Both the position numbers and the translations under genes were made by a program. Positions 1-40,194 of a stretch of DNA of 40,194 nt are shown one piece after another. The notes under the pieces were generated by a model, which saw only the letters and a program-made list of their open reading frames with translations, did no database searches and was not told the DNA's origin. Every line of letters begins with the position of its first letter. Positions within the stretch are counted from its first letter, which is position 1. The stretch is from the NCBI GenBank assembly GCA_022750125.1, contig JAKIWH010000007.1:1-40194 (forward strand), written 5' to 3'. Source of the DNA: Thermoplasmata archaeon. GTDB lineage: Archaea > Thermoplasmatota > Thermoplasmata > Lutacidiplasmatales > UBA184.

Positions 1-165
1 GCCGAACGGGAAGAGCGAGCGCGGGGCGATCACGTAGAGGAAGAACAGGAAGCTGAACGGGGTGAGGAACACCGCTCCGATAAGGAGCGGCGAGCGCCAG
101 AGCGGCATGATGCCGTTGAAGTAGCAGATGCGGAGCGCCGCGTACGCCTGCGTGCGGAAGCTCAT
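1..165 (-). CDS. ABC-2 type transporter permease, N-terminal fragment
   Basis: Partial gene that runs off the left edge; only the first 55 residues are visible. It starts MSFRTQAYAALRICYFNG and soon enters a long hydrophobic stretch (about residues 32-47), as in the first membrane segment of ABC-2 permeases. Its ATG overlaps the stop codon of the ATP-binding gene to the right (ATGA overlap at 162-165), so the two are translationally coupled and probably form one exporter. The substrate cannot be told. The family call rests mainly on the partner ATPase and the hydrophobic profile. Confidence 0.6.
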   Translation of the reverse strand, partial: MSFRTQAYAALRICYFNGIMPLWRSPLLIGAVFLTPFSFLFFLYVIAPRSLFPFG

Positions 166-1082
166 CCCTCCTCCTCCTCGATCCCCCGGCCCACGAGCTC
201 GAGGAACGCCTCCTCGAGCGTGACGGGGCCGACGGTGAGCTCGCTCCCCCGCTCGAGCGCCCGCTCGGTGAGCTCGCGCACGCGCGAACGGGTCGTGAGG
301 AGGACGAGCCGCTTCCGGTCTTCGAGCACTTCGCCGTACGCGGAGAGCTCGCTCGCCGTGAACCCGCCCGAGAACTGCAGACGTACCTCCCGCTTCACGG
401 TCGATTTGAGGGCGTCGGGGGCGCCACGGTACAGGATCGTACCGCCCTCGATGACGGCGAGCTCCTCCGCGAGCTGCTCCGCCTCGTCGAGGTAGTGGGT
501 GGTCAGAAGCACCGTCGAGCCCTTCCGGGTCGCCCGGCGGATCACTTCCCAGACCTGCCGTCGGCCGAACGGGTCCATCCCGAGGGTGGGCTCGTCGAGG
601 AACAGGAACGGCGCCTCGGTCGCGAGGATCATGGCAACGAGGGTGCGCTGCTGCACACCGCCCGAGAGCCGGTAGGCGGGCTCCTGCTCGAACGGGCGCA
701 ACCCCATCGCGTCGAGGATCTCCTCGGTGCGCGCCTTCGCGCTCTCGGCGCTCGCCCCGCGGACCCGGAGGTACTCGTAGATGTGCTCCCGGGGCGTCAT
801 GTGGAAGAACGGCCGGCCCTCCTGCGGGACGAGAGCGATGTGCGGGCGGACCGCCTCAGGATGTGCCACCACATCCTCCCCGAAGAGTCGCACCTCTCCC
901 GAGGTGGGCAGGAGCAGTGTCGCGGCCACCTTGATGAAGGTCGTCTTGCCCGCTCCGTTGCGGCCCAGGAAGCCGAACAGCTGCCCCTTCTCGATGGAGA
1001 GGTCCACGCGGTCGAGCGCGCGGACGGTACCGCGCCGTCCGTGGTAGACCTTCGAGAGGCCCCTCGCTTCGAGGACCGGCAT
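162..1082 (-). CDS. ABC transporter ATP-binding protein (drug/multidrug-export type)
   Basis: Cytoplasmic ATPase of an ABC-2 type exporter, 306 residues from the ATG at 1082. Walker A is GRNGAGKTT (about residues 40-48), the Q-loop lies in LVPQEG (84-89), the signature is LSGGVQQR (139-146), Walker B with the catalytic Glu is FLFLDEPT (159-166), and the switch His is in TTHYLDEAE. A C-terminal extension of about 90 residues follows, as in DrrA/NatA-type subunits. The frame is open upstream to 1190, but that extension is low-complexity Arg/Ser/Gly and a T-rich element at about 1104-1112 lies near 27 nt from the chosen ATG. Its stop overlaps the start of the permease gene. Confidence 0.92.
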   Translation of the reverse strand: MPVLEARGLSKVYHGRRGTVRALDRVDLSIEKGQLFGFLGRNGAGKTTFIKVAATLLLPTSGEVRLFGEDVVAHPEAVRPHIALVPQEGRPFFHMTPREHIYEYLRVRGASAESAKARTEEILDAMGLRPFEQEPAYRLSGGVQQRTLVAMILATEAPFLFLDEPTLGMDPFGRRQVWEVIRRATRKGSTVLLTTHYLDEAEQLAEELAVIEGGTILYRGAPDALKSTVKREVRLQFSGGFTASELSAYGEVLEDRKRLVLLTTRSRVRELTERALERGSELTVGPVTLEEAFLELVGRGIEEEEG

Positions 1083-1220
1083 GGAGCGCTCCCGACGCAC
1101 GGCTCCCGAAAAGGGTGACCCCTCTCGGGAGCCCTCCCGACTACCCCGAGTTCTGTCCGGCCCGCGAACGGCCGAGCCCGGACGGCTCAACGTCCTGCGA
1201 TGGAGGCTTGGAACCCCGGC

Positions 1221-2522
1221 TCAAACCAGGGTGCTCGCGACGGAACCCGAGAGCGAGCCGACCCCTTCGGCGACCAGGTAGAGCCCCACCGGGTTCGGGC
1301 TGCAGACGTAGCTCCCCGAGACCGTGCAACCCAGGTCGAGAAGAAAGACCTGGGTGGTACTGAGGGGAAGAGAGCCGCCCGAGACCCAACTCGAGCTCGC
1401 GAAGGAGTACCTCGCGACAATGACCCCGTTGGCCGCCTCCACGGCAAGGCTCGGGGCCGAGGCGGCGCCCGCGAACACCACCGGAGCGCCGTTCGGCTGC
1501 TCCACTTGGAAGACGAGCGAACTCGCCCGGAGATCCGGGCCGGTCGCGGCGATCGGGATCGCCTCGCACCAATCGCTCCCACCGGCCGCGGCGCACGCGG
1601 GCTCGCCCGTGCCGTTGGAAACGTGCATCGGTGGGCCGAAGGCGAACACCGTACCGAGCGTCGGCTGCCCGCCACCCGAACAGCTCTGGTTCGTCGAGGC
1701 CGCTCCGAGGATCGTCCCGGCCACTCCGTTCACGGTCGCCTGGAACTCCGGCTCGATGGCGGCGCTCGTCGAGAGGGCGGCGCAGAGGGTGTAGGCCACG
1801 AGCCACTCGGCCGGGGCGAACGTCGACCCTGTGCCCAAGAGGAAGTACGCGGCGGTTGCGTTGGGGTGCGCGGTGACGAACGCCGAGCCGCCTTCGTGCC
1901 CGACGGCGCTCGCTGCGGCCGTGGAATCGACAACCTTCGCGGGAACAGAGCCGGCAAAGCCTCCCAAGGGACACCTTGGGGAAGGCTGCGGAACGGTTCC
2001 CAGCGCAACGGCCTGTCCGTCCTCGACGCTCACGACGAGCCCGGCGCCAGAGCTGTTCCTGTAGAGCAGCGCCCAGAAGCCTGCGAGGCCGGTTCCAGCA
2101 ACTCCGGGGGTGCTTGGGACCGACACGCTGCTGCCGGGGATGCCCGAGACGGAGCAACCCCCGGTGCCGAGCAGCCCCGAGATAGGGAGCGTGAGGCTCG
2201 TCCGACTATCGACCCCCAGCGCGAGCGACAGGGTAGGATACCCTCCCCTGTAGGAGCCCGCGGTGGAGTTCGCCAGGGTTCGGGCCGCAGCGAAGCTCAC
2301 CGCCGATCCCGCGCCCGAGTGGCGCGCGAACGGTCCGACGGCCGCGACGTAGAGTCCTGAGAGAACCACGGCCACGACGACCGCGACCGAAACGCCCGCG
2401 AGTAGTGCGGTCCGGATGCCGTTCGGGCGCATGGGCGCTGTGGCCGGCGGGGGCGAGGTAAGCGGAAGAGGGGCAGGGCCCGGACCGGCCGCTGGGTCGG
2501 AAGCTCCGAGGAGAACGGTCAT
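1221..2522 (-). CDS. Membrane-anchored extracellular protein, function unknown
   Basis: Predicted 433-residue protein. A Pro/Ala-rich N-terminus is followed by one strong membrane segment (about residues 38-61) and then a Ser/Thr/Gly-rich exterior domain of about 370 residues. The exterior part carries about eight cysteines, which could form disulfides outside the cell, and several N-x-S/T sequons. No catalytic motif is recognised. An internal ATG at 2432 would start just before the membrane segment and is an equally good start. The gene lies between the ABC operon and the DUF885 gene on the same strand, with gaps of 138 and 61 bp. The family is not recognised; only the topology is supported. 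Confidence 0.7.
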   Translation of the reverse strand: MTVLLGASDPAAGPGPAPLPLTSPPPATAPMRPNGIRTALLAGVSVAVVVAVVLSGLYVAAVGPFARHSGAGSAVSFAAARTLANSTAGSYRGGYPTLSLALGVDSRTSLTLPISGLLGTGGCSVSGIPGSSVSVPSTPGVAGTGLAGFWALLYRNSSGAGLVVSVEDGQAVALGTVPQPSPRCPLGGFAGSVPAKVVDSTAAASAVGHEGGSAFVTAHPNATAAYFLLGTGSTFAPAEWLVAYTLCAALSTSAAIEPEFQATVNGVAGTILGAASTNQSCSGGGQPTLGTVFAFGPPMHVSNGTGEPACAAAGGSDWCEAIPIAATGPDLRASSLVFQVEQPNGAPVVFAGAASAPSLAVEAANGVIVARYSFASSSWVSGGSLPLSTTQVFLLDLGCTVSGSYVCSPNPVGLYLVAEGVGSLSGSVASTLV

Positions 2523-2583
2523 GCTACTTCCCCCTGACTCGACCGTCCGGCGTGCCTCAAAGTCGTTGTGGAACGGAGCGTCC

Positions 2584-4236
2584 CTACCCGCCGGCGGGAG
2601 CCGCGGCGAGGAGGGAGTCGAGGAGCCCCACCGGCGGGCATCCGGAGGAAAGGATTCGGTCGTGGAACCGCTTCAACGAGGCCCGGTCCGCCCCGGCGTG
2701 CTTGGCGCGCGCGCGGAGGATCATGAGCTTCCCGAGGGTGTAGCAGAAGTACTCGGGGTTGAAGCTCCCGCGAATCGATTCCCGCTCGGCGGGAAGCTGC
2801 TCCATGTGGCCCTCGCGGCGGAAGAACGCGGTTCCCTCGTCGAGCGTCATTCCCTCGGTGTGGAGGCCGATCGAAACGAGGAGGCGGCAGTTCCGGAGGA
2901 GCGCGTCCTGGAGCTGGACCGCTTCGGCGATCGGTTGCCCGCCGCCGATCCCCTGCTCCACGGCGAGCTGCTCGCAGTAGTGGGCCCATCCTTCGACGAA
3001 CGAGGGAGAAAGGTACGTCTTTCGCGCGAGGGACGCAGCAGAGCGCCGCAGATGCAGGAACTGGAGATAGTGGCCCGGGTACACCTCGTGCACGGTGATG
3101 TTCCTGAGGATCGGGCGGCACATCGCGCGCAGCCACTCCTCCTGCCGCTCGGGGCTCCAGGTCGGGTCGACGGGCGTGACGTAGTAGACGCCCTCCGTTC
3201 CGCCCTCCTCGAACGGTCCCGGTGAGTCCATGCTCGCCGTGCTCAGCGAGCGCCCGTAGACGGGCGTCTCCTCGACCCGGCACACCGCCGGTTCGGGGAG
3301 CGAGACGATGTCCCGCTCTGCGAGCCACCGCTTCGTCTCCTCGAGGAACGCTCGCACCTCCGGAAGGAGCTGCTCGGCGGTTGCGTGGTCCCCGCTCGCG
3401 GAGGCGAGGAGATCGACGGTCGTCACCGGCGGCTCTCGGGAGGCCGCGACGGTTGCGAGCCGTTCCTGGTTCTTTCGCAGGTCCTCGAGCCCGGCGGCCT
3501 TGAGCTCGGCAATGCTCATGCGCAACCCCTCGCGGACCCAGAGGAGCCGCTGGAACCTTTCGGCGCCCAACGCGAACTCCCGGGTCTGCCGGGGACGGTA
3601 CTCCGAGTCGAGCCGCTCGAGGAAACGCCGTAGCGATTCCTCGGCCCGGGCGCGAGCGTCGCGGAAGCGGTTGGCCTGGGCGGGAAGTTTCGCCCGGATC
3701 GCGCTCTCGCACTCCGCGTAGTGACCGGGCAACCCCGCCCCCATCGAGGCGGAGAGGAGGAGGAACGGTGCGGGAAGCACTGGGTCGAGCCGCCGGGTCG
3801 CCTCCTCGAGGAATCGGGGGATCGCCCCGACGAGCCGGAGCATCGCCTCGGCCCGCGCCTCCATCGGGGCATACGGGCGCACCGTGTACGCCGAGAGCGA
3901 GATCGACGAGAGGTAGAGCATGGGGTTCGAATCGTACAGCCGCGCGTCCACGAGGTCGAACCTGGAGCCCTCGAGGAGAAGTTCGAGGAGGAGGCGATCG
4001 ACCGTCCGTTCCCGCGAGAGCGGGCGTGCCTCGAGCGCGTGAAGGCCCCCGAGCACGCGGTCCCCTTCGGCCACCCACGTGTCCGTCGCCTCCCGCGAGA
4101 GGGAGGGAAGTCGGCCGTCGTACTCGTGCCGGCCCGCGGAGACCGCGTAGCCGGGGCTCAACTCGAACGTGAGGGCGACGGCCTTCTCCTCGAGGGCGGC
4201 GAGCTCCGCCATCGCGTCGGAGGAAGGTTCCGTCAT
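2584..4236 (-). CDS. DUF885 family protein (putative zinc metallopeptidase-like)
   Basis: A 550-residue protein of the usual DUF885 length. The family hallmark HEVYPGH is at about residues 383-389, a variant of the HExxPGH motif that is thought to bind zinc. It is followed by a helical C-terminal half with further conserved-looking His/Glu positions (SFVEGWAHYCEQL, RREGHMEQLPAERE). Members are related in fold to M32-like carboxypeptidases, and some have dipeptidase-like activity; the substrate here is unknown. No signal peptide is seen, so it is likely cytoplasmic. A TTTAT element at 4269-4273 lies about 35 nt upstream of the ATG and is a plausible BoxA. Confidence 0.88.
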   Translation of the reverse strand: MTEPSSDAMAELAALEEKAVALTFELSPGYAVSAGRHEYDGRLPSLSREATDTWVAEGDRVLGGLHALEARPLSRERTVDRLLLELLLEGSRFDLVDARLYDSNPMLYLSSISLSAYTVRPYAPMEARAEAMLRLVGAIPRFLEEATRRLDPVLPAPFLLLSASMGAGLPGHYAECESAIRAKLPAQANRFRDARARAEESLRRFLERLDSEYRPRQTREFALGAERFQRLLWVREGLRMSIAELKAAGLEDLRKNQERLATVAASREPPVTTVDLLASASGDHATAEQLLPEVRAFLEETKRWLAERDIVSLPEPAVCRVEETPVYGRSLSTASMDSPGPFEEGGTEGVYYVTPVDPTWSPERQEEWLRAMCRPILRNITVHEVYPGHYLQFLHLRRSAASLARKTYLSPSFVEGWAHYCEQLAVEQGIGGGQPIAEAVQLQDALLRNCRLLVSIGLHTEGMTLDEGTAFFRREGHMEQLPAERESIRGSFNPEYFCYTLGKLMILRARAKHAGADRASLKRFHDRILSSGCPPVGLLDSLLAAAPAGG

Positions 4237-4268
4237 CGGTGTTCCAGTAGACCCGAGCGGCTCGGCGC

Positions 4269-4273
4269 ATAAA
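4269..4273 (-). promoter_or_regulatory. Candidate BoxA/TATA for the DUF885 gene
   Basis: TTTAT on the minus strand in an otherwise GC-rich gap, centred about 35 nt upstream of the ATG at 4236. This would give a leader of roughly 8 nt. It is assigned by position and base composition only. Confidence 0.35.
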
Positions 4274-4306
4274 GGCCCGTCCGAGGGCCGGGGACTCGCT
4301 CCGGGG

Positions 4307-4789
4307 CTACTCGACCCAGGTCATGCGACACTTGGGGCAGCGACCGTTCTCGAGCCGACTACCGCAGAGAAAGCAGGTGGAGGGCGCGTCGGCGAGCCCC
4401 CTCCTCTCGCTCGGCGCTGCAGCCGAGATATCCTCCGCCGGTAGCGGTGGGGGATTCGGGGATCTCGGGGCTTCGGGGATCGCCGCGGGAACGGGCGGTG
4501 GTTCGGAACGGGCTAGCTCGGGATCCGGCGTTGAGGAAGCCTCGGACGGCTCCGGGCTGGGAGTATGGAGCTCCGGGGCGTCCGTCGGTTCGGGTGCGAG
4601 CCCCTCCGGACTCGCTCCGGCATCGTCCTCCATCACCGGCGGTCCGCTCGGGCCCTCGTCTACGGGTTCTTCGAGCTCCTCGGCAGGAACCTCGCCGTCG
4701 GGAACCGTTTCCTCGTCGGTAGCGGGGGGGCTCTCGCCCTCCTCCTCGCGGGGACGGTCTCGCCGAAATCGCCGGAAAAGGGTGACCAT
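4307..4789 (-). CDS. Acidic linker protein with C-terminal zinc ribbon
   Basis: A 160-residue protein. The N-terminus is basic (MVTLFRRFRRDRP). A long Pro/Glu/Ser-rich acidic stretch (about residues 15-130) follows, probably disordered. The C-terminus is a compact four-cysteine ribbon, CFLCGSRLENGRCPKC, ending in WVE. The layout suggests a regulatory or adaptor protein with a zinc-binding tail; no enzyme motif is present. A TTTAC element near 4811-4818 lies about 27-29 nt upstream of the ATG, consistent with a leaderless transcript. It is divergent from ridA. The function is not recognised. Confidence 0.65.
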   Translation of the reverse strand: MVTLFRRFRRDRPREEEGESPPATDEETVPDGEVPAEELEEPVDEGPSGPPVMEDDAGASPEGLAPEPTDAPELHTPSPEPSEASSTPDPELARSEPPPVPAAIPEAPRSPNPPPLPAEDISAAAPSERRGLADAPSTCFLCGSRLENGRCPKCRMTWVE

Positions 4790-4883
4790 TGTGGAATCCT
4801 ACCGGCCTCAGGGTAAAGAACTGAGCGGGCCGCTCGCTCCCCGAACCGACACTCGTATCTGGCGCGTTCTCTCCCCGGTCTCC

Positions 4884-5348
4884 ATGGACAGGCGAGCGAG
4901 CGAGGGGCTGCGAAAGTTGGGGCTTGCCCTCCCCTCGCCCCCCGTGCCCCAAGGTTCCTACGCCCCCGCGGTGCGGGTCGGCGACCAGGTGTACGTCTCG
5001 GGCCAGGGAGCGATGCGCGACGGCAAGCCGCTCTACCGTGGCTCGGTCGAGGAGAAGGTGAGCCTCCTCGAGGCTCAGGAAGCGGCCCGGATCGCGACGC
5101 TCCAGGGGCTCTCCGCCGCGAGCGCCCTCGTGGGCTCGGTCGACCGGATCCGACGCGCGCTCCGTGTCGCCGTGTACGTCGCCTCCTCTCCGGGTTTCAC
5201 CCGCCAGCACGAGGTCGGGAACGGGGCGACCGAGCTCCTACTTGCTGTCCTAGGGGAGGAGGGCCGCCCGGCCCGCGTCTCCCTCGGAGTACCCTCCTTG
5301 CCGCTCGACTTCCCGGTAGAGGTGGAGATGCTCCTCCTCGTGGAGTAA
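4884..5348 (+). CDS. RidA family protein (enamine/imine deaminase)
   Basis: A 154-residue RidA/YjgF/YER057c-type protein. The family hydrolyses reactive enamine/imine intermediates released by PLP enzymes and acts as a cytosolic trimer. Typical elements are PQGSYAPAVRVGDQVYVSGQ near residues 25-45 and a C-terminal beta strand, RPARVSLGVPSLPLDFPVEVE. The usual C-terminal Arg-Thr pair appears as RVSLGV, so it belongs to a divergent subgroup and its activity is uncertain. The open frame extends upstream to 4323, but that part is the antisense of the zinc-ribbon gene. The ATG at 4884 is chosen for alignment with the family N-terminus. The fibrillarin gene begins 6 bp after its stop. Confidence 0.85.
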   Translation: MDRRASEGLRKLGLALPSPPVPQGSYAPAVRVGDQVYVSGQGAMRDGKPLYRGSVEEKVSLLEAQEAARIATLQGLSAASALVGSVDRIRRALRVAVYVASSPGFTRQHEVGNGATELLLAVLGEEGRPARVSLGVPSLPLDFPVEVEMLLLVE

Positions 5349-5354
5349 GTTCGG

Positions 5355-6011
5355 GTGGAGCCGACGAGGTTTCCCGGCGTTCTGCGCGCGGGAGGAGAGC
5401 TCTACACGCCGAACCTGGTGCCGGGGCGAGCGGTGTACGGCGAGGAGCTCCGCGTGGAAAGCGGGGTCGAGTACCGCCGATGGGATCCCTGGAGGAGCAA
5501 GCTCGCCGCCTACCTGCGGACCCCCGGCGCCTCCCTCGAACTCTCCCGGGTGAAGCGGATGCTGTACCTCGGGGCGGCCCACGGGACGACCGCGAGCCAT
5601 CTTTCGGACCTCCTGCCCCGCGCCGAGCTGTTCCTCGTCGAGAAGAGCGCGACCGCTTTCCCGAAGCTGCTCGCCCTTTCGCGTGAGCGCGAGAATCTCC
5701 TGCCCATCCTCGCGGACGCGCAGCTCCCCGAACGGTACCGGGCCGACGTGGCGCCCGTCGACTTCCTCTACCAGGACCTCGCGCAACGGGACCAGACCCG
5801 CATCTTCGCCGAGAACGCCGCGGCCGCTCTCGCGCCCGGGGCGCGCGGCCTCCTCATGCTCAAAGTGCGGAGCGTCACGCAGCGTCGCTCGCCGCGCACC
5901 CTCATCCAGGAGGCACGGGCGGAGCTCGAGCGGGCCGGGCTCGCGCCGCGCCCGGCCGTCGACCTCGCCCCCTACTCCCGCGACCACGCCGCGATCGGCA
6001 TCGAAGCGTGA
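5355..6011 (+). CDS. flpA: Fibrillarin-like rRNA/tRNA 2'-O-methyltransferase
   Basis: SAM-dependent 2'-O-methyltransferase, the catalytic subunit of archaeal C/D-box sRNPs, which act with Nop5 and L7Ae; neither partner is in the window. The protein is 218 residues, about the archaeal norm. It shows the family's N-terminal signature YRRWDPWRSKLAA (about residues 40-52), the SAM-binding motif MLYLGAAHGTTASHL (69-83) and the acidic motif VDFLYQDLAQ. The GTG start follows ridA by 6 bp, suggesting cotranscription. In many archaea this gene sits beside nop5; here it does not. Confidence 0.95.
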   Translation: MEPTRFPGVLRAGGELYTPNLVPGRAVYGEELRVESGVEYRRWDPWRSKLAAYLRTPGASLELSRVKRMLYLGAAHGTTASHLSDLLPRAELFLVEKSATAFPKLLALSRERENLLPILADAQLPERYRADVAPVDFLYQDLAQRDQTRIFAENAAAALAPGARGLLMLKVRSVTQRRSPRTLIQEARAELERAGLAPRPAVDLAPYSRDHAAIGIEA

Positions 6012-6076
6012 CGGCAGCGTTCAGCATTCGCAGCTGAGCCCGGGCGCATGTACGGCCCCGGCCGCTCCTGGGCCGG

Positions 6077-8356
6077 GTGGTGGAGTTGGCGCGACGGCGA
6101 GATGGTTCGCAGGGTGCAGCGTTCGGAGTCGGAGTCGTGCTGGGGCTGATTCTCCTCGTCGTACTCCTCCCGGACCCAGCGGAACTTCACCTCTCGACTC
6201 TCCCGACCCGACCGGCGGTCGTTCCCCCCGTGGCGTCGTTCGAGGGGTTCGCCGCGGTCGAGATCGTCCCGGCCGCCGCCACCGTTGCGGACGGTGAGAA
6301 CGCGAGCTTCGCGCTCTCGGTGACCTCCGCGTCGGCGGGGTGCGCCGTCGTCACCCCCATCGTCGTCTGGGAGCTCGGCACCTCCGCGGTCCCTGTCGGT
6401 GCGCTCCTGTCGCCCACCGGTACGACGGTCCAGTTCACCGCATTCCCGGGAGCTACGGGGTCGGTCGAGCTCACCGCCACGGTCGAGGGAACGATCTTCT
6501 GCGCAACGAACAACGTCTCGTTCGGCACCGAGGCGTACGCTCGGATCTCCACCGTCTCCGCCCTCTTCCTCGGAGGTTGGTCGGCCGGCACAGGTCCCGT
6601 CCAGCCGGGGGTCCTGGTGACCTGCCGCGGGAATCTTTCCGGCGGGGCGACGCCGTACTCGGTCGCCGTCCAGTTTGGAGATGGCAACAGCTCCTCGTTC
6701 AAGGTCCCCACCGCCGGGCCGTTCTCCGCGTCCCACCGGTTTGCGCTCGGAACCTTCGTTCCGGTCGTGACGGTGAGCGACCCGCTCGGGGAGCGGTTCG
6801 TGGAGAGCGTGAGCTCCCCCGTCCTCGTCGCCACCGCCCTCGCAGCCCAGGTGGTTCCCGGCGCGCCCGGGCCGGAAGCGGGGGTAGGATTCCCGCTTAC
6901 GGCGCTCGTCGAGGGAGGGTTCCCGCCGTACAGCTATCTCTGGAACGATAGCGCAGGGGACGCCGGCACAGGCTCTCGCTGGTCGGTCCCGGCGACGACG
7001 GCGCCGCGGCTCCTCGTCGGACTTCTCGTCACGGACAGGCTTGGGGAGTCGGTCGAGGTCGAACGGGAGTTCCCGGTCGCCCCGACGGTCTCCGTCCGCG
7101 CGATCGCGACCACAGTGGGAGGAGATGTGGGGCGACCGGTGCCGTTCCTCCTCTCGGTCGCGGGAGGGGTAGGTCCGTTCACCGTCAGCGGGAGCTCCCT
7201 TCCCTCCGGCTCCTCCTTCCTGTTCACGGCCGCCACTTCCGGCAACTGGACGGAGGCGCTCGTCCCCTCCCTCGCGGCGCCGTTGTGGGCGTCGCTCACG
7301 GTCACCGATGGTCTTGGCGTGACAAGTTCGCTGTCGGTACCGCTCGCGCCCGTGCACACGAGCCCCTTCTTGCTCGCTAACCTCACCCCAAGCCTTTCCG
7401 AAGTGGGCGGGACCGTCGAGATCATCGGCCTGAGCGGAGGAGGAACTCCCCCGCTCAACTGGTCGATCGCGACCACCGCGGCGGTGAGCTCGGGCTCTCC
7501 CCGGTTCGGGAGCGTCCCGGGGGCGGGGCTGTTCAGCTGGCAGGCGACATTGTCGGCGGCCGGCCCGGCTCTCTTCGTGGTGACGCTCGTCGATGCGTCG
7601 GGGGCCGCCGTGAGCGCGAACCTCACGCTCCGCACCCTCGATCCGGTGACGGGCTCCGTCCTCATCGCGAGCGCTACCCCGGCCGCGGGCGCAACGCTTC
7701 CGCTCAGCTTCACCATCAACGGTGGGGCTCCGCCGTACCGTTACGCGCTGAGCCTCTCGGACGGAGAGGGGACGGAGGGCAATCTCACGGTTCCGGGCCC
7801 CTCCGAGTGGAGCGCTCTCCCCCGAACGGCAGGGTACCTCGAGGTCCGTCTCGTGCTCACCGATGCGCTCGGCTTCCGGGCGGAGTCGAACCTCACCGTC
7901 GCGGTGGCCCCCGGCGCCGGAGGAGGCTCCGCGGCCCCCCGGGGAGGATCGCCGAACGGCTCTGCTCCGGCGGGCGGTCTCGCCCAGGGAGCGGCCGGGT
8001 GGATCCCGTGGGTCTCCCTTCCCATCGCCCTCCTGTTGGGCCTGGCCTGGCTGTTCCGCGGCCGCGCGCCGCGTCGAGCGCCCGTCGCCGCCGCGGAACC
8101 CACGGGGGCGCTACCGACCGTGCGCCGGCTCCTTCGGGAGAACGACGGACTCGACGAGGAGTCGCTGCTCCTCCTCGCGGAAGAGGAGGGGATCGAACCC
8201 GAAACGACCCGCCGCGCGCTCCGGCGGTGGGTCGCCCTTGGTCGGGCCGAGAGCGTCGAAGAGGGCGACGAACCCGCGCTCTACCGGTGGGCCAGCCACG
8301 GCGCAGGGGGACCCGGCTCGCCTCGAGCGGCCGGTCCGCGGGAGGAGCTGCCATGA
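6077..8356 (+). CDS. Large surface protein with PKD/Ig-like repeats and cytoplasmic winged-helix-like tail
   Basis: A 759-residue protein heading the DNA-transfer-like operon. A signal-anchor segment (about residues 14-31) is followed by about 600 residues of beta-rich repeats with PKD/Ig-like features (for example VQFGDGN and FVPVVTVSD) and several N-x-S/T sites. A second membrane segment lies near residues 640-660, then a basic stop-transfer sequence. The last ~100 residues include LPTVRRLLRENDGLDEESLL and TRRALRRWVALGRAE, which look like a small winged-helix domain. It could be an adhesin for cell-cell contact whose tail binds DNA or a partner; that is inference. GTG at 6077 or 6080 starts it. 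Its stop overlaps the next start (ATGA). Confidence 0.75.
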   Translation: MVELARRRDGSQGAAFGVGVVLGLILLVVLLPDPAELHLSTLPTRPAVVPPVASFEGFAAVEIVPAAATVADGENASFALSVTSASAGCAVVTPIVVWELGTSAVPVGALLSPTGTTVQFTAFPGATGSVELTATVEGTIFCATNNVSFGTEAYARISTVSALFLGGWSAGTGPVQPGVLVTCRGNLSGGATPYSVAVQFGDGNSSSFKVPTAGPFSASHRFALGTFVPVVTVSDPLGERFVESVSSPVLVATALAAQVVPGAPGPEAGVGFPLTALVEGGFPPYSYLWNDSAGDAGTGSRWSVPATTAPRLLVGLLVTDRLGESVEVEREFPVAPTVSVRAIATTVGGDVGRPVPFLLSVAGGVGPFTVSGSSLPSGSSFLFTAATSGNWTEALVPSLAAPLWASLTVTDGLGVTSSLSVPLAPVHTSPFLLANLTPSLSEVGGTVEIIGLSGGGTPPLNWSIATTAAVSSGSPRFGSVPGAGLFSWQATLSAAGPALFVVTLVDASGAAVSANLTLRTLDPVTGSVLIASATPAAGATLPLSFTINGGAPPYRYALSLSDGEGTEGNLTVPGPSEWSALPRTAGYLEVRLVLTDALGFRAESNLTVAVAPGAGGGSAAPRGGSPNGSAPAGGLAQGAAGWIPWVSLPIALLLGLAWLFRGRAPRRAPVAAAEPTGALPTVRRLLRENDGLDEESLLLLAEEEGIEPETTRRALRRWVALGRAESVEEGDEPALYRWASHGAGGPGSPRAAGPREELP

Positions 8357-8733
8357 ATCGTCGAGGGGGCGCGGGACTCGTCGCTTCGCTCCTCCTCGTG
8401 GCGGCCTCCCTTCTCTTCGTCCTTCCACCGCTCCCGGCAGGACCCATCGCGCCGGCGGCTGGGAACGCCCCGGGCCCACGGCTCGGCGCGTCACCGGAAG
8501 GAAACTTCACCTCGGCGATCGGCCGGCTCGTTTCCCTGGTGGCTGCCGCGGGCGGCGGGCTTCTCGCGCTCGTCTGGGCGCGAGTTGCGATGAGCTGGTT
8601 CTCGCACGACCTGTCGAAGAAGGTCCAAGCCCGAGAGCGGGCCCGCGACGCGTTGATCGGAACTCTTGTGTTCACCGCGGCGGTCACCGGCCTCGTCTGG
8701 GGGCTCGCCCAGTGGGTCGTGACCGGCGTTTGA
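8353..8733 (+). CDS. VirB2/TrbC/CedA1-like pilin candidate
   Basis: A 126-residue protein with a signal-like hydrophobic N-terminus (about residues 8-28), a short Pro/Gly-rich linker, and two further membrane helices (about 58-80 and 100-122). A charged cytoplasmic loop, SKKVQARERARD, joins them. A long signal plus a two-helix hairpin is the architecture of conjugative pilins (VirB2/TrbC) and of CedA1, the homologous subunit in the crenarchaeal DNA-import system. Sequence identity cannot be judged by eye, so the call rests on topology plus its place beside VirB6-, PrgI- and VirB4-like genes. It overlaps the preceding gene by 4 bp. Confidence 0.65.
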   Translation: MNRRGGAGLVASLLLVAASLLFVLPPLPAGPIAPAAGNAPGPRLGASPEGNFTSAIGRLVSLVAAAGGGLLALVWARVAMSWFSHDLSKKVQARERARDALIGTLVFTAAVTGLVWGLAQWVVTGV

Positions 8734-8751
8734 GCCGGGCCGGGTGTCCGG

Positions 8752-9870
8752 ATGGATCCGGTATCGACGAGCGTCCAGGCGATCCTCTTCGCCCTGTTCG
8801 CGCTGCTGACCGCGGCGCTCTCCGCCGTCCTCGGGCCGACCTACGAGAACCTGTTCGTCCCCGAGATGCAGGCAGCGGCGCTCTACCCTGCGCTACCCCC
8901 GGACCCCTCGGGGGCCGGGGGGTTCCTCTCGGTGGCCGCGCAGTTCTCCGACTACCTGGTGGCGAGCCTCGTCGACCCGGCGCTCGTGCTCGTCGTGGTC
9001 GCGGTCGGAGTGCTCTACCTGCTACGGGCGCTCCTTCCCTCGCTCGCTCCTCGGCTCCGGGACCTGTTCCCCCGCCTCGTCGTGGGCGCGCTCCTCGCGA
9101 ACTTCACCCTGCCCGTCGCCGGCGCGCTGTTCGGACTTGCGGCGTGGACCTATCCGGTCGTCGCCGGCTTCGACGGGGGTGCCTGGCAGTCCTGGGTGAA
9201 CCTCGGTGGTGCGGGGCTCGCGAGCTTTAGCTGGGACAACGGGATCCTCGCCTTCGTCGCCGCCTTCGTCCTGCTGAGCGTCGTCCTCCTCCTCGCCGCG
9301 GCGATCGCGGTCCGGAACGCGCTCCTCGGAGTACTGCTCGTGCTCCTGCCGGTGTTCACGCTCGTCTGGCCGATCCCCGCCCTCGCCCCCCTCGCCCGTC
9401 GAGGTTGGCTCTGGTTCGCCGAACTCGCCTTTCTCCCGTCGGCGGTCGTCATCCCGCTCGAACTCGCGGTCGGCTCCTCCTCGATCCTGCTCCTGCTCGG
9501 CTACCTTGTCGCCGCCCTCGGGGCGCCGGCGCTCCTCTCGCTCGCGGGCCAGTCGCTCGGCTCGCTCGGTCTCCCGGCCGCGAGCGGTGTGCTCGCAGGA
9601 GGTATCCAGCGCGGGCTCGCGAGCGCGGGCACAGGTCTCGAAAGCTTCCTACGGCCGGTCGGCGGGCTGGCGCGGCGGGGCGGCTTTACGGCACCGCTCG
9701 CGGGGGCTGTCCGCAGCGCCTCCGCCGTCACGCCTGCCCTCGCCCTCCCCGTGCTTACCGCTTCGCTCCTCGGGAGCGGTGGTGCACGCCTCCTCTCGCA
9801 CCTGCCCCACCGACCGGCGGGCGCCGCACGTCGGCCGAGGATCCCACCGATGCGCAGGCCGAGCCGATGA
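8752..9870 (+). CDS. Polytopic membrane protein, VirB6/TrbL/CedA-like channel candidate
   Basis: A 372-residue membrane protein with about seven to eight predicted helices. These start with residues 8-28 and include a dense block from about 160 to 270. A Gly/Ala/Ser-rich C-terminal tail ends in basic residues (HRPAGAARRPRIPPMRRPSR). Type IV secretion systems have one such inner-membrane channel subunit (VirB6/TrbL; CedA in Sulfolobales) encoded next to the pilin and the ATPase, exactly as here. There is no transporter signature that would suggest another role. It begins 18 bp after the pilin-like gene, and its TGA overlaps the ATG of the PrgI-like gene. Confidence 0.65.
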   Translation: MDPVSTSVQAILFALFALLTAALSAVLGPTYENLFVPEMQAAALYPALPPDPSGAGGFLSVAAQFSDYLVASLVDPALVLVVVAVGVLYLLRALLPSLAPRLRDLFPRLVVGALLANFTLPVAGALFGLAAWTYPVVAGFDGGAWQSWVNLGGAGLASFSWDNGILAFVAAFVLLSVVLLLAAAIAVRNALLGVLLVLLPVFTLVWPIPALAPLARRGWLWFAELAFLPSAVVIPLELAVGSSSILLLLGYLVAALGAPALLSLAGQSLGSLGLPAASGVLAGGIQRGLASAGTGLESFLRPVGGLARRGGFTAPLAGAVRSASAVTPALALPVLTASLLGSGGARLLSHLPHRPAGAARRPRIPPMRRPSR

Positions 9871-10628
9871 GTTTCTCCGGCGCCGCCGCCCTCGAGCTCC
9901 GACTTCCGGATCCGCTCCTCGGAAGGGCGCGTTTCGGTCCGTTCCCGTGCGTGACGGACGCGCTCAAGTTCCTGCTCGCCCTCGCCGTGGGCGCCGTCGT
10001 CGCTGCGCTCGCGGGTCCGCTCCTGTGGCTGCCGTTCGTGGGCGGGGGCTTCCTGCTCGCAGTTTACCGGCCCGACGGCAAGTCGGTCGACGAGCGGTGC
10101 GGGGACTACCTTCGCTGGAGGCTCCGTCCGAGACACGGCGCGCCAGCAGCGGGGGTCGGCTTCCCTCGAACGGTCCAGCGGTGCGATGGGGGGTTCGCCG
10201 CGGGGCTCCGGGTCGGGGGAGCTCCGCTCGCCTTCCTGCCCGTAGCGGAGCAGGAGTCGAGGTTCCGCGCCTACCGCTCGATGCTCGACGGCCTGACCGG
10301 AGCTGTGTGGATGGAGGTAGATTCCACGGCGATCCCGGCCCCCCCGTTCCTCCCCCGCGATGGTGGAAGCGGGAAGGTCGCCTCCGCCGAGAGGGCTGCG
10401 CGCGATGCCTACCGGGAGTTCGCGAGGCTACTCGTTCGCCGGCGGCGCCGTCGCGCGGTGAGGATCCTCCTCGTCGAGCCCGGGGATGGGGCAGGAAGCC
10501 TCGGTAGGCTCTCCTCCCGCATCGACTCCCTCCGGGCAGCGCTCGAGCGGCTCGAGCTGCCCGTGGAGCGGCTGCACGGCGCCGAACTCGCCCGGCTCGC
10601 CCCCGCGGGCGGAGGAAGCCGAGGATGA
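9867..10628 (+). CDS. PrgI/VirB3-like membrane protein with C-terminal soluble domain
   Basis: A 253-residue protein from the ATG at 9867; the frame is open further upstream only as a shadow of the channel gene. A short N-terminus with FGPFPCVTDALKFLLALAVG leads into a membrane hairpin (about residues 33-50 and 51-68), then GKSVDERCGDYLRWRLRPR. This resembles PrgI proteins, the VirB3 equivalents of Gram-positive type IV secretion. About 150 further residues form a soluble alpha/beta region (LTGAVWMEVDST, RILLVEPGDG) resembling the N-terminal domain of VirB4 ATPases. Start and stop both overlap neighbours by 4 bp (ATGA), so it is translationally coupled in the operon. Confidence 0.65.
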   Translation: MSFSGAAALELRLPDPLLGRARFGPFPCVTDALKFLLALAVGAVVAALAGPLLWLPFVGGGFLLAVYRPDGKSVDERCGDYLRWRLRPRHGAPAAGVGFPRTVQRCDGGFAAGLRVGGAPLAFLPVAEQESRFRAYRSMLDGLTGAVWMEVDSTAIPAPPFLPRDGGSGKVASAERAARDAYREFARLLVRRRRRRAVRILLVEPGDGAGSLGRLSSRIDSLRAALERLELPVERLHGAELARLAPAGGGSRG

Positions 10629-10972
10629 GTCGGTCGGTCCCGATCCTCACCTCTGGCCCGGAGCCGCTCGGGCTCGCAGCCGCGGGCGTGCTCGTCTCTG
10701 CCCTCCTCGGCATCGAGTGGCCGGGATTCGCTCCCGTGACCGCGACCCTCGCGGTTCTCGTATTCGTGGCGCTCCTCCTCCGCTGGGCCGACGCAGCCCC
10801 CCGGCTTCGCTCGCCCCCCCGCCTCGCGCTCCTCGCCACGGCTGCGCTCTCCGCGCTGGGCGCCTACCTCCTCCTCACGGGGGGGGAGCGCGTCGCCCTT
10901 GTCGCGTCCGCGACGCTTTGCGGCGCCCTCCTGGGGCGCCCAACTCCCTGCCCGGCGGAGGGAACAGCGTGA
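10625..10972 (+). CDS. Small polytopic membrane protein of the DNA-transfer-like operon
   Basis: A 115-residue protein with about four predicted helices in two hairpins (about residues 14-55 and 65-105), separated by a basic loop (RSPPRLALL). No family is recognised. It sits between the PrgI-like and VirB4-like genes with 4-bp overlaps on both sides (ATGA on the left, GTGA on the right), which implies a stoichiometric partner of the membrane complex. Possible equivalents are small accessory subunits such as CedA2 or VirB8-like anchors; the sequence does not decide. Confidence 0.6.
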   Translation: MSRSVPILTSGPEPLGLAAAGVLVSALLGIEWPGFAPVTATLAVLVFVALLLRWADAAPRLRSPPRLALLATAALSALGAYLLLTGGERVALVASATLCGALLGRPTPCPAEGTA

Positions 10973-12699
10973 GCGGCGGACCCAAGGAGTCGCCGCGGGT
11001 GCAACGAAGTCCGAGGGGAGCGCTTGCTCCGCTCCTCGTGCCCCGGCTCCCTCCTCGGGTCCCGTTCGGGTTCCTGGGGCGGCTCCTCGGGAGCGGCCGT
11101 GAACTCGGGGTGCGGATCGAGCTCCAGCCCGAGCCAGCGGTGCCTTCCCCTCGAGCTCTCGAGGAGATCGCGGCGCGGGCCGAGGCCGAGCTCACCTCCA
11201 ACGTGCCTCCGCCCGAGGGACGCAGGGCGGAGCTCGAACGGGAGGCGGAGAGTGCGCGGGAGGTGGGCCGCAGCCTCGCGGCACGGGAACAACGGCTCTT
11301 CCGGCTCGGGGTTTGCTTCTTCGCGCGCGGCACCAGCGGCTCCGATGCGGAGCGGGAGCGAGGGCGGCTCGAGCGGTCGCTCGAAGCCGCCGGGTTCCGG
11401 CTACGCCTGCCCGTCTACGAGAGCGAGGCGGCGCTCGCGCCCCCGTCGGTGGGCGTGCCCGCCCGTCGACCGGAGGGGTATTGGCACCTCCTGCCGAGCG
11501 ACTCGGCCGCGGCGTTCTTCCCGTTCGTGGACGAGGCGGTGCTCGAGCCCCGGGGCGTGCTCCTCGGGCTCGCGCTGGAAGACGCTTCTCCGGTGGTCCT
11601 GAACCGGTGGGCCCACGCGAGCCACTCCTGGGGCCTCTTCGGGGCGACAGGGTCCGGGAAGAGCTTCGCCGCCGCGCTCCTCGTGAGCCGGGAGCGCTGG
11701 ATGCACCCCGGGCTCTCGACCGCGGTCGTCGACCCGCTCGGGGAGTTCGGGGGATGGGCGCGATCGCTGGGCGGCGAGGTGCTCAACCCGCTCGATCCCG
11801 CGAGCTCGGGCGGCAGCGGCACCGAGAAGGCGGCGCGCGCCGCCGCGCTGCTCGCCGCGCTGTTCCCGAGCCTGCGGGACGAGGAGTCGGCGCTCCTCGA
11901 CCGCGCACTCCAGCGACTCTACGACCAGGGGGGTACCCCGACCTTCTCCGACCTTCTGGCGGCCGTGGAGCGGGAGGAAGCGCGCGCCCCCCGGCTCGTC
12001 GGACTCCTCGAGACCTTCCGGTCGGGCTCGCTCCGCTACCTCGACGGGCCCACGACCGTTTCGCTCGAAGGGGATCCGCTCGTCGTCGACCTGTCGGGCG
12101 TGGCGCCCGAGCAGCGCGCCTTCCACCTGGGCTACGCCCTCGACGCTCTCGCTACGCGGCTCGCGCAGCGGACCGGTCCGAAGCTCCTCGTCGTAGACGA
12201 GGCGCATCTCCTCGCCGCTCACCCGGGGACAGCGCAGTTCTTGGACGGGCTCGTGCGCCGGGTCCGCCACAACTCGGCGGGACTCATCCTGCTTTCCCAG
12301 AGCCCGGACGACTTCCTCCGGACCCCGGCCGGACGCTCCACCCTCCGGAATCTGCGCGCGACCGTCCTCCTCCGGCTCAGCCCGGTCTCCCCCGAGGCTC
12401 GCAGCTTCTACGCGCTCTCGACCGCCGAGGCAGAGTGGCTCGCGCGGGCGCGGCTCCCGCGGGAGGCAGGCTACTCCGAAGGGCTGCTCCGGTTCGGTCC
12501 CGCCCATCTCCCGATCGCGGTCGTAGCGGCCACCCCCGAGTACGAATGGCTGAGCTCGGTGCTCGTCGGGCCCGCGCCGGAGTCGGAGCTCCCGGGCGGT
12601 GCCGGTCGAGGGGCAGGTTTATCTCGGTTCCCGACGGGGGACGAGGGCGATGGCGACGGCTCCGGCCGAAGAGGAGCCGACCCCGCCGCCCCGGCGTGA
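10969..12699 (+). CDS. VirB4/HerA-family ATPase (CedB-like)
   Basis: A 576-residue ATPase from the GTG at 10969, which overlaps the preceding stop; the longer frame from 10486 is antisense or shadow sequence. An N-terminal region (about residues 1-200) resembles the VirB4 N-domain. The FtsK/HerA-superfamily motor follows: Walker A GATGSGKSF (225-233), AVVDPLGEF (about 252-260), Walker B KLLVVDEAHLL (405-415), and LLSQSPDDFL (441-450), whose Gln matches the sensor position of VirB4/TraC ATPases. Such ATPases power pilus assembly and DNA transport; CedB is the version in archaeal DNA import. Its last 50 bp overlap the next gene. Confidence 0.88.
   Translation: MSGGPKESPRVQRSPRGALAPLLVPRLPPRVPFGFLGRLLGSGRELGVRIELQPEPAVPSPRALEEIAARAEAELTSNVPPPEGRRAELEREAESAREVGRSLAAREQRLFRLGVCFFARGTSGSDAERERGRLERSLEAAGFRLRLPVYESEAALAPPSVGVPARRPEGYWHLLPSDSAAAFFPFVDEAVLEPRGVLLGLALEDASPVVLNRWAHASHSWGLFGATGSGKSFAAALLVSRERWMHPGLSTAVVDPLGEFGGWARSLGGEVLNPLDPASSGGSGTEKAARAAALLAALFPSLRDEESALLDRALQRLYDQGGTPTFSDLLAAVEREEARAPRLVGLLETFRSGSLRYLDGPTTVSLEGDPLVVDLSGVAPEQRAFHLGYALDALATRLAQRTGPKLLVVDEAHLLAAHPGTAQFLDGLVRRVRHNSAGLILLSQSPDDFLRTPAGRSTLRNLRATVLLRLSPVSPEARSFYALSTAEAEWLARARLPREAGYSEGLLRFGPAHLPIAVVAATPEYEWLSSVLVGPAPESELPGGAGRGAGLSRFPTGDEGDGDGSGRRGADPAAPA
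12617..12624 (+). promoter_or_regulatory. Candidate internal BoxA within the 3' end of the VirB4-like gene
   Basis: An AT-rich element, GTTTATCT, in very GC-rich coding sequence, centred about 28-30 nt before the ATG at 12650. The spacing fits a leaderless transcript of the last operon gene, which could therefore also be made independently. Confidence 0.35.
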
Positions 12700-13144
12700 C
12701 TCCTGGTCGCTCCGGCAGATCGTCGAGGAGGTCGCGGGACAGCCGCTCGAAGCGTTCCAGGACCCGAGCCGGGCCCCCCACCCGTACGTCCATCTGAAGG
12801 CGACCCACGCGGCCGCCACGAAGCCACGCGCGGAGCCCGAGGAGGACCCCGTCGCCCGGGTCTACCCGCCGCTCGTCGGGGAGGTCGGCCGGAAGCTGCA
12901 CGGTCCCGAGGCCGAGCACCATCGCGAGACGCTCGAAGCGCTCGAAGAGTACGGCCCGCGGGTGACGCTCCGACCCCCGGGACCCTCGCGACGGCCCGAG
13001 CGGATCTACCTCCACTACCTGCTACTCCACCTGGACCGGCTCTCCGACCGGGCCCTCGAGTACCTCCGCGCGGCCGTGCGCGAGGAGCTCGAGCACCGGG
13101 CCTCCGCTTCTACCGAGCCGCCGGCCCCGCCGCCTTCCTTCTGA
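12650..13144 (+). CDS. Uncharacterised soluble protein, last gene of the DNA-transfer-like operon
   Basis: A 164-residue soluble protein with Pro/Glu-rich ends. The middle has charged helical segments (LRQIVEEVAGQPLEAFQDP; ERIYLHYLLLHLDRLSDRAL). There is no membrane segment, cysteine cluster or nucleotide-binding motif. The start lies inside the 3' end of the VirB4-like gene (50-bp overlap in another frame) and has its own BoxA candidate. The 3' end overlaps the convergent methyltransferase gene by 35 bp. A role as a cytoplasmic partner of the ATPase, for example a coupling or substrate factor, is possible from context alone. The family is not recognised. Confidence 0.65.
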   Translation: MATAPAEEEPTPPPRRDSWSLRQIVEEVAGQPLEAFQDPSRAPHPYVHLKATHAAATKPRAEPEEDPVARVYPPLVGEVGRKLHGPEAEHHRETLEALEEYGPRVTLRPPGPSRRPERIYLHYLLLHLDRLSDRALEYLRAAVREELEHRASASTEPPAPPPSF

Positions 13145-13916
13145 GCTCCGCGGCGAGCGCCGGGTCCCGCTCCACCCCGATCGCGTTGCGGCCGAGCTCG
13201 CGCGCGGCCCACAGGGTGGTGCCGGTGCCGGCGAACGGGTCGAGGACCGTCTCGCCCTCGAGCGAGAACATCCGGACGAGCCTACGCGGAAGCTCCGGGG
13301 GGAAGGCGGCCGTGCGGCTCCCGTTCTCTCCGCGTTGCCGGGCGGCGCGTACGTCCCGCCACAGCTGGGAGAACCAGCGGTCCCGCTCCGTGCGCGTGTA
13401 GCGAGCCGCGAGCCGGCGGGGGTCCTTGGGCGGGAGGCGGCGGGGGGCGCCCTTACGGAAGAGGAGGATGAACTCGCAGTCGAGCGTCACGTAGGCGTTC
13501 GGGGGAAGGAATCCCGAGCCGAGGTAGGCGTTCGGGCGGTTCGTGGGTTTCTGCCAGAGCAGGTAGGGGAGCGGTCGGAACCCGACCGCCTCGGCGCGGG
13601 CGAGCACCTCGGCATGGTTCGGCCAGAGGCGAAATCCCTCCGGCCCGGTCCGGAGCGCGTCGCCGATATTGACGGCGAGGATGCCGCCCTCGCAGAGCAC
13701 GCGGTACGCCGCGGCCCAGGCCTCCTCCAGGATGGCGTGCATGCCCCCGAACTCTGTAGCGCCGAGCGCCCGGAAGAGGGAGTCCCACTGCGGGATCATC
13801 GGGTACGGCGGGGAGGTGATCACGAGCTCGACGGAGCCGGGTTCGATCCCGGGCAGGGCCCGAGCATCCCCCTCGATGACCCGAACGGTGGCGGAGAGAA
13901 CCACGGGCCGGACCAC
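13110..13916 (-). CDS. Solitary DNA methyltransferase (SPPY type, N4-cytosine/N6-adenine)
   Basis: A 268-residue amino-methyltransferase. The catalytic motif IV, TSPPYPMIPQWD (about residues 34-45), precedes the SAM-binding motif I, DPFAGTGTTLWAARELG, near the C-terminus. This is the circularly permuted beta-class order, and SPPY is typical of N4-cytosine enzymes. No endonuclease gene is adjacent, so it is an orphan methylase, perhaps for regulation or self-marking. A second GTG 12 nt inside (13904) fits better with a TTATCT element near 13933-13938 and may be the true start. It converges on the DNA-transfer-like operon; a functional link, such as marking self DNA, is only a guess. Confidence 0.9.
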   Translation of the reverse strand: MVRPVVLSATVRVIEGDARALPGIEPGSVELVITSPPYPMIPQWDSLFRALGATEFGGMHAILEEAWAAAYRVLCEGGILAVNIGDALRTGPEGFRLWPNHAEVLARAEAVGFRPLPYLLWQKPTNRPNAYLGSGFLPPNAYVTLDCEFILLFRKGAPRRLPPKDPRRLAARYTRTERDRWFSQLWRDVRAARQRGENGSRTAAFPPELPRRLVRMFSLEGETVLDPFAGTGTTLWAARELGRNAIGVERDPALAAELRRKAAGPAAR

Positions 13917-13984
13917 GCGCTCTCGTCAGATAAGTCGGGGCCCCGCGCCGGCGCAGGTAAGTAGGCAGCGCCCCTTGGTTCGAT

Positions 13985-15289
13985 GTGAAGCTCGACCGGC
14001 CCGTGCTGCAGGTCGCGCTCGACTTCGAGAACTTGAGCCGCGCGATGACGGCCGCCGCGGAGGCGGTCGAGGGCGGCGCGGACTGGATCGAGGCCGGCAC
14101 GCCGCTCATCAAGAGCGAGGGGCTCGACGCGGTGCGCGAGCTCAAGAAAGCGTTCCCCGGCCGGCGGGTCGTCGCCGACATGAAGGTGATGGACACGGGG
14201 GCGTTCGAGGTGGAGCTCGCGGCGAAGGCGGGCGCAGACCTCGTGACCGTCCTCGGGGCCGCGGACGATGAGACGATCGCGGACGCCGTTCGCGGCGGCG
14301 AAAAGTACGGCGCGGAAGTGGTCGTGGACCTGCTCGGGGTCGCGGACCCTGCGGAGCGGGCGAAGACCGTCGCGCGGCTCGGGGCGGGCGCCGTCTGCCT
14401 TCACATCGGGATCGACATGCAGATGACCGGTCGCACCCCGTTCGCTACTCTCGAGGGGGTGGCCCGGGCCTCGCCGGTTCCGGTGGCAGTTGCTGGGGGC
14501 CTCACGAGCGAGACCGTGGCCGAAGCGACACGAGCGGGCGCGCGGATCCTCATCGTCGGCGGGGCGATCACGAAATCACCGAACATCCGGGAGGCGACGG
14601 TACGGATTCGCAAGGCGATCGATACCCGCGAAGCGCTCCCGAGCGAGCATTTCCATCGCGTGGGGGAGGGGGAGGTCCGCTCCGCGTTCGAGCGGGTTTC
14701 CACGCCGAACCTCTCGGACGCCATGCAGCGCCACGGCGCGCTCCACGGTCTCCACGCCCACTTGCCGAGACCGGACTCGAAGCTCGTGGGACCCGCGGTG
14801 ACGGTCGTCACGCGGGACGGCGACTGGGCGAAACCGGTGGAGGCGATCGACCGCGCCGGCCCCGGGGATGTCCTCGTCATCGACGCCGGGGGCCAGACGA
14901 CCGCCATCTGGGGAGAGCTCGCGAGCTGGTCGGCCCACGGCAAGGGAGTGAGCGGCGTCGTGATCGAGGGCGCCGTCCGCGACCTCGACGCGATCCTCGC
15001 CCTCGGCTTTCCCGTCTTCAGCCGGCACGTTTCTCCGAACGCTGGCGAACCGAAGGGTCACGGCGAGATCGGCGTCGAGGTGATCGTCGGGGGCGAGCGG
15101 GTCCGACCCGGCGATTGGATCGTGGGGGACGCGAGCGGCCTTGTCGTCGTTCCGCGGGAGCGGGCCCAAGAGGTCGCGAACCGAGCTCTCGACGTGCTGG
15201 AGCACGAGAACCGCGTACGCGAGGAGATCCAGCGCGGTTCTACTCTCGGCAAGGTCCAGAAACTCGAACGGTGGGAGAGGGTGGGCTAG
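13985..15289 (+). CDS. Bifunctional 3-hexulose-6-phosphate synthase / RraA-like protein
   Basis: A 434-residue fusion. Residues 1 to about 210 form an OMPDC-superfamily barrel with the DxKxxD metal/substrate motif (ADMKVMDTG, D65-K67-D70) and a phosphate-binding end (AVAGGLTSETV, ILIVGGAITKSP), as in hexulose-6-phosphate synthase. In archaea this enzyme interconverts ribulose-5-phosphate plus formaldehyde with hexulose-6-phosphate, making pentoses. Residues ~225-434 are a RraA-like domain with AIWGELASWSAHGKGVSG and VIEGAVRDLDAI, the latter holding the R-D metal pair. This fusion is known in other archaea. RraA-like domains are often oxaloacetate/HMG-type aldolases, so an RNase-regulator role should not be assumed. 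Confidence 0.9.
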   Translation: MKLDRPVLQVALDFENLSRAMTAAAEAVEGGADWIEAGTPLIKSEGLDAVRELKKAFPGRRVVADMKVMDTGAFEVELAAKAGADLVTVLGAADDETIADAVRGGEKYGAEVVVDLLGVADPAERAKTVARLGAGAVCLHIGIDMQMTGRTPFATLEGVARASPVPVAVAGGLTSETVAEATRAGARILIVGGAITKSPNIREATVRIRKAIDTREALPSEHFHRVGEGEVRSAFERVSTPNLSDAMQRHGALHGLHAHLPRPDSKLVGPAVTVVTRDGDWAKPVEAIDRAGPGDVLVIDAGGQTTAIWGELASWSAHGKGVSGVVIEGAVRDLDAILALGFPVFSRHVSPNAGEPKGHGEIGVEVIVGGERVRPGDWIVGDASGLVVVPRERAQEVANRALDVLEHENRVREEIQRGSTLGKVQKLERWERVG

Positions 15290-15345
15290 CCCACCCCGAC
15301 CCGTTCCGAAATGCTAAAGGGGCCGGCCTTCCGACGAGGAACGGT

Positions 15346-15420
15346 GCTCCCGTAGTCTAGTCCGGCCAAGGATTCGGCGCCTTCGACGCCGTAACCCGGG
15401 TTCAAATCCCGGCGGGAGCA
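15346..15420 (+). tRNA. tRNA-Glu (anticodon TTC)
   Basis: A 75-nt cloverleaf. The acceptor is GCTCCCG/CGGGAGC with discriminator A at 15420 and no encoded CCA. The D-arm is GTCT/GGAT, the anticodon stem CGGCG/CGCCG with loop CCTTCGA (anticodon TTC at 15382-15384), and the T-arm CCGGG/CCCGG with loop TTCAAAT. There is no intron. Position 33, almost always U, reads C (15381). Confidence 0.93.
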
Positions 15421-15556
15421 GTGCCCTCACGCTACGCTCCGTACACCAGGGGGTACGGCTCGAACGCGGGACGCCGTCGAGGACCCAGTGAAGACGTCTC
15501 CGTCGACACGTGCTGAGCCGAACCCTCTCCGCTCCTCGGCGAAATCCTGACTTACG

Positions 15557-15564
15557 TTTAAATA
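15557..15564 (+). promoter_or_regulatory. BoxA promoter of the pilin-like gene
   Basis: TTTAAATA, a near-consensus archaeal BoxA. The predicted transcription start near 15587 leaves a short leader of about 20 nt containing GAGGTG (15592-15597). That motif is a Shine-Dalgarno match located 9 nt before the ATG at 15607, and this decides the start. Confidence 0.75.
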
Positions 15565-15606
15565 GGGAGTCCCGGCGTACTCATCATTCCCGAGGTGCTG
15601 TTTTCC

Positions 15607-17109
15607 ATGCGTCCGTGGAGAACGATCCGTCAACGCCGACGGCGTTCCCGCAAAGGTCAGGTGAGCGCGGTCGGCGTGCTGCTCGGCCTCCTGCTCGTCA
15701 CCGTTTACATTGCGAACTACCTCGGAACGACGCTCCCGAGCCAGATGCAAGAGCTCGAATTCGAGCACGAACTTCAGGTGGAGAACCAGCTCGGCAAGCT
15801 CCAAGCGATCGTGAACGCCCAAGCGCTTCACGGTGGATACGGCTTCGGACTCACCTCGCCGGTCACCTTGGGCTCCGGTGCGTTGCCCCCCTTTGCACCC
15901 GCCTCGACAGGCTCGATCGGACCGGACGTCGGGAAGCTGAGCGCCTCGCTCCCCTACCGCGTGGTCTCGGTGAGCACTCACCCCCCGAACTGGAACATCA
16001 CGCCCTCCTGTCCGCCCACCGGTAGCCCCTGCCACGGCACCAGCTGGGACAACATCACCGGGACTCCCAACCAAACCTACACGTTCAAGTTCAACGGCGG
16101 GGCCCCCGTGATGAACCTTAACTTCACGGGCAACAACGACACGATCATCCTCAACTGGCTCGGAAAGTCGGCGAGCGGGAGCGTCTTCGCGATCTTCAAC
16201 GGCTCGAACCTCCACGTCACTCTCAACAAGGGAAGCAGCGGCGGCGGCGACTCCCCCTCGATTGGAGTCTTCTTCTTCGGGCAGCACGACGTCTACGAAA
16301 TGAACCTGAACGGCGCTGGGATGACCGCGAACGTCGACTTCTACGGCTCGCTGAACCGCCTCTGCCCCGAGGGCAACCTGTCGAACACCGACGCGTTCTA
16401 TTGGAACAACTCGGGGCCTTCGGCCACGAACGTCAACGCCACGTGGTTCAACTCGGCGGGCTACAACAACGTGAACGTCATCCCTCTCGGCGCGGGCACG
16501 ACGCTAACCTTCCGCAACGAGAGCACCTTCCCGGGAGGGTGCGCGTGGAGCTCCATCTCCGGCTCCACCTTCCACCCGAGCTTCAGCTCCGGGATCCTGG
16601 TCCACCTGAACGACCGGTACATTCCCGCCGAGGACATCGCCTACGACCAGGGGGCGGTCATCGTGAACCACCCCGGGGTCGGCTCCATCATGGACAGTCC
16701 GCCGCAGTTCACCGTCGGACGGATCGCCGGCGGCCTCACCATGAATCTCACGCTCGTAAACATCGTGATGAACCAGCTCCAGGAGGAAGGGGTCGCGACC
16801 GCCGGTGTCACCACGCGCGTCGTTTCCGAATTCACGTACACCATCACGACCAACGTTTCCCAAAACAGGTTCTTGGACGCCGTCTACTTGAACGTGAGCA
16901 CGCCCTACCCCGCCGCCTGGGCGAGCTTCTTCAACGGGCTGCCCGCCGGGCTCCTCACGGGCAGCCCCCAATGTATCCCCCAACAGCCCGTCTTCGCTCC
17001 GGCGACCTGCCTCGCCCCGCGGGCCGGCGCGCTGGAGACGGTCTCCGTCCTGTTCAACGTGGCTCAGCTCACTTTGACGCAGCTGAACCTCGCGGTCACG
17101 ATCAGCTAG
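15607..17109 (+). CDS. Surface protein with type IV pilin-like N-terminus
   Basis: A 500-residue protein from the ATG at 15607. A strongly basic N-terminus (RQRRRRSRKG) is followed by QVSAVGVLLGLLLVTVYIAN, a hydrophobic helix directly after a K-G/Q junction. This looks like a class III (archaeal prepilin peptidase) signal cut before Gln18. The remaining ~450 residues are Asn/Thr/Gly-rich with many N-x-S/T sequons, so the product is probably secreted and N-glycosylated. It is much longer than ordinary pilins and may be a minor or adhesive subunit. A strong BoxA and a Shine-Dalgarno motif suggest high expression. The DNA is less GC-rich than the neighbours in Asn-rich parts. Confidence 0.75.
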   Translation: MRPWRTIRQRRRRSRKGQVSAVGVLLGLLLVTVYIANYLGTTLPSQMQELEFEHELQVENQLGKLQAIVNAQALHGGYGFGLTSPVTLGSGALPPFAPASTGSIGPDVGKLSASLPYRVVSVSTHPPNWNITPSCPPTGSPCHGTSWDNITGTPNQTYTFKFNGGAPVMNLNFTGNNDTIILNWLGKSASGSVFAIFNGSNLHVTLNKGSSGGGDSPSIGVFFFGQHDVYEMNLNGAGMTANVDFYGSLNRLCPEGNLSNTDAFYWNNSGPSATNVNATWFNSAGYNNVNVIPLGAGTTLTFRNESTFPGGCAWSSISGSTFHPSFSSGILVHLNDRYIPAEDIAYDQGAVIVNHPGVGSIMDSPPQFTVGRIAGGLTMNLTLVNIVMNQLQEEGVATAGVTTRVVSEFTYTITTNVSQNRFLDAVYLNVSTPYPAAWASFFNGLPAGLLTGSPQCIPQQPVFAPATCLAPRAGALETVSVLFNVAQLTLTQLNLAVTIS

Positions 17110-17464
17110 CACAGCGGTCACAGCGGGCCTCCGGAGCACACGCCCCTCCTCCGCCTCGATTGAACGAGCGGCTGGGAATCCGCGACCTACCGGCCCCCGG
17201 GCAAACCGGCGGGAGGCGCAGGATTGGAGCACGACTGAGTATGTTAAGGCCTAGCACGCCCGTGCCCCCCCGAGCCTGACGAACCCGGGCCGGGTGGGTT
17301 CGAGGAACATCGCTCTTGGCGACATGGGCCACCTGCAGATTGGGCTGCCAAACCCGCGACAGGACCGGCACTCCCGCCCCGGTCGCTTCCGGGAGAAGAA
17401 ACGGTCGTCCGGGCGGACGCGGATTCCCCGAAGCTTGGCGGTCGCCGGCTGACGGGGTGCTTCC
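17110..17464. other. 355-bp gap without a convincing gene
   Basis: No ORF here has protein-like composition; the minus-strand frame 17102-17371 is Arg/Pro/Gly shadow sequence. An AT-rich element, GTATGTTAAG, lies at about 17239-17248. Some 40 nt downstream is a perfect hairpin, GAACCC (17281-17286) with GGGTTC (17296-17301), enclosing a 9-nt GC-rich loop. The region could hold a small structured RNA or an mRNA leader. I could not match it to SRP RNA or RNase P RNA motifs. Confidence 0.4.
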
Positions 17465-18949
17465 GTGAGCAGTCTGCTCGAGCTACCCGCCGAGCTCTAC
17501 GATTTCATCCGCAGGCCGCCCCCGCAATCCATCCTCGTTCGCGGTCCGCCGGGCTCGGGGAAGTCAACCTTCGCCCTCTCGCTCCTCGAGGCGTTCCCGG
17601 GGCGGCGGTTCTACATCAGCAGCCGAGTCTCCCGAACGGACCTGCTTCGGGACCACCCGTGGCTCGCCAAGAACAGCGGAATCACCGTGGTCGAGCGGCC
17701 GAATCGTGGCGATTCGCTCCGCGAAGCATCGAAGCTCATGGCCCGGGCGCGGGAGCTTGTGACGAACCCCGAGGAGGACCCCGAGTTCCAGTCCCTCTGG
17801 TTGCCCTCGGCGATTCAGGAGGCCTGGGGGGATACGGGACCGTCGAACCCGGGGATGATCGTCATCGATTCGTGGGACGCGCTGGTCGAGAGATATCTCG
17901 GTGCACCCCGTCCTGCGGGCGCGGGAGCACCCGATCGCCCCGAGCTAGAGCGCTTGCTCATCGAGCAGATGGCGCGCGGCCCCATTTTCCTCGTCTTCGT
18001 GCTCGAGCGGGAGGAGCAGACGCAGCTCGACTATCTGGTGGACGGAGCCCTCGAGACGCGATGGGAACAGAAGGATGGTCGGCCGGAGCGGTGGCTCCAT
18101 ATCTGGAAGCTCCGAGGCACCCGCATCGAGCACCCGAGCTATCCGTACACGCTCGAGGGGGGAAAATTCCAATGCATTCTTCCGCTTGGAGGAAGTTTGA
18201 AGCTGGGTGCGACGGCACGGGACCCGGCGCCGGAGACTGTTTCCGGTCGACTCTGGCCAGGGTCTACCGAGTTCGCTGCCGCATTCGGACAGCTCGGTAT
18301 CGGTTCGTTGACCACGTTCGAAAGGGACCCCGCCACGCCGGCCGCCGCGGTGCGGCTTCTCATCACCCCGATGGTCGCCGAGGTCCTCGCGGCCGGGGGT
18401 CATGTCGTGCACATCCTGCCTCCAAACATCCTCCCCATGGAGGTCTGGAAGACGTACCACCATTTCGTAGACTCCGCGAGGTTCGTCCGCCAGGTCAGAC
18501 TGCAGTTGACGGCCTTTTCCGGGGAGACCCCGCAGGAGATCGCTGCCGCCGTACTCCCCCCTCCCGGCCTCACGACCCCCGACATCGGAGCAGGTTCCCG
18601 CGACGTACTCTCCTTCCTCCGAACTTCGCCCGACGGCAAGCCCAACCTCGCGGTCATCTGGCTCACCGGGCTCAGGGCCCTGAGCGCCCTCGGGGGGGCG
18701 CAGTACACTCCGGCGACTCTTCCCGCCATCGCCCTCGGCACTGGCTCGACTCGATCGGCGCACCTCATCTTCGTCGGGGTGAGCGGGGATCCTCTCCTCG
18801 AGTCGCTTCAGCCTATCGCCTCGAAACGGCTTCGCCTGCGCTCCCGGGTGGGCCGGGTCTTCGTCCACGGTGAAGAACCGGCGACCCCCACGTACGTCCT
18901 CTCCGAAGGGGACGAGCGAAGCGCGTACCACTTGTTGCGCCTCGTGTGA
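17465..18949 (+). CDS. KaiC/GvpD-like RecA-superfamily ATPase with degenerate second domain
   Basis: A 494-residue cytoplasmic protein. Domain 1 has Walker A GPPGSGKST (about residues 27-35) and Walker B GMIVIDSWDAL (130-140), with the spacing of KaiC/GvpD-type RecA folds. The second half (about 255-494) has strand-rich segments like another RecA-like domain (VHILPPNILPME, LIFVGVSGDPLLE) but no second Walker A. Archaeal relatives include GvpD and signalling KaiC-like proteins, as well as FlaH, the ATP-binding archaellum subunit. It lies downstream of a pilin-like gene, separated by 355 bp. The role is unknown. It starts at GTG. Confidence 0.75.
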   Translation: MSSLLELPAELYDFIRRPPPQSILVRGPPGSGKSTFALSLLEAFPGRRFYISSRVSRTDLLRDHPWLAKNSGITVVERPNRGDSLREASKLMARARELVTNPEEDPEFQSLWLPSAIQEAWGDTGPSNPGMIVIDSWDALVERYLGAPRPAGAGAPDRPELERLLIEQMARGPIFLVFVLEREEQTQLDYLVDGALETRWEQKDGRPERWLHIWKLRGTRIEHPSYPYTLEGGKFQCILPLGGSLKLGATARDPAPETVSGRLWPGSTEFAAAFGQLGIGSLTTFERDPATPAAAVRLLITPMVAEVLAAGGHVVHILPPNILPMEVWKTYHHFVDSARFVRQVRLQLTAFSGETPQEIAAAVLPPPGLTTPDIGAGSRDVLSFLRTSPDGKPNLAVIWLTGLRALSALGGAQYTPATLPAIALGTGSTRSAHLIFVGVSGDPLLESLQPIASKRLRLRSRVGRVFVHGEEPATPTYVLSEGDERSAYHLLRLV

Positions 18950-19138
18950 GGCCGCCCGACCCCACACGCGGACGGCTTCCGGGGAGCTCCCCCGGCGATC
19001 GGCCAGAGGAACCGGCGTTCGTCGGAACTCGGTCCGTCTCGCCGCGAACACGTCGAGGATGGCGCCCAGGACCACCGTCGTGCGCGGAGGCCTATCTCCG
19101 CCGGCGGGCCGGCCTCCTTGCTGGTCGCCGAGGTCGGG

Positions 19139-19570
19139 CTACGATTCGTCCACGTCGCCGAGAGGTATGCCGAGGGCCGCGAGGGTAAGCGGCCGCTCCC
19201 GTATGGCCGCCGCTTCCCGCGGGGAGAGTGACCGGGGACGCAAGCCAACGACGAGCAGGAGGAGCAACGCAACGGTCGCGCCTACATCGGAGAGCGAGAT
19301 TGCGACGTCGCTCACCACTTCCGGGAGGATCGAGAGGAGGGTCAGCCCATCGAACACCCCGGACAGGAGGAAGAGCATCACCGTGACCGCGAAGCACAGT
19401 ACCAGGGTCCGTTGGCGCTCCGACAAGAATACAATGAAGGCGAGACCCCGACGGAGGTCCCCGCGACCCGCGAGCCGGACAACGAGGAAGAGCGCAGCGG
19501 AGAGGATCCCTATCGGGAGCAAGATCCCCGCGAGTCCCAGGATGAGGTCGACAGTTTCGGCGGCGCTCAC
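19139..19570 (-). CDS. Small membrane protein, function unknown
   Basis: Predicted 143 residues from the GTG at 19570; a longer frame to 19630 adds only Arg/Ala-rich shadow sequence. About four membrane helices: VDLILGLAGILLPIGILSA, FIVFLSERQRTLVLCFAVTV, a segment around LFLLSGVFDGLTLLSILP, and VGATVALLLLLVVGLRP. Short charged loops separate them, and the tail is hydrophilic and acidic. Codon composition is protein-like, unlike the surrounding frames. The nearest genes are the ATPase on the opposite strand (convergent) and the phosphoesterase (divergent). No family recognised. Confidence 0.5.
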   Translation of the reverse strand: MSAAETVDLILGLAGILLPIGILSAALFLVVRLAGRGDLRRGLAFIVFLSERQRTLVLCFAVTVMLFLLSGVFDGLTLLSILPEVVSDVAISLSDVGATVALLLLLVVGLRPRSLSPREAAAIRERPLTLAALGIPLGDVDES

Positions 19571-20056
19571 TCTCGCGCCCCAACGGGACACTGCCCGGGC
19601 CGCAGTCGGGGCGGACCTGCAGGAGGGCACCGGCTCCGTCTATCCTTCCCGAACATCCGCTCCTCCCTTTCGCAATCTCCGTCGCGCTTCTCGACGCTTT
19701 CGCTCCTCTTCGTCCCCCGGCGAGAGCCGGTCCTACGAGCCCCGTCGCGAGAGTCCCCGAAGAGCCTTCCGGCGCCCTGCCTCTTGCACGGTCCGGCGTT
19801 CGAGTTCCTCGATGCCGACCGTCCTCGCGCACGTGGAGAGAGTGCCGAGCCCGCCGTCAGGGGGCACTTTCAGTCCGGCAGAGAGGCTAGGAGGCCGTGG
19901 CGCGGTCAGGATAGACGCCCCTTCTCGCAGCTTTAGGACAAGCTGGCGAGCGGGAGGGCGTCAGTCGTGGGGGCTTGACCCGGCGAGCTGCCGCAAACAT
20001 TCCCTCGTAGTCCATCAACTCCATTACCACCCCTGCCCAGCTCCTCTCGTCCGAGA
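19571..20056. other. 486-bp stretch, no secure gene; possible decayed ORF on the minus strand
   Basis: No intact gene is supported. On the minus strand one frame around 19880-19660 reads TCARTVGIEELERRTVQEAG and, after one in-frame TAG, DRLSPGDEEERKRREARRRL. Both look more protein-like than the competing frames, but no start codon is seen. This could be the remains of a small gene or chance in GC-rich DNA. Confidence 0.3.
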
Positions 20057-21526
20057 ATGACGTTCCGAACCTCTGCTCCACACCCGAGATCGGGCTCGGC
20101 CGGCGACCGAAGGCTTTGGGTTGGCCTCGTCTGCGTAGGCATTCTGATCCTCCTCGTGGTCCCGACGGAGGTGTTTCTCTCCTCCCAACGCCGTGGCAAA
20201 CCCCCGGCGGAGGACGCGTTCGCGGCGCACATTAATCACATCGTCTTTGTTGTTCTTGAAAACCACGCCTACGACAACCTGTTCGGTGCGTACTGTCCGC
20301 ACGTGGGCACCTTTTGCTCGATGCTGAACGACGGGATTCCCCCGGGGACCTGCGTTCCGTTCAACGTGAGCAATCCCTTGGGCGGTTGCGTTCAGCCGTA
20401 CCCGTTCACGGCGCGCAACTGGTCGCTGACGAGCAGCCTCCCCCACGCTACGAAGCCCTCGCTCGAGGCTTGGAACGGCGGGCTCATGAACGGGTTCTAC
20501 GCCGCGGAGCACTCCGGCTTCGACCCGTTCGGGTACTACACCGCCAACACGACCCCCGTCTACTGGGATCTCGCGGAAGAGTACGGCCTCGGGGATGCGT
20601 TCTACTCCTCGGTGCTCAGCTACTCCCTCCCGAACCACTGGCACATCGTCGCCGGTCAGTCCCCCGAGGTGGTCCTGAACAACACGCCGGGGTACGCGAA
20701 CGGCTCGAGCACGTACTTCCAGAACGACCGGCTCTACCTCAACGAGTCGAACCAGACCCGGAGCGTCGAGGACCTGCTCCTCAACACCTCGGTCTCCTGG
20801 ACGTACTACGACAGCTACCTCGGGAGCTACCGCCGCGCGATCCTCGATACCCCCACCCACACCGGCAGGGCGTTCGGCTACTGGAGTCCCCTCGCGGCCA
20901 AGGCGGAGAGCTACACCGCGATCTTCACGAAGCATTTCGTTCCGAACGTCAACTTCTACGCGGACGCTCGCAACGGCACGCTGCCGAACATCTCCTGGGT
21001 GATCCCGCCGGGCCAGGACTCGGACCACCCGCCGGCGAACTCGACGGTGGCGCAGGAGTACGCCGCGAGCCTCGTGAACGCCGTCGAGTCCTCCCCCGAC
21101 TGGAACAGCACCGCGCTGTTCCTCACCTGGGACGACTACGGCGGCTTCTACGACCATCTGGCGCCCCCGATGAGCGGCGACCATCAGCAGCTCGGCTTTC
21201 GGGTGCCGCTCCTCGTCGTGAGCCCGTACGCCCGGGAAGGGTACATCGGGAGCGGGTTCGGCTACTTCGAATCCATCCTCCACCTCATGGAGTGGCGCTT
21301 CCACCTGGGCTGCATCACGACGCTCGATTGCACGGCGCCGTTGCCCTTGGAGTTCTTCGACTTCAACGCCCCGGCCCGGGCGCCGATACTGTTCCCTTCG
21401 ATCTTCAACGCGACGAGCTATCCGCTGCCCCTCGAGCCTTCGGGCCCGGGCTCACTTCTCCCGCCGTACTACCCGTCGAGCGCCTTCACCGTCTTTCCCG
21501 AGGGGCAGCTTCCCGACGTCGACTAG
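20057..21526 (+). CDS. Membrane-anchored phosphoesterase (acid phosphatase / phospholipase C family)
   Basis: A 489-residue extracytoplasmic enzyme. A signal anchor spans about residues 20-39. The family's metal and nucleophile region follows, [20 protein letters not shown] (about 61-80), with the E-N-H triad typical of Pfam phosphoesterase PF04185 (AcpA and bacterial phospholipase C). Later conserved parts are [23 protein letters not shown] and [18 protein letters not shown], where the Asp/His residues bind metal, and then [20 protein letters not shown]. Many N-x-S/T sites suggest glycosylation outside the cell. It probably cleaves phosphate mono- or diesters from external substrates. Confidence 0.9.
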
Positions 21527-21579
21527 CCCGCACGGCCGTTGGTTGCCCGCGAGGTTCGCGGCGAGTGGAGGCGGCCGCC

Positions 21580-22269
21580 CTACGGCGGCGGGGGGGCCGG
21601 GGGCAGAGGATACCGGATCACCGGCACATCCATGAACTCGAGCACCCGCTCCGCGCCGTGTTCAAAGGCACTAGCGTGGGCAAACCGGAGCAGCTCCTCC
21701 GCCTCGACCGACGTGAGCTGTGGGACCTCGTAGGTGAGCGACTCGATCGGACGGACATGGCGGTCGAAGCAGACCAGGCACCCGGTGCCCGGCGAGTAGG
21801 CGAGCTGAATAAGCTTGAGCTGCAGGGCCACCTCGGGCGGCGGCGGGAGGGCCCGGTAGGTCTTCATCTCGTAGAACCGGCTTCTCCGGTCCCAGAAATC
21901 CGGCTGCGCGTAGTACCCCGCCTGCTCCCCCACGAGCACGAGACGGGAGCGCGGGCGCGAGAGTCCGAAGAGGACGCTGCGGCGGAACGCGCGAAGCACC
22001 CCTTCGATCTCCTCGAGGATCTTCTCTCGCCCCTCCGGGCTCGGGGGCTCGACGACCTCCGCGAGGGCCTCCTCAAGGAGCTCGCTGCCGTACCGTGCCA
22101 TCGCTGCCGCGCTCGGTCGTCGGCCGAGCGCGGCCTCGTGGCTGTAGTGGGAGACCGCCCCATCGATCGCCCTTCCCACCGCGATCCCGATCTCGTTCCG
22201 TTCGCTCGGGGGCCTCGGGAACCGCAGTTCGACAAGGTCGTGCGCGGCGAGGGTGCGTACCGAGGTCAT
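21580..22269 (-). CDS. Putative PD-(D/E)XK nuclease-like protein
   Basis: A 229-residue soluble protein. After a helical N-terminal half it shows LVLVGEQAGYYAQPDFWD followed by SRFYEMKTYR. This gives an Asp and then a Glu-x-Lys on the next strand, the layout of the PD-(D/E)XK nuclease core, with a following helix that has conserved-looking Gln residues (VALQLKLIQLAY), as in many Cas4/RecB-type nucleases. No iron-sulfur cysteine cluster is present, and the C-terminus is Pro-rich. The protein is short for a full RecB-like nuclease and no helicase is adjacent. It could act in DNA repair or element defence; the motif match is by eye. Confidence 0.55.
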   Translation of the reverse strand: MTSVRTLAAHDLVELRFPRPPSERNEIGIAVGRAIDGAVSHYSHEAALGRRPSAAAMARYGSELLEEALAEVVEPPSPEGREKILEEIEGVLRAFRRSVLFGLSRPRSRLVLVGEQAGYYAQPDFWDRRSRFYEMKTYRALPPPPEVALQLKLIQLAYSPGTGCLVCFDRHVRPIESLTYEVPQLTSVEAEELLRFAHASAFEHGAERVLEFMDVPVIRYPLPPAPPPP

Positions 22270-22339
22270 CTGCGGGCCCCTGGACCCGAGGTCTCCTTGG
22301 GCATCGCCACCTCGGCGCCACTGCCCGGCCCTCTCATAG

Positions 22340-22774
22340 ATGCGCTCACCAGCGCCCCTCCCGAGATTCCTTCGGCCTCACATACTCCGATGGGTTCCCC
22401 CCAAGGTGGCCGTTCCGCTCGGCCCGCCCTCCGTTCTCGCGCAAACGTCGTCCGCCCTGGACCAACTTGCGCCGCTCCAACTCGAGCGGCTCTCCTCCCG
22501 TCGGCGCGGCGTTTGCTGGTGCGGCCGTTCGTTGTATGGGACCTTGAACGGTGTCCGTTTCGCCGAAGTACCCGGAGAGCTCGAGTTCCTCCGCGGCAAC
22601 GCGTTCCATTCGGCGAGTTGCGCGGTGGCGTTCTTCTCCGATCTCTCCCGGAGCGTGGAACGGGGGCTCATCTCGCTCTACACGGGAGAGCACAGGCTCG
22701 ACCTTCGCGAAGCGCAAACGCTCCTCGTCGGCTGCGTCGACACGATCCTCGGCTCGGAGATCGCGTGGCGCTAG
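22340..22774 (+). CDS. Small Cys/His zinc-binding protein, function unknown
   Basis: A 144-residue protein if started at 22340. The N-terminal ~55 residues look like leader or non-coding sequence. The recognisable part begins at GVCWCGRSLYG and continues to GNAFHSASCAVAFFSDLSRS. The CxC and HxxxC pairs would make one zinc site, like the short FCSxxC-type zinc domains of archaeal proteins. A GTG at 22406, with an AT-rich element (ACATACT) about 23 nt upstream, is a good alternative start. It is divergent from the PD-(D/E)XK-like gene. No partner is obvious. Confidence 0.5.
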   Translation: MRSPAPLPRFLRPHILRWVPPKVAVPLGPPSVLAQTSSALDQLAPLQLERLSSRRRGVCWCGRSLYGTLNGVRFAEVPGELEFLRGNAFHSASCAVAFFSDLSRSVERGLISLYTGEHRLDLREAQTLLVGCVDTILGSEIAWR

Positions 22775-22856
22775 GCCCACTCGCGAACCCGGAGAACCCC
22801 TCTCCGGCGTCCCGGGTTGTTCGAGGTGGCGGGCATCCGTCACGAGGGCCGGCTCG

Positions 22857-23693
22857 CTACCCGGGTTTGAGCGAAGGCCCGGACTCGAGCAGTTCGGCGA
22901 GGAAGGGGGCATGGACCGCCGATGCTTCCAGTTCGCCGCGGAAGTAGCGCTGCTGGCCTCGGCTCGCCCGGTCGACCAAGGTTCCCCGCGGCAGGCCGAA
23001 TTCCACCTCCCAAAGGAGCAGGCGCTCCGGCTCGGCAAGCGGGAGCGAGAGCCGCTTGCGACCCTCGATCGCCGCCGTGAGATCCTCGTGGGAAAGGGCA
23101 CCCTGCTCGACCGCGCGAAAGGCGGAGACAAGCTTGCGCACCATGCCCCAGACAAACCCTGGCGCCCTGATCTCGAATCGGAAATGCGCTTCGCCTTCCA
23201 CGATCCGCACGCGGTCGATCGGCCGCCACACCGGCCGGTCCGAAGGGAGGCCGCGGCTGAAGGAGCGCACGTCGATCCGCTGCCCGGACAGGAGGGGGAG
23301 GAGCGCGCGCCATCGCGGCAGGTTGCGTCCGTCCCTTGGTTCGAAGTAGTGGTACTCCCGAGCGGTGGCCGACCTCACGTGGAAGCTCTCCTCCACCTCC
23401 CTCGCTTCCGTGAAGAACACTTCCGGCGCGAGCCCGTTGAGCGCGCGGAGGAGCGCGAGGGCCGGGAGCGAACTTCGGAGCGTCAGCGCGTTGGCGCGAG
23501 CGCTCACGCCACGGTCGGTCCGGCTCGCGACCGCAAGCCCCCCCTCCGAGCCCGGGACGCGGAGCCCCCGCCGGGCCAAGCCGTCCACGAGGGTCCCTTC
23601 GACCGTGCGTCGCCCGGGTTGATGCGCCCAGCCGGCGAAGCTCCGGCCGTCGTACCCAAAGGTGAGGAGCCAGCGGCGCGGAGGTGGCGGCAT
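22857..23693 (-). CDS. truA: tRNA pseudouridine synthase A
   Basis: TruA-family pseudouridine synthase, which isomerises uridines 38-40 in the tRNA anticodon stem. It has 278 residues from the ATG at 23693, which lies 4 bp after the upstream stop. Family motifs are LLTFGYDGRSFAGWAHQPG near the N-terminus (about residues 9-27) and AVASRTDRGVSARANAL with catalytic Asp60. RFEIRAPGFVWGMVRKLVSA near the C-terminal half is the TruA signature helix. The frame is open to 23744, but that extension overlaps the upstream gene. It is the last gene of a four-gene cluster with an ABC exporter. Confidence 0.95.
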   Translation of the reverse strand: MPPPPRRWLLTFGYDGRSFAGWAHQPGRRTVEGTLVDGLARRGLRVPGSEGGLAVASRTDRGVSARANALTLRSSLPALALLRALNGLAPEVFFTEAREVEESFHVRSATAREYHYFEPRDGRNLPRWRALLPLLSGQRIDVRSFSRGLPSDRPVWRPIDRVRIVEGEAHFRFEIRAPGFVWGMVRKLVSAFRAVEQGALSHEDLTAAIEGRKRLSLPLAEPERLLLWEVEFGLPRGTLVDRASRGQQRYFRGELEASAVHAPFLAELLESGPSLKPG

Positions 23694-23697
23694 CCCG

Positions 23698-24312
23698 CTA
23701 GCCGGGCGCGGAGGAGGGGGCGCCCTCGTCCCGCTCCTTCTCAAGGAGCACGCGGAAGCTCTCGAAGTACCGACCGTACGGGTCCGCGCGGCGCCGCTCG
23801 GCGTACTCCCCGAGCGCGATCTCGTACTGGGCCTTGTCCCGGGGCGCGCCCTGCTGGGCGCGGACCGCGTAGACGGCGAGCGCCTGGTAGGTGGGAAGCA
23901 GGATCGCGTCGGGGCGCGGGGTGCTCATGTCCCCCTTCCGCGGTCGGTAGATCTTCTCGACGGGCACGGCGGCGGCGATCGCCTTGCGGTGGGAGAAGCC
24001 CAGGTAGCGGCCCGGACCGAGCACCCGGTTCGCCTCCCGGAGCGAGCCCCCCAGCGCGAGGATGAGCCGGTCCACCTCGAGCCAGCACCAGAGCCCGAAT
24101 CCGTAATCTCCCTCGAGGTACGCCTCCCAGGCCTTCCCGTAGAGCTCCCGCTCCTGCGCCTCGCGGGAGCTCTCGGGCGCAAGCTCCGCACGCCAGTCCG
24201 AGACGACCGCATCGACCCGCATCGAGCTCGAGAAGCTTCGCTGCACCGGCGGTGGGACGGGTCCCGCCGGCCGGGCCGGCTCGGGAACCGATTCCGCCGG
24301 AGGCTTCGCCAT
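23698..24312 (-). CDS. Conserved-looking soluble protein upstream of truA, function unknown
   Basis: A 204-residue soluble protein. A Pro-rich N-terminus (about 25 residues) precedes a mainly helical body rich in aromatic residues: YGKAWEAYLEGDYGFGLWCW, YLGFSHRKAIAAAVPVEKIY, and a Tyr-rich C-terminal helix region, ADPYGRYFESFRVLLEKE. No nucleotide-binding or metal motif is seen. It lies 3 bp after the permease gene and 4 bp before truA, so it is cotranscribed. The link to tRNA modification or export is undecided. Confidence 0.7.
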   Translation of the reverse strand: MAKPPAESVPEPARPAGPVPPPVQRSFSSSMRVDAVVSDWRAELAPESSREAQERELYGKAWEAYLEGDYGFGLWCWLEVDRLILALGGSLREANRVLGPGRYLGFSHRKAIAAAVPVEKIYRPRKGDMSTPRPDAILLPTYQALAVYAVRAQQGAPRDKAQYEIALGEYAERRRADPYGRYFESFRVLLEKERDEGAPSSAPG

Positions 24313-24315
24313 TGT

Positions 24316-25056
24316 CTACACCCCCGCCACGAGGATCTGGTCGCGGTGGAACCGGCTCACGGTGACCTGCAGCACGGCGTAGGCGATGGCTCCGATCCCG
24401 AGGGCGAACACGAGCTGGCCCACGAGGTTCGGGCCGACGGCGAGGCCGACGCCGATGACGGCGAGGAGGATGGGGAGCACGAGTAGGGTCGCTATCTGCT
24501 GCGCCGAGCGCACCTCCTTCGCCTTCGTGGAGACGGCGAGGGCCACGAAGGTGGATAACAGTCCCAGGAGCGGCGCGAGCAGGAACGCGGCGAGGAGAAG
24601 CGACCCCCAGGGGAGGTTTGCGACCGATTCCCGCGAGTCCACCACGGCGAGCGCGCCGAGGGAATACACGAGGTAGCTCGCGGCGGTGAGGGAGAGGGCC
24701 GGGACGAGCGGGGCGAGGGACTTGCCCACGAGGAGTTCGGTGTCGGTGAGGGGGGTGGAGAGGAGCGGCTCGAGGGTCCGGTTCGTCTTCTCAAGGACGA
24801 CCGAGGAAGCGCCGAGCAGGATCGGTAGAATGACGGGGAGGAGCAGGAGGAACTCGGCGAAGGTGAAGAAGGCGGTCGACGTGGAGAGTCCGTTGTTCGA
24901 CAGGCCGTTCGCCGCGAAGGAGAAGGTGACGAGCGCATCGCCGGTCAGGAAAACCGGCAGGACGAACAGCGGGTAGAGCAACTGACGGGACCGGGCGATC
25001 TCCTCGAGGTCCTTGTGCAGGAGCTCCTTCACGAGCGGCCACCGGATCGGCCTCAT
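24316..25056 (-). CDS. ABC-2 type transporter permease (NatB-like)
   Basis: A 246-residue membrane protein with about six helices (for example LYPLFVLPVFLTGDALVTFS, FAEFLLLLPVILPILLGASS, ASYLVYSLGALAVV, LVLPILLAVIGVGLAVG). The cytoplasmic stretch VLEKTNRTLEPLLSTPLTDTE is the characteristic motif of ABC-2 permeases of the NatB/YhaP type. Its ATG overlaps the stop of the ATPase gene (ATGA at 25053-25056). Together they form an exporter with two copies of each subunit. The substrate is unknown; NatAB exports sodium, but that cannot be inferred here. Confidence 0.88.
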   Translation of the reverse strand: MRPIRWPLVKELLHKDLEEIARSRQLLYPLFVLPVFLTGDALVTFSFAANGLSNNGLSTSTAFFTFAEFLLLLPVILPILLGASSVVLEKTNRTLEPLLSTPLTDTELLVGKSLAPLVPALSLTAASYLVYSLGALAVVDSRESVANLPWGSLLLAAFLLAPLLGLLSTFVALAVSTKAKEVRSAQQIATLLVLPILLAVIGVGLAVGPNLVGQLVFALGIGAIAYAVLQVTVSRFHRDQILVAGV

Positions 25057-26009
25057 CGGGCTCCCGGCGGCGGGGGGCTCGCCGCGCCGATCACCCGCAG
25101 GTAGGCGTCCTCGAGGGTAGGATTGAGGGCCGAGACCGAGCGAACGCGGTATCCCCCCCGGACCAGGGCCTCCACCCCGTTCGGAACGATCTCCTCCCCG
25201 GTTCCGACTTCGAACGTGAGGCGCGTCCCCTCCCTCGTCACGGAGCTCACGCCGTCGATCGTCCGCAGGAGCCCCTCCGCTCGGTCGTCCGCCCGAAGCA
25301 GGTCGATCGCGACCAGATGGCGGAAGAACCGCTCCTTGAGGCCGGCCGGCGTGTCGATCGCGAGGAGGCGACCCCGGATGACCGCCACCCGGTCGGCGAG
25401 CCGGTCCGCGTCCTCGAGGTGGTGGGTCGAGAGGAGCACCGTCCTTCCGCTCGCCCGCAGCGCAAGGAGGGCGTCGCGCACGCCCTTGGCCGCCTCGGGG
25501 TCGAGACCCGACGTCGGCTCGTCGAGGACGACGCAGTCGGGCTCGTGGAGAAGAGCTCGCGCGATGGCGAGCCGCTGCTTGAGACCCTTCGAGAGCGTCC
25601 CCGCCCGCTCCTCGGCCCGGTCGGCGAGCCCGAGCGAGAGGAGCTGCGTGCGGACGCGGCCGTCGAGGTCGCTACCGGAAAGCCCGAACAGACGTCCGAA
25701 CAGCTCGAGGTTCCGGCGCACCGTGAGCGATTCGTAGAGGCCCGCCGCTTCCGGGAGCAGTCCGATCTGGCGCCGGATCTCCGGTCCCGAGTCGAGGTCG
25801 CGGACATCGAGCCCGTTGACGTACGCCGTTCCCCGCGTCGGCCCGAGCAGGCCCGTCAGGAGCCGGATCGTGGTCGTCTTGCCGGCTCCGTTGGGTCCGA
25901 GGAGCGCGAACAGCTCCCCCCGGCGGACGGAGAAGGAGAGTCCGTCGACGGCAGGGGTGGGACCCCCGTAGCTCCTCGTCAGGTCGGAGGCGACGAGGTA
26001 CTCCGCCAC
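25053..26009 (-). CDS. ABC transporter ATP-binding protein (NatA-like)
   Basis: A 318-residue ATPase partnering the permease. Walker A is GPNGAGKTT (about residues 38-46), the signature LSKGLKQRLAIARALL (139-154), Walker B VVLDEPTSGLDPEA (160-173), and the switch His is in STHHLEDAD. The Q-loop position reads LLPEAAGLYE, with Glu in place of Gln, a variation common in NatA-type subunits. A C-terminal domain of about 100 residues follows. The operon order is ATPase, permease, unknown protein, truA, with overlaps or gaps of 3-4 bp. Confidence 0.93.
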   Translation of the reverse strand: MAEYLVASDLTRSYGGPTPAVDGLSFSVRRGELFALLGPNGAGKTTTIRLLTGLLGPTRGTAYVNGLDVRDLDSGPEIRRQIGLLPEAAGLYESLTVRRNLELFGRLFGLSGSDLDGRVRTQLLSLGLADRAEERAGTLSKGLKQRLAIARALLHEPDCVVLDEPTSGLDPEAAKGVRDALLALRASGRTVLLSTHHLEDADRLADRVAVIRGRLLAIDTPAGLKERFFRHLVAIDLLRADDRAEGLLRTIDGVSSVTREGTRLTFEVGTGEEIVPNGVEALVRGGYRVRSVSALNPTLEDAYLRVIGAASPPPPGAR

Positions 26010-26052
26010 GACACTGTTTCCCCCTCGCGGGGGATGAGGGTTGCGGCGGGCG

Positions 26053-27534
26053 CTACAGGTCGAGGTACCGATAGAACTCGTACGGGTGCGGACGCAGGTT
26101 CAGCTGGAGCTGCTCCTCCCGCTTGATCTCCGTGTACGCCTCGAGGAGCGAAGCGGGGAAGATCCCCTTCAGGAACTCCGAGTCGGACGCGAGGCAGTCG
26201 AGCGCTTCGGTGAGCGATCCCGGGAGCTCCCGGACTCCGAGCTCCCGCCGCCGCGCGGGCGTGAGCTTGTAGATGTCCTCGTCGACCGGCGCGGGCGGCT
26301 CCATCTTCTTCTGGATGCCGTCGAGCCCCGCGAGGGCGAGCGCGGCCTCGGTGAGGTAGATGTTCGCCGCCGAGTCCGGCGTCCGGTACTCGAGCCGCTT
26401 CGCGGCCGGGTGACCCTTCAGGTAGTACGGGATGCGGACGTTGGCGGATCGGTTCGCCCGGCTCCACGCGATGAAGACGGGAGCCTCGTACCCCGGCACG
26501 AGGCGGCGGTACGAGTTCGTCGTCGGGTTCGTGATCGCGCAGAGCGCCCGGGCGTGGGCGAGGAGCCCGCCCACGTAGTACCGGCCGGTCTGGCTCAACT
26601 CAGCGTACGGGTCGTTCGCGTCGTAGAAGGCGTTCTCCTTTCCCTGCCAGAGGGACTGGTTCATGTGCATCCCGATTCCGTTGTCCCCGAACACGGGTTT
26701 CGGCATGAACGAGGCCACCTTCCCGTGCTGCCGGGCGACGTTGCGGAGGACGTACCGAACGTCCTGGACGTGGTCGGCCGCCGGGATGAGCTCGTCGAAC
26801 CGGATGTTGATCTCTCCCTGGCCCGCCGTCGCGACCTCGTGGTGGTGCGCGTCCATCCGGATGTGGAAGCTGTCGGCGAGGATGTTGCACACCTCGCTCC
26901 GCATCCCCTCGAGCGCGTCGTGCGGGCTCGCCCGGTGGTACCCTTCCTTGAACCGGATCGCCGCATGGCCGTCCCCCGGCTGCCACGGGGCTTCGGCGCT
27001 ATCGATGGCGTAGCCCGCGCCGCCCCAGGCGTCGCGGACCGAGTCCGCGGACGGCAGGAGACGGACGTTGTCGAAAACAAAGAACTCGATCTCAGGTCCC
27101 CAGTAGGAACGGTCGTAGCCCGCTGCCGCGAGCTTCTCGACGGTGCGCCGCGCGACCCCCCGCGGGTCGTGACCGTACCGCTCCCGGGAGTGCCCCATCA
27201 ACACATCGGCGATGAACCGGCCGGTCCCCCCGTGCTCCGACTGCCACGGGATGGTGGCGAACGTGGCCGGGTCCGGTAGCAGGATCATGTCGGACTCGTG
27301 GATCGAGCGGAACCCCCGCACCGAGGAACCGTCGAGCTTCGGGACCCCCTCGGTGAACGACTCCGGCTCGAGCGCCTCGAGCGGGAGGTGGACGTGGTTG
27401 TAGCCGCCCAGCACGTCGGTGTAGAACAGTTCGATCCACCGCAGGTGCTGGGCGTGCAACTGTTCGAGGATCTGTTCTCCGCTCGCCCCGGCCATCCCCG
27501 ACGCGCCGCCGTTCCCCTTTCCCGCGAGCTCCAC
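26053..27534 (-). CDS. glnA: Glutamine synthetase type I
   Basis: ATP-dependent ligation of ammonia to glutamate; the enzyme is a cytosolic dodecamer. It has 493 residues from the GTG at 27534, which follows the purine-rich GGGGGAAGG; an ATG at 27495 is the alternative. Family signatures include the catalytic HHHEVATAGQGEINIRFD (ammonia site), GIGMHMNQSLW, the ATP and glutamate region NPTTNSYRRLVPGYEAPV, NRSANVRIPYYL and LEYRTPDSAANIYLTEAALA. The gene diverges from an Lrp/AsnC regulator across a 121-bp AT-rich gap, which makes it a likely target of that regulator in nitrogen control. Confidence 0.96.
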   Translation of the reverse strand: MELAGKGNGGASGMAGASGEQILEQLHAQHLRWIELFYTDVLGGYNHVHLPLEALEPESFTEGVPKLDGSSVRGFRSIHESDMILLPDPATFATIPWQSEHGGTGRFIADVLMGHSRERYGHDPRGVARRTVEKLAAAGYDRSYWGPEIEFFVFDNVRLLPSADSVRDAWGGAGYAIDSAEAPWQPGDGHAAIRFKEGYHRASPHDALEGMRSEVCNILADSFHIRMDAHHHEVATAGQGEINIRFDELIPAADHVQDVRYVLRNVARQHGKVASFMPKPVFGDNGIGMHMNQSLWQGKENAFYDANDPYAELSQTGRYYVGGLLAHARALCAITNPTTNSYRRLVPGYEAPVFIAWSRANRSANVRIPYYLKGHPAAKRLEYRTPDSAANIYLTEAALALAGLDGIQKKMEPPAPVDEDIYKLTPARRRELGVRELPGSLTEALDCLASDSEFLKGIFPASLLEAYTEIKREEQLQLNLRPHPYEFYRYLDL

Positions 27535-27627
27535 CGTGCCTTCCCCCGCGGGAACGAGCGGGGTCCCCTACTTCAACCCTCGGCCCTCGAACTCGGCTGT
27601 TTGACCATTGTTCATACCACTCTTCGT

Positions 27628-27633
27628 TATATT
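27628..27633 (+). promoter_or_regulatory. BoxA of the Lrp/AsnC gene, in the divergent glnA-lrp promoter region
   Basis: TTATAT, centred about 26 nt upstream of the ATG at 27656, so the lrp transcript is probably leaderless. The same AT-rich block read on the minus strand (ATATAA) may serve glnA with a leader of about 70 nt. Confidence 0.6.
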
Positions 27634-27636
27634 CGT

Positions 27637-27648
27637 CCAAATATTTGG
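27637..27648. promoter_or_regulatory. Palindromic operator candidate, CCAAATATTTGG
   Basis: A perfect 12-bp palindrome between BoxA and the lrp start codon, with an AT-rich centre and G/C ends as in Lrp-family sites. A dimer bound here would block transcription initiation at lrp (autorepression) and could affect glnA. Confidence 0.55.
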
Positions 27649-27655
27649 GGATTGT

Positions 27656-28153
27656 ATGTCACGAACGACCAGTCGCCTGGACGATCTCGACCGAGCGATC
27701 CTTCAGGAGCTCAACGTGGACGCGCGGCGCAGCCATCGGGAGATCGCGCACCACCTTCGCATCTCACCGACGACGGTGAGCACCCGGGTCGGTCACCTCG
27801 AGCGGGACGGGGTGATCCGGGGCTACATCCCAGTCCTCGACGAGGGCCACCTCGGCTGGGACCTCGCCGCGACGATCGGGATCCGGATCTCCAAGGGTCG
27901 GCTCCGGGAGGTGGAGGAACACCTCGCCCGCGACCCGCGGGTGTACGCCCTCTACGACGTGACGGGCGATTTTGACGCGCTGCTTCTCGGTAGGTTCCGC
28001 GACCGGTCCGACCTGGACCGGTTCGTGAAGCGCGCGCTCCAGGATCCCCATATCGAGCGCACCAGCACCCAGGTCGTCCTGAACTGCGTCAAGGAGGAGC
28101 GTCGCGTCCCCGTCTCGGCGCGGGCGACCGAGCGCGCCGGGAGCAATCCATAA
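27656..28153 (+). CDS. Lrp/AsnC family transcriptional regulator
   Basis: A 165-residue regulator. An N-terminal helix-turn-helix (LDDLDRAILQELNVDARRSH, then IAHHLRISPTTVSTRVGHLE) is joined to a RAM/ligand-binding domain (WDLAATIGIRISKGRLREVE, VYALYDVTGDFDALLLGRFR). It starts at the ATG at 27656, about 26 nt from the BoxA; the open frame to 27608 would begin upstream of the promoter. It is divergent from glnA, and a palindrome overlaps its start region, so autoregulation and control of glutamine synthetase by an amino acid are likely. The ligand is not predictable. Confidence 0.93.
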   Translation: MSRTTSRLDDLDRAILQELNVDARRSHREIAHHLRISPTTVSTRVGHLERDGVIRGYIPVLDEGHLGWDLAATIGIRISKGRLREVEEHLARDPRVYALYDVTGDFDALLLGRFRDRSDLDRFVKRALQDPHIERTSTQVVLNCVKEERRVPVSARATERAGSNP

Positions 28154-28184
28154 GAACCGGACTCCGACTCGAGGGTTTCGTACC

Positions 28185-29006
28185 ATGGACTGGGGGATGC
28201 GCAACCGGATCGCGAGGATGTTCCCGGCCCGCTCGGGCCACACGGTCATGCTCGCGGTCGACCACGGCTACTTCATGGGCCCCACGCGTCACCTCGAGAA
28301 CGCGGGGGCGACGATCGGCCCGCTCCTTCCGTACTGCGATGCGGTCGCCCTGACCCGCGGGATCCTGAGGAGCTCCGTTCCCCCCTCCTGCGAGGTCCCG
28401 ATCGTCCTCCGGGTCTCGGGCGGCGTGACCGTGCTGCAGGAGGACTTGAGCCACGAAACGGTCACCACGCCGATGCACGAGGCGCTTCGCCTCAACGCCT
28501 GCGCGGTCGCGCTCTCCGTCTTCGCGGGCTCGCCCCACGAGCACGAGACGCTCTCCTCGCTCGGCGCGCTCGTGAGCGAGGGGGAGAGCGCCGGCATGCC
28601 CGTGATGGCGATCACGGCGGTCGGCAAGGAGCTCGAGAAGCGGGACGCGCGCTACCTCGCGCTCGCCTGCCGCGTGTCGGCGGAGCTCGGCGCCCATCTC
28701 GTCAAGACCTACTACTGCGACGGATTCTCGAAGGTGGTCGAAGCGTGCCCGGTCCCGCTCGTCGTCGCCGGGGGTCCGAAGCTCGACAGCGAGGAGGCGG
28801 CGCTCAAGCTCGCCCACGCGGCCATCGCCGAGGGAGCCCAGGGGATCGACATGGGCCGCAACATCTGGCAATCCCCGCATCCCATCGCGATGCTCAAGGC
28901 GCTCCGCGCGATCGTACACGACCGCGCGACCGTCCGGGAGGCGACGGACGTGTTCACCGCAGAGAAAGCGAACACGACCCCAGCACCCTCCGCGGCGACA
29001 GCCTAG
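28185..29006 (+). CDS. LsrF-like class I aldolase/thiolase (DeoC/FbaB family)
   Basis: A 273-residue TIM-barrel enzyme that follows E. coli LsrF closely along its length: DWGMRNRIARMF at the start, TVMLAVDHGYFMGPTRHLE, LTRGILRSSVPPS, HLVKTYYCDGFSKVVEACPV with the Schiff-base Lys, and GAQGIDMGRNIWQSPHPIAM. LsrF is the last enzyme of autoinducer-2 breakdown. In archaea, relatives also include class I fructose-bisphosphate aldolase and ADH synthase, so the substrate is uncertain. No other lsr gene is nearby. The lrp gene ends 31 bp upstream. A CATAAG element at about 28149-28154 lies about 34 nt before the ATG. Confidence 0.88.
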   Translation: MDWGMRNRIARMFPARSGHTVMLAVDHGYFMGPTRHLENAGATIGPLLPYCDAVALTRGILRSSVPPSCEVPIVLRVSGGVTVLQEDLSHETVTTPMHEALRLNACAVALSVFAGSPHEHETLSSLGALVSEGESAGMPVMAITAVGKELEKRDARYLALACRVSAELGAHLVKTYYCDGFSKVVEACPVPLVVAGGPKLDSEEAALKLAHAAIAEGAQGIDMGRNIWQSPHPIAMLKALRAIVHDRATVREATDVFTAEKANTTPAPSAATA

Positions 29007-29042
29007 GCGACCCGCGGGCCCAAACCCTACGAACGCCCAGAG

Positions 29043-29052
29043 ATTTCATATT
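29043..29052 (+). promoter_or_regulatory. BoxA candidate for tRNA-Leu
   Basis: ATTTCATATT, the only AT-rich block in the gap, centred about 30 nt upstream of the mature tRNA 5' end at 29078. Confidence 0.5.
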
Positions 29053-29077
29053 CGGCTCCCGCACGAGCTACCCCGGC

Positions 29078-29162
29078 GCGGGGATCGCCCAGCTTGGCCA
29101 AAGGCGCCAGATTCAGGGTCTGGTCTCGCAGGAGTTCGTGGGTTCAAATCCCTCTCCCCGCA
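29078..29162 (+). tRNA. tRNA-Leu (anticodon CAG)
   Basis: An 85-nt type II tRNA. The acceptor is GCGGGGA/TCCCCGC with discriminator A and no encoded CCA. The anticodon stem is CCAGA/TCTGG, loop TTCAGGG, giving anticodon CAG. A long variable arm (around CTCGCAGGAG) identifies the Leu/Ser class. The T-arm is GTGGG/CCCTC with loop TTCAAAT, which leaves a U50-U64 mismatch. The 3' end is the parent of the repeats that bound the toxin-antitoxin modules downstream. Confidence 0.92.
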
Positions 29163-29184
29163 CCTGAACTTCTTTGAATTGCTG
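29151..29184 (+). repeat. tRNA-Leu 3'-end repeat, copy A (att-like, in the tRNA)
   Basis: The last 12 nt of tRNA-Leu plus about 22 nt of flank, with core CTCTCCCCGCACCTGAACTT. Copy D at 31.4 kb matches it at nearly every position through the flank up to ATTGC. It forms the left border of module 1. Confidence 0.75.
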
Positions 29185-29306
29185 TGACATCCGCACTGGC
29201 GGATTGTTCAAATCTCTGACGCGTGCACCCGCTCGAATCATCCGGGGAGGGCGACGAGAGACCGCGTAGAGATGGAACCCGCGATGCGGTGGGCTCGTGC
29301 TGCAGG

Positions 29307-29639
29307 TCAACCGCGCCGGGCGAGAACCTTGGCGAGCCAACCGTAGACCCCGGGCCTCGGTCGGATTGCATCGACCTGAATTCGGCCTTGAACGATTCGG
29401 TAGATCGCCCGATATCCACCCGGCACTTTCAGTCGCCAGTACCTCGTCGGTCGGCCCTTCGAGTCGTGGAAGTTCTGAGCGTCGATTTTTCCCGCGCCGC
29501 CCCGAGGGTTGGACGCGAGCAAGGGAAAGGCCGAGAAGAAGGAGTCCCGTACGTCAGGGGGCAGCGAGAGCAGCTCTCTACGCGCCTCATCGGAGAAGTC
29601 GATGAGCTGAAGGTAGTCGGACCGCGGGCTTTCAGGCAC
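29307..29639 (-). CDS. RelE/ParE-family toxin (module 1)
   Basis: A 110-residue RelE-fold toxin that is probably an mRNA interferase or gyrase poison. It shows the helical hairpin SDEARRELLSLPPDVRDSFF and the beta-sheet core with basic residues, RPTRYWRLKVPGGYRAIYRI, ending in the PRPGVYGWLAKVLAR helix. It starts at GTG, 5 bp after the stop of the antitoxin gene, in the usual antitoxin-toxin order. Key basic and aromatic residues of the fold are present, so it looks intact. Confidence 0.8.
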   Translation of the reverse strand: MPESPRSDYLQLIDFSDEARRELLSLPPDVRDSFFSAFPLLASNPRGGAGKIDAQNFHDSKGRPTRYWRLKVPGGYRAIYRIVQGRIQVDAIRPRPGVYGWLAKVLARRG

Positions 29640-29644
29640 GGCCG

Positions 29645-29866
29645 CTACCGGCCCAGTCGCTTGAGCTCCTCGTGCTGTGCCAGGACCTCTCGGAGCGGAA
29701 CGCGGGGTCCCTTCGACCGCCGGTTCAATTCCGATCGAAGCTCCGGGGTGAGAGTGTTCTCGTAGAACGACGCGAGCCGCTCCAGGAAGTCATCCCACGT
29801 TTCGGCCCCTGTCTTGAGGCCCTGGAGGTCCTCGAGCGTCGAGCGATGGATGGAAAGGCTCGTCAT
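29645..29866 (-). CDS. Antitoxin of module 1 (VapB/DUF7557-like)
   Basis: Predicted 73 residues from the ATG at 29866 (MTSLSIHRSTLEDLQGLKTG). The N-terminal strand and helices resemble the ribbon-helix-helix/AbrB-type antitoxins of the other modules: STLEDLQ...AETWDDFLERL parallels STRQLLE...GETYDDLLQEL in module 2. The acidic/helical C-terminus would wrap the toxin. The frame is open to an ATG at 29926, but an AT-rich element, TTATCTTA (about 29907-29914 on the minus strand), lies between the two and favours the shorter form. Confidence 0.7.
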   Translation of the reverse strand: MTSLSIHRSTLEDLQGLKTGAETWDDFLERLASFYENTLTPELRSELNRRSKGPRVPLREVLAQHEELKRLGR

Positions 29867-30037
29867 TCGATTTCGTGATGCGGCCACGAAGCTTCGAAAC
29901 GGTCCATTAAGATAATGTTTTCCCATTAAGAAGCCGATGTGGTGAAAGACCTCTGGGGGCTCGCCAGGTTCTAGCCGGGGGCATGAGCAAGTCTCCGCGA
30001 GACGGCGGGCCGGCCCGACGATCTACCGGCACGGAGA

Positions 30038-30082
30038 AGGGATTGGACCTTTCCGGCAGGGCTCTCTCCCCGCACGTGAACC
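30038..30082 (+). repeat. tRNA-end repeat, copy B
   Basis: AGGGATTGGACCTTTCC followed by CTCTCCCCGCACGTGAAC. The second half is the tRNA-Leu 3' end plus flank with one change. The first half resembles the reverse complement of the tRNA T-arm, so GGAGA and TCTCC can pair as a hairpin. It lies between modules 1 and 2. Confidence 0.65.
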
Positions 30083-30123
30083 TCTCGCAAGGGCCAACGC
30101 CGAGGCGCGTTCGTCGACTGGTC

Positions 30124-30426
30124 CTATCGGATGCGCCGCTTGAGTTCGGCCAGAGTGCGCCGTGTTACACCGGCATTTTGGTCGACAAGGACGACAATGA
30201 TTCGGTCCTCCGTCGTGATGTAAAAGATGCGCCGGCGCCGATCGAGATGAAACCGCCAAACCCCTCGCAACTCGCGAATTTCTTTGACAAGAACCCCCGG
30301 ATGCGAACGGAAGGGCCCGGCTCGAAGGTACTCGAGATCCTCCTTGAGCCGCCCACGGAGGCGGGCGGGTAGTCGGGTGGCCGCTTCCAGCGCGCGGGAA
30401 TCGAACTCGACGGAGTAGAGGCTCAC
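30124..30426 (-). CDS. RelE-family toxin (module 2)
   Basis: A 100-residue RelE/YafQ-like protein: YSVEFDSRALEAATRLPARL, EDLEYLRAGPFRSHPGVLVK, then the catalytic sheet LRGVWRFHLDRRRRIFYITT and DRIIVVLVDQNAGVTRRTL. The basic strand residues expected for a ribosome-dependent RNase are present. The GTG start overlaps the antitoxin stop (GTGA at 30423-30426), so translation is coupled. Confidence 0.82.
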   Translation of the reverse strand: MSLYSVEFDSRALEAATRLPARLRGRLKEDLEYLRAGPFRSHPGVLVKEIRELRGVWRFHLDRRRRIFYITTEDRIIVVLVDQNAGVTRRTLAELKRRIR

Positions 30427-30653
30427 ACCCCGAGCCTCTTGTACGCCTTGACGGACGGAACCGTCCTTGCCCTACCGCTCCGCAGCTCGGTCACGCGGCG
30501 TCGCAGCTCCTCGACGAGCTCGGCAGGGTAATACTCATCCGCGAGTTCCTGGAGAAGGTCGTCGTACGTTTCCCCCGGGCGCTTCATGGTCTCGAGGAGC
30601 TGCCGAGTGCTCGAACGGATCGTTATGGTGGTGGGCGGGTCGGCGACGGCCAT
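30423..30653 (-). CDS. Antitoxin of module 2 (VapB/DUF7557-like)
   Basis: A 76-residue protein. The N-terminal strand TTITIRSSTRQLLETMK and the helix GETYDDLLQELADEYYP are the hallmark of archaeal ribbon-helix-helix antitoxins of this family; the C-terminal half is basic and helical. A BoxA (GTAAATAA, 30676-30683) and an inverted repeat (ACAAT-N9-ATTGT) lie just upstream of the ATG, as expected for autorepression by the toxin-antitoxin complex. Confidence 0.8.
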   Translation of the reverse strand: MAVADPPTTITIRSSTRQLLETMKRPGETYDDLLQELADEYYPAELVEELRRRVTELRSGRARTVPSVKAYKRLGV

Positions 30654-30658
30654 TGGTC

Positions 30659-30683
30659 ACAATAGTCAGGCAATTGTAAATAA
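30659..30683 (-). promoter_or_regulatory. Promoter/operator of toxin-antitoxin module 2
   Basis: Inverted repeat ACAAT (30659-30663) / ATTGT (30673-30677), overlapping a BoxA-like TTATTTAC on the minus strand (30676-30683), 6-30 nt upstream of the antitoxin ATG. The position suits an autoregulatory operator. Confidence 0.5.
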
Positions 30684-30770
30684 GCACTACGTCGAGGTCG
30701 GGGGTTCGTCCTCGGAGGAATCGGTAGAAGCCAGCGCGATGACCGGCCGGGGCGGATCTTGATTCCGAAG

Positions 30771-30812
30771 CGGATTGGAACTTTCGGGATTGCACTCCCC
30801 CCGCACCTGAAC
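30771..30812 (+). repeat. tRNA-end repeat, copy C
   Basis: CGGATTGGAACTTTCGGGAT followed by CTCCCCCCGCACCTGAAC. It matches copy D in both halves and the tRNA-Leu 3' end in the second. It lies between modules 2 and 3. Confidence 0.7.
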
Positions 30813-30867
30813 CCCGAACGGATCATCACATGGTAAGCTATATGCGCGCCATGCTCTATCTATGAGC

Positions 30868-31104
30868 ATGATCACCACGATCCAACTCGCACCGGCGACC
30901 CGTGAGCGCCTCGCGCTGCTGAAGCAGTCGCCTCGGGAGACCTACGACGAGCTTCTGAACAAGCTACTCGATCTGGTCCCGACTGGTGATGAGGAAGGTA
31001 CTTACCGCGCTGCGTTCCGGGTCGGCCTGCTCAATGCACGACTCGACATCCGAGCACGTCGCACGGTCGGCCACGAGGAATTGAGGCGCAGGTTGAATCT
31101 CTGA
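30868..31104 (+). CDS. Antitoxin of module 3 (VapB/DUF7557-like)
   Basis: A 78-residue protein (MITTIQLAPATRERLALLKQ...). It carries the family motif SPRETYDELLNKLLDLVP and a C-terminal basic helix, HEELRRRLNL. An ATG 6 nt upstream (30862) is possible, but CTATATG (30838-30844) is about 27 nt from the chosen ATG, which fits leaderless transcription. It is a close paralogue of the module 5 antitoxin. Its end lies just before the toxin frame. Confidence 0.8.
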   Translation: MITTIQLAPATRERLALLKQSPRETYDELLNKLLDLVPTGDEEGTYRAAFRVGLLNARLDIRARRTVGHEELRRRLNL

Positions 31105-31355
31105 AGGCCTGGTCGATTCGGTGGTCCGAGACCGCCGCCCGCGATCTGGGCCGGCTCGACGCTCCCGTCGCTCGTCGGGTCGTTCGGAAGCTCGAGTCCG
31201 CCGCCAGCGATCCGGTCCGCTTCTTCCTCTCGCTGGTCGGTTCCGACGAACGTAAGCTCCGCATCGGCGACTACCGGTTGCTCGCGTTGCTCGATCCGGC
31301 GACACGGACAATCCTCGTCGAGCGGGTCGACCATCGGGCCCGCGTCTACCGGTAG
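31101..31355 (+). CDS. RelE/ParE-family toxin of module 3, non-canonical start
   Basis: A frame of about 84 residues: KAWSIRWSETAARDLGRLDA, VARRVVRKLESAASDPVRFF, then the toxin core VGSDERKLRIGDYRLLALLD, ending DHRARVYR. This is a complete RelE/ParE fold. No ATG, GTG or TTG exists at the expected place; the frame reads ATT at 31080 and CTG at 31101, the latter overlapping the antitoxin's last codon. Either CTG is used, translation is coupled in an unusual way, or the start has been lost and the toxin is silent. Confidence 0.7.
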   Translation: MKAWSIRWSETAARDLGRLDAPVARRVVRKLESAASDPVRFFLSLVGSDERKLRIGDYRLLALLDPATRTILVERVDHRARVYR

Positions 31356-31404
31356 GGGGGCTCGACAGAAAGGGCTCCCGCGAAACTCGAGGGCCATCGG
31401 GGCA

Positions 31405-31462
31405 GGGATTCGAACCTTTCGGGATCGTCCTCTCCCCGCACCTGAACTTTCTGGGATTGCAG
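31405..31462 (+). repeat. tRNA-end repeat, copy D
   Basis: The longest copy. GGGATTCGAACCTTTCGGGA is followed by CCTCTCCCCGCACCTGAACT and then a flank like that of the tRNA itself (ending GGATTGCAG versus GAATTGCTG). The 5' part, from CGGGGCAGGGATTCGAACC, is close to the reverse complement of the tRNA-Leu T-arm and acceptor. It lies between modules 3 and 4. Confidence 0.75.
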
Positions 31463-31591
31463 CCACCGCCGGATTCCTGCACGGTTCGCATCCCTGGCTA
31501 TCGAGCGAGCGCCGAACGGGACTCCCCAATCCTCGCTGCGTGCCCCTTGGTGGACGACCCCGCCGGTATGCTGCCCTAAACTCTTGAGTAA

Positions 31592-31609
31592 TGTGTTGAC
31601 GTAAACACA
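31592..31609. promoter_or_regulatory. Inverted repeat upstream of the module 4 antitoxin
   Basis: TGTGTT-N6-AACACA, perfect 6-bp arms, 10-28 nt before the antitoxin frame. This is a likely binding site for the VapBC complex. Confidence 0.5.
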
Positions 31610-31618
31610 CTTAGGTCC

Positions 31619-31860
31619 GTAAAGACCGTGACCTTGGCGGAGGACGCTTACCTCGCCCTCGCGGCGAGAAAGCGGGGGGCGAGAGCTTCAGCGAGGTCGT
31701 GAGGAGGCTTGCCCGGACTGAACGCTCCCTCCACGAGTTCGTCGGCGCATGGGAGGACGTGCCCGCCGAAAAGCTCGCGAAGTTCGAGGATTGGATGGAA
31801 CAGAGCAACCGATCGTCCCGGACCGAAATGCTCCGTTTGGGGCGACGGCACGGGAAGTGA
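31619..31860 (+). pseudogene. vapB: VapB antitoxin, frameshifted (module 4)
   Basis: The frame begins at GTA (31619) or GTG (31628): KTVTLAEDAYLALAARKR. At the six-G run 31674-31679 the reading frame changes and continues as ESFSEVVRRLARTERSLHEF, ending RRHGK. Together these make a normal ~80-residue VapB of the type found with archaeal VapC (KRxGESFSEVVRRL is the family signature). One extra G would restore a single frame. The original start codon also seems altered (GTA where ATG or GTG is expected). Either a decayed gene or an under-called homopolymer. Confidence 0.7.
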
Positions 31861-31864
31861 CGCC

Positions 31865-32250
31865 GTGGCGAGCCTGGACTCAACCTTCCTGATCGATCTG
31901 CTCCGAGGCGTCCCTTCGGCGGTCGCGCGACTGGAACAGTTCGAACATCAGCGGGAGCTTCGATCCATAACTCCCCCGGCGGCCGCGGAGGTCATGGTCC
32001 GGGCCCACGGATTCGGGGGAAATCCCTCACCGCCGCCGAGGATCTGATCCGCTCCCTTCAATGGCTCGAGTTCGATTGGGAATCCTGTCGCCTCGCGGGG
32101 CGAATCGAGGCCGATCTCATTTCCCGTGGAGAGTCGATGAGCGCCTCCGATCTGTTCATCGCCGCGGTGAGCCTCCGACATGGGCAACGATTGATCACCC
32201 GGGACCGTGGCTTTGACCGAGTCCCCGGACTGAAGGTCGAGACCTACTGA
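31865..32250 (+). pseudogene. vapC: VapC PIN-domain toxin, frameshifted (module 4)
   Basis: A PIN-domain RNase of about 128 residues in two frames. The first part is ASLDSTFLIDLLRGVPSAVA through PPAAAEVMVRAHGFGG. After the G run at 32015-32019 the frame shifts to KSLTAAEDLIRSLQWLEFDW, SMSASDLFIAAVSLRHGQRL and ITRDRGFDRVPGLKVETY. All four acidic PIN residues survive (D near the start, E in AAAEVM, D in SASD, D in ITRDRGFD). One added G would mend it, as in the neighbouring vapB. GTG start 4 bp after vapB. Confidence 0.8.
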
Positions 32251-32293
32251 ATCGAAACCCGGGACGCGCCGCGCGCCGGACGGCTCGCTCGTG

Positions 32294-32334
32294 GGTAGGA
32301 ATTTCCCGTCGATCCTCTCTCCCCGCAGCTCGAA
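32294..32334 (+). repeat. tRNA-end repeat, copy E (most diverged)
   Basis: GGTAGGAATTTCCCGTCGAT followed by CCTCTCTCCCCGCAGCTCGAA. It keeps the CTCTCCCCGCA core but has drifted in the flank. It lies between modules 4 and 5. Confidence 0.55.
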
Positions 32335-32396
32335 GTTCGCGCGAACTGCGAGGGGAAGGGACAAACTAGATGGTTGCCATGTGCCACGACATCGGC

Positions 32397-32606
32397 ATGA
32401 CTTCGACTGTCCGGTTCTCGCGCGAGACTCGCGCTCGCCTCGCGGCATTGAAGCAGAGTCCGCGAGAGACCTACGACGAGGTAGTGAACAAGCTGCTCGC
32501 GCTGGTACCTCGAGGGGACCGCGAACACCGGTACGCCGCGTTCCTAGTCGGGCTCCCGGACTCCGAGTTCGACACCCGTTCTGGTCGAACTGTCCGCCGT
32601 GAGTAG
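32397..32606 (+). pseudogene. Orphan antitoxin of module 5, truncated by a stop codon
   Basis: A 69-residue frame (MTSTVRFSRETRARLAALKQ, SPRETYDEVVNKLLALVPRG) closely similar to the module 3 antitoxin. Where module 3 reads GAA-TTG-AGG (ELR) this copy reads TAG-CTC-AGG, so a nonsense change removes the last helix. No toxin gene follows: the TetR gene begins on the other strand 2 bp away. It is probably the remnant of a module whose toxin has been deleted, although a truncated antitoxin could still bind DNA or a related toxin. Confidence 0.7.
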
Positions 32607-32607
32607 C

Positions 32608-33222
32608 TCAGGCGTACCCCGCAAGCTCGAGGGCGACACGGGTGAGGAGCGTGGCGACCGCATCGGCGGAGCGGGTGCTTGTCGCGAGCGCATCGAACGT
32701 TTCGAAGCTCGTGAGGGTAGTGAGGAGGTCGACCAGCTCCTCCCGCTCCCTCGGCTTTCGAGCGCTCATGCCCTTCCCGAGCTTCTCGAGAAGGTTCTTG
32801 ATCGCCTCGCGTCGCCAGCTGTCGCGGTCCCGTGGAGCCCGGTCCGATGATGGAGCGACCACGCCCATCGCCCGGATCCTCCGAAGCGTGATCCGGTCCG
32901 AAGACCAGAAGCTCACGAAGGTCTCGACGAGGGCTCGGAGCGCTTTCCTCCCGTCCGGTTCCTGGAACACCTCCCGCATCCGTCGCATGCCACCCTGCTG
33001 GGCGAGGTGATCGGAGAGTCCTTCGAGCAGCTTCTCGCGCGAAGGGAAATGGTAGTAGACGGTCATCCGCACCACCCCCGCGCTCCGTGCGACCGCCTCC
33101 ATTGAAAAGTCGGTGAGGTCCCCCTTTCCGCCGACGATCGCCCGGGTCGCCTCGAGGATGCGAAGCCGCGTGGCTTCAGCTCCCGGGCGACGTCGGCTCG
33201 AATCGTACGCGCGCGGAGACAT
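32608..33222 (-). CDS. TetR-family transcriptional repressor
   Basis: A 204-residue regulator from the ATG at 33222. The N-terminal helix-turn-helix (RLRILEATRAIVGGKG, FSMEAVARSAGVVRMTVYYH FPSREKLLEG) is typical of TetR. The C-terminal ligand-binding part is all-helical and rich in Arg/Leu (ALRALVETFVSFWSSDRITL). It is divergent from the SDR gene, whose promoter contains a 17-bp inverted repeat, so it likely represses that operon and itself. The inducer is unknown. A longer start (33249) would run into the shared promoter. Confidence 0.9.
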   Translation of the reverse strand: MSPRAYDSSRRRPGAEATRLRILEATRAIVGGKGDLTDFSMEAVARSAGVVRMTVYYHFPSREKLLEGLSDHLAQQGGMRRMREVFQEPDGRKALRALVETFVSFWSSDRITLRRIRAMGVVAPSSDRAPRDRDSWRREAIKNLLEKLGKGMSARKPREREELVDLLTTLTSFETFDALATSTRSADAVATLLTRVALELAGYA

Positions 33223-33266
33223 GCTACCGGCCCACCCCCCTTCGGACATCAGGATATGCCGACAGC

Positions 33267-33274
33267 ATTATTTA
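33267..33274 (+). promoter_or_regulatory. BoxA of the SDR operon
   Basis: ATTATTTA, centred about 27 nt upstream of the ATG at 33298, which indicates a leaderless transcript and decides that start over the frame openings at 33256 and 33289. Confidence 0.65.
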
Positions 33275-33275
33275 G

Positions 33276-33292
33276 TCTTACAGTATGTATGA
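33276..33292. promoter_or_regulatory. TetR operator candidate
   Basis: Imperfect palindrome TCTTACA-GTA-TGTATGA (6 of 7 arm positions match), located between BoxA and the SDR start codon in the divergent TetR/SDR gap. Binding would block initiation. Confidence 0.5.
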
Positions 33293-33297
33293 ATGTG

Positions 33298-34089
33298 ATG
33301 ACACCGAATGAGAGAGCCTCTCCCGGGCACGCGCTGCCGAGCTTTTCGGGGAAGGTCGCCCTGGTCGTCGGGGCGAGCCGAGGGATCGGGGCGGAGACCG
33401 CGCGAGCGTTCGGCCGTCAGGGCGCGACGGTAGTGCTCGCGTCGCGTGACGCGAAGGCTCTCGAGCAAGTGGCAGGCAGCATCCGGAAGGAGGGAGGAAC
33501 GGCGCTCGTCGTCCCCACCGACCTTGCCCACCCGAAGTCGGTAGCCGCGCTCGGCGCGAAGATACGCTCCGAGCTCCCGGGACTCCACGCCGCGTTCAAC
33601 AACGCCGGCGAGGGGTACGCACCGACCGACCTCGGCGACGTGCCCCTCGACGCGTTCGAGCGCGTGATGCGGATCACGGTCACCGGCACCTTCCTTGCGT
33701 TGCAGCAGGAGATCCCGCTCCTCCTCAGCTCCGGCGGAGGGGCGATCGTGAACATGTCCTCGACGGCAGGATTCCAGGCGTTCCGGGGCGGTGGCCCGTA
33801 CGTCGCCGCGAAGCACGCCATCCTGGGGCTCACGAAGTCGGCCGCGCTCGACTACGCCGAGCGCGGGATCCGAGTGAACGCGGTGGCGCCCGGCCCAATC
33901 GATAACCACCGCCTTCAGTCCGCTCCAGCGGCGTATCGCGAGCAGGCGCGCCAGGCGGTCCCGATGCGACGACTCGGATCCTCGGGGGAGGTCGCGAACG
34001 TAGTACTGTGGCTCTGCTCCGAGGCCGCCGAGTTCGTTACCGGGACCACGGTCCCGATCGACGGCGGCCGGATGGCGGGGTTCGCATGA
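33298..34089 (+). CDS. SDR-family oxidoreductase
   Basis: A 263-residue classical short-chain dehydrogenase/reductase. The NAD(P)-binding glycine motif is VVGASRGIGAETARAFG (about residues 23-39), with the structural NNAG in FNNAGEGYAP. The catalytic Ser lies in VNMSSTAGF and the Tyr-x3-Lys in PYVAAKHAIL. The C-terminus VTGTTVPIDGGRMAGFA is typical. An Arg-rich loop, VVLASRDAKALEQ, suggests NADP preference. The substrate is unknown. It is the first gene of a three-gene operon with 4-bp overlaps, under the divergent TetR regulator. Confidence 0.93.
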   Translation: MTPNERASPGHALPSFSGKVALVVGASRGIGAETARAFGRQGATVVLASRDAKALEQVAGSIRKEGGTALVVPTDLAHPKSVAALGAKIRSELPGLHAAFNNAGEGYAPTDLGDVPLDAFERVMRITVTGTFLALQQEIPLLLSSGGGAIVNMSSTAGFQAFRGGGPYVAAKHAILGLTKSAALDYAERGIRVNAVAPGPIDNHRLQSAPAAYREQARQAVPMRRLGSSGEVANVVLWLCSEAAEFVTGTTVPIDGGRMAGFA

Positions 34090-34613
34090 GCGTCCACGCT
34101 TCCGCGCCCACGGTCCCTACCGGTCCCGTCGGGGAGGCACCCGAGCAGCGTCGAGGAACGCACGTCCGCACCCTCGGCATACCGTTGCTGATCCTGCTTG
34201 CCGCCGAGTTCCTGCTGGGTATGGCGCTCAACCTGTTCGGTTCCCTTCCGGGCGGCTCCGCGCTCACCGTCCTCGAATCGAGCCCCATTCTCGTTCTTCA
34301 CATCATCCTCGGAGTGTTGCTCGTGGGGACTTCTGCCAGGGTCCTCGCTCTCGGACGACGTCTACGGGACCGCCGGGCAACCGCGTCGGGCGCGCTGGCA
34401 CTGCTCTCCTCGCTCCTCGCGTTCCTCGCCGGCATGGCGTTCACCTTCAACGGAGGGAGCGCCGCCGCCTCCTATCTGATGTCCGTCGGATTTACGGGGG
34501 TGTTGGTGGGGGCCGCCCTGCTGCTCGTTCCACGTCCCTACGAGGGAGTGGACCGGACGGCATCCAGCGAAACTCCCACCCGAAAACAACCGACACCGGG
34601 AGGTGGACCATGA
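34086..34613 (+). CDS. Four-helix membrane protein of the SDR operon
   Basis: A 175-residue membrane protein from the ATG at 34086 (ATGA overlap with the SDR stop). Helices lie around residues 30-50 (LGIPLLILLAAEFLLGMALN), 65-85 (SPILVLHIILGVLLVGTSAR), 98-118 (ASGALALLSSLLAFLAGMAF) and 125-147 (AASYLMSVGFTGVLVGAALL). The conserved-looking His in helix 2 and the four-helix layout recall small haem- or quinone-linked membrane proteins, but no firm motif exists. The C-terminus is hydrophilic and overlaps the next start. Confidence 0.7.
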   Translation: MSVHASAPTVPTGPVGEAPEQRRGTHVRTLGIPLLILLAAEFLLGMALNLFGSLPGGSALTVLESSPILVLHIILGVLLVGTSARVLALGRRLRDRRATASGALALLSSLLAFLAGMAFTFNGGSAAASYLMSVGFTGVLVGAALLLVPRPYEGVDRTASSETPTRKQPTPGGGP

Positions 34614-35020
34614 GCTCCGCTCCTTTCCGGTTGCCCACGACCAGGGCCGACAGGCTCGTCGACGGCCCGCAGGCACGCGAGCCCCGTTGGTTTCCGGGCG
34701 TGCTCCTTGTCGGGCTCGGCGCGCTTTACGCGCTGCTGCTCGGAGCTGTACTGCTCGGGTGGCTTCCCCGCGGAACTCCGGGCGGATCGGGTCCGCCGTT
34801 TTGGCCGATCTTCCCGTTCGGCTTCTTCCTTGTCGTCTTGCTCGTCTTCGTCGCCTTCCGATGGGCGTGCTGGGGCGCGGGCTGGGGAGGGCACACTCCT
34901 TGGCCCGCGCGGGATGAGGCCCAGGAGATCCTGCGGGAGCGGTACGCCCGCGGGGAGATCACACGCGACCAGCTGCTCGCGATGTCGAGCGACCTGGAGC
35001 ACCCTGCGGTCCGCGGTTGA
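34610..35020 (+). CDS. Membrane protein with C-terminal SHOCT domain
   Basis: A 136-residue protein with two membrane helices (about residues 28-52, PGVLLVGLGALYALLLGAVL, and 67-85, FPFGFFLVVLLVFVAFRWAC). A short helical SHOCT domain ends it: AQEILRERYARGEITRDQLL (about 104-123). SHOCT domains are short C-terminal oligomerisation or interaction modules in prokaryotic membrane proteins. It overlaps the upstream gene by 4 bp and ends the TetR-controlled operon, which may respond to membrane or chemical stress; that is inference. Confidence 0.8.
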   Translation: MSSAPFRLPTTRADRLVDGPQAREPRWFPGVLLVGLGALYALLLGAVLLGWLPRGTPGGSGPPFWPIFPFGFFLVVLLVFVAFRWACWGAGWGGHTPWPARDEAQEILRERYARGEITRDQLLAMSSDLEHPAVRG

Positions 35021-35130
35021 AGAACGGGCCCAGGAAAGCCTCCACGTGCAGATTCCGAGCCCGCGCCCGACGTAACCGCGGAGCCCGCCCCTGAACGACG
35101 GCGCGGCCCCTGGGCGCGGAAGGATTGCCA

Positions 35131-35136
35131 TTATAC
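35131..35136 (+). promoter_or_regulatory. BoxA for the terpene-cyclase-fold gene
   Basis: TTATAC centred 27 nt before the GTG at 35161. This supports a leaderless transcript with that GTG as start rather than the TTG at 35125, which lies upstream of the element. Confidence 0.55.
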
Positions 35137-35160
35137 GCGGAAGGTCGACTGAACCCTGCC

Positions 35161-36141
35161 GTGGCGTCTGGCGCGGTCCTCCGCTGGCTCCTCGAAGAGG
35201 AGCAGCCGGCGATCCGGTATCTCACCCTTCGAGAGCTTGAAGGAAAATCGGCCGCGGACTCGCGGTGCCGAGAAGCGAAACGGAACCTCCCGAAGGTTGG
35301 CTGGGCCGCCGAGATCCTCGCCCGGAGAGATCCGGAGGGGTGGTGGGAGAGCGACCGAAACCTGTACCTGCCGAAGTACACGGGCACCAATTGGCAGCTG
35401 CTCGTCCTCGCCGAGCTCGGGCTCACCCGGGAGCTCCCGGAGATCCGCGCCTCCTGTGAACTTTGGATGGGACGTCACCCCCTCCGCGGCGGCGGCGTCG
35501 GTGGCTTCTACGGTGAAAAGGGCCACCTCTGTTTCACGGGGAACATGGTACGTTCGCTCCTTCGGTTCGGCTACGGCGAGGACCGGCGGGTTCGCCTGGC
35601 CCTCGACTGGCTCGTCGAGAGTTCGCACCCGAAGGGAGGCTGGACCTGCTGGTCGTTCCACGAGGGACCCGCCCCAGGACGGAACCTCGATTCGTGGGAG
35701 GGCCTCAGCGCCTTCGCAGCCTACCCCCGCTCAAGGTGGACCGCGGCCATGCATGGCTGCGTCGAACGTGGCGCCGAATTTTTCCTCGACCGGGAGCTCT
35801 ACCGCCAGGGGGAGCGTTATCCTCCGTGGTTCCGTTTCCACTGGCCCGTCCACTACTACTACGACCTCCTCGTCGGACTCGACCTCCTGACCGGGCTCGG
35901 CTACGGGGACGACCGACGTCTCCGGTTCGCGCTCGGGCTCCTGCGCAAGAAGCGACGAGCGGACGGACGCTGGAATCTCGACGCGGTCCATCCGGACGTC
36001 GGCGGGGCCGCCGGTCGTTGGTACCGTGAGCATCCGAAGCGACGGCCGACGCCCTTGCGCTTCGAAACGGTGCGTCGCCCGAGCAAGATGATCACCTTCC
36101 TCGCCCAGCGGGTGCTTGACCGGGTGGACAAAGTCATCTAG
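35161..36141 (+). CDS. Terpene-cyclase/prenyltransferase alpha-alpha barrel-like protein
   Basis: A 326-residue protein built of helical repeats. QW-like elements are DPEGWWESDRNLYLPKYTGT, HPKGGWTCWSFHEG and RRADGRWNLDAVHPD, each with a G-x-W-x core, spaced as in the (alpha/alpha)6 toroid of squalene-hopene cyclases and prenyltransferase beta subunits. It is half the length of a squalene cyclase and lacks an obvious DxDD acid motif, so a cyclase activity is doubtful; a binding or hydrolase-like role is possible. It is monocistronic with its own BoxA. Confidence 0.75.
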   Translation: MASGAVLRWLLEEEQPAIRYLTLRELEGKSAADSRCREAKRNLPKVGWAAEILARRDPEGWWESDRNLYLPKYTGTNWQLLVLAELGLTRELPEIRASCELWMGRHPLRGGGVGGFYGEKGHLCFTGNMVRSLLRFGYGEDRRVRLALDWLVESSHPKGGWTCWSFHEGPAPGRNLDSWEGLSAFAAYPRSRWTAAMHGCVERGAEFFLDRELYRQGERYPPWFRFHWPVHYYYDLLVGLDLLTGLGYGDDRRLRFALGLLRKKRRADGRWNLDAVHPDVGGAAGRWYREHPKRRPTPLRFETVRRPSKMITFLAQRVLDRVDKVI

Positions 36142-36335
36142 GCGGCCCGAGGGAGGGGCGGAAACTCGGTGAGTCCACCGGTCCGCCAGGAATTCATCGA
36201 GGACCCGTCCTCGATCGGGCGCTCGACAAAGTCAACGCAGCGGAACATTGGGTCGGACTCCGTCACGGTGACTTCCCGTCCTCCGGCCTGCCCCGCTCGC
36301 GCAGGAGGCGCCGACGGCCTCCCCAACGGCTCCAC
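36138..36335 (-). other. Possible small ORF (65 aa), weak
   Basis: A minus-strand frame starting at GTG. The second half (ESDPMFRCVDFVERPIEDGS, then NSWRTGGLTEFPPLPRAA) looks protein-like, while the first 20 residues do not. It overlaps the end of the preceding gene by 4 bp. There is no good BoxA at the right distance. It is listed because the 269-bp gap 36142-36410 holds nothing else. Confidence 0.25.
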
Positions 36336-36376
36336 TATCGGGGTGAACCTAAGCCCTTAAGGGCGAAGGTTGCGTC

Positions 36377-36384
36377 TCATATCT
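36377..36384 (+). promoter_or_regulatory. BoxA for the 52-residue DUF1059-like gene
   Basis: TCATATCT, the AT-rich block centred about 30 nt before the ATG at 36411. Confidence 0.4.
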
Positions 36385-36410
36385 TGCCCTCTGGGGCAGT
36401 TGGGAACACC

Positions 36411-36569
36411 ATGGGATGCGGAAGGCTGAAGGTCGCCTGCGACGACGGGTTTGAGGTTGTCTCGAAGGACCAGAAGGAGCTCGTTGCCCTGACCCAGTGG
36501 CACACCGAGCACACTCACAGCAAGAAAGTGAGCCACGAAGAAGTCCTCAAGATGGCCAAGCACCCGTAA
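36411..36569 (+). CDS. DUF1059-like small protein
   Basis: A 52-residue protein. MGCGRLKVACDDGFEVVSKD is followed by QKELVALTQWHTEHTHSKKV and a short C-terminal helix. The Cys pair near the start, the central strand-helix and the His-rich segment match DUF1059 proteins, small archaeal/bacterial proteins in which a D-C-x-F-x-x-x-x (S/D) x x E pattern precedes HxxxxH. The function of that family is unknown. It has its own BoxA and is followed 28 bp later by a perfect hairpin. Confidence 0.75.
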   Translation: MGCGRLKVACDDGFEVVSKDQKELVALTQWHTEHTHSKKVSHEEVLKMAKHP

Positions 36570-36596
36570 ACGGGTCCTCCGAACCTTTTCCGACAC

Positions 36597-36622
36597 GCGC
36601 CCGCCCGCAAGAGGGCGGGCGC
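36597..36622. terminator. Perfect GC hairpin after the DUF1059-like gene
   Basis: GCGCCCGCCC and GGGCGGGCGC pair over 10 bp around the 6-nt loop GCAAGA. No T-run follows (GTGCGTTCCCCC), so it is not a standard archaeal oligo-T terminator; it may protect the mRNA 3' end. Confidence 0.45.
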
Positions 36623-36692
36623 CGTGCGTTCCCCCGCTAAGCTGGTCAGTACACTCATTGGCTGATTCACGCGAAGTATCCTCGTGCCGGGC

Positions 36693-36701
36693 CGACTCAA
36701 A
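36693..36701 (+). promoter_or_regulatory. BoxA for the 107-residue Cys protein
   Basis: CTCAAATAC, centred about 27-28 nt before the GTG at 36725. The spacing implies leaderless translation. Confidence 0.5.
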
Positions 36702-36724
36702 TACCACGCACCCGTGAGGAGGAC

Positions 36725-37048
36725 GTGAGCAGTTCTCCCTCGCGGTCACCTCGACGCCGCTCGCGCCCGCGGCCGAAGGAGGCCCCGACAAGGTCTCCCC
36801 CACTCGCCGTGGTCCCGGGGAGCGTTCCCTCGGATCCCGAGGGGGTCGTGGTCCCCCGTATCGAGCCCCCGCACCTAGTTGCCGTCTGCCGGGGCTGCGG
36901 CCGTATCTCCGCCCTCTCACTTACCTCCGAGGAGGTGGGTGCTCTCGCAGGATTCGCGAGTCGCGCGCCCGCGGGATGGGCGGTGGACGGTATCTCCCTC
37001 ACCCTGACCGCGACCTGCCGACGCTGCCGTGAGGGCCCCGACGAGTAG
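36725..37048 (+). CDS. Small zinc-binding protein with two CxxC motifs
   Basis: A 107-residue protein. The N-terminal ~30 residues are basic and Ser/Arg/Pro-rich. The core is VAVCRGCGRISALSLTSEEV, then a hydrophobic strand region, and TLTATCRRCREGPDE at the end. The two CxxC pairs would form a zinc ribbon-like site, as in the metal-binding region of Fur-like or ribosome-associated small proteins. No DNA-binding helix is recognised. It starts at GTG. The alcohol dehydrogenase gene begins 18 bp downstream and may be cotranscribed. Confidence 0.65.
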   Translation: MSSSPSRSPRRRSRPRPKEAPTRSPPLAVVPGSVPSDPEGVVVPRIEPPHLVAVCRGCGRISALSLTSEEVGALAGFASRAPAGWAVDGISLTLTATCRRCREGPDE

Positions 37049-37065
37049 GGGGCCCGACCGGTACA

Positions 37066-38220
37066 GTGCTCGGGTACTTTCTCGCCCCGAAGATCGTCCT
37101 CGGCGTCGGGGCGTTCGAACAGCTGAGCTCGCTCGGCGCCCAGCGTTGCTGGGTTCTCATCGACTCGAGCCTTGCGACGCTACCTCGGGCTCGTCGTCTC
37201 GTCGAGGAACTGGAGAAGGAGGCCGGCGAGGTGGTCGTGCAATCCGCGCCCGCCGGAGAACCCGCCCTCGCCTCGATAGAACCCATCACCGCTTCGCTCA
37301 CGACCGCCCGCCCCGATTGGGTGGTCGCGATAGGGGGCGGCAGCGTTCTCGACCTCGCCAAGGCGGCCTGGGTCAGCTACGAGAGACCCGGCGAGCTGCT
37401 CGAATCGTTCGCGGATCCCGGCGCGCTCGGATTACGCCGCCGCGCTCGGTTCGCCGCGGTGCCTACGACGTGCGGGGGCGGGAGCGAGTCGACCGGTACC
37501 GCCTACCTCCGCGCGGAGAACGGGACGCTCCTCGAACTCTCCTCCCGGGAACTGGTGCCCGATTGGGCTATCCTGGACTCGGGTCTCCTCTCGACGCTTC
37601 CGGCCACGTGGGTGGCTTCGACGGCGGCGGACGCCCTCGCCCACGCTTTTGAGGCATCGCTCTCGGAATGGGCGAACCCGATCGGCGGAGCGATGGCCCG
37701 GGACGCGATCGCAACGATCCTGCGGGAGCTGCCGAAGGCGGTACGACATCCCGAGCTCGAAGCTCCGAGAGAGCAGCTCCAGGTCGCCGCGACGCTGGCA
37801 GGATTGGCCGTCGCGAACTCACAGCTCGGGCTTGTCCACGCCCTCGCCCACGCGGCCCAGGCGCGTCTCGAGGTCCCGCACTCCCGTCTCGTCGCGGCGC
37901 TCCTCCCCTACGGGCTGGAGTTCAACTTCGCGGCGGGCAGGGACCGACTTGCCGCGTTGGAGCGCGTGCTTGGTGGCGGACCGCTTCAAAGTGCACACGC
38001 GCTCGGCGAGCGGATTCGTCTACTCTGGGAAACTGCGGGCCTCCCTTGTACCCTCGGCTCGGCGGGAGTCGATCCCGACCGGTTCACGAGGGAGCTTGAG
38101 AACATCGTCGCGGACGCGGCCCGGTCCCCAGCGCTCCTCTCGAACCCGCGCGTTCCCACCGCCGAGGAGCTGCGAAAGCTTCTGGGGGCCGCGATGAGCG
38201 GCGGACCGGTTCCCGCGTAA
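37066..38220 (+). CDS. Iron-containing (group III) alcohol dehydrogenase
   Basis: A 384-residue Fe-ADH/glycerol-dehydrogenase-superfamily enzyme. The nucleotide-binding motif is AIGGGSVLDLAKAAW (about residues 88-102). Metal ligands appear in ADALAHAFEA (D189, H193), GLVHALAHAAQ (H258 or H262) and VPHSRLVAALLPYGLEFN (H272). PTTCGGGSESTGTAYL matches the family's PTTaGTGSE segment with Cys-Gly-Gly substitutions. It probably oxidises or reduces an alcohol/aldehyde with NAD(P). It starts at GTG, close behind the small Cys protein gene. Confidence 0.92.
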   Translation: MLGYFLAPKIVLGVGAFEQLSSLGAQRCWVLIDSSLATLPRARRLVEELEKEAGEVVVQSAPAGEPALASIEPITASLTTARPDWVVAIGGGSVLDLAKAAWVSYERPGELLESFADPGALGLRRRARFAAVPTTCGGGSESTGTAYLRAENGTLLELSSRELVPDWAILDSGLLSTLPATWVASTAADALAHAFEASLSEWANPIGGAMARDAIATILRELPKAVRHPELEAPREQLQVAATLAGLAVANSQLGLVHALAHAAQARLEVPHSRLVAALLPYGLEFNFAAGRDRLAALERVLGGGPLQSAHALGERIRLLWETAGLPCTLGSAGVDPDRFTRELENIVADAARSPALLSNPRVPTAEELRKLLGAAMSGGPVPA

Positions 38221-38237
38221 CCGGGGGATGCGACTGC

Positions 38238-39278
38238 CTAAGCAGGCGGGGCCACGGGCGTGACCTCGACCGCGTGGTTGATCGCGATTTCCGCGAGGTC
38301 GCTCGCGTAGAACGCGCTCCGCTCGAGGCTTTCGAACACGTAGGCGATCGCGACCGCGAGGCGCCCGCGCTTCGTGCCTATCTCGCGGAGGATCGCCTCC
38401 CGCTCGGGCGGCAGCCGCGCCACCGCATCCAGCACGGCGTTCGCGCGCTCGATGTCCTTTCTTTCGAAGCTGTCGAGGGCGTCGCCCAGCGCGGCGGCCG
38501 CCACGTTCGCCACGCGATCGAGCTCCTTGAGCGGTACGCCGGGAAGCCGCTCCTTCCCGAGCAGCTCGACGGTGCCGGCGATCCGGACCGCATGGTCGGC
38601 GATCCGCTCGAGGACTCGGGAGGCGAGGAGGTAGGTAGCGCACTCGGGGAGCGAAAGCCCGATCGAGGCGAGGGTGCGAGCGTCGCGGAGCGCGGTCGTC
38701 ACCTGCTTGCCGACAAACCAGTGCAGCCGGTCCACCTCCCAGTCCCGCTCGATGACGTCCCGGGCGAGGGAGGCGTCCTGCGTACGGAACGCGGTCATGG
38801 CGTCTCCCTGCATCGCTTTCACCATCTGGTGCATCCGTCGGATGACGGAGGGGATGGGGAGCGGGTTCGGCCCGATCACGTCCTGAAGGATCACCGAGTC
38901 CGAGGTCTCCTCGAGGATCTCGGGTCCGATCATCCGCTGGGCGAAACCTCGGATCACCTCGCGGGTGCCCGCGCTCATCCGGCCCCGCGAGCGGAGCTCG
39001 AGGAGCGGCACCCCCGCGATGTACTCGGCGACGAGGCGGCGGAAGAGATGCTCGGGAGGCATCGTGTTATCGATCTCGATGAGCCGGCGGAGGGAGGTGG
39101 TGCCGCTCCCTTCTTCGGGATAGACGGCGAGGGAGCCGTCGGAGCGAGGCATGAACTGGAGCACGTCGCCCGCCGAGAGTCCACGCTCCACGACCCAGCT
39201 CTTCGGCAGGGAGACGATGTATGTCGACCCCCCTGTCTTCTGGATGCGGCGGCCGTGGAACCCCCCGGTGGAACGCAT
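38238..39278 (-). CDS. PhoU-family regulator with N-terminal AbrB/SpoVT domain
   Basis: A 346-residue protein from the ATG at 39278. Residues ~8-50 form an AbrB-like swapped-hairpin DNA-binding domain (GGSTYIVSLPKSWVVERGLS, GDVLQFMPRSDGSLAVYPEE). Two PhoU-type three-helix bundles follow, with E/D-x3-D metal-binding patterns (ERDWEVDRLHWF; LLASRVLERIADHAVRIAGT). The fusion is typical of archaeal phosphate-uptake regulators. No pst genes are in view. The frame is open to 39395, but the BoxA at 39304-39311 places the start at 39278. Confidence 0.92.
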   Translation of the reverse strand: MRSTGGFHGRRIQKTGGSTYIVSLPKSWVVERGLSAGDVLQFMPRSDGSLAVYPEEGSGTTSLRRLIEIDNTMPPEHLFRRLVAEYIAGVPLLELRSRGRMSAGTREVIRGFAQRMIGPEILEETSDSVILQDVIGPNPLPIPSVIRRMHQMVKAMQGDAMTAFRTQDASLARDVIERDWEVDRLHWFVGKQVTTALRDARTLASIGLSLPECATYLLASRVLERIADHAVRIAGTVELLGKERLPGVPLKELDRVANVAAAALGDALDSFERKDIERANAVLDAVARLPPEREAILREIGTKRGRLAVAIAYVFESLERSAFYASDLAEIAINHAVEVTPVAPPA

Positions 39279-39303
39279 GAAAGACCGCCCACTTTCTAGA
39301 CTA

Positions 39304-39311
39304 CTATATAG
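39304..39311 (-). promoter_or_regulatory. BoxA of the AbrB-PhoU gene
   Basis: CTATATAG, a symmetric TATA element centred about 29 nt upstream of the ATG at 39278, implying a leaderless or near-leaderless transcript. Confidence 0.6.
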
Positions 39312-39379
39312 ATTGAGGTGAGGGGCGGTCCCTGCGACGGCGCCGCACGGCGCTCCTCGGAGATGCCCCGCCCGAGCGA

Positions 39380-39387
39380 CTAAATAC
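39380..39387 (+). promoter_or_regulatory. BoxA of the [2Fe-2S]/FAD oxidoreductase gene
   Basis: CTAAATAC, centred about 29 nt before the ATG at 39413, the same spacing as in neighbouring genes. Confidence 0.5.
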
Positions 39388-39412
39388 GAACGCACCCCCC
39401 TCCGCGCGCTGC

Positions 39413-40194
39413 ATGGCCGGAGCGAGCCCGCCCACCTTCCGGTTCCGGCGCCGGGAGCGGCCCGTGGTCGAGGACCGGCCGCTCGCAGCCTCCCTCACCG
39501 GCACGCTGCCCCCCATCCTCGGCCGCTCGATCCGGTACCATCGGCCTCGCGCCCCGATGTGCGGCACGGGGTTCTGCTCGCAGTGTCTCGTGCGCGTGAA
39601 CGGGGTTCCGAACGTCCGCTCCTGCACGTACCGGCCCGTTGCCGGCGACCGGGTCGAGACCGAGAACGGATTTCCCTCGGTGGAGTTCGACCTGCTCGGG
39701 CTCCTCGATTCGCTGTTCCCCCGGGGGATCGATACGCTCCACGGGTTTCGCCGACCGGCGTTCCTGCGCGGGGTCTACCAAGGGGTGATCCGGCGGCTCG
39801 CGGGGTACGGCAGGCCCCCCGCTCCGACCCTCGCTGCCCCGCCCGCGGCCGGCGAGATCACCGACTCCGACACGCTCGTGATCGGAGCGGGGCCGGCGGG
39901 ACGGGCGGCCGCGACCCGGCTCTCCGCAGCGGGCCGCTCCGTCCTGCTGATCGACCGGGGTCCGCTCACCGCTCCTCCCCAAGGCGTGGTGTGCGCTCCA
40001 CGGACGACGGTGACCTTCCTGCCCCCGCCGGCCCCGGGACGCCTGTTCCCGTTCGAGGCGAGCGCAGTAGATGACCACGGAGCTGCGCGGCTCCTCCGCG
40101 CCCGGGCCGTGGTCGTGGCGACCGGCGCGTACGATGGTGGTCTCCTCTTTCCGGGGAACGATCGACCCGGGGTCCTGACGGCCGAGGGAGCGAT
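39413..40194 (+). CDS. [2Fe-2S]/FAD-dependent oxidoreductase (sarcosine oxidase alpha / HcnA-HcnB type), partial
   Basis: Cut by the right edge; 260 residues are visible. The N-terminus is a ferredoxin-like domain with cysteines in APMCGTGFCSQCLVRVNG plus VRSCTYRP, the C-x4-C-x2-C plus distal C pattern of sarcosine oxidase alpha and HcnA. A FAD-binding Rossmann domain follows: DTLVIGAGPAGRAAATRLSA (about residues 154-173) and, later, VVVATGAYDGGLLFPGND. This order fits amino-acid- or opine-type dehydrogenases, which oxidise an N-substituted amino acid. The substrate cannot be assigned without the missing part. The ATG is supported by its BoxA. Confidence 0.85.
   Translation, partial: MAGASPPTFRFRRRERPVVEDRPLAASLTGTLPPILGRSIRYHRPRAPMCGTGFCSQCLVRVNGVPNVRSCTYRPVAGDRVETENGFPSVEFDLLGLLDSLFPRGIDTLHGFRRPAFLRGVYQGVIRRLAGYGRPPAPTLAAPPAAGEITDSDTLVIGAGPAGRAAATRLSAAGRSVLLIDRGPLTAPPQGVVCAPRTTVTFLPPPAPGRLFPFEASAVDDHGAARLLRARAVVVATGAYDGGLLFPGNDRPGVLTAEGA

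Follow-up and report, generated by a model that had tools for sequence, protein, structure and literature searches.

The tRNA-Glu(UUC) gene of the window

The window, the whole stretch of 40,194 nucleotides analysed here, is one contig of an archaeal metagenome assembly that is 87% complete and comprises 1.89 Mb in 146 contigs; it carries the tRNA gene whose features are collected in Table 1. ARAGORN called it as tRNA-Glu(ttc) at 15345-15421, and positions 15346-15420 matched Rfam RF00005 with 54.1 bits against a gathering cut-off of 29. Direct reading gave CGGCG at 15375-15379, C32 at 15380 and C33 at 15381, and, on the 3' side of the loop, G37, A38 and CGCCG at 15387-15391, so that the bases and coordinates of an earlier sequence-only reading (a CCTTCGA loop between CGGCG and CGCCG, with C for U33) proved exact. 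The loop runs C32, C33, U34, U35, C36, G37, A38 and presents the UUC anticodon in seven bases on a stem of five pairs. The turn of the anticodon loop at U33, on which the ribosome relies, is a reason why this base is called universal. In the open reading frame just upstream of the tRNA (13985-15289), an orotidine-5'-phosphate decarboxylase/HUMPS domain is fused with an RraA-like domain.

Table 1. Coordinates of the tRNA-Glu(UUC) gene and its parts in the window
Feature	Position	Strand	Evidence
tRNA-Glu(UUC) gene, full-length, intronless, no encoded CCA	15346..15420	+	ARAGORN, RF00005, sequence, fold
Acceptor stem 5' half GCTCCCG, paired with CGGGAGC at 15413-15419	15346..15352	+	sequence, fold
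Anticodon arm CGGCG-CCTTCGA-CGCCG; closing pair G31-C39	15375..15391	+	sequence; G31 in 82/84 C33 genes
C33, replacing the nearly universal U33	15381..15381	+	sequence; C33 in 74/103 family genomes
Anticodon UUC (TTC in DNA)	15382..15384	+	ARAGORN
Discriminator A	15420	+	sequence

Measured against what is expected of an elongator tRNA, the gene has the cloverleaf and the family score, and has C at 15381 in place of U33. RNAfold recovered the acceptor arm, the T arm and an anticodon arm with a loop of seven bases, and drew the D arm shifted (-34.5 kcal/mol, z = -3.04). The C33 gene of a relative (L091), folded alone and without modifications, took a different fold with the loop paired to the D arm, and the energy model alone is therefore no proof of the window fold. 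An alternative fold with U at 33 had been left open by the sequence-only reading; judged by eye, a one-base shift of the loop breaks the stem.

RF00005 found 27 places in the genome, of which the window gene is the only tRNA-Glu and the only one with C33, the other 26 having U33 (23 by ARAGORN; L025, L027, L028 and L029 by eye). No second reader of GAA was found among these 27 places of the 87% complete assembly. The supposition that this might be the sole tRNA-Glu(UUC) was borne out to that extent by both RF00005 and ARAGORN, and with it the consequence that decoding must tolerate C33 unless the base is edited. The gene of the sister genome G001 is identical and those of four other congeners are 91-95% identical, all with C33. 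Each of these five (G001-G005) has, among the matches listed, a single UUC gene with C33 and a single CUC gene with U33, C33 being their only UUC form. A plasmid search with the window gene gave no match.

Distribution and conservation of C33

The gene belongs to a family of acid-soil archaea, Lutacidiplasmatales-type Thermoplasmata (f1), assigned by gene matches and organism names rather than by a tree. A tRNA-Glu pattern allowing any base at 33 (UUC or CUC) matched in 374 of 400 genomes of the class, and a longer pattern with C33 fixed in 77: 70 of 95 f1 genomes, the single f3 genome, 6 of 8 genomes of the Sysuiplasma type (f11) and none of the other 296, which include both f2 genomes of the same order. 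A shorter pattern, applied to 103 genomes of the family, gave C33 in 74 (the 70 above plus G400, G404, G405 and G407, found by the short pattern only), U33 in one (G014) and no recognised gene in 28 (27 had no match at all; the match in G008 is not embedded in a tRNA). Among the 36 good genomes (>=90% complete, <=5% contaminated) the corresponding numbers were 27, 1 and 8. On inspection, short-pattern matches in G008 (L215) and G022 (L220) and one in G254 (L236) proved not to be tRNAs; G018, G316 and G369 each gave a single extra short-pattern match, and all of these genomes except G008 also have a longer-pattern C33 match.

Across 84,980 species, a scan for tRNA-Glu(UUC) with C33 yielded 84 stretches; its pattern fixes parts of the D arm, so that further such genes may exist. 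Of the 80 that carry titles, all name Thermoplasmata or Thermoplasmatota apart from three, labelled Micrarchaeota, Euryarchaeota and 'bacterium'; the genes of the latter two are of f1 type. By type the 84 divide into f1 (77, a label given by exclusion, four of them without a title), f11 (five), f3 (one) and Micrarchaeota (one). The Micrarchaeota gene (L156, KMA_Bin04) has the D-arm words GTCTAG and AAGGAT of the 77 f1 genes and the closing pair C31-G39; transfer, a mislabelled bin or convergence are possible sources. Candidatus Lutacidiplasma silvani AcS3-62 (L091), whose genome is discussed as type material in the excerpted account of the Lutacidiplasmatales (PMC9287336), likewise has C33.

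G369, G021, G013, G304 and G404 each have two C33 matches in one assembly, which may be genuine duplicates or a sign of mixed bins. Of the two copies in each of G021 and G369, one has the stem that elsewhere accompanies an intron and the other lacks it. G092 (L095) holds a second, degenerate C33 copy of 72 bases with an imperfect stem, about 4.5 kb from the intact one (L124).

In all 25 distinct intronless f1 genes of 75 bases (two genes of 76 bases were excluded from the loop comparison), loop positions 32-38 (CCUUCGA) are invariant. Their stems, by contrast, come in eight paired versions, almost all of them Watson-Crick, with compensated changes. An invariant loop on a stem with compensated changes makes the gene look selected. 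C33 is accompanied by G31 in 82 of the 84 genes, the exceptions being T31 (L127) and the C31 of the Micrarchaeota gene; the displayed U33 UUC genes have C31.

C33 in tRNA-Glu(UUC) is an inherited, clade-wide exception. A sequencing error at 15381, which the sequence-only reading had named as a possible refutation, and chance are excluded because C33 is conserved across the congeners and the family (84 stretches in the species scan, 74 of 103 family genomes), and comparison with relatives, which that reading had called for, places the rarity in the clade and not in the window genome alone. In annotated eukaryotic tRNA genes, departures from conserved positions are mostly pseudogenes according to the excerpted PMC9023262, and one C33 copy, that of G092, is degenerate. 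An artefact, a pseudogene or a non-decoding tRNA is nevertheless extremely improbable, given the dozens of separate assemblies, the compensated stems, the use of GAA and the position of this gene as the only UUC gene found; from the sequences, conservation refutes both error and pseudogene.

Probable GAA decoding with C33

For the codon counts, open reading frames were chosen with a simple longest-ORF rule. In the window, 24% of the Glu codons are GAA. In the 77 C33 loci this codon accounts for 16.6 of every 1000 codons and for 29% of those for Glu (AAA 15%, CAA 25%), and in the U33 relative G014 at 30% (AAA 18%, CAA 20%); avoidance of GAA in C33 genomes is not borne out by these shares. In the tRNA loci of the window's own genome GAA reaches 31%, above AAA (25%) and below CAA (34%), the latter a point against a fully working C33 tRNA. 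The sequence-only reading had offered a specialised or non-decoding tRNA as the other option; that part of it was not supported, with no other UUC tRNA found and with the GAA shares given above for the window (24%) and the C33 loci (29%), whereas its view of the gene as the only UUC gene, and of what this entails for decoding, stood.

We consider it probable that the window gene encodes an ordinary elongator tRNA-Glu(UUC), the only one in its genome to read GAA, with a fixed, clade-specific C33; the clade-wide C33 is real, and the tRNA that carries it is very probably an essential elongator. The mature tRNA would retain C33, and on the ribosome it would read GAA as well as, through wobble, GAG. 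The use of GAA, with no second reader among the tRNAs found, points indirectly to charging with Glu and decoding of this codon. An adequate turn at C33 would replace the U-turn, perhaps helped by the G31-C39 closing pair. A methylated G37, which is expected in archaea and is unable to pair with C33, may also help.

Some cost would be expected of such a tRNA. U33C in the yeast tRNA-Gln(CUG) gave a pseudohyphal phenotype that its authors ascribe, in the excerpt of PMC3664417, to poor decoding or charging, and U33C abolishes modification by Elongator, which reads U33 (excerpted PMC11096365); it is from these two effects that the cost is expected.

Also counting against a working C33 tRNA are the 28 of 103 family genomes, 8 of the 36 good ones among them, that have no recognised tRNA-Glu(UUC) (for example G099, G131, G170, G019, G188, G292, G260 and G008). 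GAA stands at 22.7 per 1000 codons in 16 loci taken nearly all from genomes of this kind. In 12 f1 genomes the missing gene was not found by the covariance model (initially the best 150 candidates per genome, among the matches listed), by a half-gene pattern, or by the opening 15 bases of the gene, one mismatch being allowed, where 30 of 38 matches were known CUC genes or were read; G008 was covered by the model and half-gene searches only. For G099 and G131 all RF00005 matches above the cut-off were typed, by ARAGORN or by reading, and no tRNA-Glu(UUC) was among them. The gene may have been lost or disguised in these family members.

Replacement of U33 across a clade in an elongator tRNA is known from the tRNA-Ser(CAG) of the Candida CUG clade, where the base is G33 and is tied to codon reassignment, whereas the Lutacidiplasmatales-type tRNA-Glu(UUC) has C33. 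Initiator tRNA bypasses A-site decoding. The eukaryotic (metazoan) initiator tRNA-Met is also functional with C33, as described in the excerpted PMC9023262, but the tRNA described here is an elongator. A close likeness is the tRNA-Cys(GCA) of Sulfolobales, a natural elongator with C33 across an archaeal clade that, in the excerpt of PMC7668247, its authors could not isolate; it differs in its amino acid, in its G27-U43 pair, where the tRNA-Glu gene has G31-C39, and in belonging to a distant archaeal clade. With that C33 elongator already known, a C33 tRNA-Glu is new as a variant only. In the literature searched, part of it as excerpts and with subscription journals thinly covered, we found no report of C33 in Thermoplasmata tRNA-Glu.

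Editing, Elp3 and the intron at 37/38

A mature tRNA of ordinary form would result if a tRNA cytidine deaminase turned C33 of the transcript into U33. A genomic C in 74 of 103 genomes where function expects U is a pattern such editing would leave, and excerpted accounts supply precedents: CDAT8 edits C8 to U8 in Methanopyrus kandleri (PMC3695527), and a Vibrio editor converts C to U in the anticodon loop at base 32 (PMC9553926). As here, the M. kandleri tRNA genes are archaeal and carry C at an almost invariant U, but there 30 of 34 genes are concerned, at position 8, and here one tRNA at position 33 (PMC3695527). A PF00383 deaminase was not found in any of 17 f1 genomes (16 with C33) or in the one f3 genome tested, the C33 genome G026, and matched in all 30 other Thermoplasmata tested (4/4 f11 C33 genomes and 26/26 others, two f2 genomes of the same order included). 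A deaminase of this kind tracking C33 was rejected as a candidate, since its absence from the f1 genomes tested and presence in f11 argue against such an editor common to all C33 lineages. A TadA-like probe against the PDB showed no chain named CDAT8 among the best 60 of 66 matches listed, so that a PF00383 search may miss CDAT8-like enzymes, and new kinds of deaminase may likewise escape it. The missing correlation, together with the burden of keeping a whole enzyme for one base of a single tRNA, leaves editing unlikely, and less likely than a genuine C33.

tRNA-Glu(UUC) is a standard Elongator substrate. In the excerpted PMC11096365, U33C abolishes acetyl-CoA hydrolysis by human ELP123 and the formation of mcm5U34 in yeast. 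C33 could accordingly be kept as an anti-determinant that blocks Elp3 at U34 of this tRNA while other U34 tRNAs are modified, a proposal that is compatible with a working C33 elongator tRNA and that we regard as rather improbable. Matches to ELP3 (TIGR01211) stronger than 1e-100 were present in 82 of 95 f1 genomes and in 63 of the 70 C33 f1 genomes, which suits a shield and led us to reject loss of Elp3 as the explanation of C33. The Elp3 of G014 can be aligned along its length, including the cysteine motif, with 6ia8, an archaeal Elp3. On the other side, the need for U33 is known for the eukaryotic enzymes only, and the seven f1 Elp3 proteins aligned, none of which belongs to a C33 f1 genome (the sources are the U33 genome G014 and genomes in which no UUC gene was recognised), differ from those of other Thermoplasmata at many otherwise conserved columns (the six from outside G014 were aligned with relatives only). 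Seven of the 70 C33 f1 genomes lack a strong Elp3, including the window's own (best match 5.4e-58) and G001 (1.8e-21); in these a shield would be no reason for C33, unless the gene is merely absent from the assembly. A single-gene sketch of an Elp3 tree, without a C33 f1 member, placed f11 beside f1 and was given no weight. We hold it as no better than tentative that the family gave up U33 in its GAA-reading tRNA either as such a shield of U34 or owing to an unknown deaminase that converts C33 to U33 in the anticodon loop of this one tRNA.

An intron of 20-28 bases lies at 37/38 in 24 of the 77 f1-type loci, the other 53 being intronless. All 24 fit a bulge-helix-bulge with a 4-pair core and 3-base bulges, a form imposed by the search expression, in which C32, C33, U34 and U35 pair with NAGG of the intron and G stands opposite C33 in every case. 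In nine intron-bearing U33 UUC genes of other families the base opposite U33, read by eye, is A (seven) or G (two). The match of base 33 and intron base in both forms points to an adaptation of C33 to splicing ahead of the intron loss in some lineages, without proving that order. Among 11 displayed U33 tRNA-Glu(UUC) genes the intron is present at the same place in nine, absent in one and unresolved in one, and the 37/38 intron of this tRNA may be old. A tRNA-Glu(CUC) with an intron inside the T loop was seen in eight family loci (L175-L181 and L186; for example L176, position 1501, minus strand).

From this a history may be proposed in which the gene acquired C33 at a time when it still contained the intron and base 33 lay within the core, where C33-G would be a stronger pair than U33-A or U33-G, and many lineages later shed the intron and retained C33. 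C33 as a relic of splicing, with the core under selection and the mature tRNA mildly costly, is possible though doubtful, and is compatible with a working C33 tRNA. It draws on the intron-bearing loci with G facing C33 and on the frequency of the intron in U33 genes. The 53 intronless loci that keep C33 on several stems are unexpected under it unless C33 is neutral; the U33 genes L036, L041 and L043 (as also L078) have no intron; and the C33 genes of the five f11-type loci, of f3 and of Micrarchaeota are intronless, which speaks against an intron origin.

If archaeal Elp3 needs U33 as human and yeast Elongator do, U34 of the C33 tRNA would be left unmodified. Dozens of species in this clade have C33 in the only GAA reader found, beside a U33 sister for GAG. 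They amount to a natural experiment on U33, and decoding speed, misreading of GAC and GAU, and U34 modification could be compared within the same cell. For annotators, C33 alone is no mark of a pseudogene.

Follow-up and report, generated by a model that had tools for sequence, protein, structure and literature searches.

Rows of toxin-antitoxin cassettes downstream of tRNA genes in a family of Lutacidiplasmatales archaea

In a 40,194-nucleotide stretch of DNA from a Thermoplasmata archaeon of acid soil (the window, meaning the whole stretch analysed), the 3' end of a tRNA-Leu gene recurs four times behind the gene itself, which raises the question of what these copies, and the sequences that precede them, are for. 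An earlier note on this DNA had read them as recombination sites, folded and imperfectly paired, reminiscent of integron attC sites or of hairpins recognized by single-strand transposases. The comparison of related genomes lends good support to one half of that reading, an integron-like array of cassettes, and speaks against the other, the folded site.

The tRNA-Leu array and its cassettes

The repeated core is the 3' end of tRNA-Leu(CAG), CCCTCTCCCCGCACC, and the tRNA's own end is counted as copy A. This end (CTCTCCCCGCACC) is found, always in one orientation, at 29152 (copy A), 30064 (copy B), 30795 (copy C), 31430 (copy D) and 32317 (copy E), with core-to-core distances of 912, 731, 635 and 887 bp. 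Each copy outside the tRNA consists of a conserved arm of ~28 nt (consensus AAGGGATTCGAACTTTTCGGCAATGC), which resembles an inverted T-arm, followed by the tRNA-Leu(CAG) 3' end. The sites so formed bound cassettes of ~0.63–0.91 kb, and every interval between copies in the window is a type II toxin-antitoxin (TA) locus. The features are as follows:

29078..29164, + strand: tRNA-Leu(CAG) (ARAGORN; Rfam tRNA 42.2 bits), the proposed docking site in the role of attI or attB
29307..29926, - strand: cassette 1, ParE-family toxin (29307-29639) and DUF7557-related antitoxin-like protein (29645-29926) (Pfam)
30033..30076, + strand: site B, arm GGAGAAGGGATTGGACCTTTCCGGCAGGGCT then core CTCTCCCCGCACG; model match E 4.9e-9, site B itself being among the sites used to build the model (R1)
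30124..30653, - strand: cassette 2, ParE/Gp49-like toxin (30124-30426) and DUF7557/VapB-like antitoxin (30423-30653), both Pfam matches lying under the curated cut-off
30765..30807, + strand: site C, arm GAAGCGGATTGGAACTTTCGGGATTGCA then core CTCCCCCCGCACC
30862..31355, + strand: cassette 3, DUF7557 antitoxin (30862-31104) and ParE toxin (31098-31355) (Pfam)
31399..31442, + strand: site D, arm GGGGCAGGGATTCGAACCTTTCGGGATCGTC then core CTCTCCCCGCACC; E 1.0e-8 and 8.7e-7, site D itself being among the model's training sites
31610..32251, + strand: cassette 4, VapBC with frameshifts in both genes
32287..32328, + strand: site E, degenerate, arm then core CTCTCCCCGCAG; E 5.3e-6
32370..32606, + strand: remnant of cassette 5, DUF7557 antitoxin (Pfam) lacking a toxin and a distal site
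32608..33249, - strand: TetR regulator (Pfam), chromosomal flank

Three of these cassettes combine ParE with a DUF7557-related antitoxin, two of them reversed and one forward, with some domain scores under the Pfam cut-off. Cassette 1 has relatives at Met-type sites (loci L133 and L128), the antitoxin of cassette 5 is 58% identical to that of cassette 3, and an intact VapBC homologue of cassette 4, on which the Pfam assignment was made, lies directly 3' of the tRNA in a sister genome (G002). In that genome, too, the TetR flank stands just past the last site. The tRNA-distal cassettes of the window are decayed (4 is frameshifted, 5 has lost its toxin and site) and the tRNA-proximal ones look intact, a pattern consistent with age increasing with distance from the tRNA. 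No recombinase gene was recognized among the ORFs of the window's cassettes, and none for an integrase was recognized beside the window's tRNA-Leu.

Anatomy and folding of the sites

The upstream parts of copies B-E are one conserved element, not four independent hairpins. As the earlier note had seen, an inverted fragment of the tRNA end precedes copy D (CGGGGCAGGGATTCGAACC, which approximates that end's reverse complement), and weaker related forms occur in B, C and E and are absent from A. Across 347 kb of fetched loci, partly picked for having sites, the arm consensus gave 34 matches as compared with 1 in shuffled sequence. Judged from the consensus, the conserved feature appears to be the sequence itself, namely an inverted T-arm-like half followed by a direct half that can be read as a T-arm interrupted by two small insertions. 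A second GAACTTTTCGGCAATG-like copy stands directly 3' of the core, 31-32 nt from the first, at 31444 in the window, at L127 11626 and at L135 408.

The further proposal that the copies can form hairpins was not confirmed. Folded as top-strand DNA, B, C, D and E gave z values of -0.7, -0.2, -1.6 and +0.9, respectively, and 35 sites set against dinucleotide shuffles gave a mean z of +0.14 for the inner 32 nt and of -0.09 for the 62 nt that include the outer arms. RNAalifold returned no consensus structure for the sites. Specifically, the named consensus hairpin pairs in 81.0% of cells as compared with 79.3% after shuffling, and 5 pairs carry two-sided changes, which is the shuffled level (4.0; 167/500). 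The covariation score lies a little above shuffles (9/500), a marginal excess that related sequences can produce without any structure, and the conserved pairing with extrahelical bases of attC-type folding was not found in the sites. Pairing no stronger than in shuffled sequence is a ground on which the earlier note had itself proposed to give up a folded, imperfectly paired site; compensatory change is at most marginal, and neither an attC-like fold nor a hairpin for a single-strand transposase is supported here. In Leu sites the core shows mild complementarity to the outer arms (Fisher p = 0.005), in Met sites it does not (p = 0.81); this complementarity between outer flank and acceptor end, mild and confined to Leu sites, was rejected as support for a hairpin.

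Core, local tRNA and cassette exchange

One and the same arm occurs at four tRNAs (Leu-CAG, Cys, Thr and an intron-containing Met), and the segment that follows it matches the local tRNA. The search rested on a sequence-only model built from nine sites, all of them Leu, and run over 103 genomes of the family. It found further sites in other genera, and also arms at tRNA-Cys, tRNA-Thr and intron-containing tRNA-Met, whose post-arm match to the respective tRNA 3' end falls mostly outside the model stretch that aligned. Specifically, two sites at the tRNA-Cys of G005 are each followed by CCCTCCCTTGGCT, the arm at tRNA-Thr in the window's own genome (G000) by CCCTCTAGCGGCT, and arms at intron-containing tRNA-Met in G029 and G048 by variants of CCCCCCCGACACC; for several Met-type sites the tRNA lies outside the fetched stretch and the assignment is by sequence alone. 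The identity between tRNA and site core extends over about 11-13 bp in Leu and Thr and over at least 22 bp in Cys. Of the four tRNAs in the window's own genome that carry CCCTC at the border of T-stem and acceptor, three are target types (P = 0.0014, or 0.005 counting Met, a post hoc count), and Met-type cores are without CCCTC.

Sites of this kind occur in a single family of Lutacidiplasmatales, in about 15–20 of its genomes. Among 106 genomes of the order, 20 have a match at E <= 0.003, and in a 400-genome sample of the class those at E <= 1e-4 are confined to this family; the filters of these wide searches miss weak matches. All genomes are MAG-like drafts, and several sites lie at contig ends. 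The exact site pattern gave 17 matches in named genomes, 7 of them in archaea of this kind and the remainder, in scattered bacteria, probably by chance; it gave none in viral contigs. The matches include the isolates SubAcS15-67, SubAcS15-120, SubAcS9-61 and AcS5-116, which are listed as members of Lutacidiplasmatales (PMC9287336). Three isolated observations concern copies of another form: a 24-nt tRNA-Leu end copy preceded by a near-perfect palindrome, TTTGAACCGCCGGGCGGTTCAAA, near a contig end (G004, L091 ~4186, - strand); a tRNA-Leu end copy with no recognizable arm or nearby tRNA gene (G005, L089 4849); and a site-like element in reverse orientation directly 3' of tRNA-Leu(CAA) (G005, L141 5080-5230).

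Homologous cassettes turn up in different genomes and genera, at different tRNAs and in different orders. With the neighbouring aldolase and the tRNA as anchors, the homologous locus was pinpointed in five genomes of the genus. There, the row in G002 reads VapBC, site, cassette 3, site and window-type TetR flank; a single MNT/HEPN cassette with one site is present in G003 and likewise in G005; in G004 cassette 3 is accompanied by a degenerate site; and G001 retains no more than a weak remnant of that cassette's antitoxin. Cassette 3 is a discrete unit of 627-636 bp, core to core, in G000, G002, G029, G047 and G062, which span two genera. It precedes VapBC in the window and follows it in G002, and the G062 array reads ParDE, MNT/HEPN, VapBC. 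The cassette 3 antitoxin of the window is 91% identical to that of G029, from another genus, and 87.5% identical to that of the sister G002, whereas the neighbouring aldolase is 78% identical to G029 and 95% to G002. Similarly, the MNT/HEPN pair of G005 shares more identity with G062 (82/73%) than with G003 of its own genus (72/67%). This phylogenetic conflict indicates that cassettes have been exchanged, and the compared sequences as a whole support shuffling between genomes as well as between tRNAs.

A single case bears on how the exchanged unit is delimited. In the tRNA-Cys array of G005, a relative of cassette 3 is preceded, at the expected core position, by a decayed Leu-type core (16/18 bases), whose score was reached by 3 of 1533 control windows. 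A Leu core inside a Cys array fits a unit with its core 5' and its arm 3' and a crossover at the core's left edge, and is suggestive, not conclusive, evidence for a unit that carries its core. The same array contains a gene for an IS66-family transposase (L139 6750-7868). Near some sites there are an HNH endonuclease gene, a metallo-beta-lactamase-like gene and a Fic gene (L138 5274-7797, L143 5884-6954), and cassettes there may carry more than type II TA genes.

Proposed mechanism, candidate recombinases and known systems

We favor, with a probability of roughly 0.6, a model in which a tyrosine recombinase, acting in trans on double-stranded sites, inserts non-autonomous TA cassettes at tRNA 3' ends. 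The mobile unit would comprise the tRNA 3'-end core, the TA genes and the constant arm of ~28 bp. In a circular cassette, the joint of arm and core would recombine with the T-arm/acceptor junction of the tRNA or with an earlier site, the crossover falling at or near CCCTC at the core's left edge. Each insertion would complete the tRNA with the incoming core and push the resident core downstream behind the arm, such that repeated insertion builds a row of cassettes, and selection may account for their TA content. The model draws support from the arms that a Leu-derived search found at other tRNAs, the recurrence of cassette 3 as a unit, the differing cassette orders, the phylogenetic conflict, the Leu-type core in the Cys array, the CCCTC count and the integrase that abuts the G005 array. 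Against it stand the varying extent of core identity, the Met-type cores without CCCTC, the missing pair of obvious half-sites and the rarity of a recombinase beside the arrays. No circular form, pair of empty and occupied sites or movement was observed among the draft genomes compared.

As to the recombinase, none was found beside most arrays. A XerA-like tyrosine recombinase gene is present in most of the 103 family genomes, including the window's own (G000:C21, named by position and PF00589 score). In two array-bearing genomes, G003 and G047, it is the sole PF00589 gene detected, and G002 and G079 yielded no such gene, all four being drafts that are 69-88% complete. Fifteen array genomes, picked by strong model matches, have a mean of 3.6 PF00589 genes as compared with 1.95 in the rest (p = 0.02), which may only reflect more mobile DNA. 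A tyrosine integrase fragment abuts an array site in G005, the only adjoining integrase. Homologous tyrosine integrase genes lie beside or near the 3' ends of tRNA-Arg, tRNA-Ala and one other tRNA (L144, L145, L146, L096), and the window's own genome has one next to tRNA-Arg (G000:C116); these are possible helpers. Viral contigs contained no relatives of the tRNA-adjacent integrase.

Several rival explanations account for part of these data. Tandem integration into tRNA genes is common and TA genes persist in decaying elements, so that the rows might be ordinary remnants of successive tRNA-integrated elements or plasmids, in which homologous recombination left TA genes and displaced tRNA ends and no dedicated cassette system operates. 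The broken cassettes 4 and 5 suit this explanation; however, an identical arm at four tRNAs in several genera, the recurrence of intact cassettes of constant length and the intactness of single-cassette arrays make it improbable. A casposase or other Cas1-like enzyme could have inserted the cassettes at tRNA 3' ends and left the core as a target-site duplication, as do the casposases of M. mazei and A. boonei, whose insertions at such ends produce duplications of 14-15 bp (PMC6977970), a length similar to that of the core, which also matches the local tRNA. Against this, cassettes start without an inverted copy of the arm (no consistently placed reverse-strand match within the 200 nt that follow a core), Cas1 is present in 19 of the 103 family genomes and was not detected in G000-G004, all but G001 site-bearing, and duplication would not predict the Leu core apparently carried into the Cys array. 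Cas1 was thus rejected as the agent, and we regard the casposase route as very improbable.

Recombination of the true integron type, in which arm and core fold into a single-stranded hairpin of the attC kind and the T-arm of the tRNA takes the part of attI, would explain the anatomy of docking site, cassette, constant 3' arm and repeated core, and it can draw on a consensus with one-sided bulges (AGGG-ATT-CGAA-CTN-TTCG-gc-AAT-g-CCCT) and on the slightly raised covariation score. It is nevertheless hard to credit, given a site of only ~32 nt, folding and two-sided changes at the shuffled level, and no integron integrase (IntI) above the TIGR02249 cut-off in the 103 genomes, which as drafts do not make the absence absolute; the matches under the cut-off are mostly XerA-type genes. 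A special case of the favored model is less far-fetched, though still unlikely: host XerA would move the cassettes as XerC/D moves the dif modules of Acinetobacter, arm and core being a diverged Xer site. Those modules are a precedent for TA modules shuffled in trans (PMC13141974), and the host gene is widespread, the sole candidate in G003 and G047. But near-universal XerA contrasts with arrays in about 15-20 of 106 genomes, array genomes are richer in PF00589 genes, and dif architecture is not obvious in arm and core. Published dif sites measure 28 bp, two 11-bp inverted arms around a 6-bp spacer (PMC2958812); by eye, the present consensus (A3) has no obvious pair of equal inverted half-sites, and no dif-like site as described there was recognized in the arrays.

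Broader still is the proposal that these arrays are a previously undescribed platform, an independently evolved archaeal counterpart of the integron in which tRNA genes serve for docking and one trans-acting recombinase, possibly XerA, loads and shuffles recombinase-free TA cassettes with a single arm. We put this at slightly under an even chance. Such arrays are not mentioned in the available text of the open-licence PMC papers searched. If the proposal is true, neither an integron integrase nor a folded attC is needed to build arrays of exchangeable cassettes, tRNA genes can act as ports, and such a system has spread through a single family of archaea. The arrays would then also offer a natural, testable case of TA genes as cassette cargo and a route to the responsible recombinase.

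Among known systems, archaeal elements that integrate into tRNA genes are usually far larger and bring an integrase of their own, whereas the present units are mostly ~0.6-1 kb, contain TA genes only, with no integrase gene of their own in the window, and share one arm across several tRNAs. With their tyrosine integrase those elements likewise insert at the 3' part of a tRNA (PMC6563490). They repeat the tRNA end at the far side, as do the present arrays, in which an intact tRNA is accompanied by direct repeats of its 3' end. Casposons are likewise archaeal, target tRNA 3' ends and leave a repeat of ~14-15 bp (PMC6977970). In contrast, the present cassettes have no inverted arm at their start, and neither terminal inverted repeats nor, in many array genomes, a Cas1-type casposase was found.

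Large Vibrio integron arrays contain TA genes, a content shared by the present arrays. Integrons and CALINs, including the archaeal integrons of Ghaly et al. 2022 (PMC9668308), are likewise rows of small cassettes with a common 3' site, shuffled from genome to genome, and often have no recombinase beside the row; the words 'tRNA' and 'Thermoplasm' do not occur in the available text of that paper. A small-cassette array with a common 3' site and variable order is indeed what was found here, but the docking site is a tRNA gene instead of an attI next to intI, no IntI was found, cassettes lie in both orientations, and the site of ~45 bp is conserved in sequence rather than in structure. The dif modules of Acinetobacter (XerC/D, pdif) are also small, often TA and shuffled in trans (PMC13141974). 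They are plasmid-borne and bounded by dif-like sites, whereas the present arrays are chromosomal and tRNA-docked, with sites in the same orientation within each array. With neither an IntI nor a folded attC found, the system falls outside integrons, and, no dif-like site having been recognized, it probably falls outside dif modules. Taken together, the best reading is of a system that works like integron cassettes and Acinetobacter dif modules and appears to belong to neither.
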